A stretch of 64,000 nt of DNA from Halofilum ochraceum (GTDB taxonomy: Bacteria; Pseudomonadota; Gammaproteobacteria; XJ16; Halofilaceae). The stretch lies in NCBI RefSeq assembly GCF_001614315.2, contig NZ_LVEG02000002.1:62001-126000 (forward strand), read 5' to 3'. Position numbers and translations under genes: made by a program. Shown piece by piece: positions 1 through 64,000 of this stretch (the stretch's first letter is position 1; every line of letters begins with the position of its first letter). The notes under the pieces are model-generated. The model saw nothing but the letters and a program-made list of their open reading frames with translations. It had not been told where the DNA came from and searched no databases.

Positions 1-297
1 TTTCACAGCGAACACTACGGCCCAGTCGCACTGAATCCGGGCGATAGCATCTACTTTGACAGCTCCATGCGCCACGCCTACGTGTCGGTTGGTGAGGGCG
101 ACGCGCGCGTGATCTCGATCAGCCTTGCCCAGGAGGAGAGCGCTGCGGGGACACGTATGACACATCTGCAGCGGCGCAGAGACGACCATCAGGAACAGAG
201 TCCATCCAGGTCCACACCCGGCGATGACGCGATCGTTCCGGCGCGGACCTCAACGTCACAGTCCAGCAACCCATTCGGGGGGAGGACAGAACCATGA
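1..297 (+). CDS. C-terminal end of a cupin-domain (XRE/cupin-type) transcriptional regulator, 5' cut by window
   Basis: The reading frame is open from base 1 to a TGA at 295-297. The first residues (FHSEHYGPVALNPGDSIYFD, then MRHAYVSVG and ARVISI) match the end of a cupin sensor domain: a PGD turn, a conserved surface-His segment and the last strands. In the family this cupin follows an N-terminal XRE-type HTH, which lies outside the window. After it comes a low-complexity polar tail of about 50 residues. The stop overlaps the start of the next gene (ATGA), so the regulator is translationally coupled to the transporter and probably controls it. The HTH part is inferred, not seen. Confidence 0.7.
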   Translation, partial: FHSEHYGPVALNPGDSIYFDSSMRHAYVSVGEGDARVISISLAQEESAAGTRMTHLQRRRDDHQEQSPSRSTPGDDAIVPARTSTSQSSNPFGGRTEP

Positions 298-1544
298 AAC
301 GAAACAGGCAGCGTCACAACGGTGACCGTACCCGACTGATCAGTCTGCTTGCCGGCGGATTGCTTGCCGGCGGATTGGTCACGACAGGGCTTGTTCAGGC
401 AGAGGAAGATCCGGTCTACTTTGGAGGCAGTTTGTGTACGACCGGTATCCAGGCGGCTCTCGATGTCCCGACTCTTGAAGGGGCGAAACTCGCCGTTGAG
501 CATCTCAACGAAACGGGAGGCGTACTCGGGCGCGAGGTGAAATGGCGCAATCTCGACGGTAAGAGCGATCCGTCAACCGTGCGTAACAACGCGGTGCAAT
601 TGGTCAGCGACGGTGCCGACTTCATCGTGGCACCGTGTGACTTCGATTTCGGTGGCTCTGCGCAGCGGGTCGCGCAGGATAACGGCATCGTGGGAATGTC
701 GACCTGCGGCTCGTCTCCGAAGCACGGTTCGGCCACGCTCGGGGATCTGCAGTACACCATGGCCATGTGGAATACCGTCATGGGTGCCGCCGCCGCCGAG
801 TATGCCCACGGCGAGCGTGACTGGGATGACGCCTACGTTGTCACCGACACGTTCATCGACTACACGACCACTCTCTCGAAGTACTTCATTGAGCATTTCG
901 AGAATCTCGGTGGCAATGTCATCCATGAGTCCGAGTATACCCAAGGCTCCGGTGATTTCTCCGCCCAGCTCTCGACGATGAAAGATCAGCTCGAGGGCGA
1001 AGAGCTCGATGTCATCTTCATCTCCTCGTATCAACCCGATCTCAGCATGATTATTCGTACGATCCGTCAGGCGGGTATTGATGCGCCGATCGTTGGCGGC
1101 GACTCGTATGATGACCCGGGCTTGTGGGATGCGTTGGGCACGCAGTTCGGCAGTGATGTCTACTTCGCCACCCACAGTTACATGAAGGAAGGCACGGCCC
1201 CTGGCATGGATGAGTTCCTCAAACTCTACGAGGAAAAACACGGTGAGCGCCCGAAGACGTCGTTCGTCGCCACGGGTTGGGATACCGTCATGTCGATGGC
1301 TCGGGCAGCAGAAATCGCCGGAACCGTCGAAGGCAAGGCCGTCTCGAAGGCACTTGAGGAGAACGACTTCGAACTCCTGACCGGCACGATGGACTGGACC
1401 TCGGCCGACACGGGGCACCAGCCGCTCAAGTCGGTTGCTATGGTCGAACTCCAGGATGCCACGACGTCCTTCATCGGCTGGCGGACGCCGAGCAATGTGC
1501 CGACGCCGCCGTATCTCAAGGAATGGATGAAGCGTCAGGAATAG
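294..1544 (+). CDS. ABC transporter substrate-binding protein, branched-chain amino acid/amide class (LivK/UrtA-like)
   Basis: A 416-residue periplasmic binding protein of the Peripla_BP_6 type. It has an N-terminal signal peptide with a basic start (MKRNRQRHNGDR), a hydrophobic core containing two LAGGL units, and likely cleavage near VQA-EED. The mature part has the typical opening (tGiqaal-vptleGaklAvehLNetGGvlGreV) and a distal second lobe (RTIRQAGIDAPIVGGDSYDDP). The start ATG at 294 overlaps the regulator stop. It heads an importer whose last gene is an acetamidase/formamidase, so a small amide or urea-like ligand is more likely than leucine; that is inference from context. The signal-peptide core is encoded by a perfect 15-nt tandem duplication (348-377). 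Confidence 0.88.
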   Translation: MKRNRQRHNGDRTRLISLLAGGLLAGGLVTTGLVQAEEDPVYFGGSLCTTGIQAALDVPTLEGAKLAVEHLNETGGVLGREVKWRNLDGKSDPSTVRNNAVQLVSDGADFIVAPCDFDFGGSAQRVAQDNGIVGMSTCGSSPKHGSATLGDLQYTMAMWNTVMGAAAAEYAHGERDWDDAYVVTDTFIDYTTTLSKYFIEHFENLGGNVIHESEYTQGSGDFSAQLSTMKDQLEGEELDVIFISSYQPDLSMIIRTIRQAGIDAPIVGGDSYDDPGLWDALGTQFGSDVYFATHSYMKEGTAPGMDEFLKLYEEKHGERPKTSFVATGWDTVMSMARAAEIAGTVEGKAVSKALEENDFELLTGTMDWTSADTGHQPLKSVAMVELQDATTSFIGWRTPSNVPTPPYLKEWMKRQE

Positions 1545-1559
1545 ACGTCCTGGTGGTTG

Positions 1560-1590
1560 CCGGGGCGGCCGCATACCGCGGCCGCCCCGG
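1560..1590 (+). terminator. 13-bp GC hairpin between binding-protein and ATPase genes (attenuator/3'-end stabiliser)
   Basis: Perfect inverted repeat CCGGGGCGGCCGC, loop ATACC, then its exact complement, starting 15 bases after the binding-protein stop. No U-run follows, so it probably leaves a stabilised 3' end for the binding-protein transcript while allowing partial read-through into the transporter genes, as is common when a binding protein is needed in excess. Confidence 0.6.
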
Positions 1591-1605
1591 CCTTGGTTCG
1601 ATCCT

Positions 1606-2400
1606 TTGAACAACAGCGAGCCGGTCCCCGAAATGGCCAGATTCAGCGGAGCGGAAGATTCGGGTTCTGGACTTGTAGTCCAGGGCGTGACCAAGAAATT
1701 TCATGAACTGACTGCGCTGGATACAGTGAGCATCCAGCTTCGGCGCGGAGAGGTGCTCGGGCTCATCGGGCCTAATGGTTCCGGGAAGAGCACGTTGATC
1801 AATACCATCTCGGGCGTGCTTCAACCCACCACAGGTGTCGTCCGGGTCGGCGATACCGTGATCTCGGGACGACCACCCCACCGTATCGCGCGCGCCGGTG
1901 TCGCCCGTACGTTCCAGGGCGCCCGAATCTTCCCGGCCCTGTCGGTTGAGCAAAACATTGTCGTGGCGAGTATGGGAGTTGGTGCGTCGAGACGCCAGGC
2001 ACAGCGACGCGCCGACGAGTTGATCGAGTACTTTGATATCGAAACCTGGCGCAGGGCTGCCGCCGACAGCTTACCTTACGGCCATAAGCGAATTGTCGAG
2101 GTGGCCCGCGGGCTGGCGATGAACCCGCAGTTCCTCATGCTCGATGAACCGGGAGCCGGTCTGGACGAGAACGAGAGCGAGGAACTCCTGAGACGGCTGA
2201 CGGCGTTGCCGCAGGAACGGGACCTTGGGCTGCTCATCGTGGACCACGACATGCCGCTGATCATGCGCCTGTGCCATCGTATCCATGTGCTCAACTACGG
2301 CCAATCGATCGCTGAGGGTACGCCGGCCGAAATCCGACGGGATCCGGCGGTTCTCGAAGCCTATCTAGGACGCGGGGCAGAATATGCCTACGATGCTTGA
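1606..2400 (+). CDS. ABC transporter ATP-binding protein (LivG-like)
   Basis: ATPase subunit of the importer. Visible motifs are Walker A GPNGSGKST, Q-loop region (VARTFQGARIF), a degenerate signature (LPYGHKRIVEVARGLA), Walker B LMLDEPGAGLD and the switch-His segment LLIVDHDM. The long linker between Walker A and signature is shorter than in LivG but the order is normal. The furthest start is TTG at 1606 (264 residues); an ATG at 1633 would give 255 residues and is equally possible because neither has a strong ribosome-binding site. The stop overlaps the next ATPase start region (2384). Confidence 0.9.
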   Translation: MNNSEPVPEMARFSGAEDSGSGLVVQGVTKKFHELTALDTVSIQLRRGEVLGLIGPNGSGKSTLINTISGVLQPTTGVVRVGDTVISGRPPHRIARAGVARTFQGARIFPALSVEQNIVVASMGVGASRRQAQRRADELIEYFDIETWRRAAADSLPYGHKRIVEVARGLAMNPQFLMLDEPGAGLDENESEELLRRLTALPQERDLGLLIVDHDMPLIMRLCHRIHVLNYGQSIAEGTPAEIRRDPAVLEAYLGRGAEYAYDA

Positions 2401-3130
2401 ACTCAAGGGTGTTGATGCACGCTACGGCGCAATCCAGGCGCTGACGGGCATTGATCTCGAGGTCGGCAACGGTGAACTGGTCGCACTGGTAGGCGCCAAT
2501 GGCGCCGGCAAGACCACGACCATGTCCACCGTGGCCGGCGTCGTGCGGCCATCGGCAGGCAACATCCTGCTCGAGGGTGAATCGCTCCTGGGGTTATCGC
2601 CCGAGCGTGTGGTGCGGCGCGGGGTTGCGATGGTTCCGGAGAATCGGGACATCTTTCCGGCATTGACCGTCGAGCAGAATCTGCGCCTCGGGGCGTTCGT
2701 TCGGGGGGATCGGCAGGAGTATCAGCAGGACCTTGAGGCGATCTGCGAGCGATTCCCGATCATCAAGAAACGGTTGAATCAGCGCGCGGGAACTATGTCC
2801 GGCGGGGAGCAGCAGCAACTGGCAATCGCGCGTGCGCTGATGTCGCACCCGCGCCTGCTGATGCTCGACGAGCCATCGCTGGGCCTGGCGCCAGCCCTGG
2901 TTGACGAGGTCTTTGACCTGATCCGCACCCTGCACGAGCAGGGCACGACGATACTGCTCGTCGAGCAGAATGTCCGCAAAACCTGCGAAATCGCCGAGCG
3001 CGTATATCTGCTCCACATGGGAGAGATTGCGGCAAGCGGGACGCCCGAAGAGTTGGGTGAGAGTGTCGACATGGGGAGCGTGTTCCTCGGCGGCGATACA
3101 GCGACACAGCGGGAGAGCGCTGGTGAGTGA
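2384..3130 (+). CDS. ABC transporter ATP-binding protein (LivF-like)
   Basis: Second ATPase of the importer, 248 residues. It shows Walker A GANGAGKTTT, the LivF-type VPENRDIFPALTVEQNL segment, a full signature MSGGEQQQLAIARALM, Walker B LLMLDEPSLGLAP and ILLVEQN with the switch region. It begins 17 bases inside the preceding ATPase gene and its TGA (3128-3130) overlaps the GTG of the permease, so translation of the transporter genes is coupled. LivF-type proteins pair with LivG to power the two-permease import complex. Confidence 0.92.
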   Translation: MPTMLELKGVDARYGAIQALTGIDLEVGNGELVALVGANGAGKTTTMSTVAGVVRPSAGNILLEGESLLGLSPERVVRRGVAMVPENRDIFPALTVEQNLRLGAFVRGDRQEYQQDLEAICERFPIIKKRLNQRAGTMSGGEQQQLAIARALMSHPRLLMLDEPSLGLAPALVDEVFDLIRTLHEQGTTILLVEQNVRKTCEIAERVYLLHMGEIAASGTPEELGESVDMGSVFLGGDTATQRESAGE

Positions 3131-3995
3131 CGTAATTGGCCTCGCGATCAGCGCACTGAATCTCGGCAGCCTGTATGCCTTGATGGCATTGGGCCTGGTC
3201 CTGGTGTACGGGATTCTGCGCCTGGTCAACTTCGCATATGGGGATCTCGTGATGGTGGTGGGATACGCCCTCTACCTCATGCGGGAAACGGCGATGCCGT
3301 GGCTTGTGATGGCCGTGATCGCCGTGATGGCGGCGATGCTGGTCAGCGTTCTGACGGAGCGAATCGCATTCCGGCCCGTGCGCGACAAATCGCTCACCGC
3401 AATGCTCGTGACATCGTTCGCGGTGAGCATGCTGTTACAGACGGGCGCGCAACTGTTCATCTCACCTCGGTCGCGGGTGGTGCCGATGCCGGATATGTTC
3501 ACCACCACGGTGGAAATCGCCGGCAACATGATCGCTCTGCGTGAGTTGATCGCGATCGCCGTGAGCATCCTGATGCTGGTGCTGTTCACCGTTTTGCTGA
3601 ATCGAACGGTCCTCGGGATTGCCCTGCGCGCCGCCGCCGATAACTTCCGCATGACGCGCATGCTCGGGATACCGGCAAACATGGTAATCAGTGCGGCGTT
3701 CGCGATCAGTGGCTTTCTGGCCGGTGTGGTCGCGCTGTTCTGGCTGGGACGCGGTGGATCCGTGACGCCGGATATCGGCCTCCAGCCGTTGATCGTCGCA
3801 TTCGTCGCGACTGTGCTCGGCGGCATGCACAGCCTGCTTGGTGCGGTGGTCGGCGGGTATGCGCTCGGGATTATCACGGTGGTCATCAACACGTTCATGC
3901 CGGAAGCCCTCACGGGCTATCGGCAGGCCTTCATATTCGCTCTGGTGATCGTGATCCTGATCGCCCGTCCAGAAGGTTTGGTGCGGAGCAAATGA
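3123..3995 (+). CDS. ABC transporter permease (LivH-like)
   Basis: Inner-membrane permease of 290 residues, the usual LivH length. The frame is open further upstream, but the extension is the shadow of the LivF gene; the GTG at 3123, inside the LivF stop region (GTGAGTGA), starts a classic LivH N-terminus (SDVIGLAISALNLGSLYALMALGL). Several hydrophobic helices follow, with the family segments RLVNFAYGDLVM, ALRAAADN and the late VAFVATVLGGMHSLLGAVVGGY. It overlaps the next permease by four bases (ATGA at 3992). Confidence 0.9.
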   Translation: MSDVIGLAISALNLGSLYALMALGLVLVYGILRLVNFAYGDLVMVVGYALYLMRETAMPWLVMAVIAVMAAMLVSVLTERIAFRPVRDKSLTAMLVTSFAVSMLLQTGAQLFISPRSRVVPMPDMFTTTVEIAGNMIALRELIAIAVSILMLVLFTVLLNRTVLGIALRAAADNFRMTRMLGIPANMVISAAFAISGFLAGVVALFWLGRGGSVTPDIGLQPLIVAFVATVLGGMHSLLGAVVGGYALGIITVVINTFMPEALTGYRQAFIFALVIVILIARPEGLVRSK

Positions 3996-5101
3996 CAAAC
4001 ATCAACACTTCGAGTCGAGAATCGCTCATGCCGGATCTGCGCGCGTCGCTCTCCCACGGCTCAACGATCGGTTTGCTGGTCGCTGGGATCGCATTGATTC
4101 TGGCCGTGACCACCGCGATCGGTTCTCCTCTTCTGAGCGGTTTCGTGACCGAACTGTTCATACACGTGGTTCTGGTGGTCGGACTGCAGGTGTTCATGGG
4201 CAATACGAACATCTTGTGGTTTCCGCATATTGGATTCATGGGGATCGGTGCCTATGCGTCCGTGATCTTTTCCATGGATACTACGCAGAAACTGATGAGC
4301 CTACCCGAGTTGTATCCGTTCCTCGAGGTGATTCATATCGGGTTCGTTCCGGCGATCCTCTGCGGCGCCCTGGTTGCAGCCGCGGTGGCGGCCGTTATCG
4401 GCTTTCCGATGATGCGCCTCTCGGATTTTCCCGCGGTCATTGCCGGCTTTGCGCTGCTCGTGGTAATCCATGTCGTGCTGGTGCACTGGAGTGCACTGAC
4501 GAACGGCCCCCAGACACTCTTCGGGGTCGACCGCCATACCTATGCTGCCACGGCAGCATTGTGGGCGATTTTTGCTCTCATTGTTGGCTACCTGTTCAAG
4601 GAGTCCAGAATTGGATTGCAGTTACGTGCTTCCCGTGAGGACTTGATTGCCGCCCAGACAATTGGCATCAGGATCATGTTCGTGCGCTGGATCGCATTAA
4701 TTGTGAGCGCCTTTATCGCAGGGCTCGGCGGCGGGCTTTATGCCCATTACATCACCGCATTTATGCCCGGCGCCTTCTTCCTTGAAGAGACATTCGTGGT
4801 CCTTTCGATGCTCGTCATTGGCGGCCCGGCGACGATATCGGGTGCCTGCCTCGGTGCGTTCCTGATTACGCTTTTCTATCAGTCTCTGCGCTGGATCGAA
4901 AACAGTGAAATGGTGGCCGACCTGCTTCCGGGCGGCGTCGGAGGACTGTCAACGCTGGCACTCGCGATAGCGCTGATCGCGGTTCTCATCTGGCGCCCGG
5001 GTGGTGTCGTCGCGCGTGAAGAACTGTCATGGGAGACGGTCAGCCGTGCAGGTGCGGCCCTAAAGCGCCGATTGCGTCCAAAAGCGGCGGTGCATGAATA
5101 A
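3992..5101 (+). CDS. ABC transporter permease (LivM-like)
   Basis: Second permease, 369 residues, starting in an ATGA overlap with the LivH-like gene. It has the LivM-type pattern: hydrophobic helices, GFMGIGAYAS near residue 80, a central cytoplasmic loop with LQLRASREDLIAAQTIGI, and the end segment LSMLVIGGPATISGACLGAFLITLF before a basic C-terminal tail. With the LivH-like protein it forms the translocation channel. The gene for the acetamidase/formamidase starts 18 bases after its stop, linking transport to amide hydrolysis. Confidence 0.9.
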   Translation: MTNINTSSRESLMPDLRASLSHGSTIGLLVAGIALILAVTTAIGSPLLSGFVTELFIHVVLVVGLQVFMGNTNILWFPHIGFMGIGAYASVIFSMDTTQKLMSLPELYPFLEVIHIGFVPAILCGALVAAAVAAVIGFPMMRLSDFPAVIAGFALLVVIHVVLVHWSALTNGPQTLFGVDRHTYAATAALWAIFALIVGYLFKESRIGLQLRASREDLIAAQTIGIRIMFVRWIALIVSAFIAGLGGGLYAHYITAFMPGAFFLEETFVVLSMLVIGGPATISGACLGAFLITLFYQSLRWIENSEMVADLLPGGVGGLSTLALAIALIAVLIWRPGGVVAREELSWETVSRAGAALKRRLRPKAAVHE

Positions 5102-5119
5102 GGTACAGGAGAGTTCGCT

Positions 5120-6133
5120 ATGTCAAAGAATGCAATGAAGCCTCAGTGGGAAACGCCGGCGATCATGGACCAGCGAGGGTTGGCCGCCGGGAAGATCGGT
5201 ACCACGCATGAGCTCACGCCAGAGCGGCAGGGAACGTATCATTACACGATCGGCCCGTACTCGGAGCCGGTAATGACGGTCCAGCCGGGCGACCGAGTCG
5301 TGTTCTGGACGCCGGACTGCTTTGAGGGGCGAATCCAGAAGGAGGATGACAAGCCTTCCGAAATCCTGGAGATGCCGTTCATCAATCCGCAGTGTGGCCC
5401 AATCATGGTCGAGGGAGCGGAAAAGGGTGATGCGCTGGCGATCTACATCGAGTCGATGGAACCACGTGGGGAGAATCCACGCGGAACCTGCTGCATGATT
5501 CCGGAGTTCGGCGGTCTCACCGGTACAAACTACACGGCGACCCTGAATGATCCGCTTCCCGAAGTGGTACGAAAAATCAACCTGGATGATGACAATGTGT
5601 ACTGGAGTGATCGGGTAACGCTTCCCTACAAACCGCATGTGGGGACGATCAGCTGTTCGCCCGAGATTGATTCGATCAACGCGCTCACGCCTGACCAGCA
5701 CGGTGGCAATATGGACATGCCCGATATCTGCCCGGGGAACGTGACCTATCTTCCCGTCAAGGTTACAGGAGGGCGTTTCTTCATTGGCGACTGTCATGCG
5801 TGTCAGGGTGAGGGTGAAGTGTGTGGTGTTGCCGTTGAGTATCCTTCGGTGACCACCGTGCGTTTCGACGTCATTAAGGGGTGGCAGAACCAGTGGCCCC
5901 GACTCGAGACCGAGAACACCATCATGACGATCGGCAGCGCACGACCACTTGAGGACGCGACCCGGATCGCGTATCGAGAACTGGTCTACTGGCTGGTTGA
6001 AGATTACGGGTTCGACAAGTGGGACGCGTATATGATGCTGAGCCAGTGCGGTGTCGCCAAACTGGGCAACTTCGTGGATCCGAAGTACACGATCGGTGCA
6101 GCGATACCGAAAAAGTATCTGGCCCGGAAATAG
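5120..6133 (+). CDS. Acetamidase/formamidase family amidohydrolase
   Basis: A 337-residue FmdA/AmdA family protein. Members hydrolyse short amides such as formamide or acetamide to ammonia and the acid in the cytoplasm. Family signatures visible are the PGDRVVFWTPDCFEG segment near residue 60, PHVGTISCSPE in the middle, and GDCHACQGEGEVCGVAVE near residue 225 (usual form GDxHAxQGDGEVxGxAxE). The start ATG has an AGGAG eight to ten bases ahead. As last gene of the transporter operon it fits an uptake-and-hydrolysis pathway that supplies ammonium. The exact amide cannot be read from sequence. Confidence 0.9.
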   Translation: MSKNAMKPQWETPAIMDQRGLAAGKIGTTHELTPERQGTYHYTIGPYSEPVMTVQPGDRVVFWTPDCFEGRIQKEDDKPSEILEMPFINPQCGPIMVEGAEKGDALAIYIESMEPRGENPRGTCCMIPEFGGLTGTNYTATLNDPLPEVVRKINLDDDNVYWSDRVTLPYKPHVGTISCSPEIDSINALTPDQHGGNMDMPDICPGNVTYLPVKVTGGRFFIGDCHACQGEGEVCGVAVEYPSVTTVRFDVIKGWQNQWPRLETENTIMTIGSARPLEDATRIAYRELVYWLVEDYGFDKWDAYMMLSQCGVAKLGNFVDPKYTIGAAIPKKYLARK

Positions 6134-6159
6134 GAGGTGCTGGTGGCGGAAACACGTGG

Positions 6160-6414
6160 CCGCTTGGCCGGGGTGTCGACCGCGCGTCAAGCCGGGACTG
6201 GGGCGTTAGGCGCGAAACATTGCGGACCCATCTCAAACGCGCCTTGCACAAGACGGGCACGCACCGCCAGGCGGATCTCGACCGTCTGCTGGCCGGATTG
6301 CCATGGAAACTTGCGCATGCGGTCACCGCATCCGGCATCAGCGGGGCCGTCAGAGTGACGGCCATGCCGGCTCTCACCCATTCGGGGGATGCCGCAGACG
6401 GGCGAAAGCTCTAG
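6160..6414 (+). pseudogene. Remnant of a LuxR-type HTH regulator C-terminus
   Basis: Directly after the amidase stop, frame +1 encodes GRGVDRASSRDWGVRRETL followed by RTHLKRALHKTGTHRQADL and DRLLAGLP, which is the recognition helix and last helix of a LuxR-family HTH ending (typical form VSRETVRTHLKxIxxKTGxxRQADLVRLL). Nothing resembling the rest of such a regulator lies upstream, the first HTH helices look decayed, and no start codon with a ribosome-binding site is in place. It is best read as a fragment left by rearrangement at the operon end, closed by TAG at 6412-6414. Confidence 0.5.
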
Positions 6415-6734
6415 TTTCCTTGGCGTCCCGGTTGTTCATGGTCAGTCGGGCTGAGGGTGCTTGCCGGTAACCCTGTCAGTCTGCCGGGATGACCACCCGC
6501 AGCCCGGTATCGCCGGGGCAGTATCCTTGAGCGGCCCAATGGGCCGCTCTGTTTTTTTGCGTGATCGCGGGGCTCCGTGGATCGCGCCGGGATTCGCACC
6601 TCCACTTCCCGTTTCTCGTTCCAGAACCGTGTCGCCCCGTTCCGCATTGCCGGTATTGTTGCTATCGTCGCGCCTCCTCGCCCCGGCCTGCGCCGGGCTG
6701 ATTGTTGATGTCGCCCCCTGGAAAGCCCCGAGTC
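6415..6734. other. Intergenic region between LuxR remnant and HelD-like gene
   Basis: A gap of 320 bases. It holds one clear intrinsic terminator (6528-6557). Nothing else gene-like was seen; the open frames here lack family resemblance. The promoter of the downstream ATPase gene should lie in 6558-6730 but no convincing -35/-10 pair could be picked. Confidence 0.5.
6528..6557 (+). terminator. Intrinsic terminator of the amide operon
   Basis: Perfect 9-bp stem GAGCGGCCC / GGGCCGCTC with loop AAT, followed by TG and seven T residues. This is a textbook Rho-independent terminator for + strand transcription from the amide operon. Confidence 0.88.
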
Positions 6735-8807
6735 ATGAGCCTGTCCGAGACCCCGAGAAGCGCGGTCGAGATCGAGGAGCGTGAGCGCCTCGCGGACGTG
6801 CACGACCGACTGCAGCGCGCGCTGGATGCCACGGCGGCCCGGATCAGGGACTACGCGCGCGATATCGAGGAGCAGAAGACCTACCTCTCGGAAAACCGCG
6901 ACGAGATGGACCACATCGAGAAGATCGCCTCGCGCGAATCGATCGAACAGTCGGTGCGCAGCGGCGACTTCCTGCTGGAGAAGAAAAAACGGATCCAGAA
7001 GCTCCAGCGCTCGCCGTATTTCGGTCGCTTTGATGTGGCCCATCAAAACGACGATGGCGGCGCGCCCGTCTATATCGGCATCCATCACTTCTTCGATGAC
7101 GCGGCCCGCGAGAACGTCGTGTACGACTGGCGCGCCCCGATTGCCACCCTGTTCTATGACTACGAAACCGGTCCTGCCCGTTATGATTCCCCGGAGGGGG
7201 AAGTGGACTGCACGATCGAGCTGAAGCGCCAGTTCCGGATCAGCGGCGATGAAATACAGCTGATGATCGACAGCGCCGTCCATGTCGTGGACGACGTGCT
7301 TCAGGAAGAACTCAGCCGTTCGTCCGATGAGGGCATGAAGAACATCGTCGCGACCATCCAGCGCGACCAGAACCGGATCGTGCGCGACGACGAGGCGCAG
7401 GAACTGATCATCCAGGGCGTGGCCGGCTCCGGAAAGACATCGATCGCGCTGCACCGGATCGCATTCCTGCTTTATCGCTTCAAGGATACGTTGACCTCGG
7501 ACGATATCCTCATCATCTCGCCGAACCGGGTGTTTGCGGATTACATCTCCAATGTGTTGCCGGAACTCGGTGAGGAAACGGTCAACGAGACCAGCATGGA
7601 GGCGGTCGCGGATGAGCTGCTGGACGGGCAGTACCGTTTCCAGACGTTCTTCGAACAGACGGCCGCCCTGCTGGAGAAAGACGACGAGGCGATGAAACGG
7701 CGCCTTGAGTACAAGGCGTCACCCGATTTCCTGAAACAGCTCGATCGCTATGCCGCGCATGTCGAGCGCACGCAGTTCCAGGCCGAGGATGTATGGGTCT
7801 CGCGGCGTCTGGTCCCGGCGTGGCTGCTCGACGAGATATTCCGCAAGCACCGTTCCATGCCCGGCAATGAACGGATCCGCCAGGTCGTTCGCGAAGTCGA
7901 GCAGAAGGTCGGTAACCAGTACAACTACGATCTGATGCCCGATGACCGTAAAAACCTGAAGGCGGCGGTCGAAAAAATGTTTCAGCGTTCCACGCTGCGC
8001 GAGACCTATAAGGGGTTCTACACGTGGATCGGGGAACCGGATCTGTTCCGCACGGTCAAGAACAGTAAACTCGAGTACGCGGATGTGTTCCCGCTCATTT
8101 ATCTCAAGATGAAGCTGGAAGGTATACGCTCGCCATACCGCAAAGTGAAACACCTCCTGATCGATGAGATGCAGGACTACACGCCGGTGCAGTATGCGGT
8201 GATCGATAAGCTCTTCAACTGCCGCAAGACCATTCTCGGCGATGCCAACCAGTCAGTGAATCCCTGCAACGCCTCGACCTCCGAGGACATCGGTCGCGCC
8301 TTCCGGACGTCGGCCCGGGTGACGCTCAACAAGAGCTACCGTTCCAGTTACGAGATCATGCAGTTCGCGCAGCGGATCAGCCCGAATCCGGACCTGGAAC
8401 CAATCGAGCGGCATGGCGAGGAACCGCGGGTGCTCGCCTGCGGCAGCCGTGCCAAAGAACTCGAGGCGATTCGTGCGGAGGTGGCCGCCTTCACCGGATC
8501 CGATTTCAATACGCTGGGCGTGATCTGCAAGACGCAGAAGCAGGCGCGGCGGACGTATGAAGCGCTGCAGGGGCATGCCGATCGCCTCCACCTGCTCACG
8601 GAGGAAAGTCGCTCGTTCGCGCGCGGCGTAATCGTATGCACCGCGCACATGGCCAAGGGGCTGGAGTTCGACCAGGTGATCGTGCCCGAGGCGAATGCGA
8701 CGAACTATCAGACGCCGATGGACCGCAATCTTCTCTATGTCGCCTGTACGCGCGCGATGCACCGGCTGGTATTGACGCATTCCGGGGCCGTTACGCCTTT
8801 TGTCTGA
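6735..8807 (+). CDS. helD: HelD-like UvrD/Rep-superfamily ATPase (RNA polymerase-associated motor family)
   Basis: About 690 residues. The N-terminal 200 residues are helical and charged (coiled-coil-like, with EERERLADVHDRLQRALD), followed by the HelD-type region VVYDWRAPIATLFYDYE and then a superfamily-1 helicase core: Walker A GVAGSGKTS in IIQGVAGSGKTSIALHRIAF, DEMQDYTPVQ as motif II, LNKSYRSSYEI and C-terminal TAHMAKGLEFDQVIVPEA and YVACTRAM. HelD proteins remove stalled RNA polymerase from DNA using ATP; function here is by family. The frame is open from a TTG at 6702, but ATG 6735 (MSLSETPRSAVEIEE) starts the part that looks like protein. Confidence 0.85.
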   Translation: MSLSETPRSAVEIEERERLADVHDRLQRALDATAARIRDYARDIEEQKTYLSENRDEMDHIEKIASRESIEQSVRSGDFLLEKKKRIQKLQRSPYFGRFDVAHQNDDGGAPVYIGIHHFFDDAARENVVYDWRAPIATLFYDYETGPARYDSPEGEVDCTIELKRQFRISGDEIQLMIDSAVHVVDDVLQEELSRSSDEGMKNIVATIQRDQNRIVRDDEAQELIIQGVAGSGKTSIALHRIAFLLYRFKDTLTSDDILIISPNRVFADYISNVLPELGEETVNETSMEAVADELLDGQYRFQTFFEQTAALLEKDDEAMKRRLEYKASPDFLKQLDRYAAHVERTQFQAEDVWVSRRLVPAWLLDEIFRKHRSMPGNERIRQVVREVEQKVGNQYNYDLMPDDRKNLKAAVEKMFQRSTLRETYKGFYTWIGEPDLFRTVKNSKLEYADVFPLIYLKMKLEGIRSPYRKVKHLLIDEMQDYTPVQYAVIDKLFNCRKTILGDANQSVNPCNASTSEDIGRAFRTSARVTLNKSYRSSYEIMQFAQRISPNPDLEPIERHGEEPRVLACGSRAKELEAIRAEVAAFTGSDFNTLGVICKTQKQARRTYEALQGHADRLHLLTEESRSFARGVIVCTAHMAKGLEFDQVIVPEANATNYQTPMDRNLLYVACTRAMHRLVLTHSGAVTPFV

Positions 8808-8858
8808 GCGTTCGCGCCGGTGTGCGTATCCGGGCAAGCGGTACCTGGCGCGTTGCGG

Positions 8859-9329
8859 TCAGAACGGCCAGTAACGGCCGCCGGTGGCGATCAGGACGAC
8901 GATGATGCCGAGCGTCAGATTGGTCGCGACGAGCCAGCGTATGCGGTTCAGGTCCCTGGCGGCCTGATCGTATTCCATGCGGGTGACCGCGCGCCGGAAC
9001 CGCCGCCAGGGCGCGAAGAACAGGTGCAGGAAGATGGCCGTCATCAGCAACGCCAGCCCATGCATGGCGTGGATATGCAGGCCGACCGCGGCGAATCCGC
9101 CAAGTGGACCGAGGACCATGTAGTAGCCGGTCACCAGCAGTACGGCGATGCTGACCCACACGACCGGGAAGAAGCGTGCGAATATCCCGGACCACAGCGC
9201 CAGTCGCCCCGGCGCTTCGAGTGCCTGTCCCGCGACGGGGCGAACGAACCAGTACGCGAAGGCCATGCCGCCAACCCATAACACCGCCGCCAGTGCGTGC
9301 AATGCGAGCGCAAATGGGAGCAGTTGCAT
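8859..9329 (-). CDS. CopD-like small membrane protein
   Basis: A 156-residue integral membrane protein with four hydrophobic helices. It starts MQLLPFALALHALAAVLWVGGMAF, the His/Trp/Gly-rich first helix typical of CopD-domain proteins, has HIHAMHGLALLMTAIFLHL in the third helix and ends in a polar RYWPF. An AAGGAGAG ribosome-binding site precedes the ATG at 9329, which rules out the longer upstream extension. Members of the family are linked to copper uptake or are uncharacterised haem-like membrane proteins. It converges with the HelD-like gene, 51 bases apart. Confidence 0.78.
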   Translation of the reverse strand: MQLLPFALALHALAAVLWVGGMAFAYWFVRPVAGQALEAPGRLALWSGIFARFFPVVWVSIAVLLVTGYYMVLGPLGGFAAVGLHIHAMHGLALLMTAIFLHLFFAPWRRFRRAVTRMEYDQAARDLNRIRWLVATNLTLGIIVVLIATGGRYWPF

Positions 9330-9545
9330 GGCGATCTCTCCTTCAGCGTAAGCAGTGGCCGATTCGGGCTGCCTGTGATGGCAGGCGCACCGGGCGCCCG
9401 ATCCCCGCGAACTCCGGGAGCGGGAACGGCTCCAGCGTAGCAGGCAAGCAGGCCCATTACCGAAACGGGGCCACGCGAGGGAATCCACTGGTACGGTCTT
9501 CGATGCCCGTGGAAGAATGGCCGCGGGCAGCAGGGAGTTTGACCG

Positions 9546-10721
9546 ATGGTATCCAGAGCGAGTCGCTCACGACGCGCGCCGCCCGGGACGGCGCCCGGTA
9601 CGCTGATCGCCGACCCGGACGCACCGGCGCCCGAGATCCGGGTGATCACTTACGGCCCCGACCGGGGCCCCGAGGGGATGACCCGGCAGCGGGTCGCGTC
9701 GGTCGATGCGCTGCCCGCCGTGGCGGACAGGCACACCGTGTACTGGATCGATATCGCGGGCCTGGGCGACCAGGAAACGATCCGCAGGATCGGCGAGCGC
9801 TTCAACCTCCATCCACTGGCGCTTGAGGACACCCTCAATGTCCGTCAGCGACCGAAGGTCGAGGACTACGATCATCATCTGTTCATCGTGACCCGTATGC
9901 CGATGGACGCTCCGGCGGCGCCTTCCGGGGCCGCGCCATCCGGCCCGACGGACGGGGCGTTGCCGCATGACGCGGGGCAGCTGGTTACCGAACAGGTGGC
10001 ATTCTTTGTCGGTGACGGATTCGTCATTACCTTTCAGGAGCGTCCGGGTGATGTGTTCGAGCCGGTCCGCACGCGGATCGCGAAGGCATCCGGGCGGATC
10101 CGTTCGCGTGGGGCCGATTATCTCGCGTATGCCCTGCTCGATGCCTCCATCGATTCGTTCTTTCCCCTTCTGGAGGCCTACGGCGAGCGCGTCGAGGAAC
10201 TGGAGCAGGAAGTCGTTGGACGCCCGGAGTCCGGCCACATCGCGCATATCCACGATCTCAAGCGCGATCTGTTGACCGCCCGGCGCACGATCTGGCCGCA
10301 GCGCGAGATGCTGAATACCCTGGTGCGCGAGGAGTCGCCGCTCGTCGCCGATGAGACCCGCATCTTCCTGCGTGACTGTTACGACCACACGATCCAGTTG
10401 ATGGACATGATCGAGACCTACCGCGAGGTCGCGTCCGGTCTCGTCGATGTGCAGCTTTCGAGTGTCAGCAATCGCATGAACGAGGTCATGAAGGTCCTCA
10501 CGATGATCGCGACCGTCTTTATCCCGTTGACCTTCATCGCGGGGATCTACGGCATGAATTTCGATCCCGCGGCCGGTCCGTGGAATATGCCGGAACTCGG
10601 CTGGCGCTACGGCTACCCGGCGGCGCTGCTGAGCATGGTGGCGATCGGTGGGATCCTGTTGCTCTGGTTCCGCCGCAAGGGGTGGCTCGGAGGCCGCCGC
10701 GCAAGCGGTGGCCGTCACTGA
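9546..10721 (+). CDS. corA: CorA family magnesium/cobalt transporter
   Basis: A 391-residue CorA-type channel. The N-terminal cytoplasmic alpha/beta domain (VYWIDIAGLGDQETIRRIGE, HPLALEDTLNVRQRPKVEDY) leads into long stalk helices (RVEELEQEVVGRPESG, LTARRTIWPQREML) and ends with two transmembrane helices. The selectivity motif is visible as IYGMNF between the helices, and the C-terminus is basic (RRKGWLGGRR). The protein has a Pro/Ala/Gly-rich insert around residue 120-140 that the family usually lacks. It would carry Mg2+ (or Co2+/Ni2+/Zn2+) across the inner membrane as a pentamer. Confidence 0.92.
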   Translation: MVSRASRSRRAPPGTAPGTLIADPDAPAPEIRVITYGPDRGPEGMTRQRVASVDALPAVADRHTVYWIDIAGLGDQETIRRIGERFNLHPLALEDTLNVRQRPKVEDYDHHLFIVTRMPMDAPAAPSGAAPSGPTDGALPHDAGQLVTEQVAFFVGDGFVITFQERPGDVFEPVRTRIAKASGRIRSRGADYLAYALLDASIDSFFPLLEAYGERVEELEQEVVGRPESGHIAHIHDLKRDLLTARRTIWPQREMLNTLVREESPLVADETRIFLRDCYDHTIQLMDMIETYREVASGLVDVQLSSVSNRMNEVMKVLTMIATVFIPLTFIAGIYGMNFDPAAGPWNMPELGWRYGYPAALLSMVAIGGILLLWFRRKGWLGGRRASGGRH

Positions 10722-10752
10722 CTCCCGGGTTTGAGTGCTCGGCACGCCGCGT

Positions 10753-11361
10753 TCACGGATCGGCGGGCGACATCACCCGCCAGTTCGAGAACGGCCCCGC
10801 CATATGGACCTCGCAACCCATTTCGCGTAACCAGTCACCGACTCGATGGTTGGAATTGCGGGTCGCGTTGTAGGGCCTCGGATCGTGGACGAACTCGAGG
10901 TCGTACAGCGGGTTGGCGGTCAGTGTCCCGCGCGCGTCCAGGAAACGCTGGTCGATGCGGTCGTGCAGCCGGCTGGCGCGTTCGGCCGGGACGTCGATCC
11001 GCCACAGGGCCTCGATCGGGACCGCGACCTGCTCGCGCACCCGCGCCTCCTCAGTCGGGCCCGGCAGCCGCCTGCGACCCAGCCCGGCCAGGTGGGTCCC
11101 GAACAGCGTACCGGAGGCCCGGAAGGGGCCCGTCCGATTGAGCGCGTAGTAGTCCCAGTCGCCCCAGGCATAGCGGGTCATCCCATCGCCGCGCGCCACC
11201 ACCAGGCTCGCGTGGCGACCGTCGTCGAGCAGGAATGCGGCCACTGGTCGTTCCGGCTCGGGTGGCGGCACGACGGTATTCGTGCAGCCCGCGGTCAGTA
11301 CGGCCGCCAGCCCGGCGAGACACCAGCGGACGGTGGGCGTGGCCGCAGGCGTGGGCCGCAC
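10753..11361 (-). CDS. DUF2459-like lipoprotein, unknown function
   Basis: About 202 residues. It starts at a GTG four bases after the stop of the BFN/PDZ gene, so the two are one operon. An N-terminal signal with a lipobox (VLTAGC) marks a lipoprotein. The body has GRHASLVVARGDG, YAWGDWDYYALNRTGPF and NATRNSNHRVGDWLREMGC, a His/Trp/Asp/Asn pattern like that of DUF2459 proteins. The upstream part of the open frame is the shadow of the neighbour and was dropped. No enzymatic activity can be assigned. It converges on corA with 31 bases between stops. Confidence 0.6.
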   Translation of the reverse strand: MRPTPAATPTVRWCLAGLAAVLTAGCTNTVVPPPEPERPVAAFLLDDGRHASLVVARGDGMTRYAWGDWDYYALNRTGPFRASGTLFGTHLAGLGRRRLPGPTEEARVREQVAVPIEALWRIDVPAERASRLHDRIDQRFLDARGTLTANPLYDLEFVHDPRPYNATRNSNHRVGDWLREMGCEVHMAGPFSNWRVMSPADP

Positions 11362-11365
11362 GGCG

Positions 11366-12214
11366 TTACAGGTTCTGCCCGGGCCGGTCGGGCACGTCCG
11401 TGTGCAGTCGCACTTCCCGGGTCGTCCCGTCCAGCCAGTAACGGATGCGCACGCGCTCGCTTTCAGGCGTCTTCTGGACCAGCTGCAGGAACCCCATCGG
11501 CGAGTCGGGTGTTTCGCCATTGACGGCCAGTACCAGCGCACCGGGTTCGAGGCCGGCCCCCCGGGCGGTCCCGACCGCTTCGGTGACGACCACGCCTTCG
11601 CGATCGGGCAGGCCCAGCGCTTCGCGCAGTTCGGCCGTCGGCGCCATGACGGTGATACCGACCGCGCTCACGATCTGTTCCGATTCGTCCAGGCCGCGGT
11701 AATTGATCAGCCGCGCCTCTTCGAGAACCTCCGGGGCGACATGGATGCTGGCCCCCGTGCGCAGGGCGAGCGCGATGCCGTCGCTGGGACGCGTATCGAC
11801 TCGGATCGGCTCCTCGCGCCCGGCGGCCTCCAGCTCGAGCATCCCGAGGAAGGTGTTGCCGGCGATGTCATCCACGTACATGCGGGTCAGACGCGCATCG
11901 AGGGATCCGATGACGTCGCCGAGGAGATCGTGCGTCATGGGACGCGGGAGCTGCGCGTCGCGCAGCGCGAGAATAATGGCGCGGGCGGTATCGTGGCCGA
12001 TGAAAATCGGGATCATCTCGCCGCCGCCGGGTTCCCGCAGGAGTACGACGGGCACGCCGTGGGGCGTCGCCATGCCGACCGTTGCGACCTCGACCTCTAC
12101 GAATTCGTCGACCGCCGCGGCCAGTTCGCGCTCGGCGGCAGCCGCCGCCGGGGCCGCGATCAACAGGAATGCCGCGAGCAGCGCTGCGCGCGTTGTCACC
12201 AGGCGCGACCACAT
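11366..12214 (-). CDS. Exported bifunctional-nuclease (BFN/DUF151) domain protein with C-terminal PDZ-like domain
   Basis: A 282-residue protein with a signal peptide (MWSRLVTTRAALLAAFLLIA, cleavage near AAAAA-ERE). Residues about 35-165 are a DUF151/BFN domain (VVLLREPGGGEMIPIFIGHDTA, MTHDLLGDVIGSLDARLTRMYVDDI, RPSDGIALALRTGA). Residues about 200-275 look like a PDZ fold (GVVVTEAVGTARGAGLEPG, ALVLAVNGETPDS, RIRYWLDG). DUF151 proteins are usually cytoplasmic, so export plus a PDZ domain is unusual. The ATG at 12214 has GGGA upstream. It is followed at once by the lipoprotein gene, suggesting a joint role in the periplasm. Confidence 0.75.
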   Translation of the reverse strand: MWSRLVTTRAALLAAFLLIAAPAAAAAERELAAAVDEFVEVEVATVGMATPHGVPVVLLREPGGGEMIPIFIGHDTARAIILALRDAQLPRPMTHDLLGDVIGSLDARLTRMYVDDIAGNTFLGMLELEAAGREEPIRVDTRPSDGIALALRTGASIHVAPEVLEEARLINYRGLDESEQIVSAVGITVMAPTAELREALGLPDREGVVVTEAVGTARGAGLEPGALVLAVNGETPDSPMGFLQLVQKTPESERVRIRYWLDGTTREVRLHTDVPDRPGQNL

Positions 12215-12449
12215 GAGCGTTTCCCGGAATGTTCCTGCTACCAGTATAGGAGAGTCGCCGGCGGGGCGGTTGCGGCGAGTCGTCCGATCCTGCCCGCCGG
12301 GACGGTTACGATCCCGTAATCCGGATGAAAATTCATGGCAATCCTGTCTCCTGCAGTGTCGCGTGTATCGCTGTATCGGCTGGTACACCGTCCGCGGGCC
12401 TGGCCATCGCTCAGCGAGCCGGAACATCGCGACCCCAGGAGATTCGACA

Positions 12450-12806
12450 ATGACGATCATGAACCGCAAGACCCTGACATTCGGCCTTTTCGCAGCGCTT
12501 ATCGCCATCGCGCCGGGCATTCAGGCCCAGGATGGCAACGCCAGCAGCGGCGGAGACTTTGACCAGAGCCAGATCGAGTCCTTCGCGGACGCCCGCGCGG
12601 AAGTGCAGCAGCTGCAGCAGGAGTACGCCTCGAAGATCCAGCAGGCGGATCAGGAGAAGGCGAGCACCCTGAAACAGGAAGCCCAGCAGAAGATGGTCTC
12701 CGCGGTAGAGGATGCCGGCCTCGATGTGCAGGAGTTCAACACCATCGCGCGGGCCGCGCAGAACGACCAGGAACTGGCCGAGAAAATCCAGAAAGCCGCC
12801 AAGTAA
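12450..12806 (+). CDS. DUF4168 family exported helical protein
   Basis: A 118-residue protein with signal peptide (cleavage at IQAQ-DG) and an Ala/Gln/Glu-rich helical body. The pattern FADARAEVQQLQQEYASKIQ, QEAQQKMVSAVEDAGLDVQEF and NTIARAAQNDQEL matches DUF4168, periplasmic helical proteins of unknown function. The start ATG at 12450 has AGGAG nine bases ahead; a longer open frame upstream is antisense to the BFN gene and is not real. It stands alone, with a strong hairpin 24 bases downstream. Confidence 0.8.
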   Translation: MTIMNRKTLTFGLFAALIAIAPGIQAQDGNASSGGDFDQSQIESFADARAEVQQLQQEYASKIQQADQEKASTLKQEAQQKMVSAVEDAGLDVQEFNTIARAAQNDQELAEKIQKAAK

Positions 12807-12829
12807 CCCCCTCGACCGACCGGATCGGG

Positions 12830-12856
12830 CGGTGGGCGATGGGCCGTCGCCCGCCG
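12830..12856 (+). terminator. Hairpin after DUF4168 gene
   Basis: A 27-nt near-palindrome (CGGTGGGCGATGG against CCGTCGCCCGCCG, two G-U pairs) 24 bases after the stop. No T-run follows, so it is a terminator-like or 3'-stabilising stem. Confidence 0.45.
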
Positions 12857-12939
12857 TTCCGGGGCCCGGTGGGTAAACCGCCCCTGCGCCCCGGAATGAA
12901 CCGCGCAGGTGCACGCCTCGCGCGTGCCGATGACCCGTC

Positions 12940-14187
12940 CTACGGTGGGCCAGGCGGTTCAGCAGCGATGACGCGATTGCGGCCATCGCCTTTCGCGGCA
13001 TAAAGGGCGCGGTCGAGGCGCTGCATGAAACGCGCATTGCCCTCGTCATGCTGGTAGCCGGCATATCCGACGGAGATCGTGACCGGGGTGCTACCGCCAT
13101 CCGGCTCCCGTGCGACCGCCTGGCGCAGTTCCTCCGCCAGCCGGTGCGCCTTCGCCGCCGGCGTCGATGGGAGCAGGACGAGGAATTCCTCGCCGCCCCA
13201 GCGTCCCGCGAGGTCGGTCTCGCGCACCCGGTTGCGCAGTACACCGGCGATCCATTCCAGGACCCGATCCCCCTCGGCATGGCCACGCTCATCGTTGATG
13301 CGCTTGAAGTGGTCGATATCGATCATGAGCGCCGATAGCGGTTGCCCGTAACGGTCGCTGCGTTCGGTCTCGGTCTGCAGCACCGTCTCGCAGTGACGCC
13401 GGTTGGCCAGATCCGTGAGTTTGTCGTAGCGGGCCTGGTAGGAGAGTTCCACTTCCAGTTCGCGGCGGCGGGTGATGTCCTCGAGCGCGCCGTCGAAGAC
13501 GGGGTGGCCCGATTCATCGAAGTGACGGAACGCGGTATCCGCGGCGTGGATCTCCCGGCCTTTCACGGTTCGCATGTGCAACTCGTAGCGAAAGACCTCA
13601 CCGTCCTGCATGAGCGCGTTTGAGAAGTTCGCGCGCTGGGCGGGATCGACGTAGAGGCTGGCGATTTCATGGCCGAGCAGCTCCTCGGCGGAGTCCGCCT
13701 CGAGTAACTGGACAAACGCCGGATTCACGCGCAGGAATCGGCCGTTCGCACCGGGGGTGGCGCGGTAAAAAGGTACCGGTACGTCCTCGAAGATCTCCTC
13801 GAAGTCGCGCAATGCGCGCTCGGTGCGCACGCGCTCGGTCACGTCGCGGACGGTCACGTGCAGCAGTGGGCGTTCGTCGTCGCCGTGCAGGCGCGTGCCC
13901 TCGATCTCGATATCGGAGCATCCGTTGCCGGCGATGTGCGGGGATAAGATCAAGGGCAACGGTGTAGTCATGAGCCTATGCTGGATCGCGGGTCCGCCCT
14001 GTTCCGACCGGTCCGCGATCAGTTCCGACAGCCGCATGGTTACAAGCTGCGCGCCGGTTTGCCCGAAGAAATCCACGGCCGCTTCATTGGCGCGCAGGAT
14101 CTCGCCCGAACGCGCGTCGACGAGCAACTGGCTCGTCGGGTGGTGCTCGAAGATCTGGCGGTAGACGCTGGAGGTGTCGGGATTCAT
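12940..14187 (-). CDS. PAS-PAS-GGDEF diguanylate cyclase
   Basis: A 415-residue cytoplasmic sensor enzyme. Residues about 5-125 form a PAS domain (YRQIFEHHPTSQLLVDARSG), residues about 135-250 a second PAS/PAC (FEEIFEDVPVPFYRATPG, EDITRRRELE), then a GGDEF domain. The active site reads GGEEF at about residue 331, so it should make c-di-GMP, and RETD lies five residues before it, which is the intact product-inhibition I-site. The ATG at 14187 begins MNPDTSSVYRQ; earlier in-frame sequence is not protein-like. No membrane segment is seen, so its signal is probably cytoplasmic. Confidence 0.88.
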   Translation of the reverse strand: MNPDTSSVYRQIFEHHPTSQLLVDARSGEILRANEAAVDFFGQTGAQLVTMRLSELIADRSEQGGPAIQHRLMTTPLPLILSPHIAGNGCSDIEIEGTRLHGDDERPLLHVTVRDVTERVRTERALRDFEEIFEDVPVPFYRATPGANGRFLRVNPAFVQLLEADSAEELLGHEIASLYVDPAQRANFSNALMQDGEVFRYELHMRTVKGREIHAADTAFRHFDESGHPVFDGALEDITRRRELEVELSYQARYDKLTDLANRRHCETVLQTETERSDRYGQPLSALMIDIDHFKRINDERGHAEGDRVLEWIAGVLRNRVRETDLAGRWGGEEFLVLLPSTPAAKAHRLAEELRQAVAREPDGGSTPVTISVGYAGYQHDEGNARFMQRLDRALYAAKGDGRNRVIAAEPPGPP

Positions 14188-14386
14188 GACTGGATCGCGG
14201 CGGCGGTATGCGGCCCGCGGCGCGGGCCCGTCGCGCTCGCCGTGCGGCCATTGATGGACTTTGATTCGCTGCGCATAAGTCGCTTCCGGAGCAATTATCG
14301 CGCCATAAATGTTTCGCGGTGCGCGCCTGCGGTTGTGCTGCCCGTCACTCGTGCGGGGCGCGCTACACTGGCCCGTCGCGGCGCGC

Positions 14387-14485
14387 ATGCACCGCGACGG
14401 GGTGTATGACCGGCATATCCCCATGGCCGAAGAGGCCACCGACAACGTGATTTCCCTCAAGCCGCTGCCAATGACTCCGCTATGA
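14387..14485 (+). CDS. Possible small ORF translationally coupled to the CPBP gene
   Basis: A 32-codon frame (ATG 14387; internal ATG at 14423) ends in a TGA that overlaps the ATG of the next gene as ATGA. The peptide ends EEATDNVISLKPLPMTPL. No good ribosome-binding site was found before either ATG, and it matches no family known to me. The overlap suggests a coupling leader, but chance is possible. Confidence 0.25.
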   Translation: MHRDGVYDRHIPMAEEATDNVISLKPLPMTPL

Positions 14486-15087
14486 CCCGCAACCGCCTGC
14501 TGGCCGCTGATCCGTTCCTCATCGCCGTGTTGTTCGAGGCGGCCCTGATTCCGCTCGCACTCGTGCTGGCCATCCCGCTCGGGCTGCAGCCGTGGCAAGC
14601 GTTCGGCGCATCACCCGGGCTGGTATTCGCTGCCGTGGCGGGCACGGTGCCGCTGCTTGCCGCACTCGCGGTCTCCGCCCGCGTCGGCGCGGCGTGGTTC
14701 GAGGATGTCGAGGCGCTGGTGCGGCCGCTGATCGAGTCCGTGTTCCGCGGGCGTGGCGTCGCCGGCGTCGTGATCGTGTCGGCGCTTGCGGGCGTCGGCG
14801 AGGAGCTGCTGTTTCGCGGCGTGATCCAGACCGCGATGGCGGCGTCTTTCGGGGCGTGGCCGGGCTTGGTCGTGGCGTCGGTCCTGTTCGGAATGATGCA
14901 CGCGCTCTCGCGGGCGTATTTCGTACTGGCGACCGCGATGGGCCTGTACCTGGGCGTGTTGTATCAGGCTACCGATAACCTGCTGCTGCCGGCTATCGTG
15001 CATGGCCTCTACGACGCGATCGCGATCGGGTATCTGCTGCTGGCCGGTGATCGCGGGCGCGATGGACCGAGTGAGTCGGCATCATGA
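14482..15087 (+). CDS. CPBP family intramembrane glutamic endopeptidase
   Basis: A 201-residue membrane protein with about six hydrophobic helices. The ABI/CPBP protease motifs are all visible: EELLFRG (motif EExxxR) near residue 107, FGMMHAL (FxxxH) near 134 and HGLYDA (HxxxN/D-like) near 173. Family members cleave membrane substrates or modify prenylated proteins, and in bacteria some protect against self-made bacteriocins; the role here is not evident. It starts within an ATGA overlap with a small ORF and is followed by a strong hairpin shared with the convergent symporter gene. Confidence 0.88.
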   Translation: MTRNRLLAADPFLIAVLFEAALIPLALVLAIPLGLQPWQAFGASPGLVFAAVAGTVPLLAALAVSARVGAAWFEDVEALVRPLIESVFRGRGVAGVVIVSALAGVGEELLFRGVIQTAMAASFGAWPGLVVASVLFGMMHALSRAYFVLATAMGLYLGVLYQATDNLLLPAIVHGLYDAIAIGYLLLAGDRGRDGPSESAS

Positions 15088-15180
15088 TGTGGTTGTGGGC
15101 AGAACATGGAATGCCGCCCCCTGGGGTGAATTAACGCTCGGACGCGGTAGCCCGGATGGAGGCGAAGCCGGAATCCGGGA

Positions 15181-15208
15181 GCGGCCGCCTCCCGGGGGAG
15201 GCGGCCGC
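15181..15208. terminator. Bidirectional hairpin between convergent CPBP and AGCS genes
   Basis: A perfect 13-bp stem GCGGCCGCCTCCC / GGGAGGCGGCCGC with a two-base spacer lies between two converging genes. It has no T-run on either side, but its position fits a shared transcription end. Confidence 0.55.
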
Positions 15209-15228
15209 CAATCCACGCGGATAGCGGC

Positions 15229-16584
15229 TTATTGCCGCGCGGTGGCTTCGTCGGCGAAGTACCGTTTCGTGACGGCGAAGATCGTGCTGGACAGGGCCAG
15301 CAGGGCGATCAGGTTGGGGATCGCCATCAGCGCGTTGAGGATGTCGGCAATGATCCAGATGATGCCGAGGTTACCGACCGCGCCGACGAACAGCAGGATG
15401 ACCCAGACCCACCGGTACGGGGTGATGACCTTCACGCCGAACAGGTACTCGGCGCAGCGCTCGCCGTAGTAGCTCCACGCGATGATCGTGGTGAAGGCGA
15501 AGATCACGAGGCCGAAGGTCACCACCCAGTTGCCGCCGGCGACGCCATCGCCGAAGGCCATCGCGGAGAGCGCCGCGCCGGTCTCGCCGGAGCTCCACGC
15601 GCCGGTCATGATGATCACCAGTGCGGTCATCGTGCACACCACGATGGTGTCGATGAACGTCCCGAGCATCGCCACCGTGCCCTGCTTGACCGGGTCCGAG
15701 GTCCGGGCGGCCGCGTGGGCGATCGGGGCCGAGCCGAGGCCGGCCTCGTTGGAGAAGATGCCGCGCGCGACACCGAAGCGCACGGCGGCGAGCACCGCGG
15801 CGCCGGCGAAACCGCCCGTCGCGGCGGTACCGGTGAAAGCGTCGGTGACGATCATGCCGAGCGCGCCGGGCACCTGGCCGGCGTTGAGCAGGATCACGAC
15901 CAGCGCGGCGCCGATGTAGAGCACGGCCATCGCGGGTACCAGCTTCTCGGCGACGTTCGCGATGCGCCGCACGCCGCCCAGGATCACGATCAGCACGAGG
16001 ACGGCGAGGACGAGCCCCGTGACCCAGGCCGGGATCGCGAGGTTGGATTGCAGCACGTCCGCGACCGAATTCGACTGCACGGTGTTGCCGATGCCGAAGG
16101 CGGCGATCATGGCGAACAGCGCGAAGGCGGCGCCGAGCCAGCGCCAGTTGTCGCCCAGCCCGTTGCGGATGTAGTACATCGGGCCGCCGACGTAGGCGCC
16201 GCGCTCGTCCACCTCGCGGTACTTCACGGCCAGCACGGCCTCGCCGTACTTGGTCGCCATGCCGACCAGCGCGGTGATCCACATCCAGAACACTGCGCCC
16301 GGCCCGCCGAGGGCGATCGCGGTCGCGACGCCGGCGATGTTGCCGGTGCCGATGGTCGCGGACAGGGCGGTCGACAGCGCCTGGAAGGGCGTGATTTCGC
16401 CGGCGTCTTCATGCCGCTCGCGGCGGCCGGCGAACAGTTGCCGGAACCCGTAACCGAGCCGGCGGATGGGCATCGCCCGCAGTCCGAGGGTGAGGTACAG
16501 GCCCGTCCCGAGCAGCAGGATGAGCATGACCGGTCCCCACACGAAGCTGCTGACGGCATTGAGGGCGTCAGTGAGAGCCTGCAT
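15229..16584 (-). CDS. Sodium:alanine (AGCS family) amino-acid symporter
   Basis: A 451-residue inner-membrane transporter with about ten to eleven helices. AGCS signatures are clear: ITPFQALSTALSATIGTGNIAG near residue 65, ALGGPGAVFWMWITALVGMATK, the segment YVGGPMYYIRNGLG, and GIFSNEAGLGSAPIAHAAA near 270. The family imports alanine or glycine with Na+, consistent with a saline habitat and with the amino-nitrogen theme of the window. The start ATG is at 16584. No operon partner is seen. Confidence 0.92.
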   Translation of the reverse strand: MQALTDALNAVSSFVWGPVMLILLLGTGLYLTLGLRAMPIRRLGYGFRQLFAGRRERHEDAGEITPFQALSTALSATIGTGNIAGVATAIALGGPGAVFWMWITALVGMATKYGEAVLAVKYREVDERGAYVGGPMYYIRNGLGDNWRWLGAAFALFAMIAAFGIGNTVQSNSVADVLQSNLAIPAWVTGLVLAVLVLIVILGGVRRIANVAEKLVPAMAVLYIGAALVVILLNAGQVPGALGMIVTDAFTGTAATGGFAGAAVLAAVRFGVARGIFSNEAGLGSAPIAHAAARTSDPVKQGTVAMLGTFIDTIVVCTMTALVIIMTGAWSSGETGAALSAMAFGDGVAGGNWVVTFGLVIFAFTTIIAWSYYGERCAEYLFGVKVITPYRWVWVILLFVGAVGNLGIIWIIADILNALMAIPNLIALLALSSTIFAVTKRYFADEATARQ

Positions 16585-16879
16585 CGCTTCGCTCCAGGAA
16601 GGTTGGGGCCGAACGCATCGGCATTACAGGGGCATACAGGGGTCGCCCTCGACGTCGGGCGGGCCCTGTAGGGCGCTGCTCGCACGCGGTGGATCGGTTC
16701 ATCGGCGGGCGCGCGGCAGCGGGCGCGAGAGCCTATCATTGGGGCCTTGTTTACGGCACCCTGGTCGGGACCATGCCGGTGCGGATAGTATGCCGCGCCG
16801 AGATCGGCTGGAGTGTGCGCGACCGTAGCCCGGCCGCCGTGTCCGCCGCCTGATTCCGCCGTCCCCGGAGCCCGTTGAT

Positions 16880-17326
16880 ATGCCCCAGGCCCTGATTACC
16901 GTATTGATCGCGCTCGTCGGCGCCGGCCTCGCCGTGCAGGCGGCGGCCAATGCCCGACTCGGTGCCGTGCTGCAGGTGCCGATCGCAAGCGCCCTGTGGA
17001 ACTTCCTGCTCGGGACGGCCGCGCTGGCGCTCCTGCTCGCCTCGGGGCTGTTTGGACGTCCTTCGTTCGGCGATGCGGCGGCGGCCCCGTGGTGGGCCTG
17101 GATTGGCGGTCTGCTCGGGGCCCTGTTCGTGACGACCAGCATCCTGGCCGTGCCGCGCGTGGGCACCGTGGCGACCTTCGGCGCGATCATCTGCGGGCAG
17201 TTCATCGGCGCGGTGCTGATCGATACGCGGGGCTGGCTCGGCGTGGAACCCATACCGCTGACCCTGAGTCGCGTAGTCGGGGTCGGCCTCCTGATCGCCG
17301 GGGTAATCCTGATTCAGCACAAGTGA
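16880..17326 (+). CDS. DMT-superfamily membrane protein, DUF606/YdcZ type
   Basis: A 148-residue protein with five hydrophobic helices. Features of the DUF606 half-transporter family are the opening QALITVLIALVGAGLAVQAAANARLG, the GLLGALFVTTSILAVPRVGTVATFGAIICGQFIGAVLID run and the final ADP-like LSRVVGVGLLIAGVIL. These proteins are half the size of EamA transporters and are thought to act as dimers; substrates are unknown. The 295 bases before it contain no other gene. Confidence 0.85.
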   Translation: MPQALITVLIALVGAGLAVQAAANARLGAVLQVPIASALWNFLLGTAALALLLASGLFGRPSFGDAAAAPWWAWIGGLLGALFVTTSILAVPRVGTVATFGAIICGQFIGAVLIDTRGWLGVEPIPLTLSRVVGVGLLIAGVILIQHK

Positions 17327-17397
17327 GGACGCACGCCGCCGCGTAAACGGCGTGTTACCGTCTACGGGCAGGCATAGGCCCATTGCCGGAGTCCCCG

Positions 17398-18327
17398 ATG
17401 CCGAAAGGTCACCGCCTCGCCTCCCTGCTCGTAGCGACCGTCGCGGCGCTGCCGTGGGTGGGCAAGTCCGCCGACCAGCGCAGCGGCGACGGTATCCCCG
17501 CATTCGCCAATATCGCGCACCGCGGGGCCAGTGGTTCCGCGCCGGAGGCCACCCGACCGGCTTTCGAGCAGGCGGTGGCGGCGGGTGCCGATTATCTCGA
17601 AATGGACATCCAGATGAGCCGGGATGGGCACCTGGTCGCCATCCATGACACGGACCTCGATCGCACCACCGACGGCAGCGGCCGGGTGGGCGAGCACACT
17701 CTCGCGGAGCTCAAGGCGCTGGATGCCGGCTCGTGGTTCAACCGGGCGCACCCGGGCCAGGCGGATCCGGCCTATGCCGGGGTGCAGTTGCTGACGCTGG
17801 ACGAGATCCTCGAGGCCTTCGGAACCGATCGTCGTTACTACATCGAGACCAAATCCCCGGAGCTGTATCCGGGTGTCGAGGAAAAACTGATCGAGACGCT
17901 GGAGGCGCACGACCTGATCCAGCACAGGAACGTCGTGCTCCAGTCATTCAGCGCGGAGAGCCTGAAAACACTCAAGGCACTGAACGCGAACGTGCCCCTC
18001 ATCCAACTGCTCTGGTACGGCCTGGACGCGAACGGCGATCTGGTGGAGGCGTCCGGTGCCACGCCGCCGCTGGCGTCGGCCGGGGCGGCGGATTTCCGGG
18101 CCATCGCCGGCTATGCCGCGGGTATCGGCCCCAATGTCGAGGATGGCGGGCAACGGGTCGTCGATGCCTCGTTCGTCCGCCGGGCCCATCGCGCGGGGCT
18201 GCTCGTGCATGTCTACACCGTCGACGACACGACGACCATGAACGAGCTGATCGATGCCGGTGTCGACGGGATTTTCACGAACTTTCCCGCGCGCCTCGAC
18301 CGGGTGCTGGACCGGCGCGCGGATTGA
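17398..18327 (+). CDS. Glycerophosphodiester phosphodiesterase
   Basis: A 309-residue enzyme that releases glycerol-3-phosphate from glycerophosphodiesters. The GDPD fold is marked by IAHRGASGSAPEATRPAFEQA at the start of the domain, the metal-binding EMDIQMSRDGHLVAIHD with its following DRTTDGSGRV, and the C-terminal VHVYTVDD and DGIFTNFP. Residues 1-30 look like a signal peptide or anchor (RLASLLVATVAALPWV), so the enzyme is likely periplasmic like GlpQ. An in-frame TTG lies 15 bases before the chosen ATG at 17398. It converges with arfB, three bases apart. Confidence 0.9.
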   Translation: MPKGHRLASLLVATVAALPWVGKSADQRSGDGIPAFANIAHRGASGSAPEATRPAFEQAVAAGADYLEMDIQMSRDGHLVAIHDTDLDRTTDGSGRVGEHTLAELKALDAGSWFNRAHPGQADPAYAGVQLLTLDEILEAFGTDRRYYIETKSPELYPGVEEKLIETLEAHDLIQHRNVVLQSFSAESLKTLKALNANVPLIQLLWYGLDANGDLVEASGATPPLASAGAADFRAIAGYAAGIGPNVEDGGQRVVDASFVRRAHRAGLLVHVYTVDDTTTMNELIDAGVDGIFTNFPARLDRVLDRRAD

Positions 18328-18330
18328 TGT

Positions 18331-18744
18331 CTAATCGCCCGGATCCTTCCGTAACGCCTTGATGCGTCCGCGCTGCTTCTTCTCGTCGGTGCGCCGCTGG
18401 CGCGCCCGCCGGCTGGGCCGCGTGGGCCGGCGCGCTTTCGGGGTCGTGCCGGCCGCCTGAACCAGCGCGCGCAGCCGCTCCATGGCACTCTCGATGTTCA
18501 ACTCCCGGCTGCGGTGCTCGCGTGCCTTGATGACGACGACGCCGTCGGCCGTGATCCGGTGATCCTGCATCGCCAGCAGGCGTTCCCGGTGTGCCTCGGG
18601 CAGCGACGATGCGCGGATATCGAAGCGCAGATGCACGGCCGTCGCGTTCTTGTTTACGTGCTGACCGCCAGGGCCGCCCGCGCGGATGGCCGAGATCTCG
18701 ATCTCGTTGTCCGGGATGGTGACCTGGCGCGAGATACGCAGCAT
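18331..18744 (-). CDS. arfB: Alternative ribosome-rescue factor ArfB (peptidyl-tRNA hydrolase)
   Basis: A 137-residue class-I release-factor relative. The catalytic GGQ is visible in [20 protein letters not shown] near residue 25, and the C-terminal tail is strongly basic ([20 protein letters not shown] and [11 protein letters not shown]), as needed to enter the empty mRNA channel of a stalled ribosome. Length and domain order match E. coli YaeJ/ArfB. It lies 27 bases after the DUF5062 gene on the same strand, suggesting an operon. Confidence 0.92.
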
Positions 18745-18771
18745 GTCCGCTCCGGGATGGCAGTGGGCGCA

Positions 18772-19032
18772 CTACTGGCGCAGCGGATGGTCCTCGGGCA
18801 ACTGTTTCGCCACCCATTGGGCCAGCTTGTGCTTGATCTTCGGCATCGACTCGTCGCCGCGGGCGAGCGGCTGGATCAGGCCGTCGTGCACCAGCAGGCG
18901 GTAGACAAAGGTGAGTTTGTCGTCCTGCGAGTCGGTAGCCTCGAACTCGACCACGCCCCGCTGCTCGCCGTACTCCATACCGCGGCGCAGTGCCTCCTTG
19001 ACCAGCTCCGCTTCATGTTTGCTCTTTTTCAT
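18772..19032 (-). CDS. DUF5062 family small protein
   Basis: An 86-residue soluble protein. The pattern MKKSKHEAELVKEALRRG, EYGEQRGVVEFEATDSQDDK and FVYRLLVHDGLIQPL matches DUF5062, small proteins of marine gammaproteobacteria with no known role. The ATG at 19032 has GGGAGCG ten bases ahead; the long upstream frame runs into REP-like repeats and is not coding. It is co-oriented with arfB. Confidence 0.75.
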   Translation of the reverse strand: MKKSKHEAELVKEALRRGMEYGEQRGVVEFEATDSQDDKLTFVYRLLVHDGLIQPLARGDESMPKIKHKLAQWVAKQLPEDHPLRQ

Positions 19033-19224
19033 CGTGAGCGCTCCCGTTGCCGCCGGCTGTCGAGGTGCAGCAGCCCCGATGGTACGCCGCATGGCGGATG
19101 GCGGCATGCGGCGGAATTGTCGGAACCACTTGCCGGCACCCCTTGCCGGGGTGAGTGCCGGGGCGATTACACTGTGCCGACCGCGCGGGCGCTGCAGCAG
19201 TAACCGCTGCGTCGCCGTGAGACC

Positions 19225-19324
19225 GTAGGCCGGCTTTTGCCGCGAGGCAACAGCCGGCATGCGCGGCGCAGTGGCCGTAATCCTGGCGCCGGCTGGCTCC
19301 CTTCGGTCGCAAGCCGGCCTACGC
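19225..19324. repeat. Inverted pair of dispersed REP-like repeats
   Basis: GTAGGCCGGCTT near 19225 and its complement AAGCCGGCCTAC near 19311 face each other across about 75 bases. The right half (19293-19324) matches 45686-45717 in 31 of 32 positions on the opposite strand, so this is a dispersed element. It lies in the divergent gap before the MscS-type gene. Confidence 0.7.
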
Positions 19325-19384
19325 CGTCAGACCTCGGCTGGCGAGCGGCGGCAAAACGAATCAGTTCGAAAAGCGAGAGCAACG

Positions 19385-21664
19385 ATGTCAGTAATCCGGA
19401 CGTGCCTGCAGCCCATCGCCCGCCTGTGGGTGCCGGTGGCCTTTCTCGTGCTCATGGCGCTGCCGACGCTGGGCGCCGCGCAGGTACTGCAGGCCCAGCA
19501 GCAGTCGACCGATGAAGCGGCGGCGGAGCCGGAGAAACCCTCCGCGGCCGCGCTGGCCGATCTGCTCGAGGACGAGACCAGCCGCCAGCGACTGATCGAG
19601 GATCTCCGCCGGGTGGCGGCCGAGCACGAGGGCGCGCCGGAGACCGCGACCACGGCCCCGTCGCTGCCGGAACGGATCGCCGCCGCTAGCCAGGCGATGG
19701 CCAGCCAGGTCGTCGGCCAGTTCCAGCAGGCGCTCGCCGCGCTGCAATCAATCGGCTCCGGCCCGGCCATCGACTGGGCCGCCGTCGGGCAGGATGCCTG
19801 GGACCTCGGCCTGCTGATACTCGGCACCGCGGCCGCATTCCTGCTCCTGCGGCTGTTCGCGCGCCGGCTGTTCGCGCGGGTCGGTGGCTGGGCGGCGAAT
19901 GGTCAGGGTGCGGCGGCCCTCCTGCGCCGGTTCTGGGGGGTGTTGCTGGCGGTACTGATCGATGCCGGCGTGATTGCCCTCGGGTGGTTGGCAGGGTGGG
20001 CGATCGCCCTGTTTGCACTCGGTGAGAGCGGTGTCGCCGATACGCGCCTGCTGCTTTTCCTCAACGCGTTCGTATTGATCGAGGGCATCAAACTGCTCAT
20101 TCGGGTGGTGTTCGCGGCTCGCTATGACGGGCTCCGGCTACTGCCGATCAGTGGTGAAGAGGCGGCGTACTGGAATGCCTGGCTGGCGCATCTCACGAGC
20201 TTCGTCGGCTACGGCGCACTCGTGGCCGTCCCGCTCGTGCGCACCGTGCTGTCCCCGGCATTGGCGCAGATCCTCTATGTCCTCGTGGTGGCGATCGGAT
20301 TCGTCTACGGGCTGTCGATCGTCCTCCAGAACCGCGCCCGGGTGCGCCGCCTGCTGGAGGGCTGGTCGCAGCACGCGGCGCTCGGCTCGACCCGCGTGGC
20401 GGCGGCGGTGCTGGCGCGGATCTGGCATTTCCCGGCGATCGCTTATCTGCTCGCCCTGCACGCGGTGCTCCTGCTGCGCCCGGAAGAGGCGTTGCCGTTC
20501 ATGGCGCGGGCGACCCTGCAGAGTCTGGTGGCGATCGGCTTCGGCATTCTCCTCAGTGCCGTGATCGGACGTGCGATCAGCCGCGGTATCCGGATCCCCG
20601 CGGCCAGCCGCGAGAAATTCCCGTTGCTGGAAGCGCGCCTGAACGCGTTCGTGCCGCGCGGTCTCCAGGCCATTCGGTTCGCGATCGTCGTGCTGGTCGT
20701 CGCGCTGGTGCTCGATGGCTGGCAGGTCTTCGATCTCGGCGCCTGGCTGGCCTCCGACGCCGGGTTGGCCGCGGTGACCGCGCTGGCATCGATCCTCGGG
20801 ATCCTCGTGGTAGCCGTCGTCGCCTGGATCGCGATCGCGAGCGCGGTTGATTACTGGCTCAGTCCGGAGACCGGGACCGGGCTGCCGAGCGCGCGCCAGC
20901 GCACGCTGCTGGCCCTGTTCCGCAACGCCGCGGCGGTGGTGATCGTGACCATGGCCGGGATGATTCTGCTCACCGAGCTCGGGATCAATATCGGCCCGCT
21001 GCTCGCCGGCGCCGGCGTGCTCGGTCTGGCGATCGGCTTCGGCGCACAGAAGCTCGTTCAGGACATTATCGGTGGCGTGTTCATCCAACTGGAGAACGCG
21101 ATCAACACGGGCGACTGGATCGATGCCGGCGGCATCAGCGGCACGGCCGAACGTCTGAGCATTCGTTCGGTCGGGATCCGCGACCTCTCCGGGACCTTCC
21201 ATATCGTGCCGTTCTCCTCCGTCGACACGGTTTCCAACTACATGCGCGATTTCGCGTACCACGTCGGGGTCTATGGCGTCGCGTATCGCGAAAACACCGA
21301 TGAGGTCATCAAGCACCTGATCGCCGCCTTCGAGGATCTGCGGGAAGACCCGGAGATGAGTCCCGAGATCCTGGACGATCTGGAGATCAGTGGCGTCACG
21401 GCGTTCGATACCAGCTCGGTCAATATCCGGATCCGGATCAAGACGACGCCCGGCAACCAGTGGCGCATGGGACGTGCCTACAATCGCCTCGTCAAACAGC
21501 ATTTCGATGCCGCCGGTATCGAGATCCCGTTCCCGCACACCACCGTGTACTTCGGCCACGACAAGGATGGATCGGCCCCGGCGGCGAACCTGCGGCTGCT
21601 GGATCAGCGCGCGGAAGACGGCTCGGCCACCGATGGCGACGGGGCGGAGCGTGATGACGGTTGA
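19385..21664 (+). CDS. Large mechanosensitive channel, MscS family (YbiO/YnaI-like)
   Basis: A 759-residue MscS homologue with signal peptide (MSVIRTCLQPIARLWVPVAF, cleavage near GAAQ), a periplasmic helical region (about 30-160), roughly eight to ten predicted membrane helices, and the conserved pore and beta domain: GPLLAGAGVLGLAIGFGAQK, LVQDIIGGVFIQLENAI and DWIDAGGISGTAERLSIRSV near residue 560-600. The C-terminal alpha/beta vestibule ends in an acidic tail (DGSATDGDGAERDDG). Such channels release solutes upon osmotic downshock, useful in a halophile. ATG 19385 has a GAGAG upstream. Confidence 0.9.
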   Translation: MSVIRTCLQPIARLWVPVAFLVLMALPTLGAAQVLQAQQQSTDEAAAEPEKPSAAALADLLEDETSRQRLIEDLRRVAAEHEGAPETATTAPSLPERIAAASQAMASQVVGQFQQALAALQSIGSGPAIDWAAVGQDAWDLGLLILGTAAAFLLLRLFARRLFARVGGWAANGQGAAALLRRFWGVLLAVLIDAGVIALGWLAGWAIALFALGESGVADTRLLLFLNAFVLIEGIKLLIRVVFAARYDGLRLLPISGEEAAYWNAWLAHLTSFVGYGALVAVPLVRTVLSPALAQILYVLVVAIGFVYGLSIVLQNRARVRRLLEGWSQHAALGSTRVAAAVLARIWHFPAIAYLLALHAVLLLRPEEALPFMARATLQSLVAIGFGILLSAVIGRAISRGIRIPAASREKFPLLEARLNAFVPRGLQAIRFAIVVLVVALVLDGWQVFDLGAWLASDAGLAAVTALASILGILVVAVVAWIAIASAVDYWLSPETGTGLPSARQRTLLALFRNAAAVVIVTMAGMILLTELGINIGPLLAGAGVLGLAIGFGAQKLVQDIIGGVFIQLENAINTGDWIDAGGISGTAERLSIRSVGIRDLSGTFHIVPFSSVDTVSNYMRDFAYHVGVYGVAYRENTDEVIKHLIAAFEDLREDPEMSPEILDDLEISGVTAFDTSSVNIRIRIKTTPGNQWRMGRAYNRLVKQHFDAAGIEIPFPHTTVYFGHDKDGSAPAANLRLLDQRAEDGSATDGDGAERDDG

Positions 21665-21719
21665 GACGCCGTCCGCCGGCATGTTCTCCGCTTCGCAGCG
21701 GACAGGTGGGCCTACGTGG

Positions 21720-21764
21720 TGCGGTGTCCGTAGGCGCGTTTTCGCTGCAGGCGAACGCGCGCAT
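21720..21764 (+). repeat. REP-like repeat, family B copy 1
   Basis: A 45-base unit beginning TGCGGTG and containing GTAGGCGCGTTTTCGC and GGCGAACGCGCGCAT; it can fold on itself (TTCGC/GCGAA). It matches 21885-21929 in 42 of 45 positions. Confidence 0.8.
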
Positions 21765-21830
21765 CGGGGCTTGGCCGGTATCCGGCGCTTTGGGCGGGCA
21801 GCGCGCATTCGACCGGTGCGGTGGCTCCGG

Positions 21831-21850
21831 TCGAAGACGCGCCTACGGGG
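21831..21850 (-). repeat. REP-like repeat, family B partial inverted copy
   Basis: The complement reads CCCCGTAGGCGCGTCTTCGA, the conserved head of the family B unit, in the opposite orientation between the two direct copies. The arrangement is that of a composite REP cluster. Confidence 0.6.
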
Positions 21851-21884
21851 TCGTGCGCATAGCGGATGCATCCGGTGTACGTGA

Positions 21885-21929
21885 TGCGGTGTTCGTAGGC
21901 GCGTTTTCGCCGAAGGCGAACGCGCGCAT
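21885..21929 (+). repeat. REP-like repeat, family B copy 2
   Basis: Second 45-base unit with the head GTAGGCGCGTTTTCGCC and an internal TTCGCC/GGCGAA stem. It ends seven bases before the vsr stop codon and may also serve as the transcription end of the dcm-vsr unit. Confidence 0.8.
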
Positions 21930-21935
21930 TACCCC

Positions 21936-22391
21936 TCATGCGCGTCCGTGCACCTCCGTGCTGCCGTGGTTCGAGACCAGCCAGTCGCTGACCGCGCGCA
22001 CGAGCTGATCGAACTCCCAGCGGCCGTGGCCGCGCATGGCGCACTCCCAGATCTCCAGCGAACGCCATCCGGCCTCTTCGAGGCGCGCGCGGTTGCGGGC
22101 GTCGCGGGCCCGGTTGGCGTCGATCTTGGCCTGCCAGAACTCGGGGCGCGTCTTCGGCAGCCGGAACAGCTCGCAGTCATGCCCGTGCCAGAAACAGCCG
22201 TGGATGAATATGACGGCGTGGTATTTCGGCAAAACGATATCCGGCTTGCCGGGCAGATCCTTGCGGTACAGGCGATAGCGGAATCCGAGCGCGAACAGCG
22301 CCCGGCGCAGGGCGATCTCGGGCTTGGTGTCGGTGGCGCGGACGCGGGCCATGAGGCGGCTTCGGGTGGCCGCGTCCATGATGTCCGTCAT
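21936..22391 (-). CDS. vsr: Very short patch repair endonuclease Vsr
   Basis: A 151-residue Vsr endonuclease. It nicks 5' of the T in T:G mismatches that arise when 5-methylcytosine deaminates, starting very short patch repair. Seen are the N-terminal RSRLMARVRATDTKPE, the catalytic strand region GKPDIVLPKYHAVIFIHGCF with the following WHGHDC, and WQAKIDANRARDARNR. Its start overlaps the methyltransferase stop (ATGA), so the repair enzyme is translated with the methyltransferase whose damage it corrects. Confidence 0.94.
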   Translation of the reverse strand: MTDIMDAATRSRLMARVRATDTKPEIALRRALFALGFRYRLYRKDLPGKPDIVLPKYHAVIFIHGCFWHGHDCELFRLPKTRPEFWQAKIDANRARDARNRARLEEAGWRSLEIWECAMRGHGRWEFDQLVRAVSDWLVSNHGSTEVHGRA

Positions 22392-23698
22392 GCCGTGACC
22401 ATCTCCATCGGCAGCGGGTACTGCGGCGAGCGGCGGTCCGCCTGCATCTGCGCCAGCACCTGCGGCACCATCACCCGGGCGATCTCGCGGATGACCGGCA
22501 CGGCGACGGAATTGCCGAACTGCCGGTAGGCCTGGGTATCGGATACCGGGATCGCGAAATCATCGCCGAAGCCCATCAGCCGGGCGCATTCGCGCGGCGT
22601 CAGGCGGCGCGGCCGCTCTCCTTCGCCGCGGTCGATCAGGATCTCCGAGCCGTCCTTGTGGTAGCGGGCCGAGAGTGTGCGGGTGGTGTCGGCGGGTCCG
22701 ACCCGGCTGAAACCGAAGCCGTTGCCGGCCGCTTCGTGTTTGCGGCGGTAGTCCTGCAGGTAACGCCAAAGATGCTCACTGAGCGTGTAGCGCTCGGCCA
22801 CGGTGGCCCGCTCGCCGACGGTGTAGTGGCGCTCCGGGGCTTCGCTGCCGTCTTCCGGGTGGAGGACCTCGCCGAGCGTGCGGGCCGTGGGCTCCGGGAA
22901 CGCCAACTGGTCCCAGGAAAACGGCGTGTCCTCGCGGAAGCCGACCATGTAGATCCGTTCGCGGTGCTGTGGGACGAAGCCCTTCGCGTCGATGACGCGA
23001 TCGTACACGCGGTAGCCGAGGTCTTCTTCAAGTACGCGCCGGATAACGGCGTACGTGCGCCCGCCGTCATGGTTGCGGAGGTTCTTCACGTTCTCCAGCA
23101 GGAACGCGCGCGGGCGTTTCACCTCCAGTATCCGCGCCACGTCGAAGAACAGCGTGCCCTGCGCCTCGCACAGGAAGCCGTGTTCGCGCCCGAGGCTGTT
23201 CTTCTTCGACACTCCGGCGAGCGAGAAGGGCTGACAGGGGAAGCCCGCCAGCAGCACGTCGTGATCCGGGATTCGTGAGCGGATGCTGCGGCTGTTCGTG
23301 GCCGTGTCGTCGGACGGGGCCGTGATCTCGCGCAGATCCGCGTGGATCTCCTCATCCTCGTTGCCGAAATTCGCGCGATAGGTCTGCAGGGCGAAGCGGT
23401 CCCACTCGCTCGAGAACACGCAGTGGCCGCCGGCGTCTTCGAATCCGCGACGGATGCCGCCGATGCCGGCGAACAGGTCGATGAAGCGGAATGCGCCGGC
23501 TCCCGCCGGGGCATTGGCCGTCCAGTCGCGCATCAGGCCGCCGATCGCCGCCGACCAGTGGGCTGGAATCGCCGGCCGCCCGTGGACCCAGCGCCGGACG
23601 GTGCGATCGCTGACGCCGAGCCCCCGGGCCAGTTCCGTCGGCGTGAACAGTTGCAGGGCGGAACGCAGGGCGCGATCGGCGTCGGGGGCATCGGTCAT
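22388..23698 (-). CDS. dcm: DNA cytosine-5 methyltransferase with N-terminal HTH (Dcm/M.SsoII type)
   Basis: A 436-residue protein. Residues about 1-60 form a helix-turn-helix (FTPTELARGLGVSDRTVRRW), then the C5-methyltransferase motifs: I FIDLFAGIGGIRRGFED near 73, IV AGFPCQPFSLAG with the catalytic Cys near 160, VI AFLLENVKNL, VIII QHRERIYMVGF and X QFGNSVAVPVI near 410. It methylates cytosine in a short palindrome, probably CCNGG/CCWGG-like given its partner Vsr and HTH layout; specificity is inferred. ATG 23698 was chosen because the HTH starts there. A GGACA-TTA-TGTCC palindrome 26 bases upstream may be its own operator. No restriction gene is adjacent. Confidence 0.92.
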   Translation of the reverse strand: MTDAPDADRALRSALQLFTPTELARGLGVSDRTVRRWVHGRPAIPAHWSAAIGGLMRDWTANAPAGAGAFRFIDLFAGIGGIRRGFEDAGGHCVFSSEWDRFALQTYRANFGNEDEEIHADLREITAPSDDTATNSRSIRSRIPDHDVLLAGFPCQPFSLAGVSKKNSLGREHGFLCEAQGTLFFDVARILEVKRPRAFLLENVKNLRNHDGGRTYAVIRRVLEEDLGYRVYDRVIDAKGFVPQHRERIYMVGFREDTPFSWDQLAFPEPTARTLGEVLHPEDGSEAPERHYTVGERATVAERYTLSEHLWRYLQDYRRKHEAAGNGFGFSRVGPADTTRTLSARYHKDGSEILIDRGEGERPRRLTPRECARLMGFGDDFAIPVSDTQAYRQFGNSVAVPVIREIARVMVPQVLAQMQADRRSPQYPLPMEMVTA

Positions 23699-24012
23699 GG
23701 TCAAGCTACCGGTGGGAAAGACTGCGGACATTATGTCCGTAACGATTCCCGCCGTACACCACGGAACTCGGCCGCCGCCGAGGAGATGTAACCGGGGGAT
23801 GCCCGTCTGCGGTATCTCCGGAACAGACCGGCTCGAAGGAGTTGAATAAAGACAGCATGCAGGTTTCAACCCTACAAGGATGGCGAACTGCAGGACTATT
23901 CGGTCAACTGACCGAAGCTTGCGTGGATTCGCATTGACTGCAACGGGTCGGGCCGCGCCGGCCCATCCATTTCACGCGCGGACCAGTCCCGCTGCGCGCA
24001 GCGAGCGCGCCG
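23699..24012. other. Intergenic region upstream of the methyltransferase gene
   Basis: A gap of 314 bases between the end of the hydrolase gene and the methyltransferase start. It holds the operator-like palindrome at 23725-23739 and a second inverted repeat (TTCGGTCA, two bases, TGACCGAA, 23899-23916). A 26-codon frame at 23857-23937 has no family match or well-placed ribosome-binding site. Nothing else was seen. Confidence 0.5.
23725..23739. promoter_or_regulatory. Operator-like palindrome for autoregulation of the HTH-methyltransferase
   Basis: CGGACATTATGTCCG is a palindrome with arms CGGACAT/ATGTCCG and one central base, centred 34 bases before the methyltransferase ATG. It has the same GGACA-N3-TGTCC layout as the 15-bp site bound by the N-terminal domain of M.SsoII, which represses its own gene. 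Binding here is inferred from that likeness and from the HTH in the downstream protein. Confidence 0.6.
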
Positions 24013-24870
24013 CTATCCCCGTGCCAGAAACGGACCGAGCGCATCGGCGACCGGCCGCGGGGTCTCCATATGCAGATGGTGATGCCCTTCGAGACGATCG
24101 ATCGCGAGGTCGTCGATCGCCTCGACCCGCTGCTCCAGCGCCGGGCGCTCCATGGGCAGCAGCCCGCGGTCACCCACCACGAGGCGCGTCGGTGCGCGGA
24201 TGCCCCGCAGTACGGCGACTACCTGATCCTCGGTGAAACGATAGGGGGCCGGCAGGCGCAGGCGGCGATCGCTGCGCCACCGGACACCGCCGTCGACCGC
24301 GAGCGTGGCACGCTCGACCAGCAGGCGCGCGGCGGGTTCATCGAGGCCGCCCGCCATTCGCCTGGCCTCGATCGCCTGTTCAATCGCGGGATAGGTTCGC
24401 GCCGGGCGATCGCTCCTCACGCGGGCCCGGTCGAGTGCATGCGCCAGTCGCCGTGGGGTCTCGTTCGGGTGTTCCGTGAGCGGGCCCAGCGCCTCGATCA
24501 GGGTCAGCCGGGTGATGCGGTCGGGACATGCTCCGGCGACGAACGTGGCCACGGCGCCGCCCAGCGAGTGGCCGAGCAGCGCGAATCGCTCCCAGCCCAG
24601 GGCGTCCGCGGCGCCGAGCACATCATGCACGTAGTCGATAAAGTGGTAATGGCAGCCCGCCGGCCGGTGGTCCGAATGCCCGTGCCCGGGTAGATCCAGC
24701 GCGACCAGCCGGATGCCGTCGAGCAGCGGTGCCAGCGGCTCGAAGCTGGCGGCGTTGTCGAGCCAGCCGTGAAGGGCGAGTACCGGGACGCCATCGGCCG
24801 GACCGTGTACCCGCGCGGCGAGCCGTAACGGACCCACCGGGAGTTCGATTTCCTCGGCGTCGTGGTTCAT
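24013..24870 (-). CDS. Alpha/beta-fold hydrolase
   Basis: A 285-residue cytoplasmic hydrolase. Visible are the oxyanion segment VLALHGWLDNAASFEPLAP near residue 32, DLPGHGHS, the nucleophile elbow LLGHSLGGAVAT near residue 100 and a late His in LEGHHHLHMETP. The catalytic acid is probably the Asp of LVVGDRGLL. It resembles serine-hydrolase-like (SERHL/MEST) esterases; the substrate is unknown. It starts 42 bases after the isoaspartyl dipeptidase gene on the same strand and may be its operon partner. Confidence 0.85.
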   Translation of the reverse strand: MNHDAEEIELPVGPLRLAARVHGPADGVPVLALHGWLDNAASFEPLAPLLDGIRLVALDLPGHGHSDHRPAGCHYHFIDYVHDVLGAADALGWERFALLGHSLGGAVATFVAGACPDRITRLTLIEALGPLTEHPNETPRRLAHALDRARVRSDRPARTYPAIEQAIEARRMAGGLDEPAARLLVERATLAVDGGVRWRSDRRLRLPAPYRFTEDQVVAVLRGIRAPTRLVVGDRGLLPMERPALEQRVEAIDDLAIDRLEGHHHLHMETPRPVADALGPFLARG

Positions 24871-24912
24871 GCGGTCGGGGATCCGTACGGGCGTCGAACA
24901 GGCCGCCGACCG

Positions 24913-26076
24913 TCAGCCGGCGTCCAGGAAGATCCGGCGCCCGGCGGCGAACGTCTGGCGCGGCTGCAGATCGGCATCGATCAAGGCGATATCGGCCGCG
25001 AAGCCGGTGGCGAGCCTGCCCTTGCGGTGCTGCAGGCCGAGCACGCGCGCTACATTGCCGGTGATCAGCCCGAGCGCGTCCCCGATTGGCAGGACGCCAT
25101 CGCGCACGAGCTTCTGCCATGCGCCCAGCAGTTCGGTATTGCGGGCGACGCGCATGCCGGCGTAATCGCCATTGGCATCGAACTCCGGCAGGCTGCCGTT
25201 ACAGTCGGAACTCAGGGTGATGCGATCGGCCGGTACACCACGCCGCAGCAGCTCGACGACCGCGTTGTAGGCGGAAAACTCGCTATCGCCCGGGCAATCG
25301 TCGAAGGCGGTTACGTCGATGGTCGCCCCGTACATCTTCGCGTACTCCGCCGCCTCTTCGAGCAACTCGTGCCGGCGGTTCACGTGCGTCGGGATGACCT
25401 GATCCGGGGGGATCTCGGTCTCCGACAGCAGCCGGCGCAGCGGTTCGAGGCCGCGGCGGCCGTCGCCCACGTGGAAGTGGCAGATGCCGCGCTTGCCGGC
25501 GAGCATGCCACCGACACGCGCTTCGCTGACCAGGCGCGCGATCTCTTCCTGCGTGGGCTGGCTGGACCGATGGTCGGAGATGGCGATCTCGCCGACGCCG
25601 ATTACCTCGGGAATCCAGGCCAGGTCGCGCTGGATGTCTCCGGTCAGCGTCGGCGCTGGCACGCGATACGCGCCGGTGTACATGTAGGCGTCGATGCCGT
25701 CCGCGCAAAGGCCCCGGACGCCGGCGAGCAGATCGGCGGGTGAGCGGCTGACGCTGTCGGTTCCTAAAACGCCGACCACCGTGGCGATCCCCATGCAGGC
25801 GATGTCGGCCGCGCTCATCGCCGGGCAGCGGGTGCCGCAACCGCCCTCGCCGCCACCGCCGGTGACGTGGGCGTGCTGGTCGATGAAGGCCGGTACGGCG
25901 GCGAGGTCGGGGGCGTCGATGATCTCGACCGGCCAGTCGGGCGGCACGGAGAGGTTGCTGCCCAGTGCCGCGATCCGGCCGTCGGCGATCAGGATCTCCG
26001 TGGCGTCGACAGTTTCCGGCGTGTGGATGGTGCCGACGCGCAGGAGGGTCAGGAGCGGCTCGCTGGGGGCAGTCAT
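24913..26076 (-). CDS. iadA: Isoaspartyl (beta-aspartyl) dipeptidase
   Basis: A 387-residue amidohydrolase that splits beta-aspartyl dipeptides. Motifs in order: metal-binding PAFIDQHAHVTGGGGEGG near residue 62, TDSVSRSPADLLAGVRGL, DAYMYTGAYRVPAPTLTG, GEIAISDHRSSQPT with the bridging region, ICHFHVGDGRRGLEPL, IPTHVNR, and SDCNGSLPEFD near 300 carrying the catalytic Asp. In cyanophycin breakdown cyanophycinase yields beta-Asp-Arg, which IadA cleaves to aspartate and arginine. It lies downstream of cphA, separated by a REP hairpin, so the pathway is complete here. Confidence 0.92.
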   Translation of the reverse strand: MTAPSEPLLTLLRVGTIHTPETVDATEILIADGRIAALGSNLSVPPDWPVEIIDAPDLAAVPAFIDQHAHVTGGGGEGGCGTRCPAMSAADIACMGIATVVGVLGTDSVSRSPADLLAGVRGLCADGIDAYMYTGAYRVPAPTLTGDIQRDLAWIPEVIGVGEIAISDHRSSQPTQEEIARLVSEARVGGMLAGKRGICHFHVGDGRRGLEPLRRLLSETEIPPDQVIPTHVNRRHELLEEAAEYAKMYGATIDVTAFDDCPGDSEFSAYNAVVELLRRGVPADRITLSSDCNGSLPEFDANGDYAGMRVARNTELLGAWQKLVRDGVLPIGDALGLITGNVARVLGLQHRKGRLATGFAADIALIDADLQPRQTFAAGRRIFLDAG

Positions 26077-26156
26077 CGCGGGGGCCGGGGCGTGTTCATC
26101 GGTGGTTTGGTTGGCCTTGCCAGTCGTCAGTGATGTTGTGATGCACTGCGGGTACT

Positions 26157-26218
26157 TTCGCGGGCAAGCCCGCTCCTACAGGGTGTGGGTTCCCGTAGGA
26201 GCGGGCCTTGCCCGCGAA
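26157..26218. repeat. Pseudomonas-type REP inverted pair between cphA and iadA
   Basis: Two arms TTCGCGGGCAAG-CCCGCTCCTAC and GTAGGAGCGGGCCTTGCCCGCGAA are complementary over 23 of 24 positions with one gap, across 15 bases. The consensus is that of REP elements widespread in Pseudomonas and relatives. It begins four bases after the cphA stop and may end transcription or protect the cphBA transcript. Confidence 0.85.
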
Positions 26219-26222
26219 CCGG

Positions 26223-28841
26223 TCAGCCGCCTGACAGCGTCGCGGTGCGGAAGCTGCGGCTCTTCACCTTGTGGGTCGCGCCCTCGAGGTCATCGACCAG
26301 CAGCACCAGCAGGTCGCCTTCCTTCGCCTCGTCCAGCGCGCGCTCGACGGCGTCCTCCTCGCTCATCACGATCTCGGACTGGCACGAGCCCTCGGCATCG
26401 GCGCCGCTCTTGACCAGGCCCGCCGCTTCACCGAGTTCACGCCCGCGCGGGTGGGTCTCGCAGACGAACAGCATGTCGTGCATCTTCGCGATCTGACCGC
26501 CGAGGGCGTAGATGTCCTCATCGCGGCGGTTGCCGGGCGCGCTCGCCACGCAGATCCGGCGATGGGCGCTCAGGTTGCTGACGAGCGTGTCGAGCGCTTC
26601 CAGCGCCGGGACGTTGTGCCCGTAGTCGATCAGGACCTTCACGCCGTCGGCGTCGATCAGGTTCGTCCGGCCCGGGTTCTGGCCTGGCGTCGGATGGAAG
26701 GTCTGGAGGCCCATCTGGATGTCGGCAGCGGTCAGGCCCAGACCATGAGCCGCGGCCGCTGCCGCCAGCGCGTTGGCGACGTTGAAACGGGCGTGGCCCT
26801 CGAACGTGATGGGCGCATCGGCGACGTGGATGACCTTCGCCTCGACGTGGCCCTGGCGCATGACGATGTGATCGTCCTTCACGGTATAGGCGACGCCATG
26901 TTCACGTACATGCTGGCGCACCGGGCGCGACTCGGGATCCATCGTGAAGTAGATGATGTCGCCGCGGGCCCACTGCGCACCCTCCAGGCAGCGCTCATCA
27001 TCTGCATTGATCACGGCGGTACCGCCCTGGCGAACGGCGTCGATGACGACCGTCTTGCAGCGGGCGAGTTCATCCAGCGTATGGATGTCGCGCTCGCCGA
27101 GGTGATCGCTGGCGATGTTGAGCAGCACACCGACTTCGCACTCGTCGAAACCGAGGCCCCGGCGCATGATGCCCCCGCGGGCGACCTCCAGCACGGCGTG
27201 CTCGACGGTCGGCTCCTTGAGCACCGTGCTGGCCGCATGGGGCCCGCTGTAGTCGCCACGCATGACGACATGGTTGTCGATCTCGATCGTGCCGGTGCAG
27301 GCGAGTCCGGTCTTGCGTCCGGACTGGCGCAGGATATGCGAGATCAGGCGTGCGGTAGTGGTCTTGCCGTTCGTGCCGGTGATCGCCGTGATCGGAATGC
27401 GGCCGTTGTTGGCCGGATCCGGGAACAGCATGTCGACCACGTGTTTGCCGACATCGCGGCCCTGACCATGGGTCGGCGAGGTATGCATGCGGAAGCCGGG
27501 GCCGGCATTCACTTCGACGACGCCCGCCGATTGCTCATCGAGCGGTTTGCTCATGGTCTCGGCGAGCAGGTCGATGCCGATGATGTCCAGGCCAATCAGC
27601 CGGGCGATGCGCTCGGCGGCGTAATGGACTTCCGGGTGTACATCGTCGGTCACATCAGTCGCGGTACCGCCGGTGCTGAGATTGGCGGTGGATTTCAGCC
27701 ACACGATATGGCCATCCGGGATGACGCTGTTGAGCGTGAATTCCTGTTGCGCGATCAGCCTGTGGGTCTGTTCGTCGACGTGGATCTGCGTCAGCAGGTT
27801 CTCGTGACCGACACCGCGGCGCGGGTCCTGGTTCTCCGTGTCGATCAGTTCCTGCAGGGTCGACTCGCCGTCACCCGTGACGTGCGCGGGGCGCCGGCGT
27901 GCGGCGGCGATCAGTTTGCCGTCGACGACCAGCAGGCGGTGATCCTCGCCCTTGACGTATTTCTCGACCACGACCGTCTCGTGGCGATGATAGGCGGCGT
28001 CATAGCCTTCGCGCAGCGCCGCGTCGTCGTTGATGTCGGTACTGACGCCACGGCCATGGTTCCCCACCAGCGGCTTGGTGGCCACCGGATAACCGATCCA
28101 GTAGGCGGCTTCCAGGGCTTCCTCGAACGAGTAACAGATCTGGCCCTGCGGCACCGGGATTCCCGCATCGCCAAGAATCTGCTTGGTCCAGTTCTTGTCG
28201 TCGGCGATGCCGTAACCGATCAGACTCGTGCCCCAGGTCACGGTCGCCTGGAAGCGCTGCTGCAGATGGCCGTGGCCGAGCTGGATGTAGCTGCTCTCAT
28301 CGCTCAGGCGCTGGTACGGGATGTCGCGCGCCTTGGCCGCGTTGACGATCGCCGCCGTCGACGGGCCCAGCATGTGGGCGTCGCGGACTTCCTTGAGGCG
28401 CGTGATGATCGCTTCCATGTCGATCTCGTCGCCATCGAAGAGCCGGCGGACGAAATCGACCGCCTCGCGTCCCGCCGCAAGGCCACAGGCCTCGTCGCGG
28501 TAGCGGTAACAGACGTTGTAGATGCCGGGTTCGTAGGAATCGACCGTTTTGCCGTAGCCGACCGAGAAGCCGATCATGTTCTGGAATTCGATCGATACGT
28601 GCTCGACCACGTGGCCGGCCCAGGTGCCGCGGCGGACGCGTTCCAGGAAACCGCCCGGGCGGCCAACGGAACAGCGATGATCATGGATGGTCGGGATCAG
28701 TTCCTGCAGGCGTTCGACGATGCCGGGGATGGTGTCGCTGGGCCGATCCTCCAGGTCCTCGATGTCGAGCCGCATGAAGATCGTCAGGTAGCGGCTGTAG
28801 TAGTTCGGCCCGCGCAGGGCACGATGTTCAAGTATTTTCAT
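26223..28841 (-). CDS. cphA: Cyanophycin synthetase
   Basis: An 872-residue enzyme that builds multi-L-arginyl-poly-aspartate, a nitrogen store, using ATP. The N-terminal 160 residues (MKILEHRALRGPNYYSRY, GTWAGHVVEHVSIEFQ) are the CphA-specific domain; residues about 210-480 an ATP-grasp domain (TKPLVGNHGRGVSTDIN, VEKYVKGEDHRLLVVDG, GVVEVNAGPGFRMH) that adds Asp; residues about 490-870 a Mur-ligase domain (AITGTNGKTTTARL, VLEVARGGIMRRGLGF, IDYGHNVPAL) that adds Arg. Its ATG overlaps the cphB stop by ATGA. Length and order match CphA1-type enzymes. Confidence 0.96.
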   Translation of the reverse strand: MKILEHRALRGPNYYSRYLTIFMRLDIEDLEDRPSDTIPGIVERLQELIPTIHDHRCSVGRPGGFLERVRRGTWAGHVVEHVSIEFQNMIGFSVGYGKTVDSYEPGIYNVCYRYRDEACGLAAGREAVDFVRRLFDGDEIDMEAIITRLKEVRDAHMLGPSTAAIVNAAKARDIPYQRLSDESSYIQLGHGHLQQRFQATVTWGTSLIGYGIADDKNWTKQILGDAGIPVPQGQICYSFEEALEAAYWIGYPVATKPLVGNHGRGVSTDINDDAALREGYDAAYHRHETVVVEKYVKGEDHRLLVVDGKLIAAARRRPAHVTGDGESTLQELIDTENQDPRRGVGHENLLTQIHVDEQTHRLIAQQEFTLNSVIPDGHIVWLKSTANLSTGGTATDVTDDVHPEVHYAAERIARLIGLDIIGIDLLAETMSKPLDEQSAGVVEVNAGPGFRMHTSPTHGQGRDVGKHVVDMLFPDPANNGRIPITAITGTNGKTTTARLISHILRQSGRKTGLACTGTIEIDNHVVMRGDYSGPHAASTVLKEPTVEHAVLEVARGGIMRRGLGFDECEVGVLLNIASDHLGERDIHTLDELARCKTVVIDAVRQGGTAVINADDERCLEGAQWARGDIIYFTMDPESRPVRQHVREHGVAYTVKDDHIVMRQGHVEAKVIHVADAPITFEGHARFNVANALAAAAAAHGLGLTAADIQMGLQTFHPTPGQNPGRTNLIDADGVKVLIDYGHNVPALEALDTLVSNLSAHRRICVASAPGNRRDEDIYALGGQIAKMHDMLFVCETHPRGRELGEAAGLVKSGADAEGSCQSEIVMSEEDAVERALDEAKEGDLLVLLVDDLEGATHKVKSRSFRTATLSGG

Positions 28842-29686
28842 TCGAACTCCCGCATCTTCGTCTGCAGTGCTTCAGGGTCCAGGTAGCGGCGTTCGTCGAT
28901 GTCGAAGCCGTGACCGCTGATCAGGGCATGCATCACGACGTTCTCGATGGCGACCGCTTCCCCCATCGCCAGCTCGGCGATGTTGGAACTGGCCAGATCG
29001 CGCGTATCGACGATGATGACGTGCCCGGTGCCGATCGCCTCGAGCACGCGATTGCGGTGGATGATCACCGCCGCATCCTCACCCAGACCGACGCCGAGAT
29101 ATTCGGGGTTGGTCGCGCCGACCTCCATCAGGCGGGTGAATCGGCCGCGTTCCAGGAAATGGCTGTCGATGATGATCCCCTCGACGAAGCCGAGGCCGGA
29201 ACTCATTTTGACCGCGCCCTTGTGGAGAGCGTCCGCCGCGCCGCCGTTGTAGATCATGGTCGTCGACTGGGCCACCGCGCCCGCGCTCGTCCCGGCGATT
29301 ACGCCGCCGTTCGCATAGTGGCTGCGGATCGCCTTGAGCATCGGCGAACCGCCGAGGACATTGGTGAGGCGGAGCTGGTCGCCCCCGGTGAAGAACACCA
29401 CGCCGGAGCGCCGGATCAGTTCGATGCTCTCCGGGTCCGCCGCGTCATTCCGCTCACGCACGGACAGGCAATGGACCTTGCTGGCGCCGATACGCCCGAA
29501 TGCCTCCTCGTAGACGGGCAGTATTTCCTCCGGGACGCCGCTCGCGGTCGCGATCACCGTCACCTCGTCGCTGCCTTCGGGCGCGAAGCTGAACACCTTC
29601 GACAGGACCTCGAGTTCCTGCTCGCGATCCTCCGCGCCGCCGATGGCGATCAGGGTGCCGTAATTGTCATCGGGGTCAGTAGTCAT
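28838..29686 (-). CDS. cphB: Cyanophycinase
   Basis: A 282-residue serine exopeptidase of family S51 that cuts cyanophycin into beta-Asp-Arg dipeptides. Seen are GTLIAIGGAEDR at the start, VFFTGGDQLRLTNVLGGS, the nucleophile elbow VIAGTSAGAVAQSTTMI with Ser near residue 135, and GFVEGIIIDSHFLERGRFTR with the active-site His. It is the first gene of a minus-strand unit cphB-cphA-(REP)-iadA; synthesis and breakdown enzymes are thus co-transcribed. A palindrome sits over its likely promoter at 29782-29795. Confidence 0.94.
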   Translation of the reverse strand: MTTDPDDNYGTLIAIGGAEDREQELEVLSKVFSFAPEGSDEVTVIATASGVPEEILPVYEEAFGRIGASKVHCLSVRERNDAADPESIELIRRSGVVFFTGGDQLRLTNVLGGSPMLKAIRSHYANGGVIAGTSAGAVAQSTTMIYNGGAADALHKGAVKMSSGLGFVEGIIIDSHFLERGRFTRLMEVGATNPEYLGVGLGEDAAVIIHRNRVLEAIGTGHVIIVDTRDLASSNIAELAMGEAVAIENVVMHALISGHGFDIDERRYLDPEALQTKMREFE

Positions 29687-29768
29687 AGGTTTCCGCTTGC
29701 CGCATCAGCGATGCCTTCAGGTGTATTCGGTTGGAGGATTTCTACGGAGGAGGCTTGTTCTGCAGACC

Positions 29769-29806
29769 AGTGTAGCACCCGCCGGGCATGCCCGGTGCGC
29801 GGGTGC
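29769..29806 (-). promoter_or_regulatory. Putative cphB promoter with operator-like palindrome
   Basis: On the minus strand a TACACT (complement of 29769-29774) could be the -10 box, about 80 bases before the cphB ATG. Overlapping its upstream side is the perfect 14-bp palindrome CCGGGCATGCCCGG (29782-29795), flanked by GCACCCG and CGGGTGC arms. The layout suggests a repressor site, but no -35 box is convincing and the palindrome may simply be a hairpin. Confidence 0.3.
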
Positions 29807-29944
29807 CAACCGCACCCCCTTATTGTTGGCCAGGATGCGCGGATTGGTTATCCCTTTTTGCCCGCTTTTGGCAAAGAAAAAACTGAATACGGCCGGGCCG
29901 GCGGTGTCCGGCGCGATGTCGCGCGGCGGCGGCAGCGGAAAGGG

Positions 29945-29969
29945 CCGGCGGCACCGCGGGTGCCGCCGG
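29945..29969 (-). terminator. Hairpin after bacterioferritin gene
   Basis: A perfect 11-bp stem CCGGCGGCACC / GGTGCCGCCGG with loop GCG, 12 bases past the bfr stop on the minus strand, followed in that direction by CCCTTTCC. Probable terminator with a weak U-run. Confidence 0.6.
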
Positions 29970-29981
29970 ATTCGGGCCGGT

Positions 29982-30464
29982 TCATTCCCCGGCCGGGGCG
30001 TCCATCCAGGATTGGCGATAATTCTCGATGCCCATCGAGTCGATCAGCCCGAGCTGCGTGTCGAGGTAGTCGTGATGGCCCTCTTCGTCCGCCAGCAACG
30101 CGGTGAACAGGTCACGGCTGGCATAATCGCGCGCTTTCTCGCAGTAGCCAGCGGCTTCGCGATAGAGCGCGAGCGCTTCCTTCTCGGCCGCGAGATCGTT
30201 CTCCAGCACCTCGCGTACATCGTTGCCGATGCGCAGCGGATCGAGTTCCTGCATCTGCGGTTCGCCCTCGAGGAACAGGATCCGCCGGATGAAACGATCG
30301 GCATGGCCCATCTCCTCGGTGGCCTCCTGCATCTCCTTCTGCGCGAGCCCGTTCACGCCCCAGTGCTCGAGTTTGCGCGAGTGGAGCATGTACTGATTGA
30401 TCGCCGTGAGCTCGCTGCGCAGCCCGCGATTGAGATATTCGATGACCTTCGCGTCGCCTTTCAT
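29982..30464 (-). CDS. bfr: Bacterioferritin
   Basis: A 160-residue four-helix-bundle iron-storage protein. Ferroxidase residues are in place: Glu in LRSELTAINQY near 18, Glu and His in ATEEMGHADRF near 51-54, Glu near 94 (NDLAAEKEAL) and Glu-His in LADEEGHHDYLDTQ near 127-130. The haem-ligand Met equivalent of E. coli Met52 is present in EEMGHAD, so it should be a haem-binding Bfr, not a ferritin or a non-haem variant. It stands alone with a downstream hairpin. Confidence 0.94.
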   Translation of the reverse strand: MKGDAKVIEYLNRGLRSELTAINQYMLHSRKLEHWGVNGLAQKEMQEATEEMGHADRFIRRILFLEGEPQMQELDPLRIGNDVREVLENDLAAEKEALALYREAAGYCEKARDYASRDLFTALLADEEGHHDYLDTQLGLIDSMGIENYRQSWMDAPAGE

Positions 30465-30600
30465 GTCTGTTCCCCGGAGCCACGTGCCGTTGGGCTGGAT
30501 GTGCCGATTGTTCCTGCCCCGGTGAAGCTATAGACGAGATCCGCTGCGGTCAATGGACAGCGCAGACGGCGGCCTCTGCAGCCCGGTCCCACGGACGGGA

Positions 30601-32040
30601 TCAGTCGGTGCTTACACGGTTGCGCCCCGCCCCCTTGGAGCGGTACAGCGCCGCGTCCGCACGCGCGACCAGTGCCGTGAGATCCTCGTTGCGGGCGTGC
30701 TGGGCCACGCCGGCGCTGACCGTCACGGCGAGTTCCTCGCCGCCGTGGCGTGTGCCGTGGCCGGCCACCGCGGCGCGGATCTTCTCCGCGATGGCCTCCG
30801 CGTCATGGAGCGTGCACTCCCCGAGCAGGATCAGGAATTCGTCGCCGCCCCAGCGGCACAGGGTATCCGCTTCCCGGACATGCTCGTTGATGACGCCGGC
30901 GAGCATGCGGATCACGGCATCGCCGGCGGCATGACCGTGCTCGTCGTTGACGCGTTTGAACTCATCGATGTCGAGCGCGATCAGCGATATCGGGCTACCG
31001 CTTCTGCGGCTCCAGCGCACGACCTGCTCGAACAGGGTCGAAAATACCTGGCGGCTGGCGGCGCCGCTGAGCTCATCGCGGGTCGCCATTTCCTCGAGCC
31101 GCACCTGATAACCGCGCACCGTGAACCATGCCGTGACGAGCACGATGGCGGCGAACACCAGCGCGATCACGATATTCAGGAACAGGGTGTTCAGAATGCG
31201 CGAATTCGCGGGCGACCCCGCCTGCTCGACGATCAGATACCACCCGAACTCCGGGATCAGGCGGCTGTTGAGGTGCACGGTGTTCCCGTCGGCGTCGGTA
31301 TAGCGGGCCGTCGCGTTCTGGCTCGTGAGGATCTGCGTCGCGACCGACTGCAGGCCCGGGTGCTCGCGGATGCGCTCTGGACCATCGTAGCTCTCGCCCC
31401 GCAGCTGCACCTGCCCCTCGCGGTCGATGAAAAAGATCCGCCGGCCGTAGCGGTGCTCGTAGCTCTCGATCAGCTCCGCGACCGAATCCACGGCGAGGCC
31501 GATACCGGTCGCCCCGATGTAATCGCCGGCATAGTCGTGGACGCGATAATTCACGAAGATGGTCAGGCGATCCGGACTCGCCGTGTCGTGGTCGACGTTG
31601 ATCTCGTAGGGGGCGTCCATTGCGCGGACGCGGAAATACCATTCGTCCAGCGGCTCGCCGCGTTCGACCGTGCGCAGCACCCCGTCGGGGTGGTAATAGC
31701 GGCGGGTTTCTTCGGAGACGAAGAAGGCGGTCGTGGTGTCGTGCTTGTCCTGGATCTCACTGAGGTAGCGCAGGATGCTCGCGCGGTCGTTCTCTCCCTC
31801 AAGGGTCCAGTCGCGCAGGAACGTGTCGTGCGCCATGAGCGAGGCGATGAGCACGGAGCGCAGCAGGTCCTGCTCGATCTCCGAGTAGACATTGTCGCTG
31901 GTCAGCGGCAGCGTCTCGTTCGATATGCGCTGGTCGAGGGAATCCCGGGCGACGTAATACCCGACCACGCTCGTGGCGATGAAGCCAAGGACCAGCACGC
32001 CGATCAGGGCTGCGACGAAGTACAGTTTCCGGTAGGGCAA
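30601..32040 (-). CDS. Membrane diguanylate cyclase with extracytoplasmic dCache-type sensor
   Basis: A 479-residue membrane-bound GGDEF protein. A first helix (FVAALIGVLVLGFIATSVVG), a periplasmic sensor of about 250 residues of dCache type (TTAFFVSEETRRYYHPDG, WYFRVRAMDAPYEINVD, YIGATGIGLAVDSVAELI, IFFIDREGQVQLRG), a second helix (FLNIVIALVFAAIVLVTAWF) and a GGDEF domain. GGDEF is intact near residue 398 and READ five residues before it is the I-site. The start is taken as TTG 32040 because GGAGAG precedes it and it begins MPYRKLYF; the frame stays open to a TTG at 32136. The sensed ligand is unknown. Confidence 0.87.
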   Translation of the reverse strand: MPYRKLYFVAALIGVLVLGFIATSVVGYYVARDSLDQRISNETLPLTSDNVYSEIEQDLLRSVLIASLMAHDTFLRDWTLEGENDRASILRYLSEIQDKHDTTTAFFVSEETRRYYHPDGVLRTVERGEPLDEWYFRVRAMDAPYEINVDHDTASPDRLTIFVNYRVHDYAGDYIGATGIGLAVDSVAELIESYEHRYGRRIFFIDREGQVQLRGESYDGPERIREHPGLQSVATQILTSQNATARYTDADGNTVHLNSRLIPEFGWYLIVEQAGSPANSRILNTLFLNIVIALVFAAIVLVTAWFTVRGYQVRLEEMATRDELSGAASRQVFSTLFEQVVRWSRRSGSPISLIALDIDEFKRVNDEHGHAAGDAVIRMLAGVINEHVREADTLCRWGGDEFLILLGECTLHDAEAIAEKIRAAVAGHGTRHGGEELAVTVSAGVAQHARNEDLTALVARADAALYRSKGAGRNRVSTD

Positions 32041-32179
32041 AAAGGTCTCTCCGCGGAGCGTCGAAAAATCGTCGCTTGTGCCCGTGAACGGGCATAGCCG
32101 TGCCCATCGCGGGACACGTCCCGCAGTAGAGTACAACTTTCGTGCCTGGAAATATCCGGCGCCTGCGTGATCCCGGCGC

Positions 32180-32209
32180 CGGCGGGTGCCGGGGATCCCC
32201 GGCCCGCCG
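32180..32209. terminator. Hairpin after DUF465 gene
   Basis: CGGCGGG(TG)CCGGGGA faces TCCCCGGCCCGCCG, a long GC stem with a two-base bulge, 11 bases past the stop of the minus-strand DUF465 gene. No T-run. Confidence 0.45.
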
Positions 32210-32220
32210 TGGCCTTGCCG

Positions 32221-32463
32221 TCAGACCGCCGCCATCAGGTTCTCGTAGAGGCGGTCCTTGAGGTGGACGCGCTCGCGCTTGCGTGCCTCCATGTAATCGT
32301 CCGTGACCGGCTCATCGCGCGCCTCCAGTCCCTCGATCTCCTTGGTCAGGCGGTTGTATTCGGTCATGAGACGCGCGAACTCGGCGTCTTCCACCTTCAG
32401 GCGATGAATGGTCTCGCGATAGTCGGGGAAATCCTCGATCAGTGCGTGATGCTCACCATACAT
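32221..32463 (-). CDS. DUF465 (YdcH-like) small coiled-coil protein
   Basis: An 80-residue helical hairpin protein. The sequence (LIEDFPDYRETIHRLKVEDA, FARLMTEYNRLTKEIEGLEA, ARKRERVHLKDRLYENL) matches the DUF465/YdcH family closely. Function is unknown; members are common in proteobacteria. AGGAGAT lies upstream of the ATG at 32463. It stands alone between the cyclase gene and the coiled-coil gene on the other strand. Confidence 0.88.
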   Translation of the reverse strand: MYGEHHALIEDFPDYRETIHRLKVEDAEFARLMTEYNRLTKEIEGLEARDEPVTDDYMEARKRERVHLKDRLYENLMAAV

Positions 32464-32724
32464 GCTGGCGATCTCCTCTACGGGGCGTAACGTTTGCCAG
32501 TGCCCCTACTGTAGTGACATGACCCGGCGTTGTCTGTCGGGGTATTTGCCCCTGTGTAGCCTCTCCTCGTGCCCGCGCGGGATAGCGCGTGGTATGTCTG
32601 CCGGGCGTTTCATGGCGCGATTTTCAGCTGGAACATATAGTTGGCACGCGGTTTGCTGCGTGTTCAGACAGGCGCGACCCGGATGGTTTCCCTGACCGGG
32701 TCGGCGCACCAGGGAGAGTGGGTC

Positions 32725-33987
32725 ATGAACGATCTGAACACCGATAAACCGATATCCGAGAACCTGTTCCGCCGGCTCGTGGTCCGGCTGACGGCCCAAC
32801 AGCTGCGCGACCTGCCCGTTGATCGTCTGCCGTCGTCGATCCCGTTCGATGCGGTCGATTCGCAGACCGATCCGGCGAAATACGCCGTCCTGAACGAACT
32901 CGCGTGGACGGTGGGTGCGCGTGAACTCGAGCGCCGTTGCGAGGCCGCGGACCGGCTCGATTCCGAGAGTCGGGAAGCGCTGGAGACGGCCGAGGCCGCG
33001 AGCGCGCGTCCGGTCGCGGAACTCGACCGTATGACCGAGCGCGTGAGCCGAGCCTGGGCCAATGGCGATTTCCGTGGCGACGCGCTGTCGGAATCCAGTC
33101 AGACGCTGGAGCGCGGGCGCGCCCGGGCGGGCGAGATCGCCGAGCAGGTCGGCCGCCTGCACCGGGCCCTGGCCCTGCTCGATCGGCCGTGGGTGGCCGA
33201 TGGCCCCTTGCTCGAGCGCATCAGCGCCGCCCGCCAGCATGCCCGCGCGGTCCTGCACTCGCTCGAGGGCGGGCTCGGTCGTTACGAACTCCTGGAAGTG
33301 GATATCACCCAGGGTGACATGCGCGCGCGCCAGGCGCAGTGCGACCTCGAACTGAGCCGGTTCCGCGAACTCGATGAGAAAATCGAGATCGTGGAGGAAA
33401 AGCTCCGCCGTCCGCGGCAGATGCTTCGTCGTCTCATCAGTCCGCGGGTGGCGCGTCAGGAGCGGGAATACCTCCTGCAGCGCCTCGATACGCTCATCCG
33501 CCGCCGCGACAGTATCGAGAGCTTCGTCAGTGAAGACGACCTGATGCACTGGCTCGACGTGCTGGTGAACGCCAGCCTGCACGTGCCGAAGGACCAGTGG
33601 CGCCAGCGCGCCCAGCGCACGCGCCTGCTCCTGTATCGCCTCATGAACGTCTATTGCCTGCAACAGGAAATGGCGGCCCACCAGCTGGCCCTGCGGGCAA
33701 CGCCGGGCGTGAACGCCGAGCAGGCGATCGGCTACTACCTCAAGAGCGAGCGTTTCATCCTGAGCTACTTCGCGCGCAAACGTCAGGAGGTCACGCTGTG
33801 GCTTTCCGGCGCCGCGGACGAAAAACTCGGGCGCCTCGATATGGTGCGTGACGCGATTCTCGCGGACTACCGGCGCAATGCGCAGCGCTCGCGCCACGAC
33901 GCCCCCGTGCGCTCGAAGGGGGCGCCGCGGCCCGAGCAGGCGGGGCTCGATATCGGCGCCGGCGACCGGGAGGCGGCGACCCGCTGA
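32725..33987 (+). CDS. Unrecognised helical/coiled-coil protein
   Basis: A 420-residue soluble protein that I do not recognise. It has no signal peptide or membrane helix. Much of it is predicted long helix: about 75-190 rich in Glu/Arg/Ala (ARELERRCEAADRLDSESRE, SQTLERGRARAGEIAEQVG), and about 210-290 with many charged pairs (FRELDEKIEIVEEKLRRPRQ, ARQEREYLLQRLDTLIRRRD). The C-terminal part (about 310-390) seems globular (YRLMNVYCLQQEMAAHQLAL, SERFILSYFARKRQEVTLWL). ATG 32725 has AGGGAG nine bases ahead; the open frame upstream of it is not protein-like. It stands alone, so context gives no clue. Confidence 0.7.
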   Translation: MNDLNTDKPISENLFRRLVVRLTAQQLRDLPVDRLPSSIPFDAVDSQTDPAKYAVLNELAWTVGARELERRCEAADRLDSESREALETAEAASARPVAELDRMTERVSRAWANGDFRGDALSESSQTLERGRARAGEIAEQVGRLHRALALLDRPWVADGPLLERISAARQHARAVLHSLEGGLGRYELLEVDITQGDMRARQAQCDLELSRFRELDEKIEIVEEKLRRPRQMLRRLISPRVARQEREYLLQRLDTLIRRRDSIESFVSEDDLMHWLDVLVNASLHVPKDQWRQRAQRTRLLLYRLMNVYCLQQEMAAHQLALRATPGVNAEQAIGYYLKSERFILSYFARKRQEVTLWLSGAADEKLGRLDMVRDAILADYRRNAQRSRHDAPVRSKGAPRPEQAGLDIGAGDREAATR

Positions 33988-34038
33988 GCGCCTGGGGCCA
34001 TCAGGCCACCCCACGCCCGCGGTCACCCCGGTCGCGGG

Positions 34039-35304
34039 TCAGGCGGGGGAGCTTGCCGGCGCGGCGTCGGCAAGCGCCGAGTAATGCTCGCGCAGCCGGG
34101 TCAGGTCGATCGTGTTCAGGAACGAGGAGTACGCCAGGTAGCTGATCAGGAAGCGCGGATCTTCCGCCCAGGGCGGCATATGGTCCGGCGCTCGACACAA
34201 TCCCCGGGCCCGCAGTTCCGCCAGGGCGGGGATGTCCTCGATATCCAGTTTGCCGACGAACAGCAGCTTGAGCAGATCCGCTCGTCCGAGTGCGACGGCC
34301 GTGCGCATGAAGTTGTGCACGCGCAGAAGACCGTCGAGATAGACGCCGTCCTTGGTGAAGGGGATGCCGCCCTCTACCCGGCCGCCGCGAAAGATGCGCC
34401 GGGTGTTCTCGAAGGCCTGTTCGGGATGACCGGTCCGCTCCAGAAACCACCGATAGACCTCGATGAAGTCGGCACCGTCGAGCGCCATCTGGATCGCGAT
34501 GACCCGGTCGGCGAGTCGGCGCAGGCGATCGATCTCCATGCTGCCGGTGATGAACTCCGCGAATACGGCGAGGCCCTCCTGGGTGCGGGTCGTGCCGGGA
34601 TGACTGAGGCCAAGGATCGGCAGATCCGGCTGGGCCCGTCCATTGAGGGACGTGAGCACGTGGACGAAGGCCTCATGCTGGATCAACTGGTCCACATCGC
34701 GGTCCGTGAAGCAGGCGTTGCGCCGGATCCGGATATTCTCCGGGCCTGCCAGTGCGTTGGCCGAGAGTTCATCGACCACGATCACCGCCGGCGCGGCGTC
34801 CCCGAAGCGACCGTTGACGGCCGCGCGCATCGATTCGGCCAGACTGTCCGCGAGATGGCATGCCGGCGGCGGCGCACCGAGATCGACATGGGTGAGCGAT
34901 TCGATAATGCCGTCGAACTGCCGGGCAAGGCCGAGCGTGCTGGTGGTCTCGTCCGGTTGTACGTCGCCGGGCGCACCGAACAGTGCCCGCGAATGGGTCA
35001 GGAACTCATCGGTGCCGGCGCTCGCGAGCAGTCGCGCACCGCTCTCAATGGCGTCGGCCTGGCGTGCGAGCCAGTGGGAGACCGGGTCGTCGGGTGTGCC
35101 CAGTTCACGGCGGAATCGCCGGATGGCGTCGAGGCTGGGCCCGGCATCGAATGGCGGGTACTCGACCTGGGGCAGTGAATCGCCCCCTCCAGCCAGGAAC
35201 GCCTCCCGTGCGGACGCCGGCCACGCCAGGTAGCGCAGGATCCGCACGGGCGCTTCCGCCTCGCGCAGGTGTTCGATCAGGCGACCGATGCGGACCGTGT
35301 CCAT
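34039..35304 (-). CDS. DUF1704/MATCAP-family metallopeptidase (QEGLA-motif protein)
   Basis: A 421-residue protein of the family once called flavohaemoglobin-expression-modulating QEGLA-motif protein. A zinc-binding HEAFVH (HExxxH) lies near residue 220 in LIQHEAFVHVLTSLNGRAQ, and the downstream TQEGLAVFAEF near 253 gives the third ligand Glu. Eukaryotic relatives (MATCAP) are tyrosine carboxypeptidases acting on tubulin; the bacterial substrate is unknown. The frame extends upstream but ATG 35304 (MDTVRIGRLIEHLREAE) with GGGGAAGA before it is preferred. It is monocistronic. Confidence 0.82.
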   Translation of the reverse strand: MDTVRIGRLIEHLREAEAPVRILRYLAWPASAREAFLAGGGDSLPQVEYPPFDAGPSLDAIRRFRRELGTPDDPVSHWLARQADAIESGARLLASAGTDEFLTHSRALFGAPGDVQPDETTSTLGLARQFDGIIESLTHVDLGAPPPACHLADSLAESMRAAVNGRFGDAAPAVIVVDELSANALAGPENIRIRRNACFTDRDVDQLIQHEAFVHVLTSLNGRAQPDLPILGLSHPGTTRTQEGLAVFAEFITGSMEIDRLRRLADRVIAIQMALDGADFIEVYRWFLERTGHPEQAFENTRRIFRGGRVEGGIPFTKDGVYLDGLLRVHNFMRTAVALGRADLLKLLFVGKLDIEDIPALAELRARGLCRAPDHMPPWAEDPRFLISYLAYSSFLNTIDLTRLREHYSALADAAPASSPA

Positions 35305-35431
35305 GGCGTCTTCCCCGGTTGGCGAACGCGCGGTATTGTCGCATGCCTGCTCGTCCGCCCCGTGCGGTCCAAAGGCGGGGCCTATCCTGCGGTGCCCCAC
35401 GGGCATCTGACCGCGAAACGGAGATTCCACC

Positions 35432-36343
35432 ATGCACCGCACCATTCTCTCCGCACTCGTGCCGGCCAGCGCGGCGGCGATCCGGGACGGATCCATAGCC
35501 GCGCTTATCCGGCCGCTGGCCGGCGTGGCGCTCGCCATGGCCGTGCCCATCATCCACGCCGCGGAGAAACCGCTCTGGGAACTGGGCGTCGGGGTCGCGC
35601 CGGTGACGTTCCCGGCGTATCGGGGTGCCGATGAACAGGTGAACTACACGTTCCCGATCCCGTATATCGTGTACCGCGGCGACCGCCTGCGCGTGGACCG
35701 CGGCGGTGCCCGCGGTATGCTCTGGGACTCGGACAACGTGGAGGTCGATCTGAGCTTCGACGGCGCCATTCCGGTCGACAGCACGGATGACGGTCCCCGT
35801 GCGGGCATGGAAGAACTCGACCCGATCATCGAAGTCGGGCCCTCGCTCAAGGTGCGGCTCGCGGAAACGCAGAGCGGTCGGCTGGAATTCCGGTTGCCCG
35901 TGCGCGCCGCGATAGCCATCAACGACGGCTCGACCCGCCAGGAGGGCTGGAAGGTCCACCCGATGCTGAACTACAACGCGCCGGGGCTGATCGATGGCTG
36001 GGATGTCGGCTTCAATATCGGGCCCAAGTTCGCCAGCCGGGATTTCCACGCCTACTACTACGATGTCGGCGCGGCCGACGTGACCCCGGACCGCCCGGCG
36101 TACCGTGCCTCCGCCGGTTACAGCGGCCTGTCACTGCTGGTCAGCGCGAGCCAGCGTTTCGAGCGGTTCTGGGTCGGCTCCTTCCTGCGCTACGACAATC
36201 TGCAGGGGGCGACCTTCGAGGACAGCCCGCTGGTCGAGACGGACCACGCCATCAGCGCCGGGGTAGCGATCAGCTGGATCCTGTGGCAATCCGAGGAGAC
36301 CGTGCGTGTCGATCCGCGCGAGGCGCTGGCCACCGGCGGCTGA
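35432..36343 (+). CDS. MipA/OmpV family outer-membrane protein
   Basis: A 303-residue beta-barrel. A long signal segment ends near IIHAAEKP (cleavage after HAA). The body shows the family pattern ELGVGVAPVTFPAYRGADEQ, FPIPYIVYRGDRLRVDRGGA, VDLSFDGAIPV, YRASAGYSGLSLLVSASQRF and FWVGSFLRYDNLQGATFEDSPLV, but the C-terminus runs on about 15 residues past the usual last aromatic strand (SWILWQ). Family members serve as scaffolds for murein enzymes or respond to antibiotics and salt; the role here is not clear. GGAG precedes the ATG. Confidence 0.88.
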   Translation: MHRTILSALVPASAAAIRDGSIAALIRPLAGVALAMAVPIIHAAEKPLWELGVGVAPVTFPAYRGADEQVNYTFPIPYIVYRGDRLRVDRGGARGMLWDSDNVEVDLSFDGAIPVDSTDDGPRAGMEELDPIIEVGPSLKVRLAETQSGRLEFRLPVRAAIAINDGSTRQEGWKVHPMLNYNAPGLIDGWDVGFNIGPKFASRDFHAYYYDVGAADVTPDRPAYRASAGYSGLSLLVSASQRFERFWVGSFLRYDNLQGATFEDSPLVETDHAISAGVAISWILWQSEETVRVDPREALATGG

Positions 36344-36361
36344 TCGCCCCGGGCGCGTGCC

Positions 36362-37249
36362 TCACAGCGCCTGGAAGTGCGCCTGCATGCGCGCCCGCCC
36401 GCGTTCGTCCGGGAACGGTCCGGCCGCCGCGAGCATGTTGTCCGCCAGATGCGCCGGGTTGCGGGTCGCCGGCAGCACGCAGGTGACGGCCGGGTGTCCG
36501 AGGATGAACTTCAGCAGGTACTGCGCCCAGCTGTCGATGCCCCATTCGCGCGCCCATTCCGGCAGCGGCGTCCCGCGCACCCAGCCGAAAAGGCTGCCAG
36601 TCTCGAACGGCTGATTGATGAGCACCGCGACCCCGTGATCGATCGCCGCCGGCAGCAGGCGGTCCTCGGCGGCGGGTTCGAGCAGGCTGTAATTGGTGCC
36701 GACGAAATCGATCGGCGCGCTGGTCACCAGCTCCGTGAGGTCGGCGTGGCGTGATGAGAGGTAGTGCGTCACGCCGATATGGCGCGCGTGTCCCTCGGCC
36801 TTGTATGCGGTGAGCACCTCGAGCTGGTGCCGCAGATCGACCAGATTGTGCACCTGCTCGAGATCGACCACCGCGGTGCCCAGCAGTTGCCGCGAATGCT
36901 CCCACTGGGCGCGCGCTTCCTTCTCCCCGCGGGCCCAGACCTTGGTGGCGAAGAACAGGTCGTCCGTGATCCCGAGCTCCGCCGCGAGTTCGCCGAGCAC
37001 GCGTTCCGACTCGCTGTACATCGGCGAGCTGTCCACCACCCGGCCGCCGGCCGCGTGGAAGCGGCGCAGTACTTCGCGCTGCAGATCGAGCGGCTGTCCC
37101 TGCGGAACATCGAACACGCGGTACGTACCGAGCCCGATGATGGGCAGGCGCTCGCCCGAGGAGGGAATGGTGCGATACCACGCGGACGGGTGGCGTGCGT
37201 CGGTGCCGCCGGAAGCCCCTGAGGCGTTTTCGTGCGGTGTCTGCGCCAT
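36362..37249 (-). CDS. Aldo/keto reductase
   Basis: A 295-residue (alpha/beta)8-barrel NAD(P)H oxidoreductase. The tetrad is visible: Asp and Tyr in VVDSSPMYSESERVLGE near residue 73-78, Lys in LFFATKVWARG near 102, and His in DLEQVHNLVDL near 132. The late cofactor region LPATRNPAHLADN is in place. No twin-arginine signal is evident; the first 20 residues are polar (MAQTPHENASGASGGTDARH). Substrate unknown. It lies 85 bases downstream of the large PAS-GGDEF-EAL gene on the same strand. Confidence 0.88.
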   Translation of the reverse strand: MAQTPHENASGASGGTDARHPSAWYRTIPSSGERLPIIGLGTYRVFDVPQGQPLDLQREVLRRFHAAGGRVVDSSPMYSESERVLGELAAELGITDDLFFATKVWARGEKEARAQWEHSRQLLGTAVVDLEQVHNLVDLRHQLEVLTAYKAEGHARHIGVTHYLSSRHADLTELVTSAPIDFVGTNYSLLEPAAEDRLLPAAIDHGVAVLINQPFETGSLFGWVRGTPLPEWAREWGIDSWAQYLLKFILGHPAVTCVLPATRNPAHLADNMLAAAGPFPDERGRARMQAHFQAL

Positions 37250-37334
37250 GACCGGTACTCCCGTGCGGGTGCGTGTTCACTCACGGACCTGTTGCACGGA
37301 TTACAGCACCGGTTGACCGGGTCTGCCGGAAAAT

Positions 37335-40300
37335 TTACTCCACCGGATCGGGGGCCGGATCCCTGTCGAGCGCGGCCGCGAACGCGTCCGCGGGCATGGG
37401 CCGTGCGAACCAGAAGCCCTGCGCCTCATGGCAGTCGATGGACAGCAGCACCTCGACCTGGGTGGGTGTCTCCACCCCCTCGGCGATCACGTGCATACCG
37501 AGGTTCTGGCCGAGTTCGACGATGGTCTTGGCGATCGCCCGGCCGGTATCGGCCACGTCGCAGGTGTCCAGGTCGGCGACGAACGAGCGGTCGATCTTAA
37601 GCGTGTCGATGGGGAGTTCGCGCAGGTACTGCAGCGATGAGTAACCGGCGCCGAAATCGTCCAGGGCGACGCGCAGCCCGGGGCAGCGTTCGCGGAGATC
37701 GCGCAGCTGGCGCGTGGCATGCGCGAAGTCCTGCATGACCATGCTCTCGGTGATCTCCAGTTCGATGCCCGTCGGGCGGGCCCCGGCCTCGTGGATCAGC
37801 CGAGCCACGTCCGCGCCGAACCCCTCGCCGTTAAGCAGCCGCGCGGAGAGGTTCATCGACACTACGATGTCATGACCGGCCGCCTGCCACTGCGCCACCT
37901 GGCGGATGCCATGCGCCAGTACGTAGCGGTCGATGTCGCCGATCAGCGCGCTCTGTTCGGCGATCGGCAGGAATTCGCCCGGCTGCAGCAGACCGCGCTC
38001 GGGGTGCTCCCAGCGCAGCAGGGCCTCGGCGCCGTAGTAATCGCCGTCGGGCAGTTGCACCCGTGGCTGGTAGTGCAGGATCAACTGTCCGTGTTCCAGG
38101 GCATCGCGCAACTGCGCCTCGATCTGCAGGCGCTCTGCGACCTGATCGTTCATCGACTCCGCGAAGTAGCGATACTGGTTCTTGCCGGCATGTTTCGCCG
38201 TGTACATGGCGGTGTCGGCCGCCTGGATCAGGTTATCGGCGGTCAGGCCGTCCTGCGGAAACAGGCTGATGCCGATGCTGGGTCGGGCCGCGATCTCGCG
38301 GTCGCTGATGCGGAAACGGGGCTGCAGCTGGTTGAGGATGCGCTCGGCGACCTCGGTCGCGTCCTCGGCGTGCGTGATCGGCACCACGGCGACGAACTCG
38401 TCGCCGCCGAATCGCGCGACCGTATCGGCCGCACGGAGGCAGTCCTGCAGGCGCGCGGCGACCTCGGTCAGCAACTGGTCGCCGGCATTGTGGCCCAGCG
38501 TATCGTTGACCAGCTTGAACTCGTCGAGGTCGAGCAGGATGACGGCGACGAAGTGCCCCTTGCGCCCCGCATCCAGCATCGTCTGGCGCAGACGGTCACC
38601 GAGCAGGCTCCGATTCGGCAACTGTGTGAGCGGGTCATACTGGGCCTGCTCCACCAGTTTCCGCATCAGCTGATGCTGCTCGAACGCGATCGAGGTGATC
38701 TGGGACATCTCGTGGAGCAGATTACGGACGCTGTCGTCGATATCCTCGCGCGTGGCCACGAACACGATCAGGACGCCGAGAACGGCGCCCTCCTGATCCA
38801 GCACCGGGAAAGCCATGATGTCGGCGTACCCGGCCGTCGCCATGGCCTCGTGCAGCCGTTCGCTGGCGCCCGGCATCGTTCCCTGTTCGCTGTCGAGGCG
38901 CGCGTCGGGTCCGCGCATCGCCGCCGCGATCGCGCCGCCGATCTCGCTCGGTGCGACATCGTGGATGGCGGCGATGCACTCATTCGACAGCGCCGGCGCC
39001 GCCTCCACATCCATGACGCCGTCGTGGAGCTGGCAGACGGCGGCGGTCAGGCGCGGCTGGTATTCCTCCAGCGTACCGACGATCTCGTAGACGATGCGCG
39101 TGAGCGGCTCGCCGCGCGCGACCATTTCGAGGATTTCGCCGCGACGCGTGGCGAACCGTGCCGCCCGACGCTGATCCGTGATGTCGCGCACCGTGCCCTG
39201 GTAGTAGAGCACCGTGCCGTCGGCATCGCGGACCGCGCGGCCGTTTTCACTGGTCCAGAAGCGCTCGCCGGTGCCGACCCGATACGCCTGCGCCTGGAAA
39301 TCCTCGACGTGATCCTGTTGCCCCAGTACCCGACGGATGCGCGCGCGCGCTTCCGGGTCCACGTACCAATCCGTGGCGATATCCTGCACGCGGTCGATCA
39401 GTTCCTGCTTGCTCTCGCACCGGTGCATGCGCACGAGTGGCCAATTGACGTCGAGCAGCCGCCCCTCGGGGGTTGAGCGATAGATCCCCTCGCGCGTGTG
39501 TTCGAATACGTGGCGGTAGTCGGTCTCCGCCTGTCCGAGGCGCTGCTCGGCGATCTTGCGGGAAGTGATGTCGAACAGCAGGCCGTTCCAGACAGTCTCG
39601 CCATCCGGCCTCCGGTGCGGTCGCGATGCGCCATAGAGCCAGACCCGACCCGCCGGGACATCGATCGGCCACTCGTGGCTCCACGGCGTCAGCCGGTGGC
39701 GCGACGCTTCGATGCTTTCCAGGAATGGCCCGAGTGCCTCGGGCGGCGTCCAGTGCCGCCAGGCGTCGAAGTCACGCATGTCCACGTCGCCATCGAAACC
39801 GGTGATCTCGCGCAAGCCCTCGCTCAGGTGATCGATCACGTACGCCCCGTCCGCGGTATGCCGGAACTGGTAGATCGCGCCGGGGATCGTGTCCATCAGA
39901 TCGCGCAGCCGGGCCTCCGTGTCGGCCAGGTGGCGTTCATTCGCCCGCTGCCCGGTGACATCGACGACGGTCGCCAGCCGATGCGGCCCATCGGGCAGCT
40001 CCAGCAGCGTCTCGCGTGTGTCGACGATGCGCCACACGCCGTCACTGCGCTGGATTTCGTATTCGATCGGCTCCGGGGCCGGGCCCGGTCCGCTCGCGAG
40101 GACATCGCGGTGGTGCGCGAGCGCACGCTCGCGGTCCTCGGGTTGAAGTACGTCCGCGAAAATGCGCCCGAGCAGGGTGCCCCGCGGGCGTCCGTAGATC
40201 CGGGCGTAGGCCTCGTTGACGTAACGCAGGCGGCCATCGCGGTCGCTGAGCGCGATGCCGGCGTCGACGGCGTCGGCGACGGCGGCTGCCGTCGCCGGTG

Positions 40301-40634
40301 GCGGCGGCGGCGGGATCACGGAGAGGCTGGCGCGGGTTGCATCGATCCGGCTGAAGCGCCAGATGAGTTCCACGGGGTGATCGCGCAGGTGGGCGCGCGC
40401 CTCGGCGTCACCGCCGGTGATCGCGGCGCGCAGCGCGGACTCGACCGCGGCGCGGTCCGCTTCGGCGATCAGCTCGGCCAGGTGCATACCGGCCTCGGCC
40501 ATGGGCCAGCGCGGGCTTGTATCGCTCAGCGTCCCGTCAGCATGCACGCATGCCATCCGGTCGAGGACCGGATCGTGCATTCGGGACGGCGACGAGTCGG
40601 TCGGGCTGTGTCCGGACCGTATGGGTCGAATCAT
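37335..40634 (-). CDS. Multi-PAS/GAF sensor with GGDEF and EAL domains
   Basis: A 1099-residue cytoplasmic c-di-GMP protein. Order: a first partial sensory part, PAS about 115-220 (GIALSDRDGRLRYVNEAYAR), PAS/PAC about 240-365, PAS about 375-490 (YRHVFEHTREGIYRSTPEGR), GAF-like about 500-650, GGDEF about 670-830 (ARFGGDEFVAVV, with RAAD as I-site five residues before), EAL from about 870. The EAL domain keeps EALLRW, MNLSARLL, ELEITESM, DDFGAGYSS, KIDRSFV and IAEGVET, so both activities could be real. No membrane helix is seen. ATG 40634 gives the full length. Confidence 0.9.
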   Translation of the reverse strand: MIRPIRSGHSPTDSSPSRMHDPVLDRMACVHADGTLSDTSPRWPMAEAGMHLAELIAEADRAAVESALRAAITGGDAEARAHLRDHPVELIWRFSRIDATRASLSVIPPPPPPATAAAVADAVDAGIALSDRDGRLRYVNEAYARIYGRPRGTLLGRIFADVLQPEDRERALAHHRDVLASGPGPAPEPIEYEIQRSDGVWRIVDTRETLLELPDGPHRLATVVDVTGQRANERHLADTEARLRDLMDTIPGAIYQFRHTADGAYVIDHLSEGLREITGFDGDVDMRDFDAWRHWTPPEALGPFLESIEASRHRLTPWSHEWPIDVPAGRVWLYGASRPHRRPDGETVWNGLLFDITSRKIAEQRLGQAETDYRHVFEHTREGIYRSTPEGRLLDVNWPLVRMHRCESKQELIDRVQDIATDWYVDPEARARIRRVLGQQDHVEDFQAQAYRVGTGERFWTSENGRAVRDADGTVLYYQGTVRDITDQRRAARFATRRGEILEMVARGEPLTRIVYEIVGTLEEYQPRLTAAVCQLHDGVMDVEAAPALSNECIAAIHDVAPSEIGGAIAAAMRGPDARLDSEQGTMPGASERLHEAMATAGYADIMAFPVLDQEGAVLGVLIVFVATREDIDDSVRNLLHEMSQITSIAFEQHQLMRKLVEQAQYDPLTQLPNRSLLGDRLRQTMLDAGRKGHFVAVILLDLDEFKLVNDTLGHNAGDQLLTEVAARLQDCLRAADTVARFGGDEFVAVVPITHAEDATEVAERILNQLQPRFRISDREIAARPSIGISLFPQDGLTADNLIQAADTAMYTAKHAGKNQYRYFAESMNDQVAERLQIEAQLRDALEHGQLILHYQPRVQLPDGDYYGAEALLRWEHPERGLLQPGEFLPIAEQSALIGDIDRYVLAHGIRQVAQWQAAGHDIVVSMNLSARLLNGEGFGADVARLIHEAGARPTGIELEITESMVMQDFAHATRQLRDLRERCPGLRVALDDFGAGYSSLQYLRELPIDTLKIDRSFVADLDTCDVADTGRAIAKTIVELGQNLGMHVIAEGVETPTQVEVLLSIDCHEAQGFWFARPMPADAFAAALDRDPAPDPVE

Positions 40635-40845
40635 CCGCGGAACCTGTCGGCTGGGAGTGGTCGCGGGGGCAGGCGCCCGCGGTACGGCCTTCGCATGACA
40701 ATACGGGCATTATGTCCCGCGGCGCGTCTGGGGGCTAATCCGCGTCGCGGACCGATTCGGCACGTGCGCCCGCTACAGGCGTACTGCATTTCGCGTGCCG
40801 GTCCGACGACGCCCATCTTGCCGCATGGCCCACCAGGACACCGGA

Positions 40846-41385
40846 TCAGTTATGACCATCGACACCCTGGTCCCGTTCCCTGCGGTGGCGTAGCGCATGC
40901 CGGCGGCGACGGACCACGAGCAGGCGCCAGCTCCAGATGAATACCACGTAGGCCGCGACCGCCAGCGGGCCGGCGATCAACAGACTGCCGAGGATGAGAT
41001 AGATCAGGCCGACCGCGGCCGCGTCGGTCCGGTCGCTGATCTCGATCTCCGGCCCGATCACCCCGCCGAAGACGGCCTCCCCGAGCTCATTGAACGCGAA
41101 ATACAGTGGCCCGAGCGTGATCGGGTTGCTGACCCATGAGACGACGAATGCGGCCGGGAAATTGCCGCGGATGGCGACGCAGCCGATCAGCATCAGCAGC
41201 GTCTGCATGCCCACCGTCGGTGTGAGGCCGACGAATACGCCCACGGCGACGCCGCGAGCCACGGTCCGGCGGTGAACGTGCAGGCACCCGGTGCGTTCCA
41301 GCGCGCCGGTAATCCAGGGGTGGCGCTCAAGCCATGCGTTGGCCCGTTCGCGCGACGGCAGCCAGGGCTGGAGGAAACGGAACAT
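40846..41385 (-). CDS. DUF2062 family membrane protein
   Basis: A 179-residue protein with two to three hydrophobic helices. DUF2062 hallmarks are VARGVAVGVFVGLTPTVGMQ near residue 48, RGNFPAAFVVSWVSNPITLG near 80 and a C-terminal basic tail (RRRRHALRHRRERDQG). The family is widespread and unassigned. ATG 41385 begins MFRFLQPWLPSRERANAW, and the upstream frame overlaps the divergent lipoprotein promoter region and was dropped. Confidence 0.85.
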   Translation of the reverse strand: MFRFLQPWLPSRERANAWLERHPWITGALERTGCLHVHRRTVARGVAVGVFVGLTPTVGMQTLLMLIGCVAIRGNFPAAFVVSWVSNPITLGPLYFAFNELGEAVFGGVIGPEIEISDRTDAAAVGLIYLILGSLLIAGPLAVAAYVVFIWSWRLLVVRRRRHALRHRRERDQGVDGHN

Positions 41386-41586
41386 CGGGTACCTGGAGGC
41401 AGTTGGGTGGACGCCGCGGACGGAAAGTGCCGGGATTATACCTGCTGCCGCCGGTTTGCGGTTGGCGTTGCCACCCAGACCCCACCGGCAAGATGCGGTC
41501 GACCTTGGTACCATTCCGCGTCGCGGCACGCCCGGCACTGGCGCCGATCCCCGTTCCCCGCTGCGATCGAACCGAGGCGAATCGAT

Positions 41587-42282
41587 ATGACATGCTCGTG
41601 GTCTCCCCGAACACTGGCCCTCGCCGTGCTGCTCCCGGGATTGCTGGCCGGCTGCGCCGCCGTGACCCCGACCACAACCGTCACCACGACCGGGGGCGAT
41701 ACATCGGCGGTCGCGGGCCGCGACGGACCGTTCGCCCGCGTGTATACCTGTCCGGACGGCTTCCGCTTCAGCGCCCGTACCGATGACGAAGCGGCCCGCC
41801 TAGACCTGGGGACCCGGCGGCTCACCCTCGCGCGGGAACGCTCGGCCTCCGAGCCCCGCTATACCGATGGCGCGGCCCTGTTCCAGCCGCGGGGCCGCGA
41901 GGCCACGATCGAGATCGATGCCAGTATCCGCAGCGGTTGCCGGGCTCAGGACGCGGCCGATCCGTGGCAGGCGGCCGCCCTGCTGGGCGTCGATGTGCGT
42001 GCACTCGGCCAGGAGCCGGGCTGGTCGGCCGAGGTCGTGCAGGGCGAGTGGCTGCGGGTCGTCCGGGCCGGCGCGGAGGCGATGCTGCTGGCGCGTGAGC
42101 CGGAGCGCGAGCGGACCGGCTCCGGTGCGACGGTCTACACGGGCGAGGCGGACGGTCAGCGTCTGCGGCTGCGCCTGACGGAGACCGACTGCACCGATTC
42201 GATGAGCGGTGAGTCGCACCCGTTGACCGCCACCCTGACCCTGGATGGGCGCCAGCTGAGCGGCTGCGCGCGGCGGCTGTAG
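41587..42282 (+). CDS. Lipoprotein with MliC-type lysozyme-inhibitor domain and C-terminal COG3650-like domain
   Basis: A 231-residue lipoprotein; the lipobox is LAGC at residues 19-22. Residues about 50-110 resemble the membrane-bound C-type lysozyme inhibitor fold (YTCPDGFRFSART, TLARERSASEPRYTDGAALF, IEIDASIRSGC). Residues about 140-230 resemble the conserved lipoprotein domain ending DCTDSMSGESHPLTATLTLD and LSGCARRL. Possible role: shielding the cell wall from lysozyme. ATG 41587 is the only start that gives a signal peptide. The next gene is nirK, 121 bases on, but with its own promoter. Confidence 0.75.
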   Translation: MTCSWSPRTLALAVLLPGLLAGCAAVTPTTTVTTTGGDTSAVAGRDGPFARVYTCPDGFRFSARTDDEAARLDLGTRRLTLARERSASEPRYTDGAALFQPRGREATIEIDASIRSGCRAQDAADPWQAAALLGVDVRALGQEPGWSAEVVQGEWLRVVRAGAEAMLLAREPERERTGSGATVYTGEADGQRLRLRLTETDCTDSMSGESHPLTATLTLDGRQLSGCARRL

Positions 42283-42308
42283 CCGTCTGACGCGTCGGCG
42301 GACCGGCG

Positions 42309-42351
42309 CTTGACGCGGGTCAAGGGAAGCGCGGGCGCGGCCGCATAGAGT
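42309..42351 (+). promoter_or_regulatory. FNR/DNR-type box and promoter of nirK
   Basis: TTGACGCGGGTCAA (42310-42323) is a perfect TTGA-N6-TCAA site, extended to CTTGAC-N4-GTCAAG. It is centred about 87 bases before the nirK ATG. A class II position would place +1 near 42358, and CATAGAGT around 42344-42351 could be the -10 box. Low-oxygen/NO regulators of the FNR/DNR/NnrR family use this sequence for denitrification genes. Confidence 0.75.
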
Positions 42352-42403
42352 CCTGCGTAGAGGGGCGCCAGGGGGCGTCCCGGAATACCAGGGAAAAGTG
42401 CTC

Positions 42404-43762
42404 ATGTCTTCCGCTACTGCAGTTCGGCGGCGCCGCTTCGCATGGATCGGCGCTGCGCTTCTCGCCCTCGCGGCGGTGGTCCCGGCCCAGGCCAGCGACT
42501 ACCAGCCCGATGTCACATTCAAACTCGAGACCGGGATCGGTCAGGGAAAGATGATCTTCACCGGCGTCGGTGGCGGCATCGACGGGGTGGTCAACCCCAC
42601 GCTCCAGGTGGAGCCTGGCGACGTGGTTCAGATCACGCTGGTCAATGGCGACGGCGCGCTGCACGACATCGTCGTGCCGGAGTTCGATGCGCGTTCGGAT
42701 CAGATCTCCGGTCAGGGATCGAGTTCGGTGATCGTTTTCCGGGCCGGCGAGGCCGGTGAATACCTGTATCTGTGCTCCGTGCCCGGCCACCAGGCGGCCG
42801 GCATGGAAGGCATGATCCAGGTCGGCGCGCGCACGGCCGAGGCCGAGACCCTGCCGAGCATCGTGCGGGATCCGGCCGATCTGCCGGCGCCGGTCGGCGA
42901 CCGCGCGCCGCGCGAACTCGATTTCACCATCGAGACGGTCGAGAAGAAGGCCCGCCTCGCCGATGGCACGAGCTACCGGTACTGGACTTTCAACGAGACC
43001 GTTCCGGGACCCATGCTGCGTGCGCGCGTGGGCGATACCGTCCACGTCACGCTGAAGAACCCGGCCGACTCGACCATGACCCATTCGGTCGATTTCCACG
43101 CCGTCACCGGCCCGGGCGGCGGTGCGGAACTGACCCAGGTGCCGCCGGGCGGCGAGGCCAGCTTCAGCTTCAAGGCGCTGCAGCCGGGTATCTACGTCTA
43201 CCACTGCGCCACACCGATGGTCGCGCATCACATCACCAACGGCATGTACGGCCTGGCCGTGATCGAACCGGAGGGCGGTCTGGAGGACGTCGATCGCGAG
43301 TTCTATGTCATGCAGGGCGAGCTGTACACGGTGGAGGACCACGGCACGCGCGGGGATCTCGGCTTCAGCGTCGACAAACTGCTGGACGAACGGGCGGAGT
43401 ACTTCACTTTCAACGGGGCCGTCGGCGCGTTGACGGCCGAACACCCGCTCAAGGCCGAAGTGGGCGAGGATGTCCGCATCTTCTTTGGCGTCGGCGGCCC
43501 GAATGCCACCAGTTCGTTCCACGTGATCGGCGAGATTTTTGATCGGGTCTACGACCAGGGCGCCATCACCAATGAACCGCTGCGCGACGTCCAGACGACC
43601 ACGGTCGCCCCCGGCGGTGCGACGATGGTCGAGTTCGGTCTCGATGTGCCGGGCCGGTATATCCTGGTCGACCATGCCCTGTCGCGCGCGGAGAAGGGGC
43701 TCGCCGGTTTTCTCCATGCCGAGGGGGAAGAGAACCCCGAGATCTTCCGCAAAGGCCGTTGA
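42404..43762 (+). CDS. nirK: Three-domain copper nitrite reductase with N-terminal cupredoxin
   Basis: A 452-residue exported protein (signal cleavage near VVPAQA-SD). Residues about 40-145 are an extra type-1 cupredoxin with ligands His87, Cys124, His129 and Met134 (CSVPGHQAAGM). Residues about 165-450 are NirK: MTHSVDFHAVTGPGG with type-2 His and the catalytic Asp, YHCATPMVAHHITNGMYG with Cys268 of the type-1 site, SSFHVIGEIFDRVYDQG with the catalytic His, and VDHAL with the third type-2 His. All ligands are kept. It reduces nitrite to NO in the periplasm; the added cupredoxin probably passes electrons in. ATG 42404 (AGGGA ten bases ahead) is preferred over GTG 42398. Confidence 0.94.
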   Translation: MSSATAVRRRRFAWIGAALLALAAVVPAQASDYQPDVTFKLETGIGQGKMIFTGVGGGIDGVVNPTLQVEPGDVVQITLVNGDGALHDIVVPEFDARSDQISGQGSSSVIVFRAGEAGEYLYLCSVPGHQAAGMEGMIQVGARTAEAETLPSIVRDPADLPAPVGDRAPRELDFTIETVEKKARLADGTSYRYWTFNETVPGPMLRARVGDTVHVTLKNPADSTMTHSVDFHAVTGPGGGAELTQVPPGGEASFSFKALQPGIYVYHCATPMVAHHITNGMYGLAVIEPEGGLEDVDREFYVMQGELYTVEDHGTRGDLGFSVDKLLDERAEYFTFNGAVGALTAEHPLKAEVGEDVRIFFGVGGPNATSSFHVIGEIFDRVYDQGAITNEPLRDVQTTTVAPGGATMVEFGLDVPGRYILVDHALSRAEKGLAGFLHAEGEENPEIFRKGR

Positions 43763-43771
43763 TAGGCCGAC

Positions 43772-43795
43772 GGTGACGGCCGGCCGGTCGTCACC
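43772..43795 (+). terminator. Hairpin terminating nirK
   Basis: GGTGACGGCCGG facing CCGGTCGTCACC (one mismatch), nine bases after the nirK stop and followed by TTCTGT. A probable transcription end with a weak U-run. Confidence 0.6.
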
Positions 43796-43798
43796 TTC

Positions 43799-43814
43799 TG
43801 TCGAAAGCTCGACA
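43799..43814. promoter_or_regulatory. Inverted repeat, possible enhancer-binding-protein site
   Basis: TGTCGAAAGCTCGACA has perfect 6-bp arms TGTCGA/TCGACA and a four-base spacer. Its centre is about 141 bases before the start predicted for the sigma-54 promoter, the distance usual for an upstream activator site. The cognate activator is unknown. Confidence 0.4.
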
Positions 43815-43830
43815 CAATCAACCCGGTAAC

Positions 43831-43867
43831 GACCCCGACGGCGACCCAAAAGGTCACCGCCGGGGTC
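43831..43867 (+). terminator. Long hairpin upstream of the sigma-54 promoter
   Basis: GACCCCGACGGCGACC faces GGTCACCGCCGGGGTC across CAAAA, 14 of 16 pairs matched, followed by GTGTTT. It may be a back-up terminator for nirK. Confidence 0.5.
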
Positions 43868-43921
43868 GTGTTTGACGCGAAGCTCCCGCCCTGCGCGCTT
43901 TGTGTCGCCGTTTTCACCACC

Positions 43922-43937
43922 TGGCAAGCTCTTTGCT
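43922..43937 (+). promoter_or_regulatory. Sigma-54 (RpoN) -24/-12 promoter
   Basis: TGGCAAGCTCTTTGCT agrees with the RpoN consensus TGGCACG-N4-TTGCW except at one central base. GG (43923-43924) and GC (43935-43936) are separated by exactly ten bases. Transcription should start near 43948 on the + strand. Confidence 0.72.
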
Positions 43938-43947
43938 TGGACAGGGG

Positions 43948-44066
43948 GTGTCGGCGGTGTGGGCGCCGACGCAGGAAGACGCGTGAGCCCCGCGCCAGTG
44001 CCAGTGTATCGGGGATCCGCGTCATTTGCCGGCGGGGTCGCATATCGTGTGGCCCCGCTTTTTTTT
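43948..44066 (+). ncRNA. Candidate sigma-54-dependent small RNA, about 119 nt
   Basis: The stretch begins at the start predicted by the -24/-12 promoter and ends in an intrinsic terminator: stem GCGGGGTC / GGCCCCGC (one G-U pair, 11-base loop, 44032-44058) plus eight T residues. Near its 5' end GTCGGCG (43950-43956) pairs with CGCCGAC (43964-43970), a 7-bp stem-loop. Between lies a single-stranded-looking section. The only frame is 12 codons from GTG 43948, without a ribosome-binding site. It follows nirK and does not reach trmFO, so it looks like an independent sRNA. RpoN-dependent sRNAs such as NrsZ and CrcZ are known, but I see no likeness to them. Confidence 0.55.
44032..44066 (+). terminator. 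Intrinsic terminator of the candidate sRNA
   Basis: An 8-bp GC stem followed directly by eight T residues (44059-44066). One of only two full Rho-independent terminators noticed in the window with so long a T-run. Confidence 0.85.
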
Positions 44067-44299
44067 GGGCGTTTGCCTTGAGGGACGGCGAAGAGTCCGA
44101 TGGTCGTGTTGCGGACCGGTGGTTCGGGGTTCTCGCCAGGGCGCGAAGGGCGCCAGGGACGCGGAGCACGGCAACTGCGGACTACGGCAGTGAGCCCGTA
44201 AGACCAAACTTCCCCCGCGATTCCTTGAGCGGCGCCTGCCGGGCCACCCGCCGGCGCTGCTAAAATGGAACATCCGACAGCGACACCCGGTCCGACTTG

Positions 44300-45691
44300 A
44301 TGCTTTCGATTATCGGTGGAGGCCTTGCCGGCTGCGAAGCGGCCTGGCAGGCGGCGGAGCGCGGCGTGCACGTGCGCCTGTACGAAATGCGCCCGCAGCG
44401 GGCAACGGAGGCGCACGTAACCGACCGCCTGGCCGAGCTCGTGTGCTCCAACTCGCTCGGTTCCGACGTAACCGATCGCCCTTCCGGTCTGCTCAAGGCC
44501 GAGCTGCGGCGCATGGGATCGTTCCTGCTCGACTGTGCCGATGCCACGGCGGTCCCTGCCGGCAGTGCCCTGGCCGTCGACCGCGAGGCGTTCGCGGAAC
44601 GCGTTACCGCACGCCTGGAGGCCCACCCGGGCATCGAGATCGTGCGCGAGGAGGTCACCGAACTGCCCGATGGCCCGACGATCATCGCCTCCGGGCCCCT
44701 GACCTCGCCGGCTCTCTCGGACGCGCTGGCGGCCCTGTCCGGCGAGGAGCATCTGTTTTTCTTCGATGCCATTTCGCCGATCGTCGAGGGCGATTCCGTC
44801 GATATGGATGTCGCTTTCCGCCAGTCGCGCTGGGACCGCGGCGACCAGGCCGGTGGCGACTACATCAACTGCCCGCTGGATCGCGACGAGTACGAGGCCT
44901 TCGTCGATGCCCTGCTGGCGGCCGAGCGCATCCCGTTAAAGAGCTTCGAGGCCGCCATCGACGCGGGCGTGAAGGCGGGGCTGCACCGCTTCTTCGAGGG
45001 CTGCCTGCCGATCGAGGTGATCGCCTCACGCGGCCGCGAAGCGCTCGCGTACGGTCCGCTCCGGCCGGTCGGCCTGACCGATCCGCGCACCGGCCGCCGC
45101 CCGTACGCCTGCGTCCAGCTGCGCCAGGACGATCTTGCCGGCACGCTCTACAACCTGGTCGGCTTCCAGACCAATCTGAAGTTCGAGGAGCAGAAACGCG
45201 TCTTCGCACTGATCCCGGGGCTGGCCGATGCCCAGTGGGAGCGCCTCGGTCAGATGCACCGCAATACCTTCCTCTCGGCGCCCAGGCTGCTGGACCCGAC
45301 CCTGCGTTTCCGGGGCCGCGAGGACCTGTTCTGCGCCGGGCAGCTCACCGGTATCGAGGGCTACGCCGGCAACGTCGCTTCCGGCCTTCTCGCCGGCTGG
45401 AACGCGGCGCGGACCATGAATGGCGAGGCACCGGTCACGCTGCCGCAGGACACCATGCTCGGCGCTCTGTGCCACTACATTGCGAACGCGGATCCGGCCC
45501 ATTTCCAGCCGATGAAATCCAACATGGGATTACTCCCGGCCCTGCCGCCGCCGGAGGGACGCCGCAAAAAACGGAAGAAACGCGAGCGCCAGGCGGCGCA
45601 TGCCGGGCGGGCCCTGGCATCGCTGGACGGTTTCCTTCGCGGGGTCGATCCGTTGCCGGCCGCGGAACGCGATCCACGTATCAGCGCGTAG
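44300..45691 (+). CDS. trmFO: Methylenetetrahydrofolate-dependent tRNA (uracil-5-)-methyltransferase TrmFO
   Basis: A 463-residue flavoprotein that makes m5U54 in tRNA with methylene-THF and FADH2. The FAD-binding start is [20 protein letters not shown]. Cys residues equivalent to the B. subtilis pair are in [12 protein letters not shown] near 50 and [10 protein letters not shown] near 230. [21 protein letters not shown] and [20 protein letters not shown], then [19 protein letters not shown] near 350, are typical. A basic insert ([12 protein letters not shown]) sits near the end. ATG 44300 is preceded by an in-frame TTG. The stop codon lies inside a dispersed repeat. Confidence 0.93.
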
Positions 45692-45717
45692 GCCGGCTTG
45701 CGACCGAAGGGAACCAG
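45686..45717 (-). repeat. Dispersed repeat overlapping the trmFO stop codon
   Basis: 31 of 32 bases match the complement of 19293-19324. The TAG that ends trmFO is part of the repeat (GCGTAGGCC). Confidence 0.7.
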
Positions 45718-45756
45718 TCGGCGGTCGGGGTTACGGGTCTGTACAAGGGGGCTGAT

Positions 45757-45778
45757 CATCGCGAGCTTGCTCGCGATG
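45757..45778. repeat. Perfect hairpin, REP-like
   Basis: CATCGCGAGC, TT, GCTCGCGATG: ten-base arms, resembling the Pseudomonas REP core. No T-run follows, so it is more likely a repeat than a terminator. Confidence 0.6.
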
Positions 45779-45871
45779 AGGGCGTTTGCATCGAGTCAAG
45801 GTTGCGGTTCTGTACAAGGCACTTGCCTGGACTCCGCTTCGGCACCCCCGGCCACGCGGCTGCACTACTGG

Positions 45872-45919
45872 CTCGTCTTTGCGCCTTTGCGTCCCTTCGC
45901 GCGCTCTGCGTGAGAAACG
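45872..45919. repeat. Dispersed GCGCCTTTGCG / CTCTGCGTGAGAAA repeat
   Basis: Sequence containing TTTGCGCCTTTGCGTCCC and CTCTGCGTGAGAAA. A shorter relative (GCGCCTCTGCGTGAGAAA) is at 48831-48856. It fills the gap between trmFO and the DASS-type transporter gene. Confidence 0.5.
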
Positions 45920-45978
45920 TCGAGACCGAATGGGCCACATCCGCCGAGGATAGCCCGAAGCGGAAAACGATCCGCCCC

Positions 45979-47748
45979 TCAGAAATTCCACACGAGCGGG
46001 ATCAGCAGGATTGCGACCAGGCCGGTCACCACGTTGAGCGGCAACCCGACGCGCAGGAAATCGATGAACCGGTAGCCCCCGGGACCGAGCACCATGAGAT
46101 TGGTCTGGTAGCCGATCGGCGTCGCGAAACTCGCCGAGGCCGCGAGCATGACGGCGATCACGAACGGCATCGGGCTGACATCGAGATCGCCCGCCACCGC
46201 CAGCGCGATGGGGAACATCAGCACCGCCGCAGCGTTGTTGGTGATCAACGCCGTAAACAGTGCCGTGCCCACATAAACCGCCGCGAGGTTGATCCAGGGT
46301 ACGCCGCCGGCGAGATCGACCAGCCAATGCGCGGTCGCCGCCGCCACGCCCGTGGACTCGAGTGCGGTCCCGATGCCGAAGGCCGCGGCGATCACCAGCA
46401 GGACGGACCAGTCGATGCTCTGGCGGGCACGTTCGACCCCCGTGCAGCGGGTGACCAGCATGCCGGCGGCGGCGAGCATGGCCGCTTCGAGCATCGACAG
46501 CAGGCCGACCGTCACGCTCGCGACCATCAGCACCAGCAGTCCGAGCGCGACCGGTGCGCGTTCGTATTTCGGCGGGCTGGAATCCTCCAGCCGGCTGACG
46601 AGCAGGAACTCGCGCGAATTGCGCTGCTGTTCAATGAACGAAGGGCGTGCCTCCAGCAGCAGCGTGTCGCCTGGGCGCAGCACGATATCACCGACCTTCT
46701 GCCGCAGCCGCCGGCCGCCGCGCGCGACGGCGATGACCACGGCGTTGTAGCGGGCGCGGAAGCGGCCCTGACGGATCGACTGGCCGATCAGCCGGCAGTG
46801 ATCGGAGACCACGGCCTCGAACAGCATGCGCTGGGAGCGCGGACCCTCGAGCTTGAAGACCTGGCTGGTGGCCGGCGTAAGACCGCGGATCTTCTGCAGC
46901 TCGACGACGGAATCCGGCATGCCGACGAACACCAGACGGTCGCCGCCCTGCAGCACCTCGCGCGGCGACACCGCCGGCAGCACGGTCTCGTTGCGGTCGA
47001 TCTCGATCAGATACATGCCGGACAGATGCCGCAGTCCGGCCTCTTCGATGTTCTGGCCGACGAGGGGACCTTCGCGGTCGACCAGCATCTCGACACTGTA
47101 CTCGCGCGGTTTGCTGAACTGCGCGATCGCGGGCCGCCGTTCCGGCAGCAGCCATCGCGACGTGCCGTAGATGAACGCGATGCCCGCCAGTGTGAGCGGC
47201 AGGCCAACCCATGCCAGGTCGAACATCTGCAGGCTGGCGCCGGGGACCTGCTCCGTGAGCAGCCCGTGGACGACAAGGTTGGTGCTGGTGCCGATCAGCG
47301 TACAGGTGCCGCCCATGATCGCGGCGTAGGACAGCGGGATCATCAGCTTGGAGGCGGCGAGGTCGTGTTTGCGTCCCCACTCGCGCACCGCCGGGATCAG
47401 CATGGCGACCACCGGCGTGTTATTGAGGAACGCGCTCATCGCCGCCACCGGCCACATGAGCTTGAGCTGCGCGTGGCCGAGCGAGCGTGGGCGGCCAAGC
47501 AGGCGCTGCACGATCCAGCGGATGCCGCCGGTATCCTCCAGGCCGGCGACCACGACATAGAGCACGCCGACGGTGACGAGGCCCGGATTGCCGAGGCCGT
47601 CGAAGGCCTCGGTGGGCGAGAGCACGCCGAAGACCATCAGGATCGCGAGACCGGCGAGGAAAACCATATCCGCGGCCAGACGCGTGGCGAATAGTACGCC
47701 CAGCACGCCTGCTACCACGGCTACCGTCAGTCCCGCCTCGAAGGTCAC
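45979..47748 (-). CDS. DASS/SLC13-type transporter with two TrkA-C domains
   Basis: A 589-residue membrane protein. Two hydrophobic halves of about five to six helices each, with FLNNTPVVAMLIPAV and AAIMGGTCTLIGTSTNLVVHG in the first half and ALITNNAAAVLMFPIAL and SFATPIGYQTNLMVLGPG in the second; these are the paired SNT/ASN motifs of SLC13 proteins. Between them lie two TrkA-C (RCK-C) domains (GMYLIEIDRNETVLPAVSPR, GDTLLLEARPSF). Such proteins move sulfate or other anions with Na+; substrate not certain. GTG 47748 has GGAG upstream; the longer frame is not real. Confidence 0.88.
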   Translation of the reverse strand: MTFEAGLTVAVVAGVLGVLFATRLAADMVFLAGLAILMVFGVLSPTEAFDGLGNPGLVTVGVLYVVVAGLEDTGGIRWIVQRLLGRPRSLGHAQLKLMWPVAAMSAFLNNTPVVAMLIPAVREWGRKHDLAASKLMIPLSYAAIMGGTCTLIGTSTNLVVHGLLTEQVPGASLQMFDLAWVGLPLTLAGIAFIYGTSRWLLPERRPAIAQFSKPREYSVEMLVDREGPLVGQNIEEAGLRHLSGMYLIEIDRNETVLPAVSPREVLQGGDRLVFVGMPDSVVELQKIRGLTPATSQVFKLEGPRSQRMLFEAVVSDHCRLIGQSIRQGRFRARYNAVVIAVARGGRRLRQKVGDIVLRPGDTLLLEARPSFIEQQRNSREFLLVSRLEDSSPPKYERAPVALGLLVLMVASVTVGLLSMLEAAMLAAAGMLVTRCTGVERARQSIDWSVLLVIAAAFGIGTALESTGVAAATAHWLVDLAGGVPWINLAAVYVGTALFTALITNNAAAVLMFPIALAVAGDLDVSPMPFVIAVMLAASASFATPIGYQTNLMVLGPGGYRFIDFLRVGLPLNVVTGLVAILLIPLVWNF

Positions 47749-47929
47749 GGCCGTCTCCTCCGCCGCTACGCGCGTGTCCGGCCGGCGCGCACTGATGCGC
47801 GCCGGGAGACGGGACCTTACCCGCCGCGGCGCACGGGGAAAAGGACCATCGCTGTTATCGCCCTCCTGCTGCCGTGATGGATTACACTGGGATACAAGCG
47901 GTTGCTCGCGGCACAAGGGGGAGACAGGC

Positions 47930-48658
47930 ATGGAAACCGCGCTGATTTTCGGTGTTGGTCCCGGGCTCGGGGCCGCGGTCGCGAGGCGTTGCGCGCGCGG
48001 CGGCATGGCGGTCGGCGTCGCCGCGCGCGATGCCACGCGGGTGGAGGAGTTGTTACCCGATCTGCGCACGAAAGGGGCGCCCGATGCCCAGGCCTATGCG
48101 TGCGACGTCGCCTCGGAATCGTTCGTAGAAGAGGCGTTCCGGGAGGCGCTGGAGGATCTGGGCGCGCCGCGCCTGGTCGTCTTCAACGCCGGTGCGTTCG
48201 TGCGCGAGGGCCTGCTGGAGACCACCGCCAGCGATTTCGAGCATTGCTGGCGCGTCGGCTGCATGGGCGGTTTTCTGGTTGGCCGTGCGGCCGTGCGTGC
48301 GATGCACGAGGCGGGACCGCGCGCGGACGGATCGCTGGGGACCATCATCTTCACGGGCGCCACGGCGAGTCTGCGTGGCGGTGCCGGTTTCCACAACCTC
48401 GCCGTCGGTAAATCCGGTCTGCGGGCACTGTCGCAGAGCATGGCGCGCGAGTTCGGCCCGCAGGGGATCCATGTCGCCCACACGATCATCGACGGCATGA
48501 TCGAGTCCGAGCAGCCGGGACACTCGCAGAAGGAAAGCGGGGCGGATGGGGTCCTCGATCCCGACGCCATCGCGGAGAGCTACTGGCATCTCCACCGCCA
48601 GCCCCGCAGCGCCTGGACGCAGGAACTCGACCTGCGGCCGTGGAGCGAAAAGTTCTGA
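47930..48658 (+). CDS. Atypical short-chain dehydrogenase/reductase lacking the YxxxK tyrosine
   Basis: A 242-residue Rossmann-fold protein. The nucleotide motif is GVGPGLGAAVARR (GxGxGLG form) near residue 8, CDVAS and FNAG (NAG) follow. The usual catalytic region reads TGATASLRGGAGFHNLAVGKSGLRAL: the Lys is there, but the position four before it is Leu, not Tyr. It may be a binding or structural SDR or use another residue. ATG 47930 has AGGGGGAG nine bases ahead. It is divergent from the transporter gene, sharing a 181-base promoter region. Confidence 0.87.
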   Translation: METALIFGVGPGLGAAVARRCARGGMAVGVAARDATRVEELLPDLRTKGAPDAQAYACDVASESFVEEAFREALEDLGAPRLVVFNAGAFVREGLLETTASDFEHCWRVGCMGGFLVGRAAVRAMHEAGPRADGSLGTIIFTGATASLRGGAGFHNLAVGKSGLRALSQSMAREFGPQGIHVAHTIIDGMIESEQPGHSQKESGADGVLDPDAIAESYWHLHRQPRSAWTQELDLRPWSEKF

Positions 48659-48702
48659 CGCGGTACCTCATACCGCGCGCGATGCGGACGTTGTGCGATG
48701 GG

Positions 48703-48790
48703 TGCGCGCGTGCGCTTCGCGCAAACGCGCCTACGGGGTGTGCGTGGGGTGTAGGCGCGTCTTCGCCGTCAGGCGAATGCGCGCGTCGAT
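48703..48790. repeat. REP-like repeat family B, inverted pair
   Basis: 48751-48790 is a direct copy of the family B unit (GTAGGCGCGTCTTCGCC, AGGCGAATGCGCGC), and 48703-48739 contains the unit in reverse (GCAAACGCGCCTACGGGGT). The two form a BIME-like pair after the SDR gene. Confidence 0.75.
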
Positions 48791-48830
48791 GCGTCTACAT
48801 CCAGCCCCATAGCCCCAACGATCTCCTCCC

Positions 48831-48856
48831 GGCTCTCCGCGCCTCTGCGTGAGAAA
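48831..48856. repeat. Short copy of the GCGCCTCTGCGTGAGAAA repeat
   Basis: Shares CTCTGCGTGAGAAA with 45905-45917. Two copies only in this window. Confidence 0.4.
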
Positions 48857-48911
48857 GAAACGCTTCAGGCCGGCTCAGGCACCTCTTTAATCGACAGTTT
48901 CACGGCTCGAC

Positions 48912-49067
48912 TCAGTCGTCATCGTCGTCCTTCCATTCCTTCATCTTCGAGTAGTCGAGCGTTTTCTCGATGGCCCGGCTCTTGCGCTGCAGCCGCACGA
49001 TCCATGCGATCAGCAGGGCGGCGGCAAGGCCGAGGATCACGACGATGATGAGGATCGGGTTGGACAT
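48912..49067 (-). CDS. Small single-pass membrane protein, acidic tail
   Basis: A 51-residue protein with one N-terminal helix (PILIIVVILGLAAALLIAWI) and a short cytoplasmic part ending KEWKDDDDD. The ATG at 49067 has CCGGAGTC ahead. It matches no family I know; helix-plus-charged-tail proteins of this size often belong to membrane complexes or stress responses. The upstream part of the open frame is the edge of the VOC gene region and was not counted. Confidence 0.6.
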   Translation of the reverse strand: MSNPILIIVVILGLAAALLIAWIVRLQRKSRAIEKTLDYSKMKEWKDDDDD

Positions 49068-49152
49068 GATGACTCCGGACAATCCTGTTTCGAGGGCGTT
49101 GCGTCGGCTTGTCGATAATGTTGGCGATCGACGAACCCGCGTTAAAGGGCTC

Positions 49153-49809
49153 CTAGTCCAGCCAGCGCAATCCCTCGGGTGTCTCGATCTCCGCCTGCAG
49201 GCGGGCGGGTTCGCCGGCGCACCCGGCCTCCAGTGCCAGCACACCGGTCAATGACAGCGGCGCGAGCTGTTCCCGTACGCGCGCCGGATCGGGATGCACG
49301 CCGTGCAGCGACCGCAGGCGCAAACCGGCGTCCGGCAGCCGCTGCGCGGGGTGGCACACGCCACGGCCCCACTCGATCAGCGGTGGCACGAGTCCGTCTT
49401 CGATGAGGGCACCGTCGTCGGGGAACGCGATCCGCCAATGCAGTTCGCCGCGCTGCATCGGCCGTGGCGGGCCGGGGTCATGCACGCAGGCGGTCGCCGC
49501 GGCGTCGAGATCATCGCTGCGGGCCACCCAGGTGAGCAGGCGCGGCCGTTCCCGGAGCGCCGCGTGGACCGCGGGGTCATCGAGGCCGAACCAGCGCGGT
49601 GTGGCGGGCGTCTCCGCCCGGGGATCGATCGCGATCACTTCGATGTAGCGATCGCCGCCGAGTGCGACCAGGGTGTTGTGCGTACTCAGTTTCGGATGCC
49701 GTCCGCCGGGCACGCAGCGTACGCCGAGGCAGCGCTCGACGTGGGCGGTTCCGCGCTCCAGCGTGTCGGCGGCGACGACAAGGTGATCGAATTCCGCGTG
49801 TACCCCCAC
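49153..49809 (-). CDS. VOC/glyoxalase-like domain protein
   Basis: About 218 residues. The start EFDHLVVAADTLERGTAHVE, the segment HPKLSTHNTLVALGGDRYIE and the pattern HWRIAFPDDGALIEDGLVPP resemble a Glyoxalase-3-like VOC protein. His and Glu residues at the usual metal positions (FDHLVV; YIEVIAID) are present. GTG 49809 was chosen because AGGGGGAG lies five bases ahead; an ATG at 49842 lacks a site. Function unknown. It is divergent from the glutamate dehydrogenase gene. Confidence 0.7.
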   Translation of the reverse strand: MGVHAEFDHLVVAADTLERGTAHVERCLGVRCVPGGRHPKLSTHNTLVALGGDRYIEVIAIDPRAETPATPRWFGLDDPAVHAALRERPRLLTWVARSDDLDAAATACVHDPGPPRPMQRGELHWRIAFPDDGALIEDGLVPPLIEWGRGVCHPAQRLPDAGLRLRSLHGVHPDPARVREQLAPLSLTGVLALEAGCAGEPARLQAEIETPEGLRWLD

Positions 49810-49947
49810 GTGCTCCCCCTGGCGGATATGGCCAGGCATCATACCGCGCGGATGCAATGATGCGTCGATCCTGTCCGGGCTGGCGCCCCGGGCCCGCATC
49901 GAATCCACCGCCGCGAGGGGTGGCGAGGACCGCATTGTGGGGCTATC

Positions 49948-52900
49948 GTGGAACCCGAAGGGCCATCCGGAGGCGGCGCCCGCTCGCGGGCGTATTCGAT
50001 CGGTCTTCCGGTGCGGGCCGCTGCAGGCATAAGAAAAGGGAGTCGTGTCATTACTACCACGAATCGCAGGCAAGCCGCTGGCGCGTTCGGCGCGCTGATC
50101 AAATACCTCCGCGAAAACGCCGGCAGCCGGAATGTCGATCTGCTCGAGCCGCTGGCCCGGCTGCTGTTCCATCGCGGCATCCCCGAAGAGTTCTCGCGCC
50201 AGTCGTCGCAGACCCTCAACGCGATGCTGCAGTGGGCGCACGATTTCTATCTCGAGCGTCCGCCGGGCGAATCCAAGGTCCGGATCCTCGAGCCGACCAC
50301 GGAGCGCGAGGGCTGGGAACTGCCGTACGCCCTCGTGGCCGTCGTCACCGACGACCGCCCGTTCCTGGTCGATTCCATCCGCATGGCGCTGGTGGAGAAC
50401 GAGGTCTCGGTCGAGCTGGTGATGCACCCGCAGCTGGTGGCCTGGCGCGATCAGCGCGGGCGTGTAACTCAACTGCTGGGCCGCAACTACACGCCGGATG
50501 TGTCCGAGGAGGCGCTGCCCGAATCACTGATGCTGTTCTGGGTCGAGCGCCCGGTAACCGAAGCCCTTTCCAATCGGCTCGTCAGCGCGATCAATACCGC
50601 CCTGGAGGATGTCGATTCCGCGGTCAGTGATTTCGAGCCCATGCGGGCGCGTGCCCGTGCACTGATCGAAGAGTACGCGAATCCGCCGGTCGCGATGCCC
50701 GAGGAAGACAGCCGCGAAGTGCGGGAATTCCTCGAATGGCTGATCGACAACCACTTCACCTTCCTCGGTTATCGCGAGTACCGCGTCGGCAAGAGCGATG
50801 GCGACCGGGTGCTGAAGCTCGACGCGAAGAGTGGGCTCGGGATTCTGCGCGAGCAGCGCAAGAAGGGCCGCACGCGCAGCGTCTCGGCGCTGGAGAAAAG
50901 GCTGAAGGATTTCGCGGATACGCCGGTGCCGCTGGTATTCACCAAGACCGACGCGCGTTCGACCGTGCATCGGCGCGGGCATATGGATTACATCGGTGTG
51001 CTCCGCTACGACGAGAAGGGCAATATCATCGGCGAGTGCCGTTTCGTCGGTCTGTACACATCGGGCACCTATCATCGTTCCGCGTGGGATATCCCGTTCA
51101 TCCGCGGCAAGGCCAACAGCGTCATGGAGCGCTCGGGGATCCCGTCGGACAGCCATGACGGCAAGGCGCTCGTGAACATCCTCGAGAGCCTGCCGCGCGA
51201 TGAACTGTTCCAGAGCACGGTCGGTGAGCTGCTGGATACCGCGCTCGGCGTGCTGGACCTGGAGGAGCGCAATCGCACGCGCCTGTTCGTGCGGCGCGAC
51301 CACGTCGCCCAGTTCTTCTCCTGCCTCGTATTCATACCGCGCGAACGCTTCAACACGGACGTGCGGATGGCCGTCCAGGCGATCCTGCGCGACGCCCTCG
51401 GTGGCGCGCGCGAGGACTATACGCTGCAGTTCGGCGAGTCCGGCATGGTGCGGGTGCATTTCATCGTCCGCCCCGACGGACCCTGCATCGAGAACTTCGA
51501 TGTCGGCGAGATCGAGCAGCGGATCGTCGCCGCGGTTCGCTCCTGGCAGGATGACCTGCGTGAGGTCCTGATCGAGCGCCATGGCGAGCGTCCGGGCATG
51601 GAACTCGCCAAACGGTTCAGCCAGGCGATGCCCCCGGCCTACATGGACGAGGTACTGCCGTCGGTGGCGGCGTTCGATGTCGAGAAGATCGACAGTCTCG
51701 GCGGCCCCGACGATATCGGCCTGAGCCTCTATCGCCCGGTCGACGACGACACCGGCATCGTCCGGTTCAAAGTATTCAAGCACGACCACACGATCCCGCT
51801 CTCCGACGCGATGCCGATGCTCGAACGCATGGGCCTTAGGGCGGTATCCGAGTGGGGGCCGTACGACATCCGGATGCCAAACGGCGATCACATCTGTATC
51901 CAGGACCTCGACCTGGTGGCCGCGTTCACCGATGAACTCGACGTATCCCAGGTCCGCGAACCGTTCGCCGAGGCCTTCGAACAGATCTGGCGCGGCCGCG
52001 CCGAGAGCGACGGCTTCAACCGGCTGATCCTCGCCGCGCACATGAACTGGCGTCAGGCGGCGCTGCTGCGGGCGTACTGCAAGTACCTGATCCAGACCGG
52101 CGTGCCGTTCTCGCAGACATACATGGAAGACACGCTGACGCGCCACCCGCTGATCTCACGGCTGCTGGTCGAACTGTTCGAGGCCCGTCTGGAGCCAGCG
52201 CGGGATCAGGAGAAGAAGCGCGACCGCGAGCGCGGCGCGAAGAAGCTGCGGACCACATTCGACGCACTGGTCAGCGGCGAGCCCGGCCGGGTGGTCGAGG
52301 GCGCGATCGAGCGCCTCGCCGAAGGCCGTGTCGCCGACGCGCGCGAGGACCAGCAGCGCGTGTGCCGCGAAGTGCTGGAGGACCTGCTGGACGACGTATC
52401 GAGTCTCGACGAGGACCGCATCCTGCGCTCGTTCGCGGATATCGTCGACGCCACCATCCGCACCAACGCCTTCCAGACGGATGCGGCGGGGCAATGGCAC
52501 GACTACATGTCGTTCAAGCTCGACTCCGCCCGGGTACCCGATCTGCCGAAGCCGCGCCCATTCCGCGAGATCTTCGTGTACTCGCCGCGCGTCGAGGGCG
52601 TACATCTGCGCGGCGGCCGGGTCGCGCGCGGTGGACTGCGCTGGTCGGATCGGCGCGAGGACTTCCGCACCGAGATCCTGGGCCTGATGAAGGCGCAGAC
52701 CGTCAAGAACACGATGATCGTCCCGGTGGGCGCCAAGGGCGGTTTCGTGCCCAAACAGCTGCCGGTGGGTGGCAATCGCGATGCCATCCAGAAAGAAGGG
52801 ATCGCGTGCTATCGGATCTTCATCCGCGGGCTGCTCGACATTACCGACAATCTGGTCAAGGGCGAGATCGTCCATCCCGAAAACGTCGTGCGCCACGACG

Positions 52901-55026
52901 AGCCGGACCCGTATCTCGTGGTCGCCGCCGACAAGGGCACCGCGACGTTCTCCGACTACGCCAATGAGCTGTCGAAGGAATACGGCTTCTGGCTGGGCGA
53001 TGCCTTCGCCTCGGGCGGCTCCAACGGCTATGACCACAAGGGCATGGGCATTACCGCCAAGGGCGGATGGGAGTCGGTCAAGCGCCATTTCCGCGAGCTC
53101 GGGATCGACTGCCAGAAGGAGGAGCACACGGCGGTCGGCGTCGGCGATATGGCCGGCGACGTTTTCGGCAACGGCATGCTGCTGTCGAAGCACACGCGGG
53201 TCATCGCGGCGTTCAACCACCTGCATATCTTCATCGATCCGGACCCCGACACCGCATCGGCGTACAAGGAGCGCCAGCGCCTGTTCAAAAAGGTCGCGGG
53301 CTGGGGCGAGTACGACACCTCGAAGATCTCGAAGGGCGGTGGTGTCTGGGAGCGCAGCGCCAAGAGCATCAAGCTGCCGAAGGAGGCGCGCGAGGCGCTC
53401 GGGATCGAGGCCAGTGAGCTCGCCCCCTACGAGATCGTCGCCGCGATCATGCGCGCGCAGGTGGACCTGCTCTGGCTCGGCGGTATCGGCACCTACCTCA
53501 AGGGCAGCGACGAGCGCGAGGAAGAGGTCGGCGATCGCGCCAACCGCCTCGTGCGCTGCAATGGTGACGAGCTGCGCTGTCGTGTCGTCGGTGAAGGCGC
53601 GAACCTCGGTTGCACACAGAAGGGGCGTGTCGAGTTCGCGCTCAACGGTGGCTACATCAACACCGACTTCATCGACAACTCGGCCGGGGTCGACTGCTCG
53701 GACCATGAGGTCAACATCAAGATCCTGCTCAATGCCGCGGTCGATGTCGGCAAACTGAGCGAGTCCAAGCGCAGCACCCAGTTGGCGGAGATGACCGACG
53801 AGGTTGGCCAGCTCGTGCTGCGCAACAACTACCTGCAGACCCAGGCGATCTCGATGATGTCCGCCTTCACCGTGACCCGCCTGGGCACCAAGGCGCATTT
53901 CATCTCCTGGCTCGAGGGACGCGGGATACTCGACCGCCAGCTCGAGGCGCTGCCGAACCAGGAACAGATCGAAGAGCGCCAGGCGCGCGGCCTCGGCCTC
54001 ACCCGGCCCGAGATCGCGGTCCTGCTGTCGTACGCGAAGATCACGCTCTACCCGGAACTGCTTGAGTCGGATGTGCCGGAGGACCCCTACCTCGCACGCG
54101 AGCTGGTGGACTACTTCCCGACGCCACTGCGCGAGAAATACCGCGGTTACATGAACGAGCACCGCGTGTGGCGCGAGATCATTGCCACCCAGGTGACCAA
54201 CAGCGTCATCAACCGCATGGGTGCGACGTTCATCCTGCGCATGCAGGAAGACACCAGCGCCACCTCGGCGGAGGTCGCGCGCGCATTCACGATCGCGCGC
54301 GAGGTGTTCGGAGCGCCGGAACTGTGGGCGAGCATCGAGGCACTGGATACGAAGGTCGACAGCCGGGTCCAGACCGATCTGCTGCTGCGGCTCTGGGAGC
54401 TGCTGCGGCACGCCACGCGCTGGCTGCTCAACCGGCCCGGCCACAGCCTGGATATCGCGAAAGCGGTCGAGTCCTACCGGCCCGGTGTGCAGCAGCTGGT
54501 GGAGCATCTTGAGAGCGTCGCGGTCGAGACCTGGCGCGGGGCGATGGATGACATCGCCGCCGAGATGACCGGACAGGGCGTGCCGCAGAAGCTGGCCCGG
54601 CGGATCGCGGTTACCGACGCGCTGTATCCGTCCCTCGATATCGTCGACATCGCCAACACCGAAGGGCGGCGGGTCGAGAAGGTGGGCCGCGTCTATGCGT
54701 TGCTGGGTGAGCGTTTTGGCCTCAAGTGGCTGCGCAGCCAGATCGAGAGCCTGCCGGTCGACGGCATCTGGCACGCCAACGCGCGGGGCGCGCTGCGTGA
54801 CGACCTGTACGACCGCCACCGGGAGATGACCATCCGGGTGCTGAATGCGCGCACGGAGGAAGATCCCGATGCGGCGGTCGACGCCTGGTTCGCTGAGCAC
54901 GCCATGGATGCCGGCCGCGTCCAGAACATGATGGCCGAGATCCAGCGGCTGCCGCGGATCGACTACGCGACCGCCGTCGTGGCACTGCGCGCGCTGCAAC
55001 AGCTGGTATCGGAGACCAGCGCTTGA
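49948..55026 (+). CDS. gdhB: NAD-specific glutamate dehydrogenase, large (180-kDa) type
   Basis: About 1660-1690 residues, the size of the large NAD-GDHs. The N-terminal half has ACT-like regulatory segments (YALVAVVTDDRPFLVDSIRM; LVAFTD-type region). The catalytic core lies near residues 850-1250 (HLRGGRVARGGLRWSDRRED, LMKAQTVKNTMIVPVGAKGG, EEHTAVGVGDMAGDVFGNGM). It turns glutamate into 2-oxoglutarate, feeding carbon and releasing ammonium. Start is uncertain: GTG 49948 is the furthest, GTG 50011 another, but the best ribosome-binding site (GGGAG, 50038-50042) precedes an ATT at 50050. A perfect hairpin follows the stop. Confidence 0.93.
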   Translation: MEPEGPSGGGARSRAYSIGLPVRAAAGIRKGSRVITTTNRRQAAGAFGALIKYLRENAGSRNVDLLEPLARLLFHRGIPEEFSRQSSQTLNAMLQWAHDFYLERPPGESKVRILEPTTEREGWELPYALVAVVTDDRPFLVDSIRMALVENEVSVELVMHPQLVAWRDQRGRVTQLLGRNYTPDVSEEALPESLMLFWVERPVTEALSNRLVSAINTALEDVDSAVSDFEPMRARARALIEEYANPPVAMPEEDSREVREFLEWLIDNHFTFLGYREYRVGKSDGDRVLKLDAKSGLGILREQRKKGRTRSVSALEKRLKDFADTPVPLVFTKTDARSTVHRRGHMDYIGVLRYDEKGNIIGECRFVGLYTSGTYHRSAWDIPFIRGKANSVMERSGIPSDSHDGKALVNILESLPRDELFQSTVGELLDTALGVLDLEERNRTRLFVRRDHVAQFFSCLVFIPRERFNTDVRMAVQAILRDALGGAREDYTLQFGESGMVRVHFIVRPDGPCIENFDVGEIEQRIVAAVRSWQDDLREVLIERHGERPGMELAKRFSQAMPPAYMDEVLPSVAAFDVEKIDSLGGPDDIGLSLYRPVDDDTGIVRFKVFKHDHTIPLSDAMPMLERMGLRAVSEWGPYDIRMPNGDHICIQDLDLVAAFTDELDVSQVREPFAEAFEQIWRGRAESDGFNRLILAAHMNWRQAALLRAYCKYLIQTGVPFSQTYMEDTLTRHPLISRLLVELFEARLEPARDQEKKRDRERGAKKLRTTFDALVSGEPGRVVEGAIERLAEGRVADAREDQQRVCREVLEDLLDDVSSLDEDRILRSFADIVDATIRTNAFQTDAAGQWHDYMSFKLDSARVPDLPKPRPFREIFVYSPRVEGVHLRGGRVARGGLRWSDRREDFRTEILGLMKAQTVKNTMIVPVGAKGGFVPKQLPVGGNRDAIQKEGIACYRIFIRGLLDITDNLVKGEIVHPENVVRHDEPDPYLVVAADKGTATFSDYANELSKEYGFWLGDAFASGGSNGYDHKGMGITAKGGWESVKRHFRELGIDCQKEEHTAVGVGDMAGDVFGNGMLLSKHTRVIAAFNHLHIFIDPDPDTASAYKERQRLFKKVAGWGEYDTSKISKGGGVWERSAKSIKLPKEAREALGIEASELAPYEIVAAIMRAQVDLLWLGGIGTYLKGSDEREEEVGDRANRLVRCNGDELRCRVVGEGANLGCTQKGRVEFALNGGYINTDFIDNSAGVDCSDHEVNIKILLNAAVDVGKLSESKRSTQLAEMTDEVGQLVLRNNYLQTQAISMMSAFTVTRLGTKAHFISWLEGRGILDRQLEALPNQEQIEERQARGLGLTRPEIAVLLSYAKITLYPELLESDVPEDPYLARELVDYFPTPLREKYRGYMNEHRVWREIIATQVTNSVINRMGATFILRMQEDTSATSAEVARAFTIAREVFGAPELWASIEALDTKVDSRVQTDLLLRLWELLRHATRWLLNRPGHSLDIAKAVESYRPGVQQLVEHLESVAVETWRGAMDDIAAEMTGQGVPQKLARRIAVTDALYPSLDIVDIANTEGRRVEKVGRVYALLGERFGLKWLRSQIESLPVDGIWHANARGALRDDLYDRHREMTIRVLNARTEEDPDAAVDAWFAEHAMDAGRVQNMMAEIQRLPRIDYATAVVALRALQQLVSETSA

Positions 55027-55054
55027 GCGCGCCCCGCCGCGCGGCGGGGCGCGC
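55027..55054 (+). terminator. Hairpin after glutamate dehydrogenase
   Basis: A perfect 28-base palindrome (GCGCGCCCCGCCG / CGGCGGGGCGCGC) directly after the TGA. No T-run. Likely transcript end. Confidence 0.6.
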
Positions 55055-55097
55055 CGGGCACACCCCGACCGTTGATGCGCGGGTCGACTGAGCGGTA

Positions 55098-56183
55098 ATG
55101 GCCGGTACGACGGCACAGCTCGCGGTCGCGCCCGATGAGGGATTCCGGGCGTGGCTGGCCGCGGCGGGCGGCGCGCTCGCGATCTCGACCTATCAGGCGG
55201 GGATGCTGGTCTTCGTCTCCTGGGACGGTCGCCAGATACGGGTGCTGCCGCGGCGTCTGGACAAGCCCATGGGACTCGACGGCGACGCCGGGCGCCTGAC
55301 CGTCGCCACGCGCCATGATGTCACCGTCTTCGCCAATGCCGCGGCGCTCGCCCCGGAATACGGGCGCCAGCGCGGCAGCTGGTACGACGCCCTGTTCCTG
55401 CCGCGGGTGACCTGGCACACGGGCGACGTCCAGGCGCATGAGGTGCAGTGCGCGGGCGAAGGTATCTGGGTCGTCAACACCCGCTACTCCTGCCTGATGC
55501 GGCCGAGCTCGGGCTACAGCTTCGAGCCGGCGTGGGCGCCGCCGTTCATCACGGATCTCGTGCCCGAGGATCGCTGCCACCTCAATGGCCTCGCCCTGGA
55601 GGCGGGCGAGCCGCGCTACGTCACGGCGATGGGCGAGACCGACCGCGCGCAGGGCTGGCGCGACGACCGCAGCGAGGGCGGCGTGGTGATCGATGTCGGC
55701 ACGGGCGCGACGGTCGCCCGGGGTCTCGCCATGCCCCATTCGCCGCGGCTGCACGATGGGATCCTCTACGTGCTGGACTCGGGGCGTGGCCGGCTATGCC
55801 GGGTCGATCCGCAGGCCGGTACCCTCGATACCGTCACCGAACTGCCCGGGTACGCGCGTGGCCTCGCCTTCGTTGGCGACACGGCGCTGGTGGGCCTGTC
55901 GAAGATTCGCGAGAAGCGTCACTTCGGTGGCATGCCCATCGAACGGCGTTCGGAACCGCTGTGCTGCGGCGTCGCCGTTGTTGATCTGCGTACCGGCGTG
56001 CGGACCGGACTGCTCGAGTGCTCGGAAGGGGCGACGGAGCTCTTCGACCTGCGTTTCCTGCCCGGCCTCACCCGTCCCAACCTGATCGGACTGGATCGCG
56101 CCGAGTCCCGGCATGCGGTGACCGAGCCAAACAGCGCGTGGTTCCTGCGGCCGGCCGAAGACGGCTCAGCAACGGGGGCCTGA
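55098..56183 (+). CDS. TIGR03032 family protein
   Basis: A 361-residue protein. The opening FRAWLAAAGGALAISTYQAG and KLVF-like MLVFVSWDGR, the middle HEVQCAGEGIWVVNTRYSCL, and CHLNGLALEAGEPRYVTAMG near residue 160 are the marks of TIGR03032 (DUF4915-like) proteins, thought to fold as a beta-propeller. Function is not known. No signal peptide. Members often sit beside large surface or repeat proteins, as here with the FecR fusion gene starting 116 bases downstream. Confidence 0.85.
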   Translation: MAGTTAQLAVAPDEGFRAWLAAAGGALAISTYQAGMLVFVSWDGRQIRVLPRRLDKPMGLDGDAGRLTVATRHDVTVFANAAALAPEYGRQRGSWYDALFLPRVTWHTGDVQAHEVQCAGEGIWVVNTRYSCLMRPSSGYSFEPAWAPPFITDLVPEDRCHLNGLALEAGEPRYVTAMGETDRAQGWRDDRSEGGVVIDVGTGATVARGLAMPHSPRLHDGILYVLDSGRGRLCRVDPQAGTLDTVTELPGYARGLAFVGDTALVGLSKIREKRHFGGMPIERRSEPLCCGVAVVDLRTGVRTGLLECSEGATELFDLRFLPGLTRPNLIGLDRAESRHAVTEPNSAWFLRPAEDGSATGA

Positions 56184-56299
56184 CGCCCTTTCGCCCGGCA
56201 TCATCACCGCCACGGCGAGCCCCGGCCATGCCGGTAGTGGCATCGCGTGCACGACCGCATTACAGTCATAACTGGTCAGCCACGCAGGGACGCCCTCTC

Positions 56300-59200
56300 A
56301 TGCAGCCCCCGTTCCGCAAATCCCCGCTCGCCCTCGCCGTCGGCGCCGCCCTGGCCTCAGGCCCGGTCGCCGCCTTCCCTGTCGTGCCGCTCACCGACGA
56401 ATTCGAACTCGCCGCCGACACAGCCAACACGAACCAGCAGACACCTGATGTCGCCATGGCCGACGACGGGCGCTTCGTCGCGGTCTGGGCGGACGGCGGC
56501 GAGATCTTCGCGCAGCGGTACGCGGCGGATGGTTCCGCGACGGGCGCCGAGATCGCCGTTCCGCGCGCCGATCCGGCGGCTACGGGCGCCCGCGGCGGAG
56601 TCACGGTGGCGATGGACGACGACGGGGATTTTGCGGTTGCGTGGGATGTCTACTACGGATTTACCGGGCCTACCAGCTACTCCGAGGAAGTAATCTTCCA
56701 GCGCTACAACGCAGACGGCACCGAGAATGGCTCACCGGTGTTCGCCAACGACGACGTTGCCGCTGGGGATCAGGTTAATCCGGATATTGCACTGGACGGC
56801 GACGGCGACATCGTCGTCACTTGGCAGGGCTATTACGACTCGGTCGACACTGATTCGATCACCTACCGACTGTTCGACGCCTCCAGTGGGGCCCTGACGT
56901 CGAGCCAGCAGGCGCCCTCGAATACGGCGGGGACCACCGTTCAGCCAAGCGTGGCGAGTTCCGGGTTTGGTCAGTTCGTCATCGGCTGGCGTTACGTCGG
57001 TACCAACGAGATCCAGGCCCGCCGATTCGCCGCCAACGGCTCGCCGCTCGCGGCCACGCTGCAGGTTGCGGCCGGATCCTCTGGTCCTCTCGGCAACCCC
57101 GACGTGGCGGTGGACGACGATGGCGATTTCGCGGTCGCGTGGGACGACTACGCGAGTGGCCTGTACGAGGTCGCGTACCGCGTCTTCGACAGCCAGGGCA
57201 TCGAACTGCTTGGGCGCACCGTGGTTGCCGAGGGCGGGATCCAGCCCGCGATCGCCCTGCTCGAGCCGAACCAGACCGCCATCGCCTGGCGGAGCGATCC
57301 CAGCGCCGACGCCGACGGCGACGGCGATATCGACGGCGATGGGGATGGCGGCGGCATCCTGCTCAGCACGCGTGATGCGGGGGGGAGTGTCGATTCGGGC
57401 CCGCTGCTCGTGAACCAGACCACCGCCGGCGAGCAGGACCAACCCGCGATCGCCATGGATGCCGACGGCGATCTCGTGGTGGGGTTCGAGAGCTATGTCG
57501 GCAGCACCGAGGATGACGTGCGCGGGAGGGTGTTCGAGCGCCCGTCGCAGACCGTGGAGGGTACCAGCAGCGGCACGGGCGCGCTGGGCTGGCTGGGCGG
57601 CCTGGCCCTCGGCCTGGCCGGCATCGGTCGGCGACTGGCGCGGCGCCGCGGCGGTCGCGGGCCGGTCGCCTTCCTCGCCGGCGCCCTGGCCCTTGGCCTT
57701 GCTGGCGGAGCGCCAAGCGCCCAGGCGCAGGGGCCGGGCCCGACGCCGGAGGCCTCGCCCCGCGAGGTGGGGCATGCGGAGGAGGTGAGCGGTACGGTGA
57801 CCGCCGGTCGCCCGGGCGGCTCCACACGCGCGCTGCAGGAGAACGGGCCGATCTATGTCGGCGATCTGGTGCGGACCGGCGAGGAGGCCGCCGCGGTGCT
57901 CCGCCTCGCCGACGGCTCCCGCATCGCCCTGCGCGCCGATTCCACGTTCCGGGTGGCCCGCCTCGAGCGCACCACCGACGAGGATGGCGATTCCAGCCTG
58001 ACCGGCATGTTCATGGACCTCGTGCGCGGTGGCCTGCGCGCGATTACCGGCGGGATCGCCGAGCGCGAGCCGGAACGCTATCAACTGCGCACCCCGGTCG
58101 CGACGATCGGCGTGCGGGGGACGGAGTTCGATGCCCGCCTGTGCCCGCGCGGACAGTGCCCGGACACGGGCGACGCCGCGACCGGCGATGCCGGGCCCGA
58201 TGCCGCCGCCCGGGTCGTCGAACTCTCGGGCGTGGTGGAGGCCCGCACGGGCAACGGCGGCACACGGGTGCTGACCGAGGGTGCTCGGGTTTTCCAGGGC
58301 GATACCGTGCGCACCGCCGGCGACGCCTGGGCCGCGCTGCGATTCGCGGACGGCTCGAAGGTCTCGCTCGAGCCGGGAACGGCGTTCGTCGTGCGTGAAT
58401 GGGAGTACGAGGCCGAGGAACCCGAACAGGGCAACGCCCTGCTGCGCCTGGTACGCGGTGGCATGCGCGTGCTCACGGGGCTGATCGGCAGCGAGCAGCC
58501 CGAGAGCTACCAGGTGGGCACGCCGGTCGCCACCATCGGCGTTCGCGGCACCGGTTTTGATCTCCTGTGCCAGGGCGCCTGCGTCGATCCCGACGCCAGC
58601 ACCGCGGCGGTCCAGGGCGACGGGCTGTTCGTGCGCGCCTGGGATGGCGAAATCTTCGCCGAACTCGAGGGCCGCACCGCCGGATTCGCGGCCGGTGAGA
58701 CCGGCTTCCTGGCCAACGACAGCGCCCCGGTACTGCGCCTTGATGCCCTTCCGCCTTCGCTCCGGGATCTGGTCTCGCCGCGCCCCGACACCGTCACCGG
58801 TGCCCCGCCGTCGAGTGCGGATCGCCTGTACACGTACACCCATGAGGGCGCGATCACGGTGCTGGGCCGGACCGGTCCGGCCGCCGTGTTCGAGGCCGGT
58901 GAGGCCGGCGTTGTCGGTGGCGGCGATAGCGGTGGTGCACAGGCCCCGGAGGCCCTGCCGGAACCGCCCGGCGACTTCGTCGGCCCGGATGACACCGGCA
59001 TCGCAGTGCCGACCATCATGGGCGCGCTCGGCTCGCTCGCGCTGGGGCAGTTCGAACTGGGCACCGCCTATGTGGGCGGTACCGCGGGCGCCGGCATCGC
59101 CGGTTCCGAGTCCGACTTCGAGCGGCGTCTGCAGCGCAGCAACCCCGGCGTCTCCGTCAACGACCTCTCCGGCGGCGCCGGGCTGCGCGCGTTCGTCGGC

Positions 59201-59623
59201 TACCGGCTGCTCGGCGTCCTCGGTGTCGAGGTGGGCGGTTTCGACATGGGTGACACCGACTCCGAGATCGACCCCGGTACCGCCGATGCGGAGGTCGTTG
59301 CCCGCGACGCACTCGACAAGCACCCGATCACGCCGCGCGGTTTCGATATCAGCGCCATCGCGCGCACGCCGATCGACGCCACGGGGACGGCCTGGGCCTT
59401 CGCACGCACCGGCATCGCGCGCTGGGAGGGCAAGGTCACGACGAGCACACCTTCCGGGGAGCGCTTCAGCAAGGAGTTCTCGGGGACCGATGCACTGGTC
59501 GGCGGCGGCGTCGAATACCGGATCTCGCCCAACGTCCACGCGCGTACGGAATGGATCCACTACCGTATCGATCCGGATCCGGTGAACTACGTGGGGGCGG
59601 GTCTCGTCTGGACTTTTCCCTGA
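56300..59623 (+). CDS. Large exported FecR-domain protein, apparent fusion of two exported proteins, with C-terminal beta-barrel
   Basis: 1107 residues. 1-25 signal peptide (cleavage near PVAA-FP). About 26-420: repeated blades with DDDGDFAVAW, DGDGDIVVTW and DADGDLVVGF, a Ca-binding propeller-like array. 427-450: Gly-rich helix plus RRLARRR, which looks like a GlyGly-CTERM sorting tail, but internal. 454-476: a second signal-like segment ending SAQA-Q. About 495-615 and 635-760: two FecR domains, each ending in TPVATIGVRGT. About 900-1107: outer-membrane beta-barrel (GAGLRAFVGYRLLGVLGVEV) ending in WTFP. The joined parts imply two genes whose stop was lost; a sequencing error would also explain it. 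ATG 56300 is taken. Confidence 0.82.
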   Translation: MQPPFRKSPLALAVGAALASGPVAAFPVVPLTDEFELAADTANTNQQTPDVAMADDGRFVAVWADGGEIFAQRYAADGSATGAEIAVPRADPAATGARGGVTVAMDDDGDFAVAWDVYYGFTGPTSYSEEVIFQRYNADGTENGSPVFANDDVAAGDQVNPDIALDGDGDIVVTWQGYYDSVDTDSITYRLFDASSGALTSSQQAPSNTAGTTVQPSVASSGFGQFVIGWRYVGTNEIQARRFAANGSPLAATLQVAAGSSGPLGNPDVAVDDDGDFAVAWDDYASGLYEVAYRVFDSQGIELLGRTVVAEGGIQPAIALLEPNQTAIAWRSDPSADADGDGDIDGDGDGGGILLSTRDAGGSVDSGPLLVNQTTAGEQDQPAIAMDADGDLVVGFESYVGSTEDDVRGRVFERPSQTVEGTSSGTGALGWLGGLALGLAGIGRRLARRRGGRGPVAFLAGALALGLAGGAPSAQAQGPGPTPEASPREVGHAEEVSGTVTAGRPGGSTRALQENGPIYVGDLVRTGEEAAAVLRLADGSRIALRADSTFRVARLERTTDEDGDSSLTGMFMDLVRGGLRAITGGIAEREPERYQLRTPVATIGVRGTEFDARLCPRGQCPDTGDAATGDAGPDAAARVVELSGVVEARTGNGGTRVLTEGARVFQGDTVRTAGDAWAALRFADGSKVSLEPGTAFVVREWEYEAEEPEQGNALLRLVRGGMRVLTGLIGSEQPESYQVGTPVATIGVRGTGFDLLCQGACVDPDASTAAVQGDGLFVRAWDGEIFAELEGRTAGFAAGETGFLANDSAPVLRLDALPPSLRDLVSPRPDTVTGAPPSSADRLYTYTHEGAITVLGRTGPAAVFEAGEAGVVGGGDSGGAQAPEALPEPPGDFVGPDDTGIAVPTIMGALGSLALGQFELGTAYVGGTAGAGIAGSESDFERRLQRSNPGVSVNDLSGGAGLRAFVGYRLLGVLGVEVGGFDMGDTDSEIDPGTADAEVVARDALDKHPITPRGFDISAIARTPIDATGTAWAFARTGIARWEGKVTTSTPSGERFSKEFSGTDALVGGGVEYRISPNVHARTEWIHYRIDPDPVNYVGAGLVWTFP

Positions 59624-59797
59624 GTCGCGACAGTTTGCCCCTGCCATGGACAGGGGGTTGACCGATTTGCGCCAGTGAGGATTCCGACGCACAATCGGTT
59701 CCCGTGATATGTCGCGACCCTGCAGAGGGGCCGCGTGTACACGGTCCGGTAAGAACAACGTACGGCCGTACCAAAAACAACATCTCGGGGGAGAGCC

Positions 59798-61195
59798 ATG
59801 GAGCGCTCATTGCGAACCGTCAGCCGTTTGCGGCTGCCGTTGTCATGGGCCGGCGCCGCGGAGCGGGGTCTCCGGGTGGCAGGCTCGATCCTCGCGTTCA
59901 CGGCCTTGATGGCCATCCCCCTGAGTGCCCTCGCGGCGCACGATCCCGAGCGGCTCGAGTCCCTGGTGCAGGAAGGCCGCTACGCCGATGCCTACGACCT
60001 CGCCAGCGAACAGGTCGGTGCGCATGCCGGCGATCCCCGCTTCGATTTCCACTACGGCATCGCCGCGGTCGAGACCGGCGCCCTCAACGAGGGCATCTTC
60101 GCGCTGGAGCGGGTGCTGATCGCCCAGCCCGGTTCTGACCGCGCCCGCCTGGAGCTCGCCCGCGCCTATTTCCTCCAGGGCGATGACCGCCGCGCCCGGC
60201 GCGAATTCCGCACCGTTCAGGCCCACAATCCGCCGGCGGACGTCGATGCGCAGATCGAGCGCTATCTGCTCGCGATCCAGCGCCGCGCGGACCAGTACGA
60301 AACGACCGTGTCCGGCTATGTCGAACTCGGTGGCGGCTACGACTCGAACGTCAACAGCGCCACCGCCGAGGAATCCGTCGATACCGTTCTCGGCCCGGTT
60401 GGCCTCGGCAGCGCCAGCCAGGAGACGTCGGATTCGTTCGGGCGCCTCGAGGGGCGCGCACGCGTCAGCCATCCCGTCGCGCCGGACGTGAACCTGATCG
60501 GCGAGGTCGGCGCACGTGGGCGTTTCTACGCCGATGAGGATCAGTTCAATACCGGCACCGTGGACGGCCGCTTCGGCGCACTCCTGCGCCGCAGCGACTG
60601 GCAACTGCGGGGCACCGTCAATGCCGGCCGTTTCTACCTCGACGGCGATGGCTACCGCGACCAGGCCGGCATCAGCGGCACCTATCGCTTGAGTCTCTCG
60701 GATCGGTCCACCGCCGACCTGTCGCTCGATGTCGTCGACTTCGAGTACGACACGCGCGAGGCGCTCGACTCGACCCTCTGGCTCATCGGCGGCGGTCTTA
60801 CGCACTCGCTGCAGTCGGATCTGCGGCCCACAGTTTCCGCACGGGTCTTCTTCGGTGCCGAGGAGGCGGACGACGAGGACAGCATCCAGGCCCAGGCCGA
60901 TGCGGAGCGCGATATCGTCGGCGTCCAGGCCGGCCTGCGCATGTGGCTCAACCCCGAATGGACCTTCCGCGGTTCCGCCGAGGCCCGCCTGAGTGAATAC
61001 GACGAGCCGGGCGTGTTCTTCAGCGAGGCGCGTGACGAGGAGTACTACCGACTCGACCTCGCGCTCGACTGGCGGCCCGACGCGCGCTGGCGCATCGGTC
61101 CGCACCTGCGCTACTCGAGCAATCAGTCGAACAACAACCTGTATGAGTACGACCGCACGGAATTCCAGATCCGTGCCCGTTACGACTTCTACTGA
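59798..61195 (+). CDS. TPR plus outer-membrane beta-barrel protein (Slam/DUF560-like)
   Basis: A 465-residue protein with a long signal peptide (SILAFTALMAIPLSALA-AH). About 45-165: TPR repeats (LVQEGRYADAYDLASEQV, ALNEGIFALERVLIAQPGSD, ARLELARAYFLQGDDRRARR). About 175-465: beta-barrel strands beginning SGYVELGGGYDSNVNSAT and ending in RARYDFY with a terminal aromatic, as in outer-membrane proteins. This order (TPR, then barrel) is that of Slam translocons of type XI secretion, which move cargo to or past the cell surface. Identity as a Slam is inferred from layout only. Confidence 0.7.
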   Translation: MERSLRTVSRLRLPLSWAGAAERGLRVAGSILAFTALMAIPLSALAAHDPERLESLVQEGRYADAYDLASEQVGAHAGDPRFDFHYGIAAVETGALNEGIFALERVLIAQPGSDRARLELARAYFLQGDDRRARREFRTVQAHNPPADVDAQIERYLLAIQRRADQYETTVSGYVELGGGYDSNVNSATAEESVDTVLGPVGLGSASQETSDSFGRLEGRARVSHPVAPDVNLIGEVGARGRFYADEDQFNTGTVDGRFGALLRRSDWQLRGTVNAGRFYLDGDGYRDQAGISGTYRLSLSDRSTADLSLDVVDFEYDTREALDSTLWLIGGGLTHSLQSDLRPTVSARVFFGAEEADDEDSIQAQADAERDIVGVQAGLRMWLNPEWTFRGSAEARLSEYDEPGVFFSEARDEEYYRLDLALDWRPDARWRIGPHLRYSSNQSNNNLYEYDRTEFQIRARYDFY

Positions 61196-61244
61196 CGCGT
61201 ACCGGCCGGTCGCCGTGTGGCCGGACGCGAAGGAGGCGAACGTC

Positions 61245-62771
61245 ATGTCACGCCAGGGAACGCACCCCGATCGGCCGCTGGCCGGCCTCGTCCTCGCCAC
61301 GCTGGTGGCCTGCCTGCTGCTCATGCCCATCCACGCCGCTGCCGCCGAGCAGGTCGGGCGCGTGCTGGTGGCGACCGGCAGCGTGACCGCCGAGCAGGAG
61401 GATGCGTCCGCCCGCGCGCTCGGGCGCCGCGACCCCATCTACGCCGGCGACCGCATCCGCACGAGGGCACGCGCCCGGGTCCAGATCCGCTTCGAGGACG
61501 GTGCGCTGGTCGACCTCGACCCGAGCAGCACCTTCGAGGTCGAGGAATACGCCAGTGACGACGACGGGGGCGGTGGCAGTGCCGTCATGAGTTTTCTGAA
61601 AGGCGCCATGCGGACCATTACCGGCGCGATCGGCGGCGGCCGAGAAGACACCTACCGCATGACCACCACCGTGGCCACCATCGGCGTTCGCGGCACCGCC
61701 TACGCGCTTGAATACTGCGATGCCGAATGCGCGGGCGAAGACGGCCAGGTCGGCCTGTACGGCCGCGTCGATGATGGCGACGTCGAAGTCGAGGCCCCCG
61801 GCGGCACCGGGACCTTCGGCAAAGGCCACTACTTCTTCGTCCCCGAAGGCGGCGCCCCAGAGCGGATCGTTGCCCCGCCGGACGGGATTCTCGAAGGCGA
61901 AGGCGAGACCGGCGCCGGTGGTGACGATGACCGCATCGAGGACGTGAGTATCAAACCGCTGGATACCGGCGAGGAGGATGGCCTCGGCATCGGTGGCACC
62001 AACACCGACCTGCTCGATCCGGATTTTGAGAGTGCGGAGACTACCGACCTTGGGGAGCCGAGGCCTGGTGACGTGGCCGAGGTACTTTTCGGCGGTGGTT
62101 TTGTCGGTTCCGATGCTCGTGGTACTGATCTTTATCGATCGGACGCCGAAGCGGAAGCCCGCCTCGGTTCGGATAGTGAGATCGTCGGAGCCGAGTTCGA
62201 CGCCGGATTTGTCGATACATCAGATCTTAATCTGGTCGAAAACGGCACGAAAACGATAACGAATCCCTCGAACGGTGATCCGCTATTCGCAGTGGACTGG
62301 GGACGCTGGCAGGGGGCCCCGGAAATCGCCGGCGGCGCCGATGGTGGGTTCACGTATGCATATGCCGATCTTGATCGGATCACCACGCCGACGGAACTGG
62401 ATGCTCTAACAGGAACTTTTTTCTTTGACAGTGCTTCTGGAGATGGTCCCGCGGCAGTCGACCAGAATGGTGGTACGTACGATGTCTCAGCCAGTGTTCA
62501 GCTTGATTTCTTCAACGCTACGATCGACCAGGCATTCCTGAATTTCAGTGGCCCGAACACGTTCAGCGTTAATGGCGACGGCGACCTGAATCCTGATGCG
62601 ACTTTTACCGTGAACAACCTGCAAAGTACGGATGAGGTCTTCAACGGCAATCTGGAAGGCGTTCTCCTTGGAAGCAACGCGGAGGGCGCTATTATCGTAT
62701 TCGATGTTGAAGGTGCGGGAACGGAGATTGTCGGCACCCAGGTTCTACAGGGTGACGGTGGACTCAATTAA
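61245..62771 (+). CDS. FecR-domain protein with C-terminal TbpB-like beta region
   Basis: A 508-residue exported protein (signal peptide cleavage near HAAAA-EQ). About 35-230: FecR domain (VGRVLVATGSVTAEQEDAS, GDRIRTRARARVQIRFEDG, VATIGVRGTAY), as in its paralogues. About 330-508: Gly/Asp/Asn-rich beta sequence (YDVSASVQLDFFNATIDQAF, FNGNLEGVLLGSNAEGAIIV) like the barrel of TbpB-type surface proteins. The codon use becomes AT-richer from about base 62030. AAGGAGG eight bases before the ATG is a strong start. It directly follows the Slam-like gene, with 49 bases between. Confidence 0.75.
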   Translation: MSRQGTHPDRPLAGLVLATLVACLLLMPIHAAAAEQVGRVLVATGSVTAEQEDASARALGRRDPIYAGDRIRTRARARVQIRFEDGALVDLDPSSTFEVEEYASDDDGGGGSAVMSFLKGAMRTITGAIGGGREDTYRMTTTVATIGVRGTAYALEYCDAECAGEDGQVGLYGRVDDGDVEVEAPGGTGTFGKGHYFFVPEGGAPERIVAPPDGILEGEGETGAGGDDDRIEDVSIKPLDTGEEDGLGIGGTNTDLLDPDFESAETTDLGEPRPGDVAEVLFGGGFVGSDARGTDLYRSDAEAEARLGSDSEIVGAEFDAGFVDTSDLNLVENGTKTITNPSNGDPLFAVDWGRWQGAPEIAGGADGGFTYAYADLDRITTPTELDALTGTFFFDSASGDGPAAVDQNGGTYDVSASVQLDFFNATIDQAFLNFSGPNTFSVNGDGDLNPDATFTVNNLQSTDEVFNGNLEGVLLGSNAEGAIIVFDVEGAGTEIVGTQVLQGDGGLN

Positions 62772-62775
62772 GCCG

Positions 62776-62921
62776 CGTGTAGGTTGTATTGACGAAGGAA
62801 ACCCAACGTAAGAGCGTTTTCGATGCGTATCGGCCCGGATGAAGAGGCCTCGCCCGGTCGGTATGGTGAATGTGATCGATCGGGTGATGTTGGGTATCGC
62901 TTCGCTCAACCCAACCTACGG
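62776..62921. repeat. Inverted pair of GTTGGGT...ACCCAACCTAC elements
   Basis: 62889-62921 reads GTTGGGTATCGCTTCGCTCA then ACCCAACCTAC, and 62776-62809 is a diverged copy on the other strand. This type of short element recurs in many gammaproteobacterial genomes. Confidence 0.6.
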
Positions 62922-63092
62922 GGTGTACGGTCGGGCGGTGCTTGTGCTCTGACAACTCGCCGAACGACTACGTAATCTTTCCGGACGCCGCGCGCAGGCC
63001 GGAATCGATTGGAGCCCGTCGCATTTCCAATCCCGTGTATGCGGACACGGGCGGCATTATCGAACGAGCGCCCGGTTCAGTGGGTGCGGACG

Positions 63093-63125
63093 AGCCCGGG
63101 ATCACCCGTGGATCCCGGGCTGTTT
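63093..63125 (+). terminator. Intrinsic terminator between FecR genes
   Basis: AGCCCGGGATC / GATCCCGGGCT, a perfect 11-bp stem with a 7-base loop, followed by GTTTTG. It is about 320 bases from the upstream stop. Confidence 0.75.
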
Positions 63126-63287
63126 TGTGTGCATTCCACGATTGCAGGGTCCGGCACGGTACTCGTGGTGGGATCGGCCCGACCATGATTGGGGTTTCAG
63201 GCACGCCCCGGACCCGGATCGCGGGGGGTGTGCCGGCGGCCGGCTGCCGAATACGGGTGGCCGCCGCTAACAGGGGGAGTATTCCGA

Positions 63288-64000
63288 ATGCAGGTATCCG
63301 TTTCGTCTGTCATGCGCCGGCTCGTTCTGGTCGTACTCATCTGCTTACCATCGACGGCCGTGATGGCATCGGGCGAACCGGTCGGCAGAGTCCTTGTCGC
63401 CATGGGCGGTGTGACCGCCGAGCGCGAGGGCGTTTCCAGCCGGGGGCTTGGCCGCCGCGATCCCATCCATGCCGGTGACACCATCCGCACGAGCGCGCGC
63501 GGTCGCGTCCAGATCCGCTTCAAGGACGGCGCCATGGTGGATCTCGACCCGAGCAGCACCTTCGAGGTCGAGGAATACGCCACCGATGACGAGGACGGCG
63601 GCGGCAGCGTCGTCATGAGCTTCCTGAAAGGGGCGATGCGGACCATCACCGGCGCGATCGGGGGCGGCTCCGGTGACAGCTACCGCATGAATACCTCGGT
63701 CGCGACGCTCGGTGTCCGTGGCACCGCGTACAGTCTGCGCTACTGCGATGCAACGTGCGTTGATGGAGGCGGCCAGGCGGGCCTGTACGGTCGGGTCGAC
63801 GATGGCACGGTGGTCGTCGAGGGCGCCGGGGGAGCGGGCACCTTTGGCACCGGCCAGTTCTTCTTCGTCCCCGACACGGGCAGCCCGCGGCGAATTGTCG
63901 CTCCGCCGGAAGGTATTCTGGACGGGAACGATGAAGGGGGCGACGACGGCCGCGCTGACGAGCGGATCGAGGACGTCGCAGTCCGTCCGGTGGTTTCCGG
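63288..64000 (+). CDS. FecR-domain protein, paralogue of the preceding FecR gene, 3' cut by window
   Basis: The frame is open from ATG 63288 to the window end (237 codons). AGGGGGAG precedes the start by eight bases. A signal peptide (RRLVLVVLICLPSTAVMA-SG) is followed by the FecR domain (VGRVLVAMGGVTAEREGVSS, GDTIRTSARGRVQIRFKDGA, EVEEYATDDEDGGG, VATLGVRGTAYSLRY). Nearly every segment has a counterpart in the gene at 61245, so it is a tandem duplicate. The C-terminal part is beyond the window. Confidence 0.85.
   Translation, partial: MQVSVSSVMRRLVLVVLICLPSTAVMASGEPVGRVLVAMGGVTAEREGVSSRGLGRRDPIHAGDTIRTSARGRVQIRFKDGAMVDLDPSSTFEVEEYATDDEDGGGSVVMSFLKGAMRTITGAIGGGSGDSYRMNTSVATLGVRGTAYSLRYCDATCVDGGGQAGLYGRVDDGTVVVEGAGGAGTFGTGQFFFVPDTGSPRRIVAPPEGILDGNDEGGDDGRADERIEDVAVRPVVS

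Follow-up and report, generated by a model that had tools for sequence, protein, structure and literature searches.

A putative sigma-54-dependent small RNA gene between nirK and trmFO in Halofilum ochraceum

Introduction

The intergenic DNA between nirK and trmFO in Halofilum ochraceum carries what looks like a sigma-54 promoter followed by an intrinsic terminator, raising two questions: is the DNA between them a small RNA (sRNA) gene, and which activator would switch it on? The original prediction for the 64 000 nt of contig analysed here, referred to as the window, described a -24/-12 promoter with exact spacing ahead of a 119 nt stretch that ends in a hairpin and eight T residues without a credible ORF, and offered a nitrogen-responsive RNA as a guess at the product. 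Here, we examine the anatomy, conservation and regulatory setting of this locus.

Results

Anatomy of the locus

Both the promoter and the terminated, non-coding stretch were borne out, and their coordinates are collected in Table 1. The predicted transcription start was placed 12 nt past the -12 C (43936) and falls within 2 nt of the point at which conservation with the sister species resumes. The terminator was the strongest terminator-like site among the 4 kb scanned. The sigma-54 pattern alone was not significant, with four sites at one mismatch or fewer in the 64 kb window against 2.4 expected; it is the conservation in the sister species that raises promoter, terminator and RNA above chance. 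An exact sigma-54 consensus, TGGCACGCGGTTTGCT, was also seen at window positions 32642-32657, within a region of long ORFs on both strands.

Table 1. Features of the putative sRNA locus in window coordinates (G001, sister species)
Feature	Position	Strand	Evidence
Dyad TGTCG-N6-CGACA (TGTC-N8-GACA), candidate enhancer-binding protein site, centre ~-141	43799..43814	.	G001 comparison
nirK 3' hairpin, probable nirK transcription end, separating nirK from the RNA gene	43829..43869	+	Inverted repeat kept in G001
Sigma-54 -24/-12 promoter TGGCAAGCTCTTTGCT	43922..43937	+	Canonical GG-N10-GC spacing; 16/16 in G001; rpoN in genome
Small non-coding RNA, ~119 nt, predicted +1 at 43948	43948..44066	+	93 % identity to G001; z -3.84; helices spared; no shared ORF
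Hairpin 1, 9 bp with 7 nt loop, RNA 5' end	43948..43972	+	Folds in window and G001; sequence identical
Hairpin 2, bulges, conserved apical loop CAGUGCCA	43978..44023	+	Folds in window and G001; two differences inside, both bulged/unpaired
Intrinsic terminator, 13 bp stem (44031-44059) and T8 (44059-44066)	44031..44066	+	Terminator scan; stem G-U to A-U in G001
Possible extended -10 of trmFO, TGCTAAAAT	44258..44266	+	Read from sequence; inference

Conservation in the sister species

Three genomes of the window's order were compared, all belonging to one genus: the window's own (G000), its sister species (G001) and a third (G002). The sister species carried the RNA unit between nirK and trmFO, in the same synteny as the window. 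Conservation in relatives had been proposed as a check on the original prediction, and the sister species indeed kept the promoter (16 of 16 positions) and the RNA (113 of 121; 93 %) while the surrounding DNA drifted. The 8 nt spacer joining promoter to RNA matched at only three positions (38 %), and identity was 41.5 % over the stretch that links the terminator to trmFO. Upstream intergenic segments reached 67-81 %, the upper value belonging to the dyad discussed below and the others lying at 67-79 %, whilst wobble positions in the flanking genes were about 70 % identical (nirK 105/153; trmFO 83/117). The difference between the RNA and these wobble sites was significant (Fisher P = 5e-8), as was that between the RNA and the upstream intergenic DNA (P = 4e-6). 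These identities indicate selection on a unit bounded by the -24 element and the terminator, spacer excepted, as expected of a promoter with its RNA gene. The comparison shows that promoter, RNA and terminator are under purifying selection as one unit in which the predicted helices are respected.

The sister species' nirK was truncated, with only residues 257-454 (the last 198) left at L002:1179-2040, in what may be a metagenome assembly. Despite this truncation, the RNA and its promoter were intact, which argues that the RNA is independent of nirK.

Fold and coding potential

The 119 nt RNA, with a G+C content of 67 %, had a folding energy of -64.9 kcal/mol (z = -3.84). Folding of the window sequence alone gave three hairpins, the third being the terminator stem, and the same fold was predicted for the RNA of the sister species. 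Nine of the ten differences between the two RNAs fell in unpaired columns (45 of 121 columns) and the tenth converted a G-U pair to A-U. The differences therefore spare the predicted helices (hypergeometric P = 6e-4; fold derived from the window sequence alone), although the depth of two RNA sequences, one each from G000 and G001, limits any test of covariation. No reading frame common to both species crossed the RNA; a 1 nt indel and in-frame stops break the frames, so the region is not coding.

Distribution

Rfam returned no match at gathering score over the window, and a search of the RNA region up to E 10 gave chance-level hits only. A covariance model recovered a single copy of the RNA from each of G000 and G001. 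It found none in G002 and no credible homologue among 369 sampled genomes of the class. Two weak extra matches in that sample were discarded, one of them a generic terminator hairpin and the other part of a coding sequence. A viral contig sharing a 20 nt exact core match was likewise discarded, the match lying inside a protein gene and showing no similarity further out, and the plasmid records searched gave no match. In G002, trmFO had a different upstream neighbour, a transporter-like gene as read from sequence, with no RNA. We read the RNA as a putative clade-restricted, sigma-54-dependent regulatory sRNA.

Candidate activators and the upstream dyad

The sigma factor gene rpoN was present in all three genomes. 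Four full-length enhancer-binding proteins were found in G001, namely NtrC, a GlrR-like protein, a PilR-like protein and one encoded near MSHA pilus genes; G000 had these four and two more. NtrC was named by NCBIfam at 699 bits, above the cut-off. The L111/L109 pair was closest to the GlrR model (628 bits versus 419 for the next family; 1e-189), at a score below the curated NCBIfam cut-off of 763. Orthologues of NtrC and of the PilR-like and MSHA-linked activators were present in G002, and of those among its remaining activators that were scanned, none reached 1e-120 against the GlrR model. The GlrR-like protein is thus the sole activator common to both RNA-bearing genomes and missing from G002, a co-occurrence that rests on three genomes. 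Genes encoding a histidine kinase and a 183 aa lipobox protein precede that of the GlrR-like protein, in the order of qseE-qseG-qseF. In G000 this glrK-qseG-glrR-like set (L149:3292-6622) sits directly downstream of ruvC-ruvA.

Upstream of the promoter, the ten outer bases of the dyad TGTCGAAAGCTCGACA were identical in the sister species, whilst three of its six inner bases had changed. The motif occurred at four places each in G000 (3.64 Mb) and G001, and the place upstream of the sRNA was the only one common to both. QseF sites are described as TGTN12ACA or TGTCN10GACA (PMC6075780, PMC8745638); the half-sites are the same here, with two bases fewer between them (N8 versus the enterobacterial N10). 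The N10 form itself was present only with one mismatch, and only in the window. The conserved dyad, taken with the phyletic pattern of the activators, favours a GlrR/QseF-like regulator. Our best current guess, at somewhat less than even odds, is control by GlrR, the regulator to which GlmY answers in E. coli. The dyad could instead be a site for PilR or another protein, or may form a 3'-end hairpin.

Proposed mechanism

A sigma-54-dependent sRNA gene is well supported by the predicted anatomy, the comparison with the sister species and the rpoN and hfq genes that the organism carries, in keeping with the original prediction, the transcript itself being predicted. We put the probability of a free-standing sRNA gene, served by sigma-54 and an upstream activator and acting in trans, at about 0.75. 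Sigma-54 RNA polymerase would transcribe the gene from 43948 and stop at 44066, once triggered by an enhancer-binding protein bound upstream, most likely at the TGTC-N8-GACA dyad ~140 bp before the start. The likeliest protein for this role, at somewhat less than even odds, would be the GlrR/QseF-like response regulator, which is encoded together with a histidine kinase and a small lipoprotein as in glrK-qseG-glrR. Once released, the RNA, with its three hairpins and U tail, probably works together with Hfq in trans and uses its conserved loops to pair with mRNAs; such pairing is the default assumption for its mode of action. The RNA would probably be induced by a regulator that senses stress or the envelope, and not by nitrogen.

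As a possible target we considered glmS. In G001 a striking 12 nt perfect complement, CCGCCGACACCC, stands ahead of the ribosome site of glmS, but G000 lacks it and the energies are unconvincing for a sequence so rich in G+C. Pairing of the RNA with the glmS leader did not beat shuffles for G000, of which 93 of 200 were as good, and was equalled by 7 of 200 for G001; glmS was thus not supported as a target.

Alternative readings of the locus

The other activators would leave the sRNA as it is and change its meaning. Control by PilR or the MSHA-linked protein, with a link to pili or surface attachment, draws on a G002 pilin gene (L139:1501-1800) whose sigma-54 promoter, TGGCATGGACCTTGCT, has a TGTCG-N6-CGACA dyad, TGTCGATTTTTCGACA, ~165 bp upstream, of the type seen before the sRNA; it is this likeness that brings PilR into consideration for the dyad. 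All three genomes have similar GTCGA-N4-TCGAC dyads directly ahead of the gene for the MSHA-linked activator (L121, L116, L120). However, G002 has both activators but not the RNA, and no TGTC..GACA dyad was seen around pilA in G000, making this reading rather doubtful. We regard control by NtrC, as part of a nitrogen response, as unlikely. NtrC is encoded in the window's genome and in G001, there are precedents such as NrsZ for nitrogen sRNAs that depend on RpoN, and the nitrogen neighbours noted originally, NirK and a large NAD-glutamate dehydrogenase (1692 aa; 49948-55026), were confirmed in identity. Against this, neither species has the NtrC-type dyad GCAC-N5-7-GTGC within ~220 nt ahead of the promoter, G002 has NtrC yet lacks the RNA, and G001 has kept the RNA beside a truncated nirK. 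The proposal of a nitrogen-responsive RNA was thus not supported.

Two further readings deny the free-standing sRNA altogether. In both species the RNA precedes trmFO and shares its strand, and it might serve as a cis-acting leader or attenuator of trmFO, with the terminator controlling read-through. This is very unlikely given that the distance from terminator to gene differs (~235 nt in the window, ~140 nt in G001) across DNA that is itself not conserved, that a plausible extended -10 stands just before trmFO, that trmFO in G002 follows another neighbour and no RNA, and that alternative antiterminator pairing was not evident in the folds of either the window or G001. The possible extended -10 suggests that trmFO may have its own promoter; its match to the sister species is limited to the TGCTA start and the final AT (TGCTACCAT). 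Long spurious ORFs do cross the region in the window, as a short coding gene or some conserved DNA feature resembling an sRNA might lead one to expect; the frame-shifting indel, the in-frame stops and the substitutions that follow the RNA fold make this the most improbable account.

Relation to known small RNAs

To our knowledge, few sRNAs are known to be sigma-54-dependent and most of these come from Enterobacterales or Pseudomonas. The closest parallel is GlmY of Enterobacterales, driven by sigma-54 and GlrR (QseF), which is also a free-standing sRNA with a sigma-54 promoter and an upstream TGTC..GACA dyad. The setting is alike as well, a GlrR-like regulator, a kinase with a lipoprotein gene, rapZ, hfq and glmS all being present in the genome. 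In contrast to GlmY, the RNA described here is not next to glrK, and it has a single dyad of the N8 and not the N10 form where glmY has three. GlmY is also longer than the 119 nt RNA. Neither GlmY nor GlmZ (RF00128, RF00083) gave a match in the RNA region up to E 10, and a GlmZ search of the three genomes was negative at E<=1. Together with the reported restriction of the RapZ RNA-binding domain to Enterobacteriaceae (PMC7073468), this leads us not to favour a GlmY-like decoy role.

NrsZ is an RpoN-dependent intergenic sRNA, and the RNA described here resembles the NrsZ/NfiS type of Pseudomonas nitrogen sRNAs (RpoN/NtrC) in its intergenic position and predicted RpoN dependence. It differs from them in lacking both an Rfam match and an NtrC-type dyad. 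Predicted RpoN dependence is likewise shared with CrcZ/CrcY (CbrB/RpoN), from which it is set apart by the lack of an Rfam match and of repeated A-rich Hfq/Crc motifs. A tentative extension, which we hold to be possible and short of likely, is that a GlrR/QseF-type two-component system outside Enterobacterales drives an sRNA unrelated to GlmY, such that the coupling of GlrR, sigma-54 and an sRNA would either be ancient, with the RNA replaced, or have evolved twice. With only four candidate activators to consider in one of the hosts, a clear case from so remote a branch of the gammaproteobacteria could be used to ask whether GlrR systems generally use sRNAs. It also illustrates that promoter, terminator and comparison combined can reveal an sRNA where Rfam is silent.

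Observations on neighbouring regions

In G000 the gene for the MSHA-linked enhancer-binding protein adjoins pilus genes of the MSHA type, and the conserved dyad before it suggests that the protein is possibly autoregulated. The NirK encoded at 42398-43762 is a three-domain protein in which the copper nitrite reductase carries an additional cupredoxin domain at its N-terminus. The 41 bp hairpin that follows it has changes on both arms in the G001 alignment and looks like the 3' end of nirK. The nirK remnant in G001 adjoins a short, MITE-like insertion with inverted ends (GTGTCCTTTAACGCAAGTTCGTCG...), and the gene upstream of nirK is still present. Beyond the terminator, the intergenic DNA at 44067-44260 is ~95 nt longer than its G001 counterpart and includes an internally repetitive stretch, CGCCAGGGCGCGAAGGGCGCCAGG (44134-44157), that occurs once in the window. 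TrmFO itself (44297-45691) is found here in a gammaproteobacterium-like genome. The relatives retrieved from the genome collection came from remote organisms only, of no use for synteny; the best were from Chloroflexota, at up to 66 % identity, suggesting that TrmFO may have been acquired by horizontal transfer.
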